Shown here piece after piece: positions 1 to 39,730 of a DNA stretch of 39,730 nucleotides (position 1 is the first letter of the stretch; every line of letters starts with the position of its first letter). A model generated the notes under the pieces. The model searched no databases and had not been told where the DNA came from. It saw only the letters and a list, made by a program, of their open reading frames with translations. The translations under genes were made by a program, and so were the position numbers. The stretch is from contig CAUJGS010000045.1 of the NCBI GenBank assembly GCA_963170185.1, positions 1 through 39,730 on the forward strand. Reading direction: 5' to 3'. Source of the stretch: Bdellovibrionota bacterium. GTDB lineage: Bacteria > Bdellovibrionota > Bdellovibrionia > Bdellovibrionales > JAMPXM01.

Positions 1-249
1 TCGCATCGCACATTTGTTGGTAGCGAAGAGGTGCAGCTCACGCTGACGGAATTCAAAATCCTGCGAGAACTTTTAAAGCAAGTGGACCATGTTCTCACAC
101 GTGAACAGCTTCGCGAGCGAGCTCTTGAGAGTGTGAACGTCACGGATCGCACGATCGACGTGCACATGGCCTCGCTACGTAAAAAGATGGGCCCCATCGG
201 CGACATGATCGAAACCGTACGCGGCGTGGGCTACCGTCTCGCACGGTAG
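1..249 (+). CDS. Response regulator, C-terminal DNA-binding domain (partial, 5' end missing)
   Basis: The reading frame is open from base 1 and runs to a TAG stop, so only the end of the gene is present. The residues form a typical OmpR/PhoB winged-helix domain: LTLTEFKILRELL (helix 1), LTREQLRER, then the recognition-helix region VTDRTIDVHMASLRKKMG, and the closing wing motif IETVRGVGYRLAR. Proteins of this family are the output half of two-component systems: a phosphorylated receiver domain, here outside the window, controls binding to promoter DNA. The GTG at 31 lies inside the domain and is not the real start. No kinase gene is visible downstream, so the partner must lie upstream or elsewhere. 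The target genes cannot be told from this fragment. Confidence 0.9.
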   Translation, partial: SHRTFVGSEEVQLTLTEFKILRELLKQVDHVLTREQLRERALESVNVTDRTIDVHMASLRKKMGPIGDMIETVRGVGYRLAR

Positions 250-285
250 AAGACCGCTATCTCGCTCAAACAACCGAGCCCCAAT

Positions 286-309
286 CTTTCGATGCTCCTG
301 CATCGAAAG
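286..309. repeat. Perfect 10-bp hairpin after the response regulator
   Basis: CTTTCGATGC at 286-295 and its exact complement at 300-309 enclose a TCCT loop. It begins 37 nt after the stop codon. There is no T-run behind it, so it is not a canonical intrinsic terminator; it may protect a 3' end. Confidence 0.6.
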
Positions 310-352
310 CAGCGCAGCCCGAAGGGCGTAGCGTCGCCAGTAGACGGACTTA

Positions 353-378
353 GGGCAGGGAGGTTAACTCCTCTGCCC
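353..378. repeat. Hairpin, 10 bp with one bulge
   Basis: GGGCAGGGAG at 353-362 pairs with CTCC-T-CTGCCC at 368-378 around a GTTAA loop. No T-run follows. Together with 286-309 it makes a structured stretch of about 95 nt. Confidence 0.5.
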
Positions 379-1274
379 CTCGTTAGGTAGGTCGTTTAGA
401 CAGGTTGTCGGCCGCTATATGATTCCGCGATCGCGGGAGCAGCCGGTGGGACCTCTTCTTCCTAGCTGTGTCTGGGCATCTACTTATCCCAGTGCTACTT
501 CTGCCTATCGCAGTTTCGCTATTCAGCATTTAGAATCCGAGGCAGCAGACTCTCATCTGCTTTGGACTTCGGCGGTGTCGCCGTCGTCTTGATGAATACC
601 TAGAGCATTAGCTGTGCCAGCCGTTTGTCTGGCGAAAACTCGATTTTCGGAGTCAGTTTGCAACTTGCGAGAGTTTTCCAGGAACACGCCAAAATCGTCG
701 TTCGATGGCTAGGGATGCGATGGATTGATTATAAGGTGCAAAACGGGCGAAACCGCCTTTTTCCATAAATTTGTCTAATGGATTCCCGGAGCTAGACCCA
801 AGAGACCAATTGACCCCGGCGCCCCAGGTCGCGGGCGAATGGGCCCCGGTGATTCGCGAATTTTCACTTTCTTGTGTGGCCGGAGAGGGTCTTTACGCCT
901 CCAAAATCGTCTCGTATTTCGACAGTCATGAAATCCTGAGAACTTTCAAGTGCCTACACGGCTAGGCCCTTGAAACCTCCCGCTTTTCCCGAAACGGGGG
1001 CCGCTCGCGGTCAGTGACGAATTCCGGCTGGATCTGCCAAGGTGGCTTAAAACCGGGTTTTCGAAATTCCATCTTTCATTAGTTATTTCAATATTTTGAC
1101 AGAAGCCAAGAAGGTGAAAAAACACCGGGCAAAGCTTTCAAGCAAGGGCCGGGCATCTGACTTGCCTTTGAATCAGGCAGAAGCCGAATTGATTTCGGCA
1201 GGAGCCGACGAACGATGATGAATTTTGCCGACCATACAAATGGTCAGACAGAACAAAAGCGGAAGAAGGTGGGG

Positions 1275-1928
1275 ATGTTCATGCGTCTCCTCCAAGGACT
1301 CCGCCGTCGTAAGACGGTCTTTGTCGTCGCGCTGACAGTGCTCGCCGGTTTTTCTCAAGCCTGTGCGCCACAGCTCTCGCCTCAGGATTCCTGCAACTTT
1401 GTTATGAGTGGTGATAGTCAGCGAGTGTCGTGGGGACCAGCAACACCTGTTGTCCTTTATGTCGATAGCTCGGTTCCTTCTGAATTCTACGGCGCGATCC
1501 AAGCGGCGGTTGTGACGTGGAATCAATCTCTCGGGCGTGAAGTTTTGAAGATCGGTGGTTGGACAAATTCGTATCCATCTGAACGGCAAGATGGAGTGAA
1601 CGTCATCTATTTCAATCGCAACTGGCCGGAAACGCAGAAGCGTAAACAAGCTGTTACGACAATCTGGTGGGCGGGCGACCGCGTTTACGAAGCCGACATC
1701 AGTGTGAACGGCAACCCGGCTCACTATGAATACTTCTGGGGTTCGAATGTGATTCCTGGCCGTGTGGATTTTGAATCGCTGCTTCTTCACGAGCTGGGGC
1801 ATGTTCTCGGACTTGAGCATCCGCACGTGGAAGCGGCTGGAACAGTCATGGCTCGTGAGCTTCAGAACGGTTTTTTACGCCGCACGCCGACGCCGGGCGA
1901 TGTGGCAGATCTGAAGTGCGAGTACTAG
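1275..1928 (+). CDS. Matrixin-like zinc metalloprotease, exported (putative lipoprotein)
   Basis: The zinc-binding signature of metzincins is present: HELGHVLGLEH (HExxHxxGxxH), followed by a candidate Met-turn in GTVMAR. This is the layout of the matrixin/peptidase M10 catalytic domain, so the protein probably hydrolyses peptide bonds outside the cytoplasm. The N-terminus is a basic stretch (GLRRRK) and a hydrophobic helix ending in GFSQAC, which could be a non-standard lipobox or simply a signal peptide. I chose the ATG at 1275 because AAGG lies five bases before it and the signal peptide then has normal length. The ATG at 1215 (237 aa, AGGAG ten bases upstream) is the alternative and would add an odd hydrophilic leader. 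No inhibitory prodomain of matrix metalloproteases is apparent. It may be a secreted protease of a predatory lifestyle, but that is only an inference. Confidence 0.75.
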   Translation: MFMRLLQGLRRRKTVFVVALTVLAGFSQACAPQLSPQDSCNFVMSGDSQRVSWGPATPVVLYVDSSVPSEFYGAIQAAVVTWNQSLGREVLKIGGWTNSYPSERQDGVNVIYFNRNWPETQKRKQAVTTIWWAGDRVYEADISVNGNPAHYEYFWGSNVIPGRVDFESLLLHELGHVLGLEHPHVEAAGTVMARELQNGFLRRTPTPGDVADLKCEY

Positions 1929-1999
1929 AGAAGCCTCGGTCGGCTCGAAATCTGACTGGGATCGAATTAGAAGGCGAAGGAAGTGAGCGGCTTATAAAA

Positions 2000-2014
2000 G
2001 TTCCAAAATGGAAC
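2000..2014. promoter_or_regulatory. 15-bp palindrome, operator-like (exact copy)
   Basis: GTTCCA-AAA-TGGAAC has perfect six-base arms. It lies 93 bp upstream of the GTG of the small coiled protein at 2108. It fits the dispersed pattern GTnYCAnnnTGRnAC. Confidence 0.45.
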
Positions 2015-2107
2015 TTAATTGCCGCAAAGTTCCTGGACGTTTGTAAGGTTATTTAAGTTGAAGCGCGTGGTTTCACTCGCAACGATAGAAAGCATTGGGA
2101 GGTCCAA

Positions 2108-2383
2108 GTGTCGCAGAAATTCCCGAACAAAATGAATGGCCACAAAACAAACGGCCAGATGGTGAACTCGACCTCGCATATTTCGACGAACTTGGCGTCG
2201 GTGGATTTCGAATCCTTTGAATCGGGAGCCTACAACACACGCGCTTACCATGAGCTGCTTGAGAATCCACACATCGAACTCGATGGTCTTCAGCGTCTTG
2301 AAGAGAATCTCGCGCGTCTTGAAGACCTCCATGGCCGTCTTCAGTTTCTCATGCGCGACATCACCTCGCTTCTTAAGAAGTAA
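2108..2383 (+). CDS. Small coiled-coil protein of unknown function
   Basis: A 91-residue protein starting at GTG, preceded by a good ribosome binding site (GGGAGG, seven bases upstream). No signal peptide or membrane segment is seen. The first third is polar and rich in Ser, Asn and Lys. The second half (from about residue 50) is a regular Leu-rich amphipathic helix (LEENLARLEDLHGRLQFLM) that should form a coiled coil or helical hairpin. I do not recognise the family. It stands alone, between the metalloprotease and the SGNH-like gene, with its own upstream palindrome (2000-2014) and its own terminator (2441-2468), so it is probably a single-gene unit. Confidence 0.65.
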   Translation: MSQKFPNKMNGHKTNGQMVNSTSHISTNLASVDFESFESGAYNTRAYHELLENPHIELDGLQRLEENLARLEDLHGRLQFLMRDITSLLKK

Positions 2384-2440
2384 AGTCCCCCTACTTTAGT
2401 TTGGCCGTCGTTTAGGCCACATCAATTCTGGGCATTGTAT

Positions 2441-2468
2441 CGGCACCATTTTTTTAGGTGCCGTTTTT
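2441..2468 (+). terminator. Intrinsic terminator of the small coiled-protein gene
   Basis: CGGCACC (2441-2447) pairs with GGTGCCG (2457-2463) around a T-rich nine-base loop and is followed by five T. It lies 57 nt after the stop codon. Confidence 0.75.
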
Positions 2469-2502
2469 CTTCCTGCTGTATCTTTAAGAAAAGGGGGCAG
2501 GA

Positions 2503-3255
2503 ATGAACCTTTCCCGTGCGCTTTTGACTCTCGGTATTTGCGTGATCGGTTTTTGTTCTCTCGTGAGCAAAACCGCACGTGCAGCGGACATCATTTACAT
2601 CGGCGACTCACATTCGACCGGCGGTTTCGGCGAAGTGGTCGACGCGGGCTTAAGAAAAATCAAGCTTGCCTCTGGCCAATCGGCAAAGGTGGTAAGCCTT
2701 GCGGCTTGCGGATCGGCGACCAGCGATTGGTTGAAGTCGCGAGGGCCGGTTTCAAGATGTGGAGTTCGTACGTGCGACGCCTCTGGCGAGTGCAAGCTGT
2801 CTCGCGACGGTCGTGTTGATCCGATCATGGTGCTGCTCGGGAAAGAGGAACCGAAGGTCGTTGTCGTAGCCCTGGGAACCAACATGCTAAAAGCACGGGT
2901 TGGTGACGCGATCAATGATGCCAAGGCGATGATCGAAAAGATCAAAGACAAGGGTGCCGAGTGTGTATGGGTAGGGCCGCCGCAAGCGGCACTTTCCTAT
3001 ATGCCAGAAACACGTTTTAAAGACTTCGTTGAAAAGTTCAGTCTTGGAATCGAGGAAGCTGGCTGTCGTTATGTCTCGAGTCTGGACAAAACGGATCGCG
3101 GAAACATCAACGATCCGATGGGTCTTCACTACGCAAAAAAAGACGCCGAGCGCTGGGGTGAGAAAGTGACAAAAGAGCTGGGTCCTCTCGTGGACGCCGC
3201 ACTCACAGCTGTGCGCCCCCAGGCCCCGGCCACCAGCGAAGCCCCCGTCAGATAG
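2503..3255 (+). CDS. Exported SGNH/GDSL-like hydrolase
   Basis: A 250-residue protein with a signal peptide (about residues 1-28, ending TARAA). The mature part shows the four SGNH blocks: GDSHS with the nucleophile Ser (block I), ACGSAT with the oxyanion Gly (block II), LGTNM with the Asn (block III) and DPMGLHY with the Asp-x-x-x-x-His pair (block V). Such proteins are esterases, lipases or polysaccharide O-deacetylases acting outside the cytoplasm; the substrate cannot be told. ADIIYIGDSHSTGGFG directly after the cleavage site is typical of the family. The ATG has a strong Shine-Dalgarno sequence (AAGGGGGCAGG). The TAG stop lies inside the 63-bp inverted repeat shared with the convergent gene. 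Confidence 0.75.
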   Translation: MNLSRALLTLGICVIGFCSLVSKTARAADIIYIGDSHSTGGFGEVVDAGLRKIKLASGQSAKVVSLAACGSATSDWLKSRGPVSRCGVRTCDASGECKLSRDGRVDPIMVLLGKEEPKVVVVALGTNMLKARVGDAINDAKAMIEKIKDKGAECVWVGPPQAALSYMPETRFKDFVEKFSLGIEEAGCRYVSSLDKTDRGNINDPMGLHYAKKDAERWGEKVTKELGPLVDAALTAVRPQAPATSEAPVR

Positions 3256-3315
3256 AAAGTGCCATCTTCCTTTTTGAAACGCACCGCGTTTCAAAAAGGA
3301 AGATGGCACTTTCTA
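3253..3315. repeat. Perfect 30-bp inverted repeat containing both convergent stop codons
   Basis: Bases 3253-3282 are the exact complement of 3286-3315, with a three-base loop (ACC). The outermost three bases of each arm are the stop codons: TAG of the SGNH-like gene at 3253-3255 and, on the other strand, TAG of the coiled-coil/sHSP gene at 3313-3315. Any transcript from either side would fold into a 30-bp hairpin starting at its stop codon. There is no T-run after it on either strand, so it may act through RNA duplex formation or processing rather than as a standard terminator. Confidence 0.85.
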
Positions 3316-4848
3316 GCGCTTCGGGATGGTGATCGTGATGGCGCCGTCTTCGTCGATGTTTTTCACGATCCCTTCGCGCACGATCGGTTGTTTAAGGGCG
3401 AACTCTTGGCGCCATGTTTGATGATTGCTCGTCGATGAAATACTACCAGCGACTTCGCGCTTATCGCTAAACTGTCTAGTCGCGGAAATCCATGCGCGTC
3501 CATCCTTCACACGAATGTCGACTTTCTCGCGTTCGTGGGCGGGGATCTTGGCGTAGATCGTATAACGGTTTTCATCTTCAGTCAGTTTGGCTTCGAAAGT
3601 TTGAAGCTTGTAGAAAGGGTCTTCCTTCCGAGCTTCCATTTTGCTGTGTTTGGCATCGTAGGCCTGTTGCTGGCGATACAACGCCTTGAGATAGCGCTCA
3701 TTTTGATTCTCAAGAGTTGCGCGATGGACAGAGTCATTTCGTTTTAAGCGCGCTTGGAAGTCGGCCTCTTGCTCGCCAAGAGTGACCTTGTGGAGTTTGT
3801 CGCGCTCATCGATTTTCGTGCGCAGTTCGGCGTTGTCCTGTTTGGCTTTTTCGTGATTCACCCGAGCCCGCTCTTCGGATTCGGTTTTATAAAGCTCATT
3901 TTGTTCTTGCAGGTTTTTGCGAATCTCGACTTTTTTCGATTCAACGGTTTGATCGCCTTCACGTTGAATGCGTTGGGACTCGGTCGAATATTCGCGCTGC
4001 ATCTTCTCGTTGGTGGTTAAGAAGCGCGAGCGAGAGTCCGAGAGTTCCCGGCTTTGTTTTTGATCGAGATCCACACGGCGTTTTTCGCCCTCGGTCTGCG
4101 TTTGTTGATAAGCTCGTCTCGCCTGCGCTCGCATTTCGCCGATGGCGCGATTAGAGGTGACGCGCTCGTCCTCAAGGCGCTTTTGGTGGCCTTCGCGAAG
4201 CTCGGATTCGGTCTCACTATTTTGCCGACGGAGTTCCGCCAGCGAAGTGTCGGACTGTTTTCTGATCTGCTGGAGTTTTTCCTGAGCTTGGTTTTGCTCT
4301 TTACCGAGTCGCGCGCTGTTGTCGGCTTTTTGCGAGGCAATCTCGCGGTTGAACTTTTCTTGCGTCTCTTGGAACTCTTTTCGCCCTCTGGCATGCAGGC
4401 GTTGCTGGAGCTGCGATTGTTCGTCTAGCGACTCGCGGAGACGTGACTGCGAGTCTTCAAGTTTTTTGGTGTGATTTTCTCGCAGGTTTTGCAGTTGCAC
4501 TTGGTTGCGATCTTGTTCAGCTTGGATTTCGCTTCGCGATGTATCGCGAGTCGCGGCGCTGCGTGTTTTGAGATTCGCGTACTCGCGGTCGGAATGCTCT
4601 CTTGCCTGGCGAACCTTGTCTTGTCCGACTTGTTCGGCCTGGCGAGCCCGAGTTTCGCTTGTCTGCTTGATATGGTTCACGGCCGCCGCGCCAGCTTCGC
4701 GAGCTTCGTTTTCGACGCGCCGGTTGTTGGAACGAATACGGCGAAGCTCGGCTTCGTGCTGCGATTGCAACGACGCTTTTTGCTCAACGTGCTCGTCCTG
4801 CATTTCGCGGATCTGCGATTGGCGAGTAATCGACAAGTCAGAGGCCAT
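3313..4848 (-). CDS. Long coiled-coil protein with a C-terminal alpha-crystallin (sHSP)-like domain
   Basis: A 511-residue protein. Residues from about 10 to 400 are one almost continuous, highly charged coiled coil rich in Glu, Gln, Arg and Lys, with no Pro breaks. The last 100 residues form a beta-rich domain that reads like an Hsp20/alpha-crystallin fold: YTIYAKIPAHEREKVDIRV, a WIS strand, then QEFALKQPIVREGI, and the closing IDEDGAITITIPKR, as in small heat-shock proteins. Known sHSPs carry a short N-terminal arm instead, so the fusion is unusual. No signal peptide is seen, so it is probably a cytoplasmic scaffold or filament-like protein. The ATG at 4848 is chosen because GGAGGGG lies six bases before it; ATGs at 4863 and 4854 lie upstream of or next to that site. 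It is the last of three same-strand genes. Confidence 0.7.
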   Translation of the reverse strand: MASDLSITRQSQIREMQDEHVEQKASLQSQHEAELRRIRSNNRRVENEAREAGAAAVNHIKQTSETRARQAEQVGQDKVRQAREHSDREYANLKTRSAATRDTSRSEIQAEQDRNQVQLQNLRENHTKKLEDSQSRLRESLDEQSQLQQRLHARGRKEFQETQEKFNREIASQKADNSARLGKEQNQAQEKLQQIRKQSDTSLAELRRQNSETESELREGHQKRLEDERVTSNRAIGEMRAQARRAYQQTQTEGEKRRVDLDQKQSRELSDSRSRFLTTNEKMQREYSTESQRIQREGDQTVESKKVEIRKNLQEQNELYKTESEERARVNHEKAKQDNAELRTKIDERDKLHKVTLGEQEADFQARLKRNDSVHRATLENQNERYLKALYRQQQAYDAKHSKMEARKEDPFYKLQTFEAKLTEDENRYTIYAKIPAHEREKVDIRVKDGRAWISATRQFSDKREVAGSISSTSNHQTWRQEFALKQPIVREGIVKNIDEDGAITITIPKR

Positions 4849-4950
4849 CGGCATCCCCTCCATGGGACGTGCTTTTAGCGTATCATGCCTCTATGAAAAT
4901 CGAGTTTTCTCGAGCCGGTCGTGGAGGGGAAATTCGCCAAAGGTCGCGGG

Positions 4951-5280
4951 TTAGCGGGGAGGCGAGGCTGGATTTCGGTCCAGGGGTGCCGAAGCTGGCG
5001 CTGGAGCGGTTTGTTCTGGCGCCGGACAAAGGGTACCGGCGTAGTCATTTCGATCAAAGCACATCCAAGTTTGCTCGATGGAAATCGCCTCGGATCGCTT
5101 GATGGGAAAGTATCCCGCGTACTGAAGATCGTCGAGACGGCTTACGACCTCGCGATCTGTTCCTGTTTCTGAATTCACGATCTTTAAACGAAACACACGA
5201 AACTCAGCCTTAGCCGGAGAGCCAAGAACGAGGAAGGTGATTGCGATGATCGCGCTGAGAGACTGCGATAAGCCTGTCAT
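4951..5280 (-). CDS. Small exported protein of unknown function
   Basis: 109 residues with a clear signal peptide (residues 1-25, ending SPAKA). The mature part begins EFRVFRLKI and contains SRLDDLQYAGYFP and a TWMCFDR stretch with a possible disulfide partner (Cys in GTLCP). The tail is Pro/Ala-rich. I recognise no characterised family, but it looks like a conserved periplasmic protein. The ATG has no Shine-Dalgarno sequence. It lies six bases after a sigma-28-type -10 element (5287-5294) and is the centre of a perfect 12-bp palindrome (5266-5292), so the mRNA may be leaderless. The gene upstream ends 38 nt away and may also read through. Confidence 0.65.
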   Translation of the reverse strand: MTGLSQSLSAIIAITFLVLGSPAKAEFRVFRLKIVNSETGTDREVVSRLDDLQYAGYFPIKRSEAISIEQTWMCFDRNDYAGTLCPAPEQTAPAPASAPLDRNPASPPR

Positions 5281-5292
5281 ACAGGCTTATCG
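5266..5292. repeat. Perfect 12-bp palindrome with the start codon as its loop
   Basis: On the minus strand CGATAAGCCTGT, then ATG, then ACAGGCTTATCG. Both arms match exactly and the three-base centre is the start codon of the exported protein gene. In a transcript coming from the upstream gene, the start codon would sit in the tip of a 12-bp hairpin. Confidence 0.85.
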
Positions 5293-5314
5293 GCACTTTT
5301 TGGATCGGTGTTTA
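5287..5314 (-). promoter_or_regulatory. Sigma-28 (FliA)-type promoter candidate
   Basis: Minus strand: TAAA (5311-5314), 16-base spacer, GCCGATAA (5287-5294). The E. coli FliA consensus is TAAA-N15-GCCGATAA, so the -10 element is exact and the spacer is one base longer. The expected start of transcription falls on or next to the ATG at 5280. Confidence 0.55.
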
Positions 5315-5318
5315 TAGC

Positions 5319-5792
5319 TCAGTGTTTGAGATCGAAATTCGTCTGAATCGCGTTTTCTACGAGATGGAAGTAGGCCCGAATCATGAGATCGCGCTCAAGA
5401 GCGTTGAGCGATTTCAAGAAACGTTCTTTGTCCATCAAGGTCGGTTTTTCCAAGAAGCGAGAAAGCAGGTTCTGCACGCGTTCCATATTGCGTAGAGTGA
5501 AAAACTCCTTTTCGTCTGTGGGAGTCATCATCACGCGGGCAACATCTTTTTTATCAAAGAGAAAGTGTACGCCGAGAGTGCTCTGATGAATCAGATACTC
5601 GATTTGCGCAGTGTCTTTCGTGGCTGACTTTTTCCCGAGCCCAACATGGAGCTCGGTTCTTTCGCCACTGTCGAGCTGGTCGTTTTTCAGATCCTCAGGC
5701 AAGCCCTCGTCTCCACTGGTGCCGTCGGGGTGTTCATTCTTGAAACCCGTAAACCGAGACCCTCTCGAGCCTCCGCCTCGTCCATTGCGCAT
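5319..5792 (-). CDS. Conserved-looking cytoplasmic protein of unknown function
   Basis: 157 residues from an ATG with GGGAGG three bases upstream. An in-frame ATG at 5867 would give 182 aa but has no ribosome binding site and a very basic leader. The first third is Gly/Arg/Asp-rich and probably disordered. From about residue 60 it becomes an ordered, mostly helical domain with IEYLIHQSTLGVHFLF, VARVMMTPTDEKEFFTLRN and a C-terminal helical stretch ALERDLMIRAYFHLVENAI. No signal peptide or membrane segment. I do not recognise a family. It heads a minus-strand set with the exported protein (37 nt apart) and the sHSP-like gene. Confidence 0.65.
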   Translation of the reverse strand: MRNGRGGGSRGSRFTGFKNEHPDGTSGDEGLPEDLKNDQLDSGERTELHVGLGKKSATKDTAQIEYLIHQSTLGVHFLFDKKDVARVMMTPTDEKEFFTLRNMERVQNLLSRFLEKPTLMDKERFLKSLNALERDLMIRAYFHLVENAIQTNFDLKH

Positions 5793-5892
5793 AAGCCTCC
5801 CTGCTTTCTGCTTGGTCGTCCTGTCTTTTACGACAGGAAGTCGTATTCCTGGTCTTCTGGACCACATCTTAAAACAGCTCGTCCTTAAGGCC

Positions 5893-5907
5893 GTTTCAAA
5901 ATGGAAC
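5893..5907. promoter_or_regulatory. 15-bp palindrome, operator-like (exact copy)
   Basis: GTTTCA-AAA-TGGAAC, 100 bp upstream of the minus-strand start at 5792. It fits GTnYCAnnnTGRnAC. Confidence 0.45.
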
Positions 5908-6107
5908 TGCCCTATTCTGGTTAAGTTTTTCGTCTAGACGCAAAGGAATTTTCGCGATTGACGGAGCTTTCATCATCTCGATTTGGACCAGCCTTTTCGC
6001 GAGAAGCAGAAGAAGAGGTTAGGGGGAGCCAAAACACACGTAATTTGACAGGGTTAAACAGAGGCTCGAGAATAAAGGAACGGGGACGTGAGCTTGTGAT
6101 GAGCGAC

Positions 6108-6122
6108 GTCTCAAAATGAGAA
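6108..6122. promoter_or_regulatory. 15-bp palindrome, operator-like (one mismatch)
   Basis: GTCTCA-AAA-TGAGAA, the last base differing from the pattern. If the promoter at 6045-6073 is used, the site lies about 30-40 bp downstream of the transcription start, a position suited to repression of the gene at 6318. Confidence 0.35.
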
Positions 6123-6317
6123 AGTCCACTTTCTTGGAAGGGAGTCGACGACTGATTATCACCCGCACGTGCGATCTTAAGGAGTTTGCTCTTTGAGATC
6201 TGCTTAAGAGTGCTGGGGAGGTGCTGAAAGAAGCGTTGAGTTTAAGCGCTTTAACTGCACCCGCGACCTTGGTCCGGTCGGCGCGGCCTAGACGACACTA
6301 CAAGATCGGGGGGACAT

Positions 6318-7238
6318 ATGTCTCATTCATCTCATTCAGGTTCTAAGGTCGGTGCACGCACTGGAAGTGCTGCGAAAGCCGCTCGCAAAGCTAAGGGGCC
6401 ACTCGTGAAAGATCCTATCGTGATCGACGAAGCCAAAGGCCTCGTGTTTGATACCGAACGTGAACTCTACCGCCATTTCCAACCCCAGATCTCGATGCTC
6501 GAAGATGAAGTTCTTGAGCACCACGCGTCGGATGACATTCCGTCGGCAGACTTTAAAAAATACGAGCCTCTGCTTCAGCAGGTGATCGATGACCCAGATG
6601 AAATCTGGCAAGACGTGGTCTCTCTGCACGGTATGCGCGTGACGAGCTTCGTTGGTCACTACATCACCGACAGCACGAAGAGTCTCGACGACAAAGAAGC
6701 TGGCGTTTACTACGTGGCCTTGGCCTACGCGGTCGAAGGAAGCGCGCGCTTCATTTATTTGCACTTTCCATCCCGAGACTTGAAACTTGTTGATCGATTC
6801 CGCCGAGGTGAGTTGATCTATGACCGAGTTATGAAAGAAGTCGAAAAGGGCGCAGTCGAGGGCGATGCGCTATCAGAAGGTGACGCGCTGGCGGTTGGTC
6901 TTTACAAGGCCATGCTGGCTCTGCGCAGTGGTTCGGACCTCGCAGAAGAGGTTTTCCGCGACTACGAAGAATCCCGTGAGCCGACGATCGAAGAGCCGGA
7001 CGAAATCTGGCGCTCCGCTGATAGCGGCCAAACGCTTGTGACGTTCGTTAAAAAGTTTGATGACGAAACGGGCGACGGCGAGGACTTCTGGTACTTGGCG
7101 ATCACCGTTGAGGATGAGGCGAGCTCCAGCCATGCGCTGCTCTTCTCGTTTCCAACGACCGACGAAAACCTCGTTGATCGTTACAGGCACGGAGAAAACC
7201 TCCAGGCCGAAGAAGTGACACAAGAAGCTAGTCACTAA
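6318..7238 (+). CDS. Protein of two related domains (possible PBECR2-like fold)
   Basis: 306 residues; strong Shine-Dalgarno (GGGGGG) before the ATG. The basic N-terminus (Ser, Gly, Ala, Lys, Arg) is probably disordered. Two homologous segments follow. Residues about 91-166 begin PDEIWQDV and end FPSRDLKLVDRFRRGE. Residues about 226-295 begin PDEIWRSA and end FPTTDENLVDRYRHGE. In each, the middle holds a YYVALAYA or FWYLAITV strand and an IYLHF or LLFSF strand. The PDEIW opening and beta-strand pattern remind me of PBECR2 nuclease-fold domains, known from phage and toxin proteins, but I cannot confirm this. No signal peptide. The gene stands alone, followed by a run of hairpins and an intrinsic terminator at 7342-7374. 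Confidence 0.6.
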   Translation: MSHSSHSGSKVGARTGSAAKAARKAKGPLVKDPIVIDEAKGLVFDTERELYRHFQPQISMLEDEVLEHHASDDIPSADFKKYEPLLQQVIDDPDEIWQDVVSLHGMRVTSFVGHYITDSTKSLDDKEAGVYYVALAYAVEGSARFIYLHFPSRDLKLVDRFRRGELIYDRVMKEVEKGAVEGDALSEGDALAVGLYKAMLALRSGSDLAEEVFRDYEESREPTIEEPDEIWRSADSGQTLVTFVKKFDDETGDGEDFWYLAITVEDEASSSHALLFSFPTTDENLVDRYRHGENLQAEEVTQEASH

Positions 7239-7341
7239 GTGTCGCGGTGACCTCTGGTTATCGCTGCTCGCCGTGCAGTAGCGCGGGCGAGACTTGGGTG
7301 TCGCGGTGCTGGGCTCCGCTCAGCACTGTTCCCCGAAGCTG
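7239..7341 (+). other. Two strong hairpins flanked by an 11-bp direct repeat (possible structured RNA or REP-like element)
   Basis: GTGTCGCGGTG occurs at 7239-7249 and again at 7298-7308. Between and after the copies are a stem at 7267-7291 (CTCGCCGTGC against GCGC-G-GGCGAG, loop AGTA) and one at 7306-7326 (GTGCTGGGC against GCTCAGCAC, loop TCC). The terminator at 7342-7374 ends the block. It is either the structured 3' UTR of the preceding gene or a REP-type element belonging to the transposase at 7576. Confidence 0.4.
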
Positions 7342-7374
7342 AAGAGGCTCTCGAAAGAGGGCCTCTTTCTTTTT
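7342..7374 (+). terminator. Intrinsic terminator
   Basis: AAGAGGC-T-CTC, loop GAAA, GAG-G-GCCTCTT (7342-7367), an 11-bp stem with one T-G wobble, followed by TCTTTTT. It lies about 100 nt after the stop of the gene at 6318. Confidence 0.8.
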
Positions 7375-7445
7375 GGATCGTGTCTTGGCGGCGTTATAGG
7401 CGTGTACCGACGGGGCGATGCCTCCTCTTTCTGCCTCGTTCTTTG

Positions 7446-7475
7446 GGTCCCACCGAAATTGCTGAGTGTGGGACC
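7446..7475. repeat. 8-bp inverted repeat upstream of the transposase
   Basis: GGTCCCAC (7446-7453) and GTGGGACC (7468-7475) are exact complements around a 14-base loop, 100 bp before the transposase start. It could be a recognition structure of the enzyme or a regulatory hairpin. Confidence 0.35.
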
Positions 7476-7575
7476 GTGATTCCATAAATCTCCGCCCCCA
7501 AAGCTCCTTCGTAACCTGGAAAACTTTGGCTCGCCCTGGACTTCACTCGTCTTCTGACATACCATCGCTACCGAA

Positions 7576-8253
7576 ATGAAGCAGTCCCGATTGATCCCGC
7601 TAAAAAGCGTTAAGAAAGTGAACTTTGGAGAAATCGGTTTGGCGTTTGGCGGAAGCCTTCTTAAGAACTCACATGCGAAGTCCGAGCGTCCCTTTTCTCC
7701 GCGGGCAGCGATTCACGTCGTTTTGCGGGCGAGAGCGCCAATTACTTTACTCAAGCGTGGACGGCGCAAGAAAATTGCCGAAATCGTGACCGCACAGGGA
7801 AAGCGGCACTTCGTACAGATTCATCGTTTTGCCAACGCAGGAAATCATCTTCATATGCTGATCGAGTGTCGTGAGAAGGCGAAGTTTCTGGCGTTTTTAA
7901 AGGCTGTCACCGGAGCTATCGCACTTTTTGTGAAGGTTGATGAACGTCGGTTACGTAGCATGAACGAGGAAGGCCGTTTGCGCTCGGAAAAGCCATTAGC
8001 AGGCCGATCGACCGTAGCCACAAAGGCGCCCGTCCGGGCGTCCAACCTAGCATTGGCGAACGAGTCGCAAAGTCTCTGGCTTCAAAGACCGTGGACGCGG
8101 CTTGTGGCGGCGAGTGGGCGCGCCTTTTTGCAGGCATGGCGTTATGTCGACCTCAATGCGCTTGAAGGCGCTTGTTGGGGAATCACAAGACATGAGGCGA
8201 GAAGTATTCAATATGGTGACCTTGGCCCACCGAGGGCGTGGCTAAAGATGTAA
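7576..8253 (+). CDS. REP-associated tyrosine transposase-like protein (Y1/IS200 family)
   Basis: 225 residues with the Y1 transposase layout: a beta strand, then the metal-binding HUH motif as H91-L-H93 in ANAGNHLHMLIE, and the downstream helix carrying the likely catalytic Tyr190 in AWRYVDLNALEG, equivalent to the YIxLNPVRAG helix of RAYTs. Such enzymes cut and join single-stranded DNA at short hairpins (REPs) and are often single-copy and domesticated. Residues 120-165 between the motifs are basic. The ATG has no clear Shine-Dalgarno sequence, so expression may be weak. No terminal insertion-sequence ends or target duplications are visible. The hairpin-rich stretch just upstream (7239-7475) is a candidate for its cognate structures. 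It converges with the lipoprotein gene at 8437. Confidence 0.75.
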   Translation: MKQSRLIPLKSVKKVNFGEIGLAFGGSLLKNSHAKSERPFSPRAAIHVVLRARAPITLLKRGRRKKIAEIVTAQGKRHFVQIHRFANAGNHLHMLIECREKAKFLAFLKAVTGAIALFVKVDERRLRSMNEEGRLRSEKPLAGRSTVATKAPVRASNLALANESQSLWLQRPWTRLVAASGRAFLQAWRYVDLNALEGACWGITRHEARSIQYGDLGPPRAWLKM

Positions 8254-8329
8254 TTGCGAGACCGAGTTTTCTGACCTTCGGGTTATGAGCGCGTCGAGCA
8301 TGAGTGCCAGCAAAGAGGACCCTAAAATG

Positions 8330-8369
8330 AAACTCGCGGAACCTTGGGGGAAAGGTCCCGCGAGAGTTT
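8330..8369 (-). terminator. Hairpin between convergent genes, probable terminator
   Basis: AAACTC-GCGGAACCTT (8330-8345) pairs with AAGGTCCCGCGAGAGTTT (8352-8369) with a two-base bulge and one mismatch. On the minus strand the stem runs into TCATTTTAGG, a modest T-rich tail. It lies about 67 nt beyond the end of the lipoprotein gene. Nearby, CGCTTGCGCGAA occurs twice (about 8384 and 8414). Confidence 0.5.
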
Positions 8370-8436
8370 GGGGGCTAATTTGTCGCTTGCGCGAAACGAA
8401 GTTGTCTAGAAGCGCTTGCGCGAAGAAACGGTACAT

Positions 8437-9234
8437 TTAGAAGCAGTAGCTCTGCGTGCGTGTGGCCCATTCGGATTCGCTGAGGCTTTGAGTGCGCTGC
8501 GCCCAGAATGGGTGGATCGTGTTGAGAGTCGAGTGGTGAGTTGTCGCGTAGCGGTTGGGGTTGGCTTCGAAGATTGGAAGCAGGAAGTCGGCTTGGCCAA
8601 CAACCGATGTTCCGTTGTAAACCACGATCTTCATCGCCTGCCAATTGTAGTCAACGCCGCTTACGACCATCGTCGTTTTCGAGAAAAAGTCGACAGCACC
8701 TGAACCAGAAATGCTTGCTGAAGTACGAAGCTGCGCGATCTTTGTTCCGTTAATTGAGGACATAGCTTCTGAAATCGGGGATGCCGATCCGGCGCCTTTT
8801 TCGATCGTGAACTGAAGCGGAGTTTCGTCGAGCTGTGCAGTGCTTCCGTTCATTTTCCAGCGGAAAGCTTGGATGTAGTATTCCGAATTGCTATCAAAGT
8901 TCTCGACGATGCTCGAGATACGAACACGCACTTTGTCTTCTTGAAGAACGCCATTGTAATAGTAAGTTGTGACTTTTCCGCTTAGGCGAGTCGAGCTTGA
9001 ATCAAAGAGCGAGCATTCGGCTTGACCGGCGCCCGCGGGATCAACGATCGGCGTCGATGGCGCTGGGCCGCTACCGCTGTAGAGATATTCCGTGCGAGGC
9101 GACACTTTGGATCCGCAAGCACTCAAGAGAGCGAGTAAGAAGACCAGCGCGCCGACGCGGAAGACTTTCGTCTGTGTCACGACATCGATCAGCGATTGAG
9201 CTTCAAGATTCGAGTGAAGAGTTTGAGTGTTCAT
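8437..9234 (-). CDS. Putative lipoprotein of unknown function
   Basis: 265 residues. The N-terminal signal has a hydrophobic helix and a good lipobox, LSAC, at about residues 37-40, after an unusually long hydrophilic leader with T- and Q-rich residues. The mature protein begins GSKVSPRTEY and is rich in Ser, Thr, Tyr and beta-strand-like stretches (VTTYYYNGV, EYYIQAFRWKM, TTMVVSGVDY), suggesting a beta-sandwich. The end (ESEWATRTQSYCF) holds a second Cys in the mature chain besides one near residue 73, so a disulfide is possible. I do not recognise a family. The ATG has AAGGGGG about ten bases upstream. It is divergent from the gene at 9450. Confidence 0.7.
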   Translation of the reverse strand: MNTQTLHSNLEAQSLIDVVTQTKVFRVGALVFLLALLSACGSKVSPRTEYLYSGSGPAPSTPIVDPAGAGQAECSLFDSSSTRLSGKVTTYYYNGVLQEDKVRVRISSIVENFDSNSEYYIQAFRWKMNGSTAQLDETPLQFTIEKGAGSASPISEAMSSINGTKIAQLRTSASISGSGAVDFFSKTTMVVSGVDYNWQAMKIVVYNGTSVVGQADFLLPIFEANPNRYATTHHSTLNTIHPFWAQRTQSLSESEWATRTQSYCF

Positions 9235-9340
9235 TTGGATCCCCCTTGCCTGACTTTAAGTAGAGCAACGTCGGGGCCAAGTCTGGTCTAGGCCTGTTTT
9301 GAATTTGGGCGTAATTTAAGGGGTTTGAGCTTGATTTGGT

Positions 9341-9355
9341 GTTTCAATTTGAGAC
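9341..9355. promoter_or_regulatory. 15-bp palindrome, operator-like (exact copy)
   Basis: GTTTCA-ATT-TGAGAC lies between the divergent genes, 94 bp before the ATG at 9450 and 106 bp before the one at 9234. It fits GTnYCAnnnTGRnAC. Confidence 0.45.
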
Positions 9356-9449
9356 GCTAGGGAGTGTTCGGGGTCAGGTGCCAGTTCGGGCAAAAAGCGC
9401 AAGACTGTCACCGCCATCCTGCATTCTATTTGAGTCAAGAGAGGTCGAG

Positions 9450-10514
9450 ATGCTTCGTCTATTCACAAGTGCGCGTGAGAACATGAGAAAACAAGAAACT
9501 GTTCGAAGTCTCGACACCTGTCTCGAAACAATCCGAAATCATGGCCGAAACCGTGACCGAGATGATGACCGAGATCAGGAGAAGAGCCATTCGGCGCTCT
9601 CGCGCGTAGCACGCGTGGCTTTGATCCTGATGGCCACTGGCTGCACGACGATCACGATTGGCTGTGCGACGAGCAAGGTTGCACATGGGCCAAGTCCTTC
9701 TGGGATGAAGGGCGACTTTGAGCCCGTGTCGATGAAAGGGCCTGTCTTGCTTCGTCTAAAGGCGCAGCCTAAAGCCTCGGAGACGGTGGACTACTATCAT
9801 ATCTCGGCCTCGCGCGCGTTTGAGGGGCGTGAGCTTCGTCACGAGAAAACGGAAACAGTTGGTTTCACGGCGACAGCGGAGACGTTGAAGGCCGAAGGCG
9901 AGAAGTTCACTCAGAACATCACGGTCACCAAGAAAGACGGCACGATTGGGCTTCACGATTTTGCGATGCCTGAGCCCGGCGAGCGTTTGGAAATCGTGGC
10001 CGATGCAAAAGGGAAGATCTTAAAGGCAGGCGATTGGCCAACAAACTCGATCTTCTATGTTTCACCGATTTCGCTTCCCGAAAACCCGGTGGAAGTCGGT
10101 GACACTTGGATCATGCAGTCGTCATGGCTTTCGCTTCAGGACATGGTGCCTTACGAGCTTGAGATGGTTTCGATTTTAAAAGGGTTTGTGAAGTGCGGAA
10201 ACGACACGTGCGCCGATATCGAAATCAACGGCAACGTCGGTATGCAAGGGCAACTAAAGCAAACGCTTGTTTTCCGGAGTGAATGGCGCGGTCGCCTTTT
10301 GTTCGCCATCGAGGCGGGCACGGTGGCTTGGTCGCGTACGAATAGCGAAGAGACATTTGCTTATGATCGCATCCACCGCACGGTGGGCTCTTGTCTTGAG
10401 GCGGCTCTTCGTGAGCCGGCCGCTCGCGCGATTTTGCCGGGAGGCGCAAAACCAGTGTGCGAAGGTTTCGCTCCACCGGTGGCGACGGCCGCAGGCCAAC
10501 CAAGCGGCACATAA
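9450..10514 (+). CDS. Putative exported protein/lipoprotein of unknown function
   Basis: 354 residues. The ATG at 9450 has AGAGAGG four bases upstream; an in-frame start at 9336 has no such site and overlaps the palindrome. The first 50 residues are charged (HGRNRDRDDDRDQEK) and are followed by a hydrophobic segment ending LMATGC, a plausible though late lipobox, and a second Cys at IGC. The mature part is about 290 residues of mixed beta structure: PVLLRLKAQP, ETVDYYHISAS, a charged repeat-free middle and PVEVGDTWIMQSSW, the last resembling calycin-like or DUF-type beta-barrel proteins in which VGDTW is common. Three Cys near the end may form disulfides. No family can be named. It converges with the DUF4360-like gene 30 bp away without a terminator. 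Confidence 0.65.
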   Translation: MLRLFTSARENMRKQETVRSLDTCLETIRNHGRNRDRDDDRDQEKSHSALSRVARVALILMATGCTTITIGCATSKVAHGPSPSGMKGDFEPVSMKGPVLLRLKAQPKASETVDYYHISASRAFEGRELRHEKTETVGFTATAETLKAEGEKFTQNITVTKKDGTIGLHDFAMPEPGERLEIVADAKGKILKAGDWPTNSIFYVSPISLPENPVEVGDTWIMQSSWLSLQDMVPYELEMVSILKGFVKCGNDTCADIEINGNVGMQGQLKQTLVFRSEWRGRLLFAIEAGTVAWSRTNSEETFAYDRIHRTVGSCLEAALREPAARAILPGGAKPVCEGFAPPVATAAGQPSGT

Positions 10515-10544
10515 TTGGATCGCGGCTTGGTTTGAGGCTTGAGC

Positions 10545-11360
10545 TTACATTCCAAATTCTTTTAAGCAGCTGATCCAAGAGAGGCGGTAGCGATGAATCA
10601 CGCGACCGTCTGCCGAATCGACAGCCATCATTCCGCCCTTGTGGCCTCCGCCGCCTTTGAGCTCAATTGACGAACGAAGCTTTAGGTCGACCGACTTTTT
10701 TGCTGGCAGGCAAGAAAGCAAGTCGGGGCCGTTGAGAGGTTTGATTGTGGAAAGCATGTAGTTCTGCGAAACCGGTCCCGTCCAACGCTGGTACCCGAAA
10801 GACTTGTTGAAGCCCGCGTGCGAGGGGCCGTTTTGGAAATCGACTTTTTGTTCGGCACGTACGCCGGAATCTAGGTGCACAAAACCACGGAAGTCGACCG
10901 AATCAATACGGTACGACCAGAGGCGTGGCTTTTTGATTTTCACACGCACTTCGCAATTCGAACGTGAGTTTGATACGTCAGCCCCGACACGAGTTTGGAA
11001 TTCGTCGAAGAGCACACTTAGTTCGCTAGCATCTGGCGAGAGAACGACAGCGACTGTTCCTGGGCGACAGCCGTCGCCGCCGTAGTCGACACTCTCGATT
11101 TCGATATCGCGCGGGTTGAAGCGCTGACCTTTTAGTAGATCATCGAAGAATCCGGCTTCAGCGGGAAGTGAGGTCGCAAGGATGCTTGTTCCAATGAGTG
11201 CAGCTCCGGTGATTTGCCCGGCAAGTTGCTTGATACGAACCGTCTGCATCGCGGGCCGCGTGGCGGCCAGAGATTGTGAAACGGAAAGCATGAGGTCCGA
11301 GAGTTTGCCGATCACGAGGTTTTCAAGTTTTCGGCGTAGGTTTTTCGTCGATTTGTTCAC
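10545..11360 (-). CDS. Exported DUF4360-like protein
   Basis: 271 residues, GTG start with AAGGGG six bases upstream. A long basic N-terminal region (about 45 residues) precedes a hydrophobic signal segment ending LPAEAG. The mature part follows the DUF4360 pattern: a CRPGTVAVVLSPDASELSV opening, VLFDEFQTRVG, a paired Cys in SNCEVRVKIKKP, a YRIDSVDFRGFVHLDSG strand pair, and a late Cys near SWISCLKE. DUF4360 proteins are small secreted beta proteins best known from fungi and some bacteria; no activity is established. The Gly/His-rich stretch GGGGHKGG is a local addition. The gene lies downstream of mutS2 on the same strand but is separated by 198 bp including the long inverted repeat, so it probably has its own promoter. 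Confidence 0.65.
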   Translation of the reverse strand: MNKSTKNLRRKLENLVIGKLSDLMLSVSQSLAATRPAMQTVRIKQLAGQITGAALIGTSILATSLPAEAGFFDDLLKGQRFNPRDIEIESVDYGGDGCRPGTVAVVLSPDASELSVLFDEFQTRVGADVSNSRSNCEVRVKIKKPRLWSYRIDSVDFRGFVHLDSGVRAEQKVDFQNGPSHAGFNKSFGYQRWTGPVSQNYMLSTIKPLNGPDLLSCLPAKKSVDLKLRSSIELKGGGGHKGGMMAVDSADGRVIHRYRLSWISCLKEFGM

Positions 11361-11490
11361 GTTAAGCCCCTTTTGATCCCTTAAAGAGATAGTCCCCTTG
11401 GTGGTGCTGCCGTCAGTCTTCGGGCAGCACCGCCGGAGGATGAGATCAAGTCTTATGCCGTGAGTTTCGGTGTCAGAAGGGCACCGCGAC

Positions 11491-11557
11491 GGTACCTCCT
11501 TGTTTTTTGATTTGCGCGGCGTTAGACGCCCTGCAAATCAAAAAACAAGGAGGTACC
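11491..11557. repeat. Perfect 25-bp inverted repeat after mutS2, with a nested hairpin
   Basis: Bases 11491-11515 are the exact complement of 11533-11557. The 17-base centre folds again (GGCGT-TAG-ACGCC, 11518-11530). The repeat starts one base after the mutS2 stop codon. Each arm contains a run of six T or A. It probably ends or protects the lnt-mutS2 transcript. Its layout resembles the 30-bp repeat at 3253-3315. Confidence 0.8.
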
Positions 11558-11558
11558 T

Positions 11559-13931
11559 TCAGTCTTTGAGTTCGGCCCAGGTTACGCCGTCGCCGCCGGT
11601 TTCGGGGCCTGCGGCTCGCCACTTCTTCACGTAGACCGACCGCGAGAGGTAAGAACGGATGGCGCGTTTTAGAACCTCGGTGCCGTGCCCGTGCACGATC
11701 TTGATGCGGTTTTCGCCGTTCAAAGCGGCGGCATCGAGCTGGGCCTCCAGAAGCGACATCGCATCGTCTTGGGTTTTCCCGCGAATGTCGATAGTGCGTT
11801 CGCTATCGGTCATCGTGACTTGCACGCCAGAGGCGCGGCGAAGTGCATTTTGAGTTGGGTTGGCGATTGAGTGCGAGGGGCGAAGCTGTGTCCATGGCAG
11901 CGTCAGGCGCATGGAGTTGGCGAGGATCAGGATTTCGCCTTTGGAATTGGCCTTTCCTTGGATCAGGCCTTCGCCACCGATGGAAGGAACGAAGATCTTG
12001 GAGCCGGGTGGGTAAGCCTTCTCGAACTCTTCTAGCGTTTCGATTTTCTTGCGCTGAGGAATGGTTCCCGCAGGAGGGGCTTTTACGATTTCAGGAAGCT
12101 TTTGTTTTACCTCCTGCAGGCGTTCATGTTTTTGGAAGATGTTTTGCACCGAAGAGAAGTCGAGCATCTCGTCGATTTTCTTTTCGGTCTTTTTGATGGC
12201 ACGATCCATCCACTGATCGCGCTCTTTTTTAAAGTTCGCGATCATCTCTAGGTACTTGCGCTTGGAATCTTTGGTGTCTTGCATCTCTTTAAAGAGATCG
12301 CGGCGAAGCGAATTGAGTTCTTCTTTGAGAGTTTCAAGATCGCGCAGGTGCTCTTGGCGAGCTTTCATCTCGGGGCTTAGGTGCGAAAGGGCGCGCTCTA
12401 AGATCGACTCATCGACCCCAACGCGTCTTGCTGTTTGCAGCGCCAAGCTCTGTCCAGGGATCCCCATAAAAAACTGATACGTGGGTGTGCCGGAAGATTG
12501 ATTGTACTCAAGACTTCCGTTGATCACGCCGCTTTCGGGTGTCCAGCCAAGTTTAAGTGGTCCTAAGTGCGACGTGATGACGCCAAAAACGCCGTTTTCG
12601 GCATAGGTTTCAAGAAAGCTTCTTGCTAGAGCCGAGCCTTCTTCGGGATCCGTCGATCCACAGATTTCGTCGATCAGAAGAAGGCGCTTTGGCCCTTTGT
12701 GTTTGGCGGCCGCGTTTAAAGTTTTCACGTGAGCGGCAAACGTCGATAGAGCCGCGTCGACACTTTGTTCGTCGCCAACGGCGATATGAATGCCTTCAAA
12801 GAATGGAATTTTCGATTGGTCGTCTGCGCAAATCGGAAGTCCACAGCGCGCCATCTGGGCAGCAAGGCCGACGCTCTTAAGTAAAACGGTTTTCCCACCG
12901 GCGTTAGGGCCAGAGAGAAGCAGAATGCGGTTTTGGCCGCCACGCTCAGTGCCACCGAGCTTCACGGTGTTCGGAATAACTTTTCCGCCCTTTAGCGAGT
13001 CATTCAAAAGCAAAACAGGGTGGCGAACATCGCGAAGGTCCATGGCATCTTGAGAGAACTGAATCGGATTGGCCTCGAGAACCTCGGCGAGTTTAGCTTT
13101 CGCGAAAACCAAATCAGCCTCTAACAGAGCTTCGCTTGATTGAAGAAATTCAAGTGCCAGTGTTTTTAAATAGCGAGCCATCTGCGTGAGCAGGCGTTCG
13201 ATCTCCTCTTCGATCTCGACCTCGATTTGGCGAAGGCGGTTGTTGAGGGGAACAACGTCGTCAGGCTCCATGAAGACAGTTTGTTTGGACTGACTCGACC
13301 CATGAATGATCCCGGGGAAGAAGTGCTGCATTCCTGATTTAACCGGAATGACCCAGCGGCCTTCGCGTGTCGTGACGAAGCGTTCTTGTACGACAGGGTC
13401 CATGTCGTGAGCTTTAACCAGGCGATCGAGAGTCGTGTGCAACGCTTTTGTTTGAGAGGTTTTTTCGCGGTGAAGGTTGTAAAGAGCTTCACTGGCGTCG
13501 GTGCGGATCTCGCCGTTTGGACTCATCAGATGGTCGATCGCCGAAAGCGGCGGTTCGGCGTTCATCAGAAGATTTTTTAAGCGCTTCACCCAGGCATTGT
13601 CGAAGGGCTTTAAGACTTCAGCAAGTGCGATGACCTCGATACAAAACCGGCGAACATCGCGAAGCTCAAGCGTTTGCAAAACGGCATCGCGTTTTAGGCG
13701 AGAGTGCCAGGTGTGGAAGAGATCAAGGCTTTCGGCAAAGGGGCGCTCGCCCATCGAAAGCACAGACCTGGCATCTTCGATCTCGGCAAAGGACTTAAGC
13801 GCAGCAGCTTCCGACTCCAGACGGTCGATGGCGCGAAGCCGCGTGCGCGCCGGTTCGCTGGTGGCAAGGCTTTCTAATTTTGCGACGATCAGACCCCAAT
13901 CGATGGAGTCTCCGAATTTTTCTCGTTCCAA
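11559..13931 (-). CDS. mutS2: MutS2 family ATPase with Smr nuclease domain
   Basis: 790 residues, the normal length. The N-terminal two-thirds is the lever/clamp region without the MutS mismatch-binding domain. The ATPase core has Walker A GPNAGGKT (341-348) and Walker B LLLIDEICGSTDP (D421, E422), followed by the ABC-type ATSHLG-like segment VITSHLGPLK. A coiled-coil insert (about 515-610) is followed by the C-terminal Smr domain (about 709-790) with IDIRG and HGHGTEVL. MutS2 proteins bind branched DNA or stalled, collided ribosomes; different lineages show roles in limiting recombination and in ribosome rescue. It follows lnt by 24 bp on the same strand, so the two are probably cotranscribed. 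Confidence 0.95.
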   Translation of the reverse strand: MEREKFGDSIDWGLIVAKLESLATSEPARTRLRAIDRLESEAAALKSFAEIEDARSVLSMGERPFAESLDLFHTWHSRLKRDAVLQTLELRDVRRFCIEVIALAEVLKPFDNAWVKRLKNLLMNAEPPLSAIDHLMSPNGEIRTDASEALYNLHREKTSQTKALHTTLDRLVKAHDMDPVVQERFVTTREGRWVIPVKSGMQHFFPGIIHGSSQSKQTVFMEPDDVVPLNNRLRQIEVEIEEEIERLLTQMARYLKTLALEFLQSSEALLEADLVFAKAKLAEVLEANPIQFSQDAMDLRDVRHPVLLLNDSLKGGKVIPNTVKLGGTERGGQNRILLLSGPNAGGKTVLLKSVGLAAQMARCGLPICADDQSKIPFFEGIHIAVGDEQSVDAALSTFAAHVKTLNAAAKHKGPKRLLLIDEICGSTDPEEGSALARSFLETYAENGVFGVITSHLGPLKLGWTPESGVINGSLEYNQSSGTPTYQFFMGIPGQSLALQTARRVGVDESILERALSHLSPEMKARQEHLRDLETLKEELNSLRRDLFKEMQDTKDSKRKYLEMIANFKKERDQWMDRAIKKTEKKIDEMLDFSSVQNIFQKHERLQEVKQKLPEIVKAPPAGTIPQRKKIETLEEFEKAYPPGSKIFVPSIGGEGLIQGKANSKGEILILANSMRLTLPWTQLRPSHSIANPTQNALRRASGVQVTMTDSERTIDIRGKTQDDAMSLLEAQLDAAALNGENRIKIVHGHGTEVLKRAIRSYLSRSVYVKKWRAAGPETGGDGVTWAELKD

Positions 13932-13955
13932 GCTTCGCCCTCTGGTCCGTACGCT

Positions 13956-15617
13956 TTAAGTTTGGCGTTTCAATTGGCGCATGGCTTGGATGAGGAACCC
14001 CATCAACACGCAAAGAGCCAGCCAAACCGAATATCCGGCGATCTTGGAGTAAAGGACCGTCGGTGGGTTTTTGACATAAGGAACGGTGTACGCTCCATAC
14101 CACTCTTTGTCGATAGGGGAGTTTTGCAATTGCTCTCCAGAGGCCAGCATCACGGTTGTGATACCGGTGTTCGTGGAGCGGAGCAGCGGTCTGCGGTTTT
14201 CCACCGCGCGTGCCAAGGTCATCGTCATGTGCTGGTAGGGTTCAAATGTCCTACCAAACCAAGAGTCATTGGTGACGTTTGAGAAAACTTCCGCACCTTT
14301 CACGGCCATCGCGGCCGAGAATTTGGGGTAAAGGCTTTCTAGGCAGATCTGCGGGCCGAGCCGAAACTCACCGAGATTCATGACGCTGGGGCCGGGGCCT
14401 TCGCCGAAGCTGCCGAGCCCGGGAAAAAGCCACTTTGTGTAGGGGATGATGTCGGAGAAGGGGAATTTCTCCCCGAACGGGATCAAAATAGATTTACGAT
14501 AGGGCTCGGTCAAAAGCGTGCCGGTTCCAGACATCGCAAAGAAACCATTGTAGGTCTTCTTTTTCTCGGTGTCGTACGAGTAAGCACCTGTGAGAATCAT
14601 CTTGTTACGTGCGGACGTAAAACCGCGAAGCGCGATCCAGTTCTTTTCGTTGGAGAATGCCTGATCGAGGTAATCGGGGTAGGCGGTTTCCGGCCAAAGC
14701 GCGAAGCTTGCGTCGGGGTGTTGGTTGAACCCTTCGGCCGAAAGCTTGATGTAGTTTTCCACAATCGGAATCGAGAAGTCTTTTTGTTTTTCAGCGATGA
14801 GCTTTTCGTAGTTTCCGACATTGCCTTGGACGATGAGGAGCTTGAGAAGGCCGTCCGTGTTTTGCCATGGTTTTTCGCGGCCGAGGCCGACCAGATTCAC
14901 GGCGAGGAAAACCGCGAGGCCCCCGACGAGCCAAGGCAGCGTGGGGCGAAGGCGGTCTGAAAGTTTTTGCGAGTTCGGGGTCCAGCGCAACCAACCCATC
15001 GCGAAGAGTCCGTTTGCCACGAGAGTGAGAAGGTTGAGGCCTTCAAAGCCGACGAGGTCGGCCGCTTGGGCGCCGGGAAACCCGGCCCAGAGCCAAGTAT
15101 AGCCGAGGTGCCAGGGGAAAATCGCCGGCCATACGGCTTCGATTGCGGCAAAACTCGCCAGGAAAATTCCGATCTGAAGACCTGGTGTGACAGTTTGGTG
15201 CCGTCCATGTCGACGCTCCAGCCATAACGTCAAGACGACAGTCAGCGCAGGGGCGAACGCGTAATACAGGTGCGCGATCGCGCAAAATCCGATCAAGACG
15301 AGGATACCCGCCCACATCGGAAAATGACCGAACTCCACAGCTGTGATCGAGATCCAGTGGAAGCCGATCGCATTGAGGAGAAACTGCGCAAGCCATCCGA
15401 AAAGGAAAGCGCGTCCCGCCGTTTTTCGGAACGACGTTTGCGAAGGAAGCGGCGGAGGCGGAAGAGTGCGAAGTCGCTCGGTCTCGCGGATCGTGGCGAT
15501 GATCAGCGGTGTAAGACCGAAGAGAATCGCCCACGGCGGAAACGGAATATAGCTTGTGCCTATAAAAAGGCCTGTTAAGATCGGAAGCAGATAGACGGTT
15601 TTCACTCTGACGATCAT
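13956..15617 (-). CDS. lnt: Apolipoprotein N-acyltransferase
   Basis: 553 residues. An N-terminal half of multiple membrane helices (from MIVRVKTVYLLPILTG on) is followed by a periplasmic nitrilase-like domain and a last membrane helix near the C-terminus. The catalytic triad is visible: Glu310 in LWPETAYPD, Lys375 in RKSILIPFGE and Cys425 in GPQICLESLYP. Lnt transfers an acyl chain from phospholipid to the N-terminal diacylglyceryl-cysteine of lipoproteins in the inner membrane, the last step of lipoprotein maturation. This suits the several putative lipoproteins encoded nearby. It is the first gene of the lnt-mutS2 unit. Some 40 residues longer than the E. coli enzyme, with a Pro-rich linker around residues 50-60. 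Confidence 0.95.
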   Translation of the reverse strand: MIVRVKTVYLLPILTGLFIGTSYIPFPPWAILFGLTPLIIATIRETERLRTLPPPPLPSQTSFRKTAGRAFLFGWLAQFLLNAIGFHWISITAVEFGHFPMWAGILVLIGFCAIAHLYYAFAPALTVVLTLWLERRHGRHQTVTPGLQIGIFLASFAAIEAVWPAIFPWHLGYTWLWAGFPGAQAADLVGFEGLNLLTLVANGLFAMGWLRWTPNSQKLSDRLRPTLPWLVGGLAVFLAVNLVGLGREKPWQNTDGLLKLLIVQGNVGNYEKLIAEKQKDFSIPIVENYIKLSAEGFNQHPDASFALWPETAYPDYLDQAFSNEKNWIALRGFTSARNKMILTGAYSYDTEKKKTYNGFFAMSGTGTLLTEPYRKSILIPFGEKFPFSDIIPYTKWLFPGLGSFGEGPGPSVMNLGEFRLGPQICLESLYPKFSAAMAVKGAEVFSNVTNDSWFGRTFEPYQHMTMTLARAVENRRPLLRSTNTGITTVMLASGEQLQNSPIDKEWYGAYTVPYVKNPPTVLYSKIAGYSVWLALCVLMGFLIQAMRQLKRQT

Positions 15618-15670
15618 AGCAAATCTCTTAAGCTGGTAAGCAAGTCAGGAATGTGACCGAACGTAAAAGG

Positions 15671-15685
15671 TTTTGAAACTGAGAC
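15671..15685. promoter_or_regulatory. Degenerate copy of the 15-bp palindrome
   Basis: TTTTGA-AAC-TGAGAC keeps the right arm exactly and has two mismatches in the left. It lies between the divergent lnt (start 15617) and zinc-ribbon gene (start 15729). Confidence 0.25.
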
Positions 15686-15728
15686 TGGTTTCGACGGATC
15701 GAAGCTAGGGTAGAGGTAACAAGAAGTT

Positions 15729-16778
15729 ATGCGCAGCGAAACTTATCGTGAAACTCACCGCGAATCTGCAAACCCCGTAAAACAATCCAATCAAACTCAT
15801 CAAGCGGCCCATGCTTCGGTTACTCGCACAAGATGCCCAGCTTGTCGCAAACTCTTTGCGATCGAGACGGATACACTTATGGCGATGACTCGTGCCGGAG
15901 CCTATCGCGCTGAATTCAACTGTACGAGCGATTTTTGTCGCACGGCTTTTGCGATTCCGCTCCCGCTTCCAGAGGGCTTTGATGGCGTGACAGTCGTGCC
16001 GTCTATTCAGCTGCGCCCTGCTGAGGTCGAGACGCTTCGGCCCGAGCAAGCGGGAACTTCTTCGCAGTCGGCCGCCGCACAAAATCTGGAATTGGAATTT
16101 AGCCAACGACCTGAGATCGACTTCGTCGAAAGCGATCAAGCCGCGGTTGTCGAAGAGCCGACTGCCCAGTCCAAGACGAAGCAAAGTGCAGCTGGAGTCG
16201 CGACCGTCACTCTCGGAGTGACGGCTGTGGCCACGGAAAAAGAGTGCCCTCGCTGTAACGCAAAGAACGCGGTGGCGATGACCGAGTGCGTGCGATGCGG
16301 GATCGTCTTTGATCGTTACGATAGTGGCGAAATCGGCACGAAAGCGGATCTTCGAGTTGAAGAAGAGATGGCGCTTGGTGGAACTCGCGAGCTTGCGGCG
16401 TTGTGGGACAAGCTGATGGAAGATTACGAAGATCGTGTGCGCCATGATCGATTCGTGAACGCGTGCCGAGACGCGAAAGCGCTTTCGTACGCGGCCAAAA
16501 AGTATTCTCAGATTCTTGTCTCGGCACCGCAGGACGAAGTCGCGCGTTTGATGCGCAATCGCATTGTCGCCTTGGTTTCGGCACAGGCGGAAATTTCGAG
16601 AATCCCAATTCGCTTGGACTTCCGAATTCCTTCGATGAATACGATGGCACTGGCTATGGGTTCGATTCTTTTCTTCTGGGGACTCATGATGCCGCAGCTT
16701 AAGAACATCATGGAGATTGGACTCTCCATGGTTCTGCTTTCTATCGGCGTTCGCCTAGCGCTTCGTGCTCGGGTGTAG
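15729..16778 (+). CDS. Two zinc-ribbon motifs with C-terminal membrane helices, unknown function
   Basis: 349 residues. A first ribbon is formed by Cys36/Cys39 (RCPACRK) and Cys65/Cys70 (FNCTSDFCR). A second, more compact one has Cys173/Cys176 (KECPRCNAKN) and Cys187/Cys190 (TECVRCGIVFDRYDSG). An acidic, Ala/Gln-rich linker (about 95-165) separates them. The region after residue 205 is helical (EELMALGGTRELAALW-type), and the last 47 residues hold two hydrophobic segments (MALAMGSILFFWGLMMP and MEIGLSMVLLSIGVRLAL) that should anchor it in the membrane. No signal peptide; the ribbons would face the cytoplasm. Zinc-ribbon/membrane combinations occur in MJ0042-type and sensor-like proteins, but I cannot name this family. 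It is divergent from lnt and convergent with the subtilisin-like gene. Confidence 0.65.
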   Translation: MRSETYRETHRESANPVKQSNQTHQAAHASVTRTRCPACRKLFAIETDTLMAMTRAGAYRAEFNCTSDFCRTAFAIPLPLPEGFDGVTVVPSIQLRPAEVETLRPEQAGTSSQSAAAQNLELEFSQRPEIDFVESDQAAVVEEPTAQSKTKQSAAGVATVTLGVTAVATEKECPRCNAKNAVAMTECVRCGIVFDRYDSGEIGTKADLRVEEEMALGGTRELAALWDKLMEDYEDRVRHDRFVNACRDAKALSYAAKKYSQILVSAPQDEVARLMRNRIVALVSAQAEISRIPIRLDFRIPSMNTMALAMGSILFFWGLMMPQLKNIMEIGLSMVLLSIGVRLALRARV

Positions 16779-16813
16779 GAGTCGCCCGAGCCAAGACACT
16801 TGTCGACCGTTCG

Positions 16814-18280
16814 TTAGCGGTTGGGATCGAGGTCGGGTGGAGTTCTGTCCGAAGACGAGCGCGACGGTTCGCGTGCCGTTGGGGCTCCGATAACATTCAA
16901 AAGATTTTTTCCAAAAGATGACATCTCTTCGGCCGGGTCCACGGATTTGAAGTCCGAACTTAGGGCCGACGGCCCGACCTGACGGGAACGAATCGACGGG
17001 TCGGCCGAGAAGGCCGTTGGCGACGTACGTTCCGTGTTCACCGTGGCTTGTCCCGTGATTGAGATCCCCATGTCGAGACTCGTAAGTGCTTTGTAAGCGT
17101 TCAGGAGCTTTGCGCTTCCGGTTTTCGAGAGCAGAGTGTTGTATTCATCGCCGGTACGAAGAATGTATTTCTTCACATCGCTTGCCGAGAACTCGGGCCG
17201 GTGAGCCATTACCAATACGGCAACACCAGTGGTGAACGCGGTGGCTTGGGATGTGCCCGTCATACGACCAAACGAATTGCCTGGAAGCGCGGAATAGATT
17301 TGGTCACCCGGTGCCGCGAGGTCGACCGTGCGAACGCCATAGTTGCTGGAGGGAAGGACTTTCGTGTCTTTCTCATTCACCGCCGTGACCGAGATGATAT
17401 TGGAAAGATCGTAGTCGGCCGGGTAGTAATGCTTGTCGGGATCGTCCGTGTTGGAACGTTCGTTCCCGGCGGCCGCGATAAGGAGGATACCTTTTTTCTC
17501 GGCTTCTTTGACGGCGGCAAATTCCTCCGCCGAGTACTCTGTTCCGCCCCCTGAGTAGTTGATGATCTTGGCGTTCATCTTGATCGCGTAGCGAATCGCT
17601 TGGATGGTGTTTTTCAAATTGTTCGCACCGGGCGCTTTGGGGTCATAATACTTAAGCGTCATGATGCTCACCTTGGGAGCGACGCCAGTGATCCCGAAGC
17701 CGTTTCCTCCGCGTGCGCCGATAATTCCGGCGATGTGTGTTCCGTGGCCGTGATTGTCGGAAAGATCGTTGCTATTGCTTACAAAGTTCCAACCATGAAC
17801 GTCATCGATGAATCCGTTGCCATCGTCGTCGATTCCATTGGTGGCTTTGTCTTTTCCGTTTTTATCTAGACCGACTTCGCCCGTATTCACCCAGAGGTTT
17901 TCGGTCAAATCCTTGTGGCGAATATCGGTGCCTGTATCGATGACCGCTACGATGATGTCTTTCGAGCCTTGGGTAATCTCCCACGCCTTGTGAGCGTTGG
18001 TGCGGGTGAGGCCCCATTTTTCTTTGATAAACGGATCGTTAAAGAGAACGCTTTCTTCTTTGTTGTTCTTCTTTCCAGCTTCGACTCCGGAGGCTCCCTT
18101 TAAAATGAGATTGCGATCATTCGCCGAAGCATCGTCCTGCATGGTTTTTCCGACAAGGGGCACCGAGGCAGGCTCTTTGTTCGACATGTTGCCGAACACG
18201 CCCCAAAGCGTGAATGTGCCAAGAAGACAAACGACAGCGAGTCCAGCCCGAAGTACAGGATGCAGATTTCTCGATTTCAT
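16814..18280 (-). CDS. Subtilisin-like serine protease (peptidase S8), exported
   Basis: 488 residues with an N-terminal hydrophobic signal/anchor (about residues 10-30). The S8 triad is complete: Asp115 in VAVIDTGTDI, His179 in NHGHGTHIAG and Ser344 in MTGTSQATAF, with the oxyanion Asn273 in AAAGNE. The part before Asp115 is too short for a full I9 prodomain, so activation may differ from that of subtilisin. The last 85 residues after the catalytic domain are Ser/Pro-rich and probably disordered. A NGIDDDGNGFIDD loop between Asp and His looks like a calcium-binding insertion. It starts 60 bp after the transglycosylase on the same strand; an exact 15-bp operator-like palindrome lies in the gap, so it may have its own control. 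Likely acts in the periplasm or outside. Confidence 0.93.
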   Translation of the reverse strand: MKSRNLHPVLRAGLAVVCLLGTFTLWGVFGNMSNKEPASVPLVGKTMQDDASANDRNLILKGASGVEAGKKNNKEESVLFNDPFIKEKWGLTRTNAHKAWEITQGSKDIIVAVIDTGTDIRHKDLTENLWVNTGEVGLDKNGKDKATNGIDDDGNGFIDDVHGWNFVSNSNDLSDNHGHGTHIAGIIGARGGNGFGITGVAPKVSIMTLKYYDPKAPGANNLKNTIQAIRYAIKMNAKIINYSGGGTEYSAEEFAAVKEAEKKGILLIAAAGNERSNTDDPDKHYYPADYDLSNIISVTAVNEKDTKVLPSSNYGVRTVDLAAPGDQIYSALPGNSFGRMTGTSQATAFTTGVAVLVMAHRPEFSASDVKKYILRTGDEYNTLLSKTGSAKLLNAYKALTSLDMGISITGQATVNTERTSPTAFSADPSIRSRQVGPSALSSDFKSVDPAEEMSSFGKNLLNVIGAPTAREPSRSSSDRTPPDLDPNR

Positions 18281-18337
18281 GTCCTACTCTTCGGTCGATC
18301 GGACCCGAAAAGCGAGACCTGAATTTGAACTAAACCT

Positions 18338-18352
18338 GTCTCAGTTTGAGAC
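18338..18352. promoter_or_regulatory. 15-bp palindrome, operator-like (exact copy, perfect arms)
   Basis: GTCTCA-GTT-TGAGAC overlaps the stop codon of the transglycosylase gene and lies 57 bp upstream of the protease start at 18280. It fits GTnYCAnnnTGRnAC. Confidence 0.5.
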
Positions 18353-20530
18353 GGACTGAAGGCGAAGTGTCCAGTCCGGAAACGCGACGGCCTGAGAGTT
18401 TAAGCGGCGCTGATAGGTGACGAAGTTCCTTAAAACGAGCTTCACGTAGGTCCGTGTTTCTTCGTAGGGGATTTCTTCGATGAACTCGAGAGGGTCTGGA
18501 CGCATTCTCGTCCTTAGCCAACCTTGGATGGCGCGATCATTGGCGTTGTAGGCGGAAACCGCGAGGATGAATCGACCGTCGTATTTTTGAAAGAGATCAC
18601 GCAGGAACACGGTGCCAAGCGGGATATTGAAATCAGGATCGTAGAGATCGTCGGGGCTTGAAAGCTTCAGCCCGAGGCGACCAGCTGCGACGGCCGCGAC
18701 TTCCGGAATCAGCTGCATGAGGCCGAAGGCGTCGGCGTGGCTTCTGGCAAAAGGGTTGAAGAGTGATTCTTGACGAATGATGGAATAGATCAACGCCGGA
18801 TCGAGCCCTTGTTTGGAGGCCTCTTCGCGGATTCGAGACTCGTAAGGAAGCGGGAAAAGAAGGCCCGGGCTTCGTCGCAAGATCCGAACGCGGTCTTCGG
18901 GCGGAAGCTCCTCCATTCGGATCGTGGCCTGGATATAGAGTTCGAGCCGAGCCATTAAGCCCAACATCGCTTCTTTGCGTTCGATAGAAAATGTGGAGTT
19001 CCAAACTTCGCGCGTGGGATAGGCCTCAAGAAATCGGCGACCGACTTCAAGTTCTTGCAGGGCGATAAACCAGTCGGTTGGTACGCGAAGATCGTCGGGA
19101 ATTGGCGAGCGAGAGCGGGGATCGTAGGAAACATTCGCTTCGGGAAGTGGGTCAAAACGTTTGCCGAGCTCATAATGCGCCAAGATTCCGTAGTAACCAA
19201 AGTGACTGAACTCGCCGAGTTCCGAGAAGATTTTGTCGGCGATGTCTTTTCTTCCCAAATCGCGGTTGAGTCGCGCCATCCAATACATGTTTCGTGTTAG
19301 CGAACCATGGCTGTCTTCGTATTTGTTGGCTTGCTCCAAAATGGCGAGAGCCATTTCTTGTCGACCGGGGAGACGGCGAAGGTTCCAGCCACGGAACCAA
19401 AGAATTTTCGCCTTTGTTGCACGGTCCGGAAGTTTTTCGATATCGAGTTTGGCGAGGATGTCGTGCATTTTCTGAAACTCACCGCGTTCCTCGGCAATGC
19501 GGGCGCGTACCAAAACCGATTCGTGAAGCGAAAACGCCGGGAAGGTTTTTGCGATTTTGGCTTCCATGTCTTCCAAGTATTTCAGCGCATCACTTGGTCG
19601 GTGATCTGTCCATATCGCTCGTGCATACGAGACACCGGTATCGACGTAAGTGCGCACGAGGTTCGTATCGCGACGTTTTAGCCCGGGTTGTAGGAACTGT
19701 TTGTTCGCGAAAGCAAGCCAGGCTCGTGTGGCTTGCAGAAACTCAGTCGTGCGGAGCTGAAGCTTAAACGTCATGCGATAGCCATCAAGCGCTTTCAGGC
19801 GCTCAGTGGCGGACTGCTTTCGGTCGCGTGCGATGGATTGATAGAGCTTTCTAGCTTCGTCAAATTTTCGTGCTGATCGGAGATCCTGTGCGAGAGCCAT
19901 TGGTGTAGGGACGTTGGTCGCCGCCTTGGGATACTGGAGATGGTACCTCGGAGCGATTTCCACAAGTTTCGCTTGGGTTTGTAGAACGGCGTCTTGTGCA
20001 GCGGGCGTTTGTCGCAAACCAGGAGGCAGCGAGGAAAGTATCTCTAGAGCTTTCGTGGCGCGATCCAGGCGAAGCTTTTGGGTTTTTTCAAATCCCGCAA
20101 TTTCACGAAGGGCTTCGGCCATTAAAATCGGGTCGTCGGCATGTTCCGCCAGCGCGATTTTGGCTTTGGCCGTTTCCTCGGCCAGCCACTTCGGCGGATT
20201 CGTGGGAAGGCTTGCTTTTTCCGGCGGGCAAGTCGCGGCGCCGCGTACTTGCGCCAAGAGCCGAACGGCTTCGGGGATCGAGTCATCTTGAAAAATGGCA
20301 AGGAAGCCGGTACAGGCTTCGTCGGTCTTTCCAGATATCGCCATCTGTTGGCTTTCGCGGTAGCGATTGAGAACGGTCGTGGCGTGATCGGTCTGCTTGG
20401 AGGCCTCGGAGGATTGGGCGCGCGAGGCATTTGGAGCGCGCAGGCCGAGATCACTGATTTCTGAAACAGTGGTGCAGCGAGAAACAGCGACAAAGCCCAA
20501 AATCACGAAACCGAATTGAATTATCCTCAT
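18341..20530 (-). CDS. Soluble-lytic-transglycosylase-like protein (Slt family)
   Basis: 729 residues. A hydrophobic N-terminal signal (residues 1-18) ends in SRC, a non-standard lipobox. A long alpha-helical superhelix (about residues 60-550, with TPR-like pairs such as EARKLYQSIARD) matches the ring-shaped U domain of Slt70. The C-terminal lysozyme-like domain (about 570-710) has the catalytic Glu588 in IIRQES, the AFGLMQLIP motif and SAYNAND. It cleaves the MurNAc-GlcNAc bond of peptidoglycan to give 1,6-anhydro ends, in the periplasm. In a predatory bacterium such enzymes may also act on prey wall, but that is inference. Its ATG is only 22 bp from the GTG of divergent dinB. Confidence 0.9.
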   Translation of the reverse strand: MRIIQFGFVILGFVAVSRCTTVSEISDLGLRAPNASRAQSSEASKQTDHATTVLNRYRESQQMAISGKTDEACTGFLAIFQDDSIPEAVRLLAQVRGAATCPPEKASLPTNPPKWLAEETAKAKIALAEHADDPILMAEALREIAGFEKTQKLRLDRATKALEILSSLPPGLRQTPAAQDAVLQTQAKLVEIAPRYHLQYPKAATNVPTPMALAQDLRSARKFDEARKLYQSIARDRKQSATERLKALDGYRMTFKLQLRTTEFLQATRAWLAFANKQFLQPGLKRRDTNLVRTYVDTGVSYARAIWTDHRPSDALKYLEDMEAKIAKTFPAFSLHESVLVRARIAEERGEFQKMHDILAKLDIEKLPDRATKAKILWFRGWNLRRLPGRQEMALAILEQANKYEDSHGSLTRNMYWMARLNRDLGRKDIADKIFSELGEFSHFGYYGILAHYELGKRFDPLPEANVSYDPRSRSPIPDDLRVPTDWFIALQELEVGRRFLEAYPTREVWNSTFSIERKEAMLGLMARLELYIQATIRMEELPPEDRVRILRRSPGLLFPLPYESRIREEASKQGLDPALIYSIIRQESLFNPFARSHADAFGLMQLIPEVAAVAAGRLGLKLSSPDDLYDPDFNIPLGTVFLRDLFQKYDGRFILAVSAYNANDRAIQGWLRTRMRPDPLEFIEEIPYEETRTYVKLVLRNFVTYQRRLNSQAVAFPDWTLRLQSVSN

Positions 20531-20552
20531 TCATCCAGGATAACCAGGGATC

Positions 20553-21674
20553 GTGGACGGGCGCAAAATCATTCACATCGATATGGATTGCTTCTACGCC
20601 GCAGTAGAAGTGAAGTACCAACCTCGCCTCAAGGGCCTGCCCTTGGCGGTTGGCGGCAATGTCGGTGGTCGAGGTGTGCTCACGACGGCGAGCTACGAGG
20701 CTCGAAAGTTCGGCGTGCGCTCGGCGATGACATCGGCGCAAGCGGTGCGTCTTTGTCCGGATCTCATTCTCATTCCGCCGGACTTTTCCAAGTACAAGGT
20801 CGAGAGCCAAAAGGTTCGCAAGATTCTCGAGCGCTACTCGGATCGAATTGAGCCTTTGAGTCTCGATGAGGCGTATTTGGATGTGACCGACTCGGCGATC
20901 GAAGGCGGCATGGCGGCGAAGATCGCCGGGCGAATTCGTCGCGAGATTTCCAATGAGCTTGGGCTGACGGCGAGTGCCGGCGTAGCGCCCAACAAGTTCT
21001 TGGCTAAAATCGCCAGTGACCTCAATAAACCTGACGGTCTCGCTGTGATCCGTCCGGAGCAGGTGGAGGTCTTCATGAAAGACCTACCGATAGAAAAAAT
21101 CTGGGGTGTCGGCAAAGTCACCGCCAAGAAGCTTCAAAGTCTCGGATTTAAAACGTGCGGAGAACTTCAAGCCAAGAGTCTAAATGAGATGGTGGAGATC
21201 TTTGGCTCCTGGGGGGCGCAGCTCTACGAGTTTTCTCGTGGCATAGACAATCGCCCCGTTGTCACGACACGCGAAAGAAAATCGCTCTCGGTTGAGGAAA
21301 CCTATGGTCGCAATCTGGTTTCGCGAGCCGAGATCTTGGGAAAGCTGCCGGAGATCTACGAGGACTTTGCCGAGCGCTTTGCACGCTTCGTTGTTTCTCA
21401 AAATGACCGGGTGAAAGACTCTCGTTCGGAGATCAAGATCCGCTCGATGGTGGTGAAGCTTAAGTTCGATAATTTTCGACAAAAGGGTCGTGAACGAAGC
21501 TTGCGCCAGGCACACGCCCCGTCGATGAGCGAGTTTCGCGAACTCTTGGAGCAAGCTTTGGATGGCGAGACCCGCCCTGTTCGACTTCTCGGAATTGGCG
21601 TGAAGCTGGAGGCTCGCTCGGCCTCCGACAACGTCTCGAGCGCAGATCGCTCGCTTCAGATGGAGTTCACCTAA
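20553..21674 (+). CDS. dinB: DNA polymerase IV (Y-family translesion polymerase)
   Basis: 373 residues, near the family length. The N-terminal palm motif IIHIDMDCFYAAVEV holds the metal-binding Asp10 and the Tyr15 steric-gate position; the second catalytic pair is Asp105-Glu106 in LSLDEAYLDVT. The thumb (helix-hairpin-helix, IWGVGKVTAKKLQSLG) and the little-finger domain (to about 360) follow. The protein ends SLQMEFT, a possible weak beta-clamp-binding motif. Translesion synthesis past bulky lesions. The GTG start is required because the next ATG would cut into the catalytic motif; AGGGA lies two bases upstream. Divergent from the transglycosylase with only 22 bp between starts; no recognisable LexA box. 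Confidence 0.93.
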   Translation: MDGRKIIHIDMDCFYAAVEVKYQPRLKGLPLAVGGNVGGRGVLTTASYEARKFGVRSAMTSAQAVRLCPDLILIPPDFSKYKVESQKVRKILERYSDRIEPLSLDEAYLDVTDSAIEGGMAAKIAGRIRREISNELGLTASAGVAPNKFLAKIASDLNKPDGLAVIRPEQVEVFMKDLPIEKIWGVGKVTAKKLQSLGFKTCGELQAKSLNEMVEIFGSWGAQLYEFSRGIDNRPVVTTRERKSLSVEETYGRNLVSRAEILGKLPEIYEDFAERFARFVVSQNDRVKDSRSEIKIRSMVVKLKFDNFRQKGRERSLRQAHAPSMSEFRELLEQALDGETRPVRLLGIGVKLEARSASDNVSSADRSLQMEFT

Positions 21675-21704
21675 AAATATCGGTCGGCCTGAGGGTCAAA
21701 AGTT

Positions 21705-24065
21705 CTAGCCGAAATTGAAAACGAGCTTGTCGTCTTTCACGTCGACTGAGACCTTGCCGCCCTTCTCGAGGCGGCCAAAGAGAATTTCGTCGACCAACGG
21801 TTTTTTCATGTGATCGTCGATGGTGCGAGCCATCGGACGAGCGCCAAGAAGCGGATCAAAGCCTTTTTTCAGAAGCCACTTGTCGGCGGCTACTGTCGTC
21901 GTAAGCACGACTTTCTTTTTCAAAAGCTGTGCTTTGAACTCGTCGACAAACTTGGCGACGACTTTCAAGACGACTTCCTCAGGAAGTGGTTGGAACTGTA
22001 CCGTGGCGTCGAGGCGATTTAGGAATTCAGGCGTGAACGCGCGCTTGATCGCTTCGCTCTGCTTGTCAGTGCTGGAACCAGCACTCGTCGCACCTATACC
22101 GATGGCGCTCTTTTGTGCATCGGCTGCTCCGGCATTTGTTGTGAGAATTACCACCGTGTTGCGGAAGTCCGAAACTTTGCCGTGTGAGTCGGTCAGTGTA
22201 CCGTTGTCCATCACTTGAAGCAGAATACTCATAAGATCGGGATGAGCCTTTTCGACTTCGTCGAGAAGTACGACGGAGTACGGATTGCGCGATACAGCCT
22301 CGGTGAGCAGGCCGCCTTCTTCGTAGCCGACATAGCCCGGAGGCGCTCCGACCAGACGAGAGACGGCGTGTTTTTCCATGTACTCAGACATATCAAAGCG
22401 CAGGAATTGGTTTCCGAGAACTTTTGCCAGTTGTTTTGCGACTTCGGTTTTTCCGACCCCTGTGGGGCCTGCGAAGAGGTAGCACCCGATGGGTTTGTTC
22501 TCGCGACCAAGCCCTGAGCGCGCAAGTTTGATGGAAGACGAGATGCGCCCGATGGCTTCGTCTTGTCCAAACACCGCCGCGCGCATTTGCTCTTCAAGGT
22601 CTTTCAGGGCGGCCTTGTCGGCGACGTTCACCGACTGCACGGGGACTTGCGCCATCGAAGCCACGACTTTTTCGATATCGGCAACACGAATGGTTTTCCG
22701 TTTTTCGTCTTTGGCGCGAATGCGAGTGCGCGCACCGGCTTCATCCATGACATCGATGGCTTTGTCGGGAAGCTGGCGCCCTTGAATGTATCGCGCGGCC
22801 AGTTCGGAGGCGGCTTTTAAGGCGCCTTCCGAGTAGGCGACGTTGTGATGGTCCTCATAACGTTCGCGCAAGCCTTCGAGGATCTTGATCGTCTCTTCGA
22901 CGGTGGGTTCACGCACATCGATTTTTTGAAAGCGGCGTGCGAGCGCGCGATCCTTTTCAAAGTGTTGGCGGAACTCCTTGTAAGTGGTCGATCCGATACA
23001 GCTAAGTGATCCGTTGGCGAGACCCGGTTTTAAAAGGTTTGATGCATCCATCGAACCGCTAGATGTCGCTCCGGCCCCGACGAGCGTATGAATCTCGTCG
23101 ATGAACAAGATGCCATGGGGCTCGTCGGCGAGCGCTTTGACGACGGCTTTTAGGCGTTCTTCAAAGTCGCCGCGAAACTTGGTTCCCGCCAAAAGGGCAC
23201 CCATATCAAGTGAGTAGATGACCGCGTCTTCAAGAATAGCTGGAACTTTCTTTTCGACGATACGAAGAGCAAGGCCGTCGGCGATTGCGGTTTTGCCAAC
23301 TCCCGGTTCTCCGATGAGCAGAGGGTTGTTCTTGGTTCTTCGAGAAAGAACTTGAACGGCGCGCTCGATCACGTCGTCTCGTCCTACGAGCGGGTCGATT
23401 TTCCCGCTAAGCGCTCGTTCGTTGAGATTCATGCAAAACAGCGCCAGCGGGTTTTTCGACTGCTTAGAAGAGTCTTTTGGAAGGCCATCGATATCGCGCT
23501 CCACGTCGCTGTCTTGGGACGTGTCGGTCTTCGTGCCTTGGCTGGATTTTGTTTCCGATTTTCTTCCCGAAAGGTTCGGCGTTTCCGAACCATACTTGGG
23601 ATTGCCATGAGCGACGTAGTTCACGATATCAAACTGATTCACGCCTTGTTTTTCTAGGAAGTGAACGGCGTGCGACTCGGCCTCGTTAAAAAGGGCGATC
23701 AGCACGTTGCCGGGGTGAACCTGTTCGCGCCCGGCGCTTTGCACCTGGATCACGGCGCGCTGAAGCAGTCGATGGCAGGCGAGTGTGAACTCGGGCTTCC
23801 AGCCCACCGGCACGTTGGTGTTTTCCACCTCCGCACCGCCTTGAGCCTTCAGAAGACGAAGGCGAGGGGCGTGGTTTTCAAGAAACGTATTAAGCTCTTC
23901 GCGCAAGAGGTTCACGTCGCAGCCGACAGCCTGAAGAATTTCGAGAACCTCTTCGTCCTCCGAAAACGCTAAGAGGATGTGCTCAAGGCTTACGAACTCG
24001 TGCCTAGCGTCTCTTGCGATTCGCACGGCTGAGTTAAGAAGTCTTTCTAAACTAGCGCTGAGCAT
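21705..24065 (-). CDS. clpA: ClpA, AAA+ unfoldase of the ClpAP protease
   Basis: 786 residues. The N domain (1-150) is the doubled helical Clp N repeat, followed by a charged linker. D1 has Walker A GEPGVGKT (252-259) and Walker [10 protein letters not shown]2 has GPTGVGKT (533-540) and [11 protein letters not shown] (D602, E603). The IGI at about 655-657 sits where ClpA carries its ClpP-docking loop (IGL in E. coli). ClpA unfolds substrates and feeds them into ClpP, which is not in this window. It follows clpS by 34 bp on the same strand, with AGGGGG six bases before the ATG, as in many proteobacteria where ClpS modulates ClpA toward N-degron substrates. Confidence 0.96.
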
Positions 24066-24099
24066 ACGTACCCCCTACGAACTCGAGTCAGACATCGGA

Positions 24100-24477
24100 T
24101 CAGGTATCGGCCTTCTCCATTGTGCATTTCAACGGAAAACGGTTTTGTTTCGCATAGGTGTTCACCAAGTGAACCTTCGTCTCTGCGATTTCGTGCGAGA
24201 AAACACCGCAAGTGCCGGCACCTTTGTGATGCACTTCAAGCATGATCTTGGTGGCTTCTTCGATCTGTTTGCTGAAGAACTTCTGTAGGATATGAACGAC
24301 GAAATCCATGGGTGTGAAGTCGTCGTTCATAAGAAGCACGCGGTACATTGGCGGTGTTCGAACTTCCGGGCGAGATTCGGCGACAGCTGTGCCTCCGCCT
24401 TCTTCGATCTCGGATTGAGACATGAGAGGCGTAAGACCGTTTCGGAGATCGTAGTTTTCATCTAGGAATCTGAACAC
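24100..24477 (-). CDS. clpS: ClpS, adaptor of ClpA for N-end-rule substrates
   Basis: 125 residues from GTG. The core (about residues 40-125) shows the ClpS fold: YRVLLMNDDFTPMDFVVHIL with the Asn-Asp binding-pocket motif, HHKGAGTCGVFSHEIAETKV and the final KCTMEK. ClpS binds proteins with bulky N-terminal residues and delivers them to ClpA. The first 38 residues are an acidic, flexible extension. The start was chosen from the promoter: a TATAAT -10 at 24499-24504 would start transcription near 24492, leaving a short leader with AAGGGAG before the GTG at 24477. ATG at 24423 is possible but lacks a ribosome site; the ATG at 24630 lies upstream of the promoter. First gene of the clpS-clpA unit. 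Confidence 0.9.
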   Translation of the reverse strand: MFRFLDENYDLRNGLTPLMSQSEIEEGGGTAVAESRPEVRTPPMYRVLLMNDDFTPMDFVVHILQKFFSKQIEEATKIMLEVHHKGAGTCGVFSHEIAETKVHLVNTYAKQNRFPLKCTMEKADT

Positions 24478-24498
24478 AAGCCCGCTCTCCCTTCTTCT

Positions 24499-24528
24499 AT
24501 TATATGTGCACGCTTTCGAGTGACGCAA
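24499..24528 (-). promoter_or_regulatory. Sigma-70-type promoter of clpS-clpA
   Basis: Minus strand: TTGCGT (24523-24528), 18-base spacer, exact TATAAT (24499-24504). The -35 matches three of six consensus positions. Transcription would start about 15 nt before the GTG of clpS. Confidence 0.55.
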
Positions 24529-24608
24529 TCTGAGGCGGACTAGGTTTTTAGCGGATTCTGAAACTTGTGGGGCTCCAAAGTTCGCGATGTGCCATCGACT
24601 TGACCATG

Positions 24609-24623
24609 GTCTCAGTTCGAAAC
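24609..24623. promoter_or_regulatory. 15-bp palindrome, operator-like (one mismatch)
   Basis: GTCTCA-GTT-CGAAAC differs from GTnYCAnnnTGRnAC at one position. It lies about 80 bp upstream of the -35 of the clpS promoter. Confidence 0.35.
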
Positions 24624-24645
24624 GTGCCACGACGCTTGATGTACC

Positions 24646-24670
24646 GGGCTTGGGCCGGGCTGGGGTAGGG
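24646..24670 (+). other. G-quadruplex motif with five G-tracts
   Basis: GGG-CTT-GGG-CC-GGG-CT-GGGG-TA-GGG. Loops are two or three bases, which favours a stable intramolecular quadruplex on the plus strand. It sits in the 620-bp region between clpS and pilA. Confidence 0.5.
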
Positions 24671-24820
24671 CGCGGTGGTCGAGTGACGTTGAGGGGCGCT
24701 TTTTGGGCTTAACACGAGGCTAATCTTTGGTCGGTTAAAGAATAATCTGGACTATTCAGTTACTTAGCTTCCGTCAAACTTCTAGTCACGGAACGAGCAC
24801 CGGTGCCCATAAGAGGCTTT

Positions 24821-24857
24821 GTTTCATAGTGGTACGTATTTCGAATCAGCATGAAAC
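24821..24857. promoter_or_regulatory. Two operator-like palindromes 22 bp apart
   Basis: GTTTCA-TAG-TGGTAC (24821-24835) fits GTnYCAnnnTGRnAC exactly; GAATCA-GCA-TGAAAC (24843-24857) has one mismatch. Start-to-start distance is 22 bp, about two helical turns, so two dimers could bind on the same face. Upstream of pilA. Confidence 0.4.
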
Positions 24858-24906
24858 AGGACTCTGAGTCGCTTCGAGACAGTTTCGAAAATGTGCCAGA
24901 CAAAAC

Positions 24907-24921
24907 GTCTCAGAGTGAATC
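24907..24921. promoter_or_regulatory. Third operator-like palindrome upstream of pilA (one mismatch)
   Basis: GTCTCA-GAG-TGAATC differs from the pattern at the penultimate base. It is also the right half of a larger inverted repeat, ACTCTGAG (24861-24868) with CTCAGAGT (24909-24916). Confidence 0.35.
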
Positions 24922-25010
24922 CTTTAGATGGCATGAAGGATGAACTACTGATCAAGCAACTGGTCGACTTTGAGTTGCGGATGTCTGTCAGAGATTTTCG
25001 GAATTCCGCT

Positions 25011-25037
25011 CAAGGGGTCGACAGTGGGTACCGATAA
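25011..25037 (+). promoter_or_regulatory. Possible sigma-28-type promoter of pilA
   Basis: ACCGATAA (25030-25037) matches seven of eight bases of the FliA -10 element GCCGATAA. CAAG at 25011-25014 stands where TAAA is expected, a weak -35. An AT-rich stretch with TATAAA at 25055-25060 is an alternative -10 but has no good -35. Confidence 0.3.
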
Positions 25038-25098
25038 AGGACCGTTAATTAATTTATAAAAATATTCTGGGATGGCCAGACTATTTAAAGGGGGAAAG

Positions 25099-25650
25099 AT
25101 GAAAGCAGTCCGTATGCTGAAGACAGAAAAAGGTTTCTCGCTTATCGAGCTCATGATCGTTGTCGCGATCATCGGGATCTTGGCGACAGTTGCAATTCCG
25201 AACTTCTCGCGTTTCCAGGCGAAAGCTCGCGCGTCGGAAGCTCGCGCTCAGTTGTCGGCGCTCTACACGTCACAACGCGCATTCCAAGCAGAGTGGAACG
25301 GTTACCACTCTGACCTTGTTAACGTTGGATACCGTCCAAACGGGACTCTCCGATATGTTGTCGGTCACTCGGCAGCTTCGACGCACAACTTGCCAGCTTA
25401 TACTGGTCCGGCATTGACAGCCGCTAACTACAACACAGCAGTTGCGGCGGTATGTACGGCGGCTGGTTGTGTAAACGGTGCGCAGGACTCGACGGGTGCG
25501 GCTCTGACTTCTACTGCTGTTGCTACCGCGACAGTGACTCTGTCGACTTTCTCTGCTCGTGCAGCGGGATTCGTCGGCGGTACAACAAACGACATCTGGT
25601 CGATCGACCAGAACCGCGCGGTTCAGAACGTAACTCCAGGTGGTTACTAA
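25099..25650 (+). CDS. pilA: Type IV pilin (prepilin) PilA
   Basis: 183 residues. A class III signal, MKAVRMLKTEKG, is followed by the conserved hydrophobic N-helix FSLIELMIVVAIIGILATVAIPNF; prepilin peptidase would cut after Gly12, giving Phe as the N-methylated first residue and Glu17 as the +5 glutamate. The globular part is Ala/Thr/Ser-rich with one Cys pair (AVCTAAGCVNG). The ATG at 25099 has AAAGGGGGAAAG just before it; an ATG at 25072 would only lengthen the leader. PilA is the main subunit of type IV pili, used for twitching or attachment; in Bdellovibrio a pilA gene is needed for predation. The upstream region is long and holds three operator-like palindromes and the FliA-like -10. 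An intrinsic terminator follows. Confidence 0.95.
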   Translation: MKAVRMLKTEKGFSLIELMIVVAIIGILATVAIPNFSRFQAKARASEARAQLSALYTSQRAFQAEWNGYHSDLVNVGYRPNGTLRYVVGHSAASTHNLPAYTGPALTAANYNTAVAAVCTAAGCVNGAQDSTGAALTSTAVATATVTLSTFSARAAGFVGGTTNDIWSIDQNRAVQNVTPGGY

Positions 25651-25683
25651 GGTTAAGAAACTAATCGGTTGATGATAGTTCGA

Positions 25684-25715
25684 AGCGGGCAGCCTAAAGG
25701 CAGCCCGCTTTTTTT
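25684..25715 (+). terminator. Intrinsic terminator of pilA
   Basis: AGCGGGC-A-GCC, loop TAAA, GGC-A-GCCCGCT with one A-A mismatch, followed by seven T (25709-25715). Confidence 0.9.
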
Positions 25716-25777
25716 GCGTCCTGTATTTTTGCGTAGGTATTGAGAGTGCTAGGCTGAACGATCTAGGATAGTATTGA

Positions 25778-26566
25778 ATGATTACCGCCAAGTCGCCTAC
25801 CAAGGCGGAAAAAACCCTCATTTGGATAGTTGTATCGCTTCTCTTGGGAGTGCTCCTCGTTGGTGCCACTCATCGCAGAGGTGCGTACGACAGTCGAGTG
25901 CTGCCATTTGTACCGCCGCCTAAAGAAATCAAGCATTTCCATTTTGGGTACGCGGAAACCATGGCCGATGTATTTTGGATTCGTGTGCTGCAAGATTTTT
26001 TCATTTGCGATCGGGCTATCGAGAACCTCAATCACACTGCCTCAACTGCCTGCAAGAAGAGTTGGGTCTTTCAAATGCTCGACCTAGTGACCGATTTGGC
26101 GCCAAAGTTTGGGATGCCTTATTATTATGGTGCGACTGTTCTAAGCGTCATCATTAACGATCCGATTGGAGCAAAGCTGATTTTCGATAAGGGTGTTCGG
26201 GAGCTGCCTGATGAGTGGGATATTGCCTACCGTGCGGCTTATCACTATCTTATTGAGCTTAAAGATAGCGACGGCGCAGCAAAGCTCCTGGTTCAGGCCG
26301 GGGAAAACGGTGCGCCGGCTTGGGTATTTTCTTTGGCTGGTAGGCTGTATTCCGAGGAGGGCAAAGCCTTTCTTGCGAAGTCCGTTCTCCAGTCGGCTCT
26401 CGAGTCGCAGTTGAAGTCTTCTCAGCCTGACGAAGCAGCCATTTACAAGATTCGCCAAAGACTTGAGCAGATCGAGAAAGAGGCAGGTGCTGTGGGTTCG
26501 CCTTCGAGCTCAAGTGGAGCGTCAGCTCCGTCGCAGGGCCCTAAGACCCTTGAAAAATCGCAGTAA
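25778..26566 (+). CDS. Membrane-anchored TPR-like protein
   Basis: 262 residues. An N-terminal membrane helix (TLIWIVVSLLLGVLLVGA, residues 13-30) anchors the protein; the rest is helical. The segment GYAETMADVFWIRVLQDFF resembles the ADLLWLRAIQYFG signature of TPR proteins found near pilus and secretion genes in deltaproteobacteria-like lineages. Repeat-like pairs follow (YGATVLSVIINDPIGAKLIFDKG, AAYHYLIELKDSDGAAKLL). Cys pair at ICDRA and TACKK. The tail is Ser/Pro-rich. The ATG has AGGATA seven bases upstream. It follows pilA by 127 bp beyond a terminator, so it probably has its own promoter, but its position suggests a link with pilus function. This is inference. Confidence 0.7.
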   Translation: MITAKSPTKAEKTLIWIVVSLLLGVLLVGATHRRGAYDSRVLPFVPPPKEIKHFHFGYAETMADVFWIRVLQDFFICDRAIENLNHTASTACKKSWVFQMLDLVTDLAPKFGMPYYYGATVLSVIINDPIGAKLIFDKGVRELPDEWDIAYRAAYHYLIELKDSDGAAKLLVQAGENGAPAWVFSLAGRLYSEEGKAFLAKSVLQSALESQLKSSQPDEAAIYKIRQRLEQIEKEAGAVGSPSSSSGASAPSQGPKTLEKSQ

Positions 26567-26581
26567 AATCATTGTCAAGGC

Positions 26582-26611
26582 CTTGACCTTGGCCAAATGA
26601 GCCTCATATTT
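26582..26611 (+). promoter_or_regulatory. Heat-shock (sigma-32)-type promoter of dnaJ
   Basis: CTTGACC (26582-26588), 13-base spacer, CCTCATATTT (26602-26611). The sigma-32 consensus is CTTGAA-N11-15-CCCCATnTA. The predicted transcription start (about 26616-26618) coincides with the ATG at 26617. Confidence 0.6.
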
Positions 26612-26616
26612 GCGGC

Positions 26617-27738
26617 ATGGCCGAATCCCGCGATTTTTACGAGGTTTTGGGCGTCTCCAAGGGCGCGGATCTCGACACCATTAAGAAAGCATATCGGAAG
26701 CTCGCCTTTCAATATCACCCGGATAAAAACCCGGGCGACAAGGCGGCCGAAGAAAAATTCAAGGAAGCCGCAAGCGCCTACGAAATCTTAAGCGATGCGG
26801 ATAAGCGGGCGCGCTATGATCGCTTCGGGCACGCTGCCTTCCAGGGTGGTGGCGGAGGCGGGCACTATCAAAACGTCGACGATATTTTCGCTAACTTCTC
26901 GGATATCTTTGGTGACTTCTTTGGCGGTGGTTTTGGCGGTGATCCATTTTCTCAGGGGCGTCGGCGCAGTCGTAACACGGGCCCTTCGCGTGGGTCGGAC
27001 CTGCGTTATCGCACCGAGCTTTCGCTAGAAGAGGTGGTTCAAGGTCTCGAAAAAGAAATCGAGTTTGATACCGAGGCGAGCTGCGAAACCTGCAATGGCA
27101 GCGGCGCAAAAAAAGGAACATCGCCCACCACGTGCGGCACCTGCGGCGGGCAAGGACAGGTCATTGCTCGGCAGGGCTTTTTCCAAGTGGCGACCACGTG
27201 TCCGACCTGTCAGGGGAACGGGCAGGTTATCAAGGAAAAGTGCGGCTCTTGCTCGGGACGTGGCCGTGTGAAAGCGCATCGCAAAATTCGCGTGACGATT
27301 CCGGCGGGCGTCGACACTGGGACTCAGCTTCGTGTAACGGGCGAAGGCGAGGGTGGGTTCCGCGGCGGACCTGCGGGCGATCTCTACGTCGAAGTTCTGG
27401 TGCGGGATCACGACCGATTTGAGCGCGAAGGTAGTCACCTTTATTCGACACTTTCCATTAGCTACTTACAGGCTCTGCTAGGAGCAGAGGTGGAGTTTAA
27501 GACTCTGCTTGGAAAAGAGAATGTTCGTGTGCCGGCGGGGACACAGCCAGGTGCTCGGATTCGCGTCGAAGGTCAGGGAGTGCCGATGCTGCGTGGGCGC
27601 GGGCAGGGGGACTTGATTCTGCAGGTCGAGGTGAAGCTTCCGACGAAGCTTTCTCGGGAAGAGGAGAAACTTCTTCGGCAGATTGCGGAAGACAAAGGTG
27701 AGAGCGTAAGCGCCGCGAAAAAGGGCATATTTGGCTGA
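26617..27738 (+). CDS. dnaJ: Chaperone DnaJ (Hsp40)
   Basis: 373 residues, normal length. J domain with HPD at 34-36 (QYHPDKNPG); Gly/Phe-rich linker (about 75-115); four CxxCxGxG zinc motifs at Cys156/159, 173/176, 195/198 and 209/212; then the two beta-sandwich substrate domains. DnaJ brings unfolded proteins to DnaK and stimulates its ATPase. The start [13 protein letters not shown] is fixed by family alignment, yet there is no Shine-Dalgarno sequence before it and the sigma-32-type promoter ends six bases upstream, so the mRNA may be leaderless. dnaJ precedes dnaK here, the reverse of the usual dnaK-dnaJ order, and each has its own promoter. No grpE or hrcA is present in the window. Confidence 0.97.
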
Positions 27739-27815
27739 GAAATCCGCTGCTGGCTGGGCGTTTAACGCGCGCGCCGCGTCGGGAGGCCGAAAACTGAGTA
27801 TTCTGCACAAGTGGG

Positions 27816-27844
27816 CTTGACGATTTTCTGCGGAACCTCAGATT
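27816..27844 (+). promoter_or_regulatory. Heat-shock (sigma-32)-type promoter of dnaK
   Basis: CTTGACG (27816-27822), 13-base spacer, CCTCAGATT (27836-27844), nearly the same as the dnaJ promoter. Predicted start near 27850, leaving a leader of about 45 nt with AAAGGA before the ATG. Confidence 0.6.
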
Positions 27845-27895
27845 GAGTTTGTTGGAATTTGAACTGGACGGATTTTGGACTCGAAAGGAAACGTT

Positions 27896-29830
27896 ATGGG
27901 AAAAATCATCGGAATCGACTTGGGAACCACGAATTCCTGCGTCGCGATCATGGAAGGTTCTGACCCAAAAGTTCTTGTGAACGAAGAGGGGGCACGTACC
28001 ACTCCATCGGTTGTGGCTTTTGCGAAAGATGGCGAGAAGCTGGTCGGACAGATCGCGAAGCGCCAGGCCGTCACGAACCCGGAAAATACAATCTACTCGG
28101 CGAAGCGTTTTATTGGTCGTCGTTTTGACGAAATCAATGAAGAGCTGAAGCTGGTTCCGTACACGGTCGTGCAAAAAGGCGCGAACGATTGTGCGTTCAA
28201 GATCGGAAGCAACCAAGTTTCACCGGAAGAAATTGGTGCGGCTGTTCTTGGAAAACTGAAAAAAGTTGCGGAAGACTACGTTGGCGCGGAAATCACGGAA
28301 GCCGTGATCACGGTTCCGGCGTACTTCAACGATGCTCAGCGCCAGGCGACAAAAGACGCCGGCCGTATCGCGGGCCTCGATGTAAAGCGCATCATCAACG
28401 AGCCGACGGCGGCCGCTCTCGCGTATGGCTTTGATAAAAACAAAGATCAGAAGATCGCGGTTTACGACTTGGGTGGTGGTACGTTCGATATCTCGATCCT
28501 CGAAGTAACGGAAAACAGCGGTGAGACGATTGTTGAAGTTAAGGCGACCAACGGTGACACACACCTCGGTGGTGACAACTTCGATACGTCGATTCTGCAG
28601 TGGATGGTTGAAGAGTTTAAAAAGGATCAAGGCATTGATCTGACCAAAGACAAAATGGCTTTGCAGCGTCTCAAAGAGGCGGCTGAGAAGGCGAAGATCG
28701 AGCTCTCGCAAACCCAAGAAACGGAAATCAATTTGCCGTTCATCACGGCGGATGCGACCGGTCCAAAGCACATGCAGATGCGTCTGTCGCGCGCGAAGTT
28801 CGACCAAATGACAGAAGATCTCGTAAAGCGTTCGTTGATTCCTTGCCAGAAGTGCTTGGAGGATTCGGGATTCTCGCTTTCGGAGATCGACGAAGTGATC
28901 TTGGTCGGTGGTTCGACACGTATTCCTTCGATTCAAAAAGCTGTCCGCGACTTCTTCGGCAAAGAACCAAACAAGTCGGTTAACCCTGATGAAGTCGTCG
29001 CAATCGGTGCCGCGATTCAAGGTGGCGTTCTCTCGGGAAGCGTGAAGCAAATCCTGCTTCTCGACGTCACTCCGCTTTCGCTTGGTATCGAAACTCTCGG
29101 CGGCGTCATGACGAAGCTGGTTGAGCGCAACACGACTCTTCCTGTGAAGCGTTCGCAGTCGTTCTCGACGGCGGCCGATAACCAGACATCGGTTGATATC
29201 CATGTCGTTCAAGGTGAGCGCGAAATGGCGGCACACAACAAGACGCTTGGTCGTTTTGAGCTCGTCGGAATTCGTGCGGCTCCGCGCGGTCAACCGAAGA
29301 TCGAAGTGACGTTTGATATCGACGCCAACGGGATCTTAAACGTTTCGGCGAAAGATCTCGAAACAGGCAAAGAGCAGGCGATCAAGATCACGGCGAAGTC
29401 GGGCCTCACAGAGGACGAAATCAACCGCATGGTCAAGGAAGCTGAAGAGCATGCCGAGGAAGATCGCAACCGTCGTGAACGTGCGCAGGTCGCAAACGAT
29501 CTCGATACGACGATCTACAACTTGGAAAAACTCTTCCGCGACAAAGCGGCTGAAGTCGACAAGTCGGATGTCACCAAAGGCGAAGAGCTGATGGCGCGTG
29601 GTCGTACGTTGCTTGCGAACCTCGAATCGACGCCAACAGAGTTGCGTGAGGTCTTTGATAAGCTCCAGGCTTTGAACAACAAGATCTCGACCGCGCTCTA
29701 TGAGAAGAAGTCGGCAGCCGGGGGAGACGCAGGCGGCGGCAGTGCTGGCGGCGACGCCGGTACAAGCGGCGGCTCGGACGCCAAAGGCGGCGATGATGTC
29801 ATCGACGCAGATTACAAAGACGTTCGCTAG
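27896..29830 (+). CDS. dnaK: Chaperone DnaK (Hsp70)
   Basis: 644 residues. ATPase domain from [20 protein letters not shown], with the [21 protein letters not shown] and DLGGGTFD signatures and [13 protein letters not shown]; substrate domain around residues 385-500 with the conserved linker preceding [14 protein letters not shown]; lid and a Gly/Ala-rich disordered tail ending [12 protein letters not shown]. It binds hydrophobic stretches of unfolded proteins in an ATP cycle driven by DnaJ and a nucleotide exchange factor (GrpE, not seen here). The ATG at 27896 is chosen for AAAGGA before it; the in-frame TTG at 27875 is not needed. It has its own sigma-32-type promoter and a strong terminator. 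Confidence 0.98.
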
Positions 29831-29858
29831 AGTCTAATTGTAAGCAGGGTCGTTACAA

Positions 29859-29888
29859 AAAAAGCCGAGGAGAAATCCTCGGCTTTTT
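29859..29888. terminator. Bidirectional intrinsic terminator between dnaK and the barrel protein
   Basis: A perfect 13-bp stem AAAAAGCCGAGGA / TCCTCGGCTTTTT with a GAAA loop. T-runs lie on both sides (on the minus strand, seven T), so it should end both convergent transcripts. Confidence 0.93.
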
Positions 29889-29913
29889 ATTTTGAAGACT
29901 TGGCCTTCGAGCG

Positions 29914-30576
29914 TTAGCGATTCATCGAGGTGTCGTCAAAGCGGTAAGCGATGCCGACAGAGGCGTAGCCGAAAGATTTCGACATATTGATGCCGACTTC
30001 CCCGAAAAAGCCCCAGCGATTCATCTCAAGCGGTCGAAACTCCGAACCGAGAACAAGTTGAACGGGAACGATGGTCTCGTCCACCCCTGTTTGCACGGTC
30101 ACTCCTAGAGGAAGCGAAATAAATGGTGTCAGATCACCGACTTCGGTTTCGATCTTTTTGCTAACAAGTGGATGGAGGCGAAGCGAGTACTGCGTGAGGC
30201 TTCCGATTCGGGCGATGATCACCCCAGCCGAGCCACCGATGGCAGGTTGTTCTGCGGTGTCGGGAAACGGAATCCATTTTACCAACCCGCCGATTTGAAA
30301 ATCGACTTTTCCAAACCCCAAGATCCCGCGGACCGACACGCCTTCCATGAGGCCCATGTCGAGGCGCCCTGTGAAGTTTGCTCCGTCGTATTGATTGAAG
30401 ATGAACTGCGGTCCCACCATCGCTTGGTACTCGCCGTCTCGTAAGACCTCACCGGTGTCCATTGTGTCGAAATAAGCAGCGGCGGGGTTTGTTAGAAAGA
30501 GGCCAGATACGACGATCAGGGTTTTTGTGATAGGGGCCCAGAGCTTGCGGCGAATAGCGAACATAATAGCGAACAT
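29914..30576 (-). CDS. Outer-membrane beta-barrel-like protein of unknown function
   Basis: 220 residues from the ATG at 30576, which has GGAG seven bases upstream (the ATG at 30597 has none). Signal peptide about residues 1-34, ending NPAAA. The mature protein has alternating hydrophobic strands (YQAMVGPQFIFNQY, SVRGILGFGKVDFQIGGLVKW, VPVQLVLGSEFR, GFFGEVGINMS, YASVGIAYRF) typical of small outer-membrane barrels. It does not end in Phe, so the BAM signal is atypical. Residues 1-8 are MFAIMFAI, made by a 12-nt tandem duplication. Convergent with dnaK, sharing the terminator at 29859-29888. Family not recognised. Confidence 0.65.
   Translation of the reverse strand: MFAIMFAIRRKLWAPITKTLIVVSGLFLTNPAAAYFDTMDTGEVLRDGEYQAMVGPQFIFNQYDGANFTGRLDMGLMEGVSVRGILGFGKVDFQIGGLVKWIPFPDTAEQPAIGGSAGVIIARIGSLTQYSLRLHPLVSKKIETEVGDLTPFISLPLGVTVQTGVDETIVPVQLVLGSEFRPLEMNRWGFFGEVGINMSKSFGYASVGIAYRFDDTSMNR
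30553..30576 (-). repeat. 12-nt tandem duplication covering the start codon
   Basis: ATGTTCGCTATT occurs twice in a row (30576-30565 and 30564-30553, minus strand), so two ATGs are in frame, four codons apart. Only the first has a Shine-Dalgarno sequence at a good distance. Confidence 0.85.
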
Positions 30577-30675
30577 GATGTCTCTCCAAAACGTCATACG
30601 TTATTGTCTGGAAACCATCTGATTTCATTTGTCGTGATTTGACAATAAGACTCGAGCTTGCCACTTTGGGAAGGC

Positions 30676-31509
30676 GTGTCGATATCGAGATTTCCTATTT
30701 CATTGGTGATTATCACCCTTAACGAAGAAAAAGGGATTGCGCGAGCAATCGAATCGGCTTCGTTTTGCTCAGACATCGTCGTGCTCGACTCGGGCTCGAC
30801 GGACAACACGTGCCAGATCGCACGTGAGCTGGGCGCTCGCGTGTTCCTTGAAGAATGGCGCGGGTTTCGTGACCAGAAGCAGCGTGCGACGGATCTGGCT
30901 TTGAATGACTGGGTGCTCTCTCTTGATGGCGATGAGGCTGTTAGTAGCGAACTTCGTGAAGAGATCAAAGCAGTCTTGAGCACCTGGGCACGCGGCGAAA
31001 GCCAAGGGCATTTCAATGTCGATGGTTTCCGCATGCCGCGGCTTACCTGGAACCTTGGTCGCTGGATTCGTCATGGCGGTTGGTATCCGGACTATCAGTT
31101 AAGACTCTATAATCGCACGCGGGCAAAATGGGTCGGGGGTCAAGTGCATGAGCACGTGCGAGCCGAGCGCATTGAGCGCTTAAAGAGCCCACTGCTTCAT
31201 TACCCATTTCCGCAGCACGCGGATCAGGTTGCGACCAATAATCGCTACTCAGGGCTTGGGGCAGAGGCTCTTGATTCAAAGGGCGAGAAGTTTCAACTCT
31301 TGAAGCTGATCTTTAAGCCGTACTCGAAGTTCCTGGAGACCTACTTTATCAAACGTGGATTTCTTGACGGGCTTCCTGGTTTTATCATTGCGGTTGGCGC
31401 GGCGTATTCGATCTTTCTTAAGTACGCCAAACTCTGGGAGATGCAGAATCTCAAGAAAGAAACCAAGCCAGTTGGCGAACTTGCGCCTATCTTAGAGCGC
31501 GAGCCGTAG
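30676..31509 (+). CDS. Family 2 glycosyltransferase, WaaE/KdtX-like
   Basis: 277 residues from GTG at 30676 (TTG at 30658 is an alternative; neither has an ideal ribosome site). GT2 fold: SLVIITLNEEKGIARAIES at the start, DIVVLDSGSTDNT, and the metal-binding DxD as LSLDGDEAV. The later LTWNLGRWIRHGGWYPDYQLRLYNR and HEHVRAE segments are typical of the WaaE/KdtX group, which adds a glucosyl residue to heptose of the LPS inner core from a nucleotide sugar at the inner face of the membrane. A C-terminal hydrophobic region (FIIAVGAAYSIFLKYAKLW) probably attaches it to the membrane. The sugar and acceptor are inferred from family only. It ends 7 bp from the convergent gene at 31517. Confidence 0.8.
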   Translation: MSISRFPISLVIITLNEEKGIARAIESASFCSDIVVLDSGSTDNTCQIARELGARVFLEEWRGFRDQKQRATDLALNDWVLSLDGDEAVSSELREEIKAVLSTWARGESQGHFNVDGFRMPRLTWNLGRWIRHGGWYPDYQLRLYNRTRAKWVGGQVHEHVRAERIERLKSPLLHYPFPQHADQVATNNRYSGLGAEALDSKGEKFQLLKLIFKPYSKFLETYFIKRGFLDGLPGFIIAVGAAYSIFLKYAKLWEMQNLKKETKPVGELAPILEREP

Positions 31510-31516
31510 TTTAAAG

Positions 31517-32044
31517 CTAGCCGCTCGGTTGTCCGTTGGTGGCTTTGGGTGGAATGAACTCGCGCGCCATTTTAAAGAACTCGTCACGAGCACTGGTCGG
31601 TGGTTTTACATCACGACTCTCGCCGAACAAAATCAAGATGTGATCGCCGTGTACGGCCGCATAGATCCAACGCAAACCTTTGCCTGATTTTCCGAACTCC
31701 ATTTCGACGGTTGGAGTGTGTTTAAGAATTTTAGATTGTTTGAAGCTGGGTTTTTCTTTTTCTCGTGAATCTAAAAAAGCACGAGTCTCTTTTTCAAGAC
31801 GCTCAAGTTGAATCGCATGCGAGCGTGTGGAAAGGCCGACGGCGCGACGAAACACGACAGGCACTGTAAAAAAAAGAGATGGCGATTTCTCTTCATTGAG
31901 TACGCCAATCTGTTCGGCGTGAGCACGCAGCAAAGAATCAGGTCCTGTTTTTTGGAACTTCCAGCCTGGCGCCGCGGTTTGGGCAAAGACCTGAAAGCTC
32001 ACGACGAGTATCGATGTGGCCGCGAGGGCGGCTTTTAGGTTCAT
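31517..32044 (-). CDS. Exported protein of unknown function
   Basis: 175 residues with a signal peptide ending QVFAQ (about residue 22). The mature part begins TAAPGWKFQKTGPDSLL, has a charged middle (RLEKETRAFLDSREKEKPSFKQ) and ends in strands GLRWIYAAVHGDHILILFGES. It reads as a small alpha/beta domain. The ATG overlaps the stop codon of the preceding gene (ATGA, 32041-32044), so translation is probably coupled. No family recognised. Confidence 0.7.
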   Translation of the reverse strand: MNLKAALAATSILVVSFQVFAQTAAPGWKFQKTGPDSLLRAHAEQIGVLNEEKSPSLFFTVPVVFRRAVGLSTRSHAIQLERLEKETRAFLDSREKEKPSFKQSKILKHTPTVEMEFGKSGKGLRWIYAAVHGDHILILFGESRDVKPPTSARDEFFKMAREFIPPKATNGQPSG

Positions 32045-32655
32045 CGCGTAACGCCTCGAGAGCCCGAAGACGAGCTTCCTAGGCCACGAACGGCGACTCC
32101 GCGACCTCCGGCCTTTTCTCTTGCCGAGGCGATGTGTGAAGGCATCGAGCCCTCGCAGAAGGTGGTGCGGGCGGACGAGCCGAACATGATATGAAGTCTG
32201 AAACAACCATCGGGCATTGAGAGGTTCACGGCGCCAAACGTAGGAGCGACCAATTTCAAAGCGCCTCGCCCGTTGTCGCAAATTTTCGCGGAACCATCGG
32301 CAAGCTCGTAGTCGCCGGGATCATTTGGGTCATCTGTCTTTGTCGTCGAATGGAATTCAAACACCATGCGTCCCTCTGGACCGTCGGGCGATTTGAAGAC
32401 GATGTGAGAGGTGCGTGTCTGGTTGTTGAAGCCGCCCTTGCCCGCGGCGGCGATTTTTTCGGCGAGGCTCTTGATGCCGGCTGATTTCGAATCCTGCATT
32501 TCTTTAAGCGTTGTGGCGCAGATCTCGTCGTCGGCGACCGCAGCCTGTGTAAACAGGAAGACGATGCCAGTTAGGCAGTAAGCGATAAGCCAGCGTGTGC
32601 GATCGGACTCTCGTCTCAAACTGATACGGGCGTTTCGTCCATACTGTCTTCGCAC
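32041..32655 (-). CDS. Exported protein of unknown function, coupled to the next gene
   Basis: 204 residues from GTG, with an ideal AGGAGG seven bases upstream. A basic N-terminus precedes the signal segment (LIAYCLTGIVFLFTQAAVA). The mature chain holds four Cys (EICATTL, KICDNG, DGCFRLH, TFCEGS) that may form two disulfides, and strands such as SHIVFKSPDGPEGRMVFEFHS. The last 25 residues are Gly/Ser/Arg-rich. I recognise no family. The TGA overlaps the ATG of the downstream gene, so the two form an operon. An exact operator-like palindrome lies at 32613-32627, within its first codons. Confidence 0.7.
   Translation of the reverse strand: MRRQYGRNARISLRRESDRTRWLIAYCLTGIVFLFTQAAVADDEICATTLKEMQDSKSAGIKSLAEKIAAAGKGGFNNQTRTSHIVFKSPDGPEGRMVFEFHSTTKTDDPNDPGDYELADGSAKICDNGRGALKLVAPTFGAVNLSMPDGCFRLHIMFGSSARTTFCEGSMPSHIASAREKAGGRGVAVRGLGSSSSGSRGVTR
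32613..32627. promoter_or_regulatory. 15-bp palindrome, operator-like (exact copy, inside a gene start)
   Basis: GTCTCA-AAC-TGATAC fits GTnYCAnnnTGRnAC. It lies 28-42 bp inside the coding sequence of the minus-strand gene starting at 32655, a position that could block early elongation. Confidence 0.4.
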
Positions 32656-32829
32656 AATTCGCCTCCTAAAAAAACAGATCAATCGTGTTGCTAAAGGAGT
32701 TCAAAAAGGGGGCCGCAGGAGAAGCAATTGAGCGCTATTACGCAAGGGAACGCTGTCAAAAGAGTCGACGGTTTGTTTTGGGAAATGCAGTTTCGAAGAG
32801 ATTAGGCAGTCTAGGTCTTAGGTCGAGTT

Positions 32830-32837
32830 GCCGATAA
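32830..32837 (+). promoter_or_regulatory. Sigma-28-type -10 element before the FecR-domain gene
   Basis: An exact GCCGATAA, eight bases before the ATG at 32846. The -35 position (CTAG at 32811-32814) is weak. The expected transcription start falls at the ATG. Confidence 0.45.
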
Positions 32838-32845
32838 GAGCTATC

Positions 32846-34267
32846 ATGCGGAACGTCGGATGGCGGACCTATAAAAACATTCCTATGCAATGGCTGCCGC
32901 AATTCCTGATGGCGATCCCAGTAGGTTTCTGGGGTTTTGTTTTCATCCTGTTTTCCGTTGGCGTCGTGCACGCGACCGATGAGGTTTCATGTCAATGTGA
33001 GCCGGTTTCATGCGGTGCCTGTGAAGTGGAGGACGGTCTCGATTTTTACTCGGCCAAATGTGGACCTCGTGGTGCAAAAACCAAATCATGCAAACGACCA
33101 CTATGCCGGCCAGTGGAGAATCAAAACGTATGTTTATCTAAGCTTCGGCGAAGTTCGGCGTCGAATTCGCTGGCGACTACCGAATCGCCCGTGCAACAAG
33201 CTCTGGCGCGTGCGCCGGCTTCTGCCGAATACGGCGAGGGCAATCAGTCGGCGGAAGTCGTACTTGCTAGAGGAAGCGTCAGTGTTGTCCGCTTGGCTAA
33301 TCTCGGGCGCGCAGCCGAAGGAAGACGTTTGGGTCAGCGCGAGGCGGAGTCGGAAAAGTCTCCACTGCGCGAAGGGGAGCGTGTCCAGGTTGGAGATCGT
33401 ATTTTGACCGGAGCAGACGGTCGCGTGCGTCTGCGGTTTGCGGAGCTTTCGGAAATTTTCGTGAGCCCCAACTCGGGAATCGTCGTGGAAGAAGCGTTGC
33501 TTGAAAAACGAGTCGGCCCTCCGAAGCGAACGATCATCATCAATCTCAAACAGGGGCGGCTTCGTAGCCGAGTTCAAGGCCGTTACGATGACGGGGAGTC
33601 GCGCTTTCAGGTTAAAACCCGTTCGGCTGTCGCGGGTGTCAGGGGAACGGATTTTGTCGTCTCGTTTTATCCGGGCGAGCAAGATTGGAAAACAGAAGTT
33701 CACACCCTAAGCGGGCAAGTCTGCTTTGGTCGTGATCCCGAGTGCGAAAAGCCATTTCTTGAAACAAGCGCACCTATGAACTCCGCGAAGTCGGTCGTGG
33801 TCGGCGCCGGCCTATACGCTTCCTATGTTTCGCCGGCTCCGCCGGAGGACGCCACCCCTGAAGAGGCCAAAGACATTCTTGATCGCGGTCTCTTGTCGCC
33901 GTTGTTTCGCATGACCGAAGAGGATTTTGAGAAGTTGAAAACGCAAACGGACATTCGGTACGACTTGCAGGCCGCCAGAGGCCCATCGGCAGCCGGCACT
34001 TTTCCTAGCGGAGTGTCTTCCGGCGGTGCCGCAGAAGAAACGTGTTCGGCTCCGGCCGGCGCCTTTAACAAGTGCTCTTGGAGCTGCGAAGGAAACCCTA
34101 AAGGAGCTTCGAGCTGTCGTACGGATTTGCCAGGAGTTCATTGCGTGCGTCGTCTTTGCCGGGCAAACGGGCAGTGGGCGGAGCCAAGCGTCTTGCCTGC
34201 TCGGCGCGGCGCAAAGGAGTGCGAGTCCGTACGATCGATCGTGAAGGACTGCGGAGTTTACTGGTAG
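32846..34267 (+). CDS. Exported FecR-domain protein with Cys-rich ends
   Basis: 473 residues. An N-terminal hydrophobic segment (LMAIPVGFWGFVFILFSVGVV, about residues 21-41) acts as signal or anchor. A Cys-rich stretch follows (CQCEPVSCGACE, KCGP, SCKRPLC). A FecR domain covers about residues 135-290: VVLARGSVSVVR, REGERVQVGDRILTGADGRVRLRF, IIINLKQGRLRSRV and TRSAVAGVRGTDFVVSF. FecR domains otherwise transmit signals to anti-sigma factors or occur in secreted structural proteins. The end is again Cys-rich (CSWSCEG, HCVRRLCRANGQW), like small disulfide-bonded modules. Start chosen at ATG 32846 because the in-frame TTG at 32828 lies in the promoter element; the ATG at 32885 or 32909 remains possible. 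The mRNA may be leaderless. Confidence 0.7.
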   Translation: MRNVGWRTYKNIPMQWLPQFLMAIPVGFWGFVFILFSVGVVHATDEVSCQCEPVSCGACEVEDGLDFYSAKCGPRGAKTKSCKRPLCRPVENQNVCLSKLRRSSASNSLATTESPVQQALARAPASAEYGEGNQSAEVVLARGSVSVVRLANLGRAAEGRRLGQREAESEKSPLREGERVQVGDRILTGADGRVRLRFAELSEIFVSPNSGIVVEEALLEKRVGPPKRTIIINLKQGRLRSRVQGRYDDGESRFQVKTRSAVAGVRGTDFVVSFYPGEQDWKTEVHTLSGQVCFGRDPECEKPFLETSAPMNSAKSVVVGAGLYASYVSPAPPEDATPEEAKDILDRGLLSPLFRMTEEDFEKLKTQTDIRYDLQAARGPSAAGTFPSGVSSGGAAEETCSAPAGAFNKCSWSCEGNPKGASSCRTDLPGVHCVRRLCRANGQWAEPSVLPARRGAKECESVRSIVKDCGVYW

Positions 34268-34269
34268 CC

Positions 34270-34302
34270 GGTTCCGTCTGATTGGTTCCATCTGTTGGTT
34301 CC
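34270..34302. repeat. Degenerate short tandem repeat (GGTTCC units)
   Basis: Three GGTTCC units about 13-14 bp apart (GGTTCCGTCTGATT, GGTTCCATCTGTT, GGTTCC) directly after the FecR-domain gene. The rest of the 279-bp gap to the next gene shows no other clear element. Confidence 0.4.
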
Positions 34303-34546
34303 AAAGGTGGACTCTGGTCCACTCTCGGTACTACTGCTGACAGGAATGCAGGGACTGCCGGGTTGCATTGCTATCGCTTAGCTTGGGGCCGCTCGCTATT
34401 GGATGTTTCCCAAACTCGATTTATTTCTCGTTCAGCATTTTGGCACGACGCGCATTCGATAACGCATAAGGAAAATCTTTGGCCGGCATTAGTTGGCATC
34501 GAGTTTGTATTACCTCCCTATGAAATCACTGAACTAGGGGGAATCA

Positions 34547-35029
34547 ATGACAGCAGTAATGAACATCACTTCGCAAGTTCGATCGAACCGCGTGCTTCGC
34601 GCAATTCTTACGGTCGCAGTTAGCTACGTCGCTTTCGTGGGCGCCGTGTTTTACTCGATGGGAGCGCAGGCTTCGACGGCTCAATCAATGTTCGTTGCTG
34701 CAAAGTGTGGCGAAGTCGTTCGTGCAGAACAAGCTGATATCGCTCTTGCGCAAATCTGCTTTGGCGACATCCAGGGGCTCCCTACGGCTCAAAAAATGAG
34801 CGCGGTTCAATTCACGACAGAAGACGGTTCGACGGCTGTTTACCAGGTAAAAGAAATCGCCAATCTCTACGTGAAGCTGATGAACGGCGCGGTTCGCTCG
34901 AACGTGATTATGGTAGGTCCTCGTGGTGAAGAAGCTTCGATGAAAATCGTTCGCCAAAAAGACGGCTCCATCCAGATGGCTAACGGTTTCTTGAGCCGCA
35001 CGTCGTACCAAGTTCCAGCTTTCATGTAA
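34547..35029 (+). CDS. Exported protein of unknown function
   Basis: 160 residues, ATG with AGGGGGAA just before it. A signal peptide is present (hydrophobic AILTVAVSYVAFVGAVFYS, cleavage after GAQAS, about residue 43), with a rather long n-region. The mature part of about 117 residues has two Cys (KCGEV, ICFGD) and strands VQFTTEDGSTAVYQVKEI, NVIMVGPRGEEASMKIV and SIQMANGFL, suggesting a small beta protein. No family recognised. It is a single gene with its own terminator. Confidence 0.65.
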   Translation: MTAVMNITSQVRSNRVLRAILTVAVSYVAFVGAVFYSMGAQASTAQSMFVAAKCGEVVRAEQADIALAQICFGDIQGLPTAQKMSAVQFTTEDGSTAVYQVKEIANLYVKLMNGAVRSNVIMVGPRGEEASMKIVRQKDGSIQMANGFLSRTSYQVPAFM

Positions 35030-35084
35030 GCTTGCGACCTGTATAAGGTCTCGACAGTTGTTAAGCGCTGGACAGCGCAACCAG

Positions 35085-35112
35085 AAAGCCTCTCCTCCCC
35101 CGGAGAGGCTTT
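35085..35112 (+). terminator. Intrinsic terminator
   Basis: An 11-bp perfect stem AAAGCCTCTCC / GGAGAGGCTTT with a C-rich loop, followed by T, 55 nt after the stop of the gene at 34547. Confidence 0.9.
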
Positions 35113-35206
35113 TTGCGTCTAGAGCCCCTTAAATCGCAGCTGGCGATCGGCTTTCTGGCGTGGGCTTTGGATTATACTCTTTTCGGAACTGGAAGAGAGG
35201 TCCGAG

Positions 35207-36544
35207 ATGAGATCGACAAAACGCAATCTCGCATTCGTAGTGGCAGGTGTTCTGGCCGGCGCTCTCACATACGGAGCGTTTGTCCAAGAGCTCTCTGTGG
35301 ACCCTGTCCGCGTGAACGTACTCAGATTCCCGGCTTCCGGTTCGGCTCAGGTTTTTCGCTCAGGCGATGGCACGGCTCGCGTTGTTTTCACGCCTGTTTC
35401 GCGTGGTGATAAAGTTGAAATCTACGACCACACCGGTAAGCCACTGGCGGCCATCAATTGGACGGGCGCATTTGAGGTGAACGTTTCTGAAAGCAGTATC
35501 CGTGAATCGACGACAGATACAGGGATCGATCTCAACAAGCTTTTAAAAGATGTCGGCACTGTTGAGTCATCAACAGGTAGCCTCATGGTTACCGCGGCAC
35601 TTCCGATGGGAGTGACGGGTTACGATGGAAATGAAATTCAAGCTGGTTCAACCGTTTACTTCGGACTCGAACGCCTTGCGAAAGAGGGCGCTATTGCACC
35701 AGTCGGTGCGTGGGGCGGAGCCTCCATGGGTCCAGGCGGAGCGGTGAACGAATTCAACGATCGTCTGATCGACCATGGTGTAAAGGGCAGCCGTGCACGG
35801 CAGGCGGCGAATCCGCCGAAGCCAGCTGCGAAACCAGGTACCGCGCCGACTAAAAAAACGGTGGCGACGGATGCCCACGGCGACCCAAGTATACCGCGCG
35901 ACGCGAGCGTGGTCGAAGGTCAGTGGACAGATGATTCAAATGGCTTTCTTTCGTCTCCAACATGTACGACTCGCGGGAGCACATTCCGCACGACTTCGGA
36001 GTATGGTCGTCGCCGTAGGTTCCGCACCGATAACGGACGGCTTTCTAGCGGCTTTCATCAGGGCTTGGATATCGCTGGCCCATCGGGCTCACCCGTCGTC
36101 GCGGCGGCTTCCGGTTGTATGAAGATTCGTGATCTGAGTATGAATCGTAAAACAGGGTACGGGCTTGCCGTCAAGATCGACCATGGGAACGGACTTGTGT
36201 CGCAGTACGCTCACATGCACAACTTCACACCCGAGATTCGCAACTTCATCCGCACAGCTCGTCGTGACGATGTCTATTGTGTGAAGCGTGGTCAGCAAAT
36301 CGGCACGGTCGGACAAACCGGAAACAGCACTGGGCCTCATTTGCACTTCGGTGTTTTCGAGGATGGTAAACCGGCCGATCCAAGAAAGTATCTTCGCCCT
36401 CGCTCCAATGGCGATTTCTCTAAGCAGTGTTCCGTGTTGCAAGCCGAAGCGGAAGCGTTGAGCCCGCTAGATCAAATGGCGCAAGAGTATTCTGAGACAG
36501 CGGCAAGTCGCCGTGCTCAGCAGCCGCGCGCAACCGCTCGTTAA
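35207..36544 (+). CDS. M23-family (LytM-type) peptidase, exported
   Basis: 445 residues. Signal/anchor helix at residues 7-24. A beta-rich N-terminal region and a Pro/Ala/Lys linker (about 200-225) precede the C-terminal M23 domain: zinc ligands His and Asp in SGFHQGLDIAG, the core strand VKIDHGNGLVSQYAHM and the catalytic/zinc HLHF in GNSTGPHLHFG. M23 enzymes cut peptide crosslinks in peptidoglycan in the periplasm; some are inactive activators, but here all key residues are seen. AGAGAGG lies upstream of the ATG; a TATACT -10 (about 35172) may serve it. The TAA stop overlaps that of the convergent gene. Confidence 0.88.
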   Translation: MRSTKRNLAFVVAGVLAGALTYGAFVQELSVDPVRVNVLRFPASGSAQVFRSGDGTARVVFTPVSRGDKVEIYDHTGKPLAAINWTGAFEVNVSESSIRESTTDTGIDLNKLLKDVGTVESSTGSLMVTAALPMGVTGYDGNEIQAGSTVYFGLERLAKEGAIAPVGAWGGASMGPGGAVNEFNDRLIDHGVKGSRARQAANPPKPAAKPGTAPTKKTVATDAHGDPSIPRDASVVEGQWTDDSNGFLSSPTCTTRGSTFRTTSEYGRRRRFRTDNGRLSSGFHQGLDIAGPSGSPVVAAASGCMKIRDLSMNRKTGYGLAVKIDHGNGLVSQYAHMHNFTPEIRNFIRTARRDDVYCVKRGQQIGTVGQTGNSTGPHLHFGVFEDGKPADPRKYLRPRSNGDFSKQCSVLQAEAEALSPLDQMAQEYSETAASRRAQQPRATAR

Positions 36545-36900
36545 GGCTCGCGCCGCACGCGACCATATCCGTCTTGGGCGGCATCTTCTAACATCAGGTA
36601 CAAGGCTTCGCGACGTGACTCCAAGAGCACGTCGCTTGCGCATTCCATATCCGGAATGGTGACTTCCCATGCATTCTTGGCTGTCGAAGTGAGGACATCA
36701 AATGCCGCATCGAGATTGCGACCGAAGGTCGCCGAACTAGCCTTGGGCCAAAACTCGGTCTCGATCCAGTCGTAGAAGTCGGCCTCTGCTGTCTCGCAAG
36801 TGAACTCAAAGCTCAGCTTGGTCGAAGCATTTGCTGAGGGGGTGGCATGGGCAAAAGCCATAATGGTCATCGCGATGGCGAGTTTGATGAAGATTTTCAT
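36541..36900 (-). CDS. Small exported protein of unknown function
   Basis: 119 residues from ATG at 36900, which starts a normal signal peptide (MKIFIKLAIAMTIMAFAHA, then PSANAS). ATG at 36936 and GTG at 36957 would add a leader without improving the ribosome site; none of the three has a good one. The mature part is helical and acidic (FEFTCETAEADFYDWIETEFWP) with two Cys (ETCETAE-type, MECASD), so probably one disulfide. Family not recognised. It overlaps the M23 gene's stop codon by three bases on the other strand. Confidence 0.6.
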   Translation of the reverse strand: MKIFIKLAIAMTIMAFAHATPSANASTKLSFEFTCETAEADFYDWIETEFWPKASSATFGRNLDAAFDVLTSTAKNAWEVTIPDMECASDVLLESRREALYLMLEDAAQDGYGRVRREP

Positions 36901-37036
36901 GCCGACGGGTCTAATCGTGCCGAGGAGGTTTGTCATTGTTTCAGCAGCGATTTTCACACTCTCAGCGCTTGTTCCGGCTTGATATAAAAATAGGCATCAA
37001 ATTGCCTGGGTTTAACTATTCGCTAGAGGGGTTCAA

Positions 37037-37459
37037 ATGAAAGTTCTGCTCGCTACCATGATGGTCTTCTTCGCTGCTCCCGCGTTCGCCGTCCCGGTTT
37101 TGGAACTCGACTGTCGCATCGACAGCTCGCTGAGTTCGTTTCCGCGCACGATCAAATTGCGTGACGGCATGATCGAGGACGTCGACTGCAAGACCTATCC
37201 AACTTGTAAAAACTCGATCTACGAGATCACGATGAACTACAACAGCTCCTACGAGCAAGTCACAGTCGTCGTGGTGGACACAGAGACCAAGAAGACGTTT
37301 TCAACCGAGCACGTGCTGGCGCCGAACACGACCGGCAATAGCCTCAACAATGCGATGTTGAACATCGGATACGGCGATGTTGTCGCCAGCATGCAAAACG
37401 CACATGAAGCCATCGCCAAGGGCCGCGTGCTTCGCATCAACTGCGACCGCGTCAACTAG
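37037..37459 (+). CDS. Small exported protein of unknown function
   Basis: 140 residues; ATG with GAGGGG upstream. Signal peptide 1-18 (MKVLLATMMVFFAAPAFA). The mature part (about 122 residues) has four Cys (LDCRI, VDCKTYPTCKNS, INCDRVN) and strand-rich sequence (YEITMNYNSSYEQVTVVVVDTE), so a small disulfide-bonded beta domain is likely. The upstream region holds GATATAAAAATAGG, a possible -10, and a 5-bp inverted repeat AGGCA-TCAAAT-TGCCT at 36992-37007. No family named. Convergent with ahpF. Confidence 0.65.
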   Translation: MKVLLATMMVFFAAPAFAVPVLELDCRIDSSLSSFPRTIKLRDGMIEDVDCKTYPTCKNSIYEITMNYNSSYEQVTVVVVDTETKKTFSTEHVLAPNTTGNSLNNAMLNIGYGDVVASMQNAHEAIAKGRVLRINCDRVN

Positions 37460-37539
37460 CGACGCAAGCCCTGCTGGGGCTTGCTGCTTTCCGCGCAGGG
37501 GCGCGGAAAGATTTCTTCTAGCGTCGCAAGCCCCGCTGG
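37456..37539. repeat. 22-bp direct repeats bracketing two hairpins
   Basis: CTAGCGACGCAAGCCCTGCT at 37456 (22-bp unit to 37477) recurs at 37518-37539 with two differences. The first unit contains the TAG stop of the gene at 37037. Between the copies lie two perfect stems: GCAAGCCC/GGGCTTGC (37464-37484) and CTTTCCGCGC/GCGCGGAAAG with loop AGGG (37487-37510), the latter followed by ATTTCTT. It probably serves as terminator for the plus-strand gene. Confidence 0.7.
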
Positions 37540-37541
37540 TT

Positions 37542-39113
37542 TTAGGTTAGTTTTGGGAGTTCGCCTCGCATGCGGTCTTCGAAGGCTGCGAGGGCCGCTT
37601 TGGCGCCTTCGCCCATCGCGATGATGATCTGCTTGTAGGGCGTGGTTGTGACGTCGCCGGCCGCATAAATTCCTGGAATGCTGGTTCGACCTTTTTCGTC
37701 GACGATGATCTCGCCGAACTTCGAAAGCTCCAATGTTCCTTTTAGGAATTCACTGTTTGGCAAAAGTCCAATCTGAACAAAGACGCCGTCGACGTCGAAA
37801 GACTTTTTCTCATTGGTCTTGCGATCCACGTACTCAAGCTGATGAATCTTTTGGCCATTGCCTTTGAGTTCAGTTGTTTGAGCCATGGTGATGGCCGACG
37901 TGTTTGAGAGGCTGTTTAACTTGTCGATCAGCACTTGGTCGGCGCGCATCTTTTCGCCGTACTCCAATAACACGACTTCACCTGCGATTCCCGCAAGGTC
38001 AATCGCGGCTTCGACACCGGAGTTGCCTCCGCCGACGACCGCAATCTTTTTACCTTTGTAGAAGGGCCCGTCACAGTGAGGGCAATAGGCGACACCGCGA
38101 CCGATGTAGTCTTTTTCGCCAGGAACACCGAGCTCGCGCCATTTGGCTCCGGTGGTAATGATGATCGCTTCGCCGCGAAGGAACTCGCCACCTTCGAGCT
38201 GGATCTCGCGCTCTTTGGAAATCGACTTCACTCGGCGTTGATTGAAAAGTGTCACGGGGTACGAAGCCAAGTGTTTGGCCATGTCTTCGGCAAGTTTGGG
38301 GCCTTCCGTGTAAACGATGGACACGAGGTTTTCGATGCCTTTTGTGTCTTGGACTTGGCCGCCCATGCGTTCGGCGAGAAGGGCCGTTTTAAGACCTTTG
38401 CGGACGCTGTAAATCGCCGCCGAAACACCTGCGGGTCCACCGCCGACAACGACCACGTCGAAGGTGCCAAGATCACGCGCCGTGGTTGCAGCTGCCGCGT
38501 CCGCGCCAAAGGTTTCTTCCACCTTCGTCAACAGATCGAGGAAATGAATGCGGCCCGAGTGAATCATTTTGTCGCCGACGACAACACTTGGAACACCTTG
38601 AATGCCCAGACGATCGATTTCGTCTTGCGCGTAAGCGCCGTCGATGACTTCGTGTTGGAAGTCCGGGTGAATGAGAGCCATTTGGTTCAAGGCCTGAACG
38701 ACTTCCGGGCAGTTTTCGCAGGTGAGCGACATGAAAGTTTTAATGCGCACGGGGCCACGCACGGCACGAATGCGAGCTTGCATGCCGTCGTCTGGCATCT
38801 TGCCCTTGCCGTCGGCGTTGAGGATGCCAAGCACAAGCGAGGTGAACTCGTGTCCTCCTGGGATCCCGGTGAAACGAATGCCGGTTGAGGCCTCTTTTCC
38901 ATCACGGGTGCGGAAGATTTCAAAAGCCGGAGCCGGCAGAGTTTTGCCAGATTTTCGAACCAAGACATGAGGCGAGGTTTCGGAGAGGCCTTCGAGCATC
39001 GCCGTCAAGTCGCTCTGATTTTCGTGAGCGGACTCGTCATAGACCAGTGTGATGTTTGATTGCAGTCCTGCAAATACGCCCTTGAGTTGTTCTTTGAGAT
39101 CTTGATCCAACAT
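37542..39113 (-). CDS. ahpF: AhpF, alkyl hydroperoxide reductase subunit F
   Basis: 523 residues, family length. N-terminal doubled thioredoxin-like domain with the Cys132-x-x-Cys135 pair (LTCENCPEVV). FAD site VVVGGGPAGVSAA (about 221-233), and the thioredoxin-reductase-like redox pair Cys344/Cys347 (AYCPHCDGP), followed by the NAD(P)H site VVGGGNSGVEAA. It passes electrons from NADH through FAD and the two disulfides to AhpC in the cytoplasm. The ATG has AAAAAGGAG about eight bases upstream. It lies downstream of ahpC on the same strand, with a terminator-like hairpin in between that may lower its expression relative to ahpC. Confidence 0.96.
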   Translation of the reverse strand: MLDQDLKEQLKGVFAGLQSNITLVYDESAHENQSDLTAMLEGLSETSPHVLVRKSGKTLPAPAFEIFRTRDGKEASTGIRFTGIPGGHEFTSLVLGILNADGKGKMPDDGMQARIRAVRGPVRIKTFMSLTCENCPEVVQALNQMALIHPDFQHEVIDGAYAQDEIDRLGIQGVPSVVVGDKMIHSGRIHFLDLLTKVEETFGADAAAATTARDLGTFDVVVVGGGPAGVSAAIYSVRKGLKTALLAERMGGQVQDTKGIENLVSIVYTEGPKLAEDMAKHLASYPVTLFNQRRVKSISKEREIQLEGGEFLRGEAIIITTGAKWRELGVPGEKDYIGRGVAYCPHCDGPFYKGKKIAVVGGGNSGVEAAIDLAGIAGEVVLLEYGEKMRADQVLIDKLNSLSNTSAITMAQTTELKGNGQKIHQLEYVDRKTNEKKSFDVDGVFVQIGLLPNSEFLKGTLELSKFGEIIVDEKGRTSIPGIYAAGDVTTTPYKQIIIAMGEGAKAALAAFEDRMRGELPKLT

Positions 39114-39140
39114 GTCCGACTCCTTTTTAAAACTGGGTAC

Positions 39141-39163
39141 AAAAAGGGGGCTAATCTAGCCCC
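39141..39163 (-). terminator. Hairpin with T-run between ahpC and ahpF
   Basis: Minus strand: GGGGCTA-GAT-TAGCCCC (39147-39163), followed by CTTTTT. A 7-bp perfect stem; it probably ends most ahpC transcripts and lets a fraction pass into ahpF. Confidence 0.75.
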
Positions 39164-39238
39164 GCGTGCTAACAGAATCGCCGGGCCCTTGGGCGCAAGC
39201 GCAAGCTGACGCCGCGCTTGCCGAAGGGAGCGATACGA

Positions 39239-39730
39239 TTAGATTTTGCCTACGAGATCGAGTCCTGGCTTGAGTGTCTTTTCGCCTGGACGCCATTTCG
39301 CTGGGCAAACTTGGCCTGGGTTTGAAGCGACGTATTGAGCCGCTTGCGTTTTGCGAACCAGCTCGTCGGCGTTGCGGCCGATGCCGTTGTCATGAATTTC
39401 CGCGATCTTGATAAGACCTTCTGGGTTCACCAAGAAAGTTCCGCGGTAAGCAAGACCTTCTTCTTCAATGTGTACGCCGAAAGCGCGCGACAAGTGGCCA
39501 GTTGGGTCAGCAAGCATCGGGAACTTGATCTTTTTGATCGTTTCCGAAGTGTCGTGCCAAGCTTTGTGTGTGAAGTGCGTGTCTGTAGAAACGCCGTAAA
39601 CTTCAACGCCCATTTTTTGGAAAGCTTCGTACTTGTCAGCCATGTCGCCAAGCTCTGTTGGGCAAACAAATGTGAAGTCCGCAGGGTAGAAGAAGAAGAT
39701 CGACCACTTTCCTTTCAAGTTGTCTTGAGT
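39239..39730 (-). CDS. ahpC: AhpC, peroxiredoxin (partial, 5' end missing)
   Basis: The frame is open to the right edge, so about 20-25 N-terminal residues are missing. The peroxidatic Cys lies in FTFVCPTELGD, and the resolving Cys in NPGQVCPAKWRPGEKTL near the C-terminus, which identifies a typical 2-Cys AhpC. It reduces hydrogen peroxide, organic peroxides and peroxynitrite; AhpF, encoded next, regenerates it. A hairpin-type stretch (about 39180-39230) follows the stop codon. The TTG at 39718 is an internal Leu, not the start. Confidence 0.96.
   Translation of the reverse strand, partial: TQDNLKGKWSIFFFYPADFTFVCPTELGDMADKYEAFQKMGVEVYGVSTDTHFTHKAWHDTSETIKKIKFPMLADPTGHLSRAFGVHIEEEGLAYRGTFLVNPEGLIKIAEIHDNGIGRNADELVRKTQAAQYVASNPGQVCPAKWRPGEKTLKPGLDLVGKI

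Follow-up and report, generated by a model that had tools for sequence, protein, structure and literature searches.

Whether a gene is expressed can depend on where its RNA begins, and the start codon of one small gene in a Bdellovibrionota genome raises this question in an acute form. Within the window (the whole stretch of 39,730 nucleotides that was analysed), this codon lies just behind a sigma-28 promoter and at the center of a palindrome. An initial annotation of the DNA proposed that a transcript from this promoter would begin at the ATG, that RNA arriving from the upstream gene would instead bury the same ATG in a hairpin, and that the layout might act as a switch between growth phases. 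Does the origin of the RNA decide whether this gene is read? The coordinates of the features (Table 1) confirm the geometry on which the proposal was built, an exact -10 element six bases before an ATG that is centered in a perfect 12-bp palindrome. The strand was left unstated in the annotation; the whole arrangement of promoter, start codon, hairpin, and the three genes that we call A, B, and C is on the minus strand.

Table 1. Position of the genes and regulatory elements around the gene B start in the window
Feature	Coordinates	Strand	Basis	Description
Gene A	5319..5867	-	ORF	Upstream of gene B; conserved protein without a known family
-35-like element TAAAC	5310..5314	-		N16 from CCGATA
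Sigma-28 (FliA) -10 element GCCGATAA	5287..5294	-		Exact; ends 6 nt before the gene B ATG
Hairpin over the start codon	5266..5292	-	Orthologue fold test, p 0.002	Perfect 12-bp stem, start codon as the 3-nt loop
Gene B	4951..5280	-	ORF	Small secreted protein of 109 aa; start ATG 5280-5278
Gene C	3313..4863	-		Downstream of gene B; long coiled coil and C-terminal Hsp20-like domain

Gene B and its neighbors

Gene B is a real gene. Orthologues were found in 76 of 99 relatives, and their alignment reveals a signal peptide followed by A-E-Y-R-V-F, one invariant W, and two invariant C residues. ATG 5280 is the sole standard start that gives a signal peptide because an in-frame TAA lies two codons upstream and no further ATG, GTG, or TTG occurs within the signal peptide. 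The protein matches no Pfam or NCBIfam family; structure prediction yielded a confident model, yet one without a matching fold in the PDB.

Gene A, whose stop codon is 38 nt before the gene B ATG, is present in 90 of the 99 relatives, usually adjoining gene B, and is a possible source of read-through RNA into gene B. It likewise has no match in Pfam or NCBIfam; the part conserved in these 90 of the 99 genomes of the order is the C-terminal half, with a motif like R-x-YFH-[IL]-VEN. The 516-aa product of gene C combines about 400 charged residues, probably a coiled coil, with a C-terminal Hsp20/alpha-crystallin domain. Divergent from gene A, a plus-strand gene (6318-7238) encodes a 306-aa protein that matches PBECR2 (phage-Barnase-EndoU-ColicinE5/D-RelE-like nuclease 2) in two stretches with an E value of 1e-17.

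A sigma-28 promoter at the gene B start throughout the order

The A-B junction reads TAAAC-N16-CCGATAA-GCCTGT-ATG. To count promoter elements without choosing a motif, we took every in-frame gene B start in the 76 genomes and tallied all 4096 hexamers located 12 to 16 nt upstream. In this unsupervised count, which removes for the promoter (though not for the hairpin) the bias that orthologue start codons were picked partly by motif, CCGATA was the top hexamer, found in 53 of the 76 genomes from 23 genera and 7 families, compared with 3 genomes at the 99th percentile of all hexamers. In 50 of these 53 genomes, 7 to 9 nt separate the end of the exact CCGATA from the start codon. Over the range searched upstream of in-frame starts, 69 of the 76 orthologues keep the shorter CCGA, nearly always 6 to 9 nt before the start codon.

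When one sequence from each of 35 genera was aligned on the motif, the logo read TTAAG-N16-CCGATA, with T at -21 (89%), T at -20, A at -19, A at -18 (89%), and G at -17. In Bdellovibrio bacteriovorus, 92 of the 140 attack-phase promoters that have been mapped show the same consensus with the same spacing and were assigned to FliA, which regulates the attack phase in Bdellovibrio (PMC3627812). In the window, the -10 element GCCGATAA with its CCGATA is accompanied by a -35 element at N16, and the genome encodes the cognate sigma factor (TIGR02479 above the cut-off; G000:C70:30289-30963); no sigma-70 promoter was found at the gene B start. The sigma-28 promoter of the initial annotation is thus strongly supported by the order-wide presence of the published FliA consensus and spacing and by the FliA gene in the genome, and the same evidence makes its leaderless transcript a well-supported prediction.

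A predicted leaderless start

In C. jejuni, the sigma-28 element CGATwt lies 6 to 8 nt before the mapped transcription start (PMC3847290). Given this distance and the conserved spacing of CCGATA, gene B RNA should start at the ATG or within a few bases of it. Leaderless or near-leaderless gene B mRNA is predicted across the order, and the spacing between the -10 element and the start is kept across families. There is no Shine-Dalgarno site upstream of the gene B ATG in the window, and SD-like words occur in only 12 of 71 orthologues. A literature search for leaderless mRNAs in Bdellovibrio found no paper.

Genome-wide, CCGATA-N5-10-ATG is about 3-fold more frequent in the window genome than the reversed pattern. 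This excess does not show that leaderless sigma-28 genes are common there, as the N11-16 spacing is about as frequent (142 versus 129). Three sites in the genome have the strict promoter-start pattern. The window itself holds a second leaderless sigma-28 candidate at 32811-32848, where CCGATAA is separated by 8 nt from ATG 32846 and is preceded by T at -21 and A at -18; this ATG is inside a TTG-started ORF (32828-34267), the true start of which may be 32846.

A perfect hairpin encloses the start codon

The arms of the hairpin, CGATAAGCCTGT/ACAGGCTTATCG, are 12 nt long and 100% complementary (5266-5277 and 5281-5292), and they flank the loop CAT at 5278-5280, which reads ATG from the minus strand. 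Judged by dinucleotide shuffling of the window, 0.03 perfect repeats of at least 12 bp (loop of 3 to 10) would be expected per 40 kb; three were observed. The other two, at 3253-3315 and 29859-29888, are in gene-end positions between convergent genes. The former is a perfect 30-bp hairpin with a 3-nt loop between genes 2503-3255(+) and 4863..3313(-), and the stop codons of both genes (TAG/CTA) form its outer ends; thus, the two reading frames, and probably the two transcripts as well, terminate in a single palindrome. Rfam was searched, with no match.

Read-through RNA over the gene B start is predicted to fold at -28.4 kcal/mol (z of -3.3), and the start codon and TIR would lie within this stable helix of the long RNA. 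Opening gene B positions +1 to +13 is predicted to cost 15.1 kcal/mol in the read-through RNA versus 5.3 in the leaderless RNA. Part of the -10 box falls in the 5' arm (5292-5281), an arm that a transcript beginning at the ATG would not contain. At the sequence level, then, the promoter lies over the 5' strand and would give an RNA that lacks it. On the coding strand, the stem is followed by CAGTCTCTC, with 3 T of 9, which falls short of an intrinsic terminator. We also considered an antisense terminator on the plus strand, where T5 follows the palindrome, and set it aside, there being no credible plus-strand gene upstream.

Hairpins recur over the start codons of relatives

If the hairpin acts on the gene B start, similar structures may be expected in relatives. 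The mean folding z was -2.09 at the gene B start and -0.9 to +0.1 at ten shifted positions. We also folded the start regions of 71 orthologues under a constraint that allowed only start-spanning pairs, shuffled the coding part, and used ten shifted positions as the control. At the start, 21 of these orthologues had a hairpin with p<=0.01, as against 0 to 4 of 71 at the shifts, in a test that counts related genomes as separate. A large share of these comes from a single genus, g20, in which 16 of 17 members carry an approximately 20-bp stem; leaving g20 out reduces the count to 5 of 54 orthologues, the window itself being one of the five. The enrichment outside g20 in this first set of orthologues is moderate. 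We then turned to 17 previously unused genomes, fetched later as a hold-out, 15 of which had the promoter and an in-frame start. Hairpins reached the floor of p=0.005 in 7 of these 15 and, with g20 taken out by genus, in 4 of 12.

The stem sequences differ among genera, and the geometry stays the same: the 5' arm is just upstream of the start, the 3' arm is in the first codons, and the start codon sits in the loop or the stem from genus to genus. More than half of the 71 orthologues, including many that keep the promoter, have an absent or weak hairpin. T-rich tails follow the stem in g20 and in genomes G082, G114, G115, and G061; on average, stem tails have 5.4 T per 9 nt versus 4.0 in the already T-rich signal peptide region, a modest difference. 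Thus, relatives do not conserve the sequence of the palindrome, and start-codon hairpins recur without being universal. The initial annotation had made its reading depend on conservation of the palindrome in relatives that keep the gene, and the outcome is divided: the sequence was not preserved, whereas a start hairpin recurs in several genera. Similarly, the idea that a hairpin buries the start in upstream RNA gains from the recurrence of the predicted architecture with different sequences and loses from several relatives that keep the promoter without it (G002, G003, and most of family f4).

Covariation in genus g20

The annotation had also suggested looking for covariation of the two arms in relatives, and this was found in one genus. 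Of the pairs in the 20-bp stem of g20, 5 show compensatory changes (double-sided, in 15 cells), and 97.9% of the cells are paired when twelve distinct sequences are compared over 20 pairs. Covariation amounted to 0.281, compared with 0.168 (sd 0.017) in shuffles, and 0 of 500 shuffles reached it; this count is no probability because the g20 rows are related, and the slid control, which keeps the relatedness and gave 0.04 to 0.11, points in the same direction. The 3' arm is coding, and its amino acids change together with the 5' arm. Tails rich in T, for example CTTTTTATT, follow the stem and resemble those of intrinsic terminators. On this comparative evidence, RNA pairing is selected in g20.

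One g20 genome has 37 exact FliA-consensus sites, and a fold this strong is found only at gene B (z of -7.4; the next is -4.1), which makes the hairpin specific to gene B. Most of the other FliA sites with an ORF in this genome differ from gene B in having a leader of about 20 to 40 nt, often with an SD-like word. Leaderless FliA sites are a minority there, and no other has a comparable start hairpin.

What the hairpin could be

The hairpin could be the 3' end of the gene A transcript, a terminator or an RNA-stabilizing stem that lies over the gene B start merely through the 38-nt gap and does nothing specific for gene B. The 12-bp stem of the window is close behind gene A and could serve gene A alone; short gaps are also found in other genomes (24 nt in G001 and 16 nt in G011, compared to the 38 nt of G000). 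A hairpin between gene A and the promoter in G002, of the same genus (dG of -46.5), and the location of the window's other long perfect repeats between convergent genes suit this explanation as well. However, the stem in the window has no T tract on the coding strand, which argues against a gene A terminator, and the position of the recurrent hairpin tracks the start codon, not the gene A stop. In g20, gene A is 200 to 400 nt upstream of gene B, and the sequences inspected suggest a separate terminator-like hairpin for it; ending gene A would therefore not require the start hairpin, which has nevertheless been retained and covaries. The g20 genus argues against a gene A 3' end as the general explanation, which we consider rather unlikely, although it may apply to the window genome taken by itself.

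Alternatively, the hairpin of the window genome could be a chance or decaying feature, with the promoter alone being important. Within the genus of the window, a clear start-enclosing hairpin is present in just 2 of 5 members (G000 and G001), as this explanation would have it, with a weaker hairpin that includes the ATG in G004 and none in G003. Chance is difficult to reconcile with the number of such repeats expected, and the hairpin recurs independently at the same place in other genera, including held-out genomes; we therefore regard this alternative as improbable. Finally, a perfect dyad over a promoter would suit an operator, and the annotation had allowed for a protein binding site, but a dimeric DNA-binding repressor overlapping the -10 box is very improbable, since the palindrome sequence turns over among relatives while pairing is kept, and the G-U pairs and A-U to G-C exchanges tolerated in the g20 stem fit RNA rather than an operator.

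A start codon probably insulated from upstream RNA

With moderate confidence, we favor the explanation that gene B is a FliA-driven leaderless gene whose start is insulated from upstream RNA by the hairpin. FliA (sigma-28) polymerase would transcribe gene B from a -10 box 6 to 7 nt before the start, giving an mRNA that is leaderless or has a leader of 1 to 3 nt and that would be translated without a Shine-Dalgarno sequence. The hairpin would form only in RNA from upstream, whether read through from gene A or made from another promoter, since the 5' arm belongs to the promoter DNA and is missing from the FliA transcript. In the read-through RNA, the ATG would be held in the 3-nt loop of the 12-bp stem with no Shine-Dalgarno site, and gene B would stay untranslated. 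Where a lineage has a T tract after the stem, transcription would in addition stop at this hairpin, and termination may be the dominant effect there; the 3 T of 9 in the tail of the window imply that translation, not termination, would be the target in this genome. The device would shield a gene of the FliA program from transcription of other phases. The proposed switch between growth phases is plausible because FliA controls the attack phase in Bdellovibrio (PMC3627812).

More tentatively, gene B may be an order-wide chromosomal gene that is locked to one sigma factor twice, by a leaderless sigma-28 start and by a start-spanning hairpin that acts only on the transcripts of other promoters, with the -10 box doubling as part of its 5' arm and, in some lineages, an intrinsic terminator inside the first codons. 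The hairpin would have been repeatedly lost and re-evolved with a new sequence, pointing to selection on function, not on sequence. If this is true, a gene of the FliA program, which is the attack-phase program in Bdellovibrio, would be readable only from RNA that FliA initiates. The same codons would have opposite outputs according to where the RNA began, a prediction that is easily tested, and promoter, start codon, and guard would make up a compact part of about 45 bases. Gene B would then be a bacterial chromosomal case of the logic of T4 gene e, and its leaderless start, kept throughout an order, would be a rarity.

Comparison with known systems

In the protection of Tn10/IS10 from external promoters, transcripts that enter from outside fold into a structure that hides the transposase start, and the element's own transcript is without one arm. 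This resembles the arrangement predicted for gene B in that the structure hides the start in external RNA and the own transcript escapes; it differs in concerning a mobile element with an SD-led mRNA and an unrelated sequence.

In phage T4, gene e (lysozyme), soc, 49, and I-TevI have start sites that a hairpin conceals in early read-through RNA, and the RNA made from a late promoter within the hairpin is open; for gene e, the long early RNA is repressed about 100-fold, whereas the late-promoter RNA without the 5' strand is translated (PMC3014915). As predicted here for gene B, the long RNA of gene e forms an inhibitory structure, a short RNA from a promoter over the 5' strand escapes, and synthesis of the short RNA relies on an alternative sigma factor. 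Unlike gene e, gene B is chromosomal, and its short RNA is predicted to be leaderless and without a Shine-Dalgarno site; moreover, its 5' arm shares bases with the sigma-28 -10 box, and the T tract seen in several lineages gives the hairpin a terminator-like form.

The leaderless mRNAs of Epsilonproteobacteria share with gene B a -10 box directly before the start codon and the absence of an RBS. They depend on sigma-70 and are poorly conserved, with 1 of 23 genes predicted to be leaderless in all species holding it (PMC3847290). In contrast, gene B is a single gene that keeps its layout across an order, with sigma-28.

Two further features upstream of gene B were observed in relatives. At loci L006/L195 of G002, a 48-base perfect palindrome without a T tract, AGGCTAGGGTACCTGCTTCCCAAATTTGGGAAGCAGGTACCCTAGCCT, lies between genes A and B. 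In g20 loci, e.g., L177, L164, and L184, the spacer between the -35 and -10 elements, TTCCCACCGCAAAG, is nearly invariant, which exceeds the need of a promoter spacer or that of the hairpin (AAAG only).
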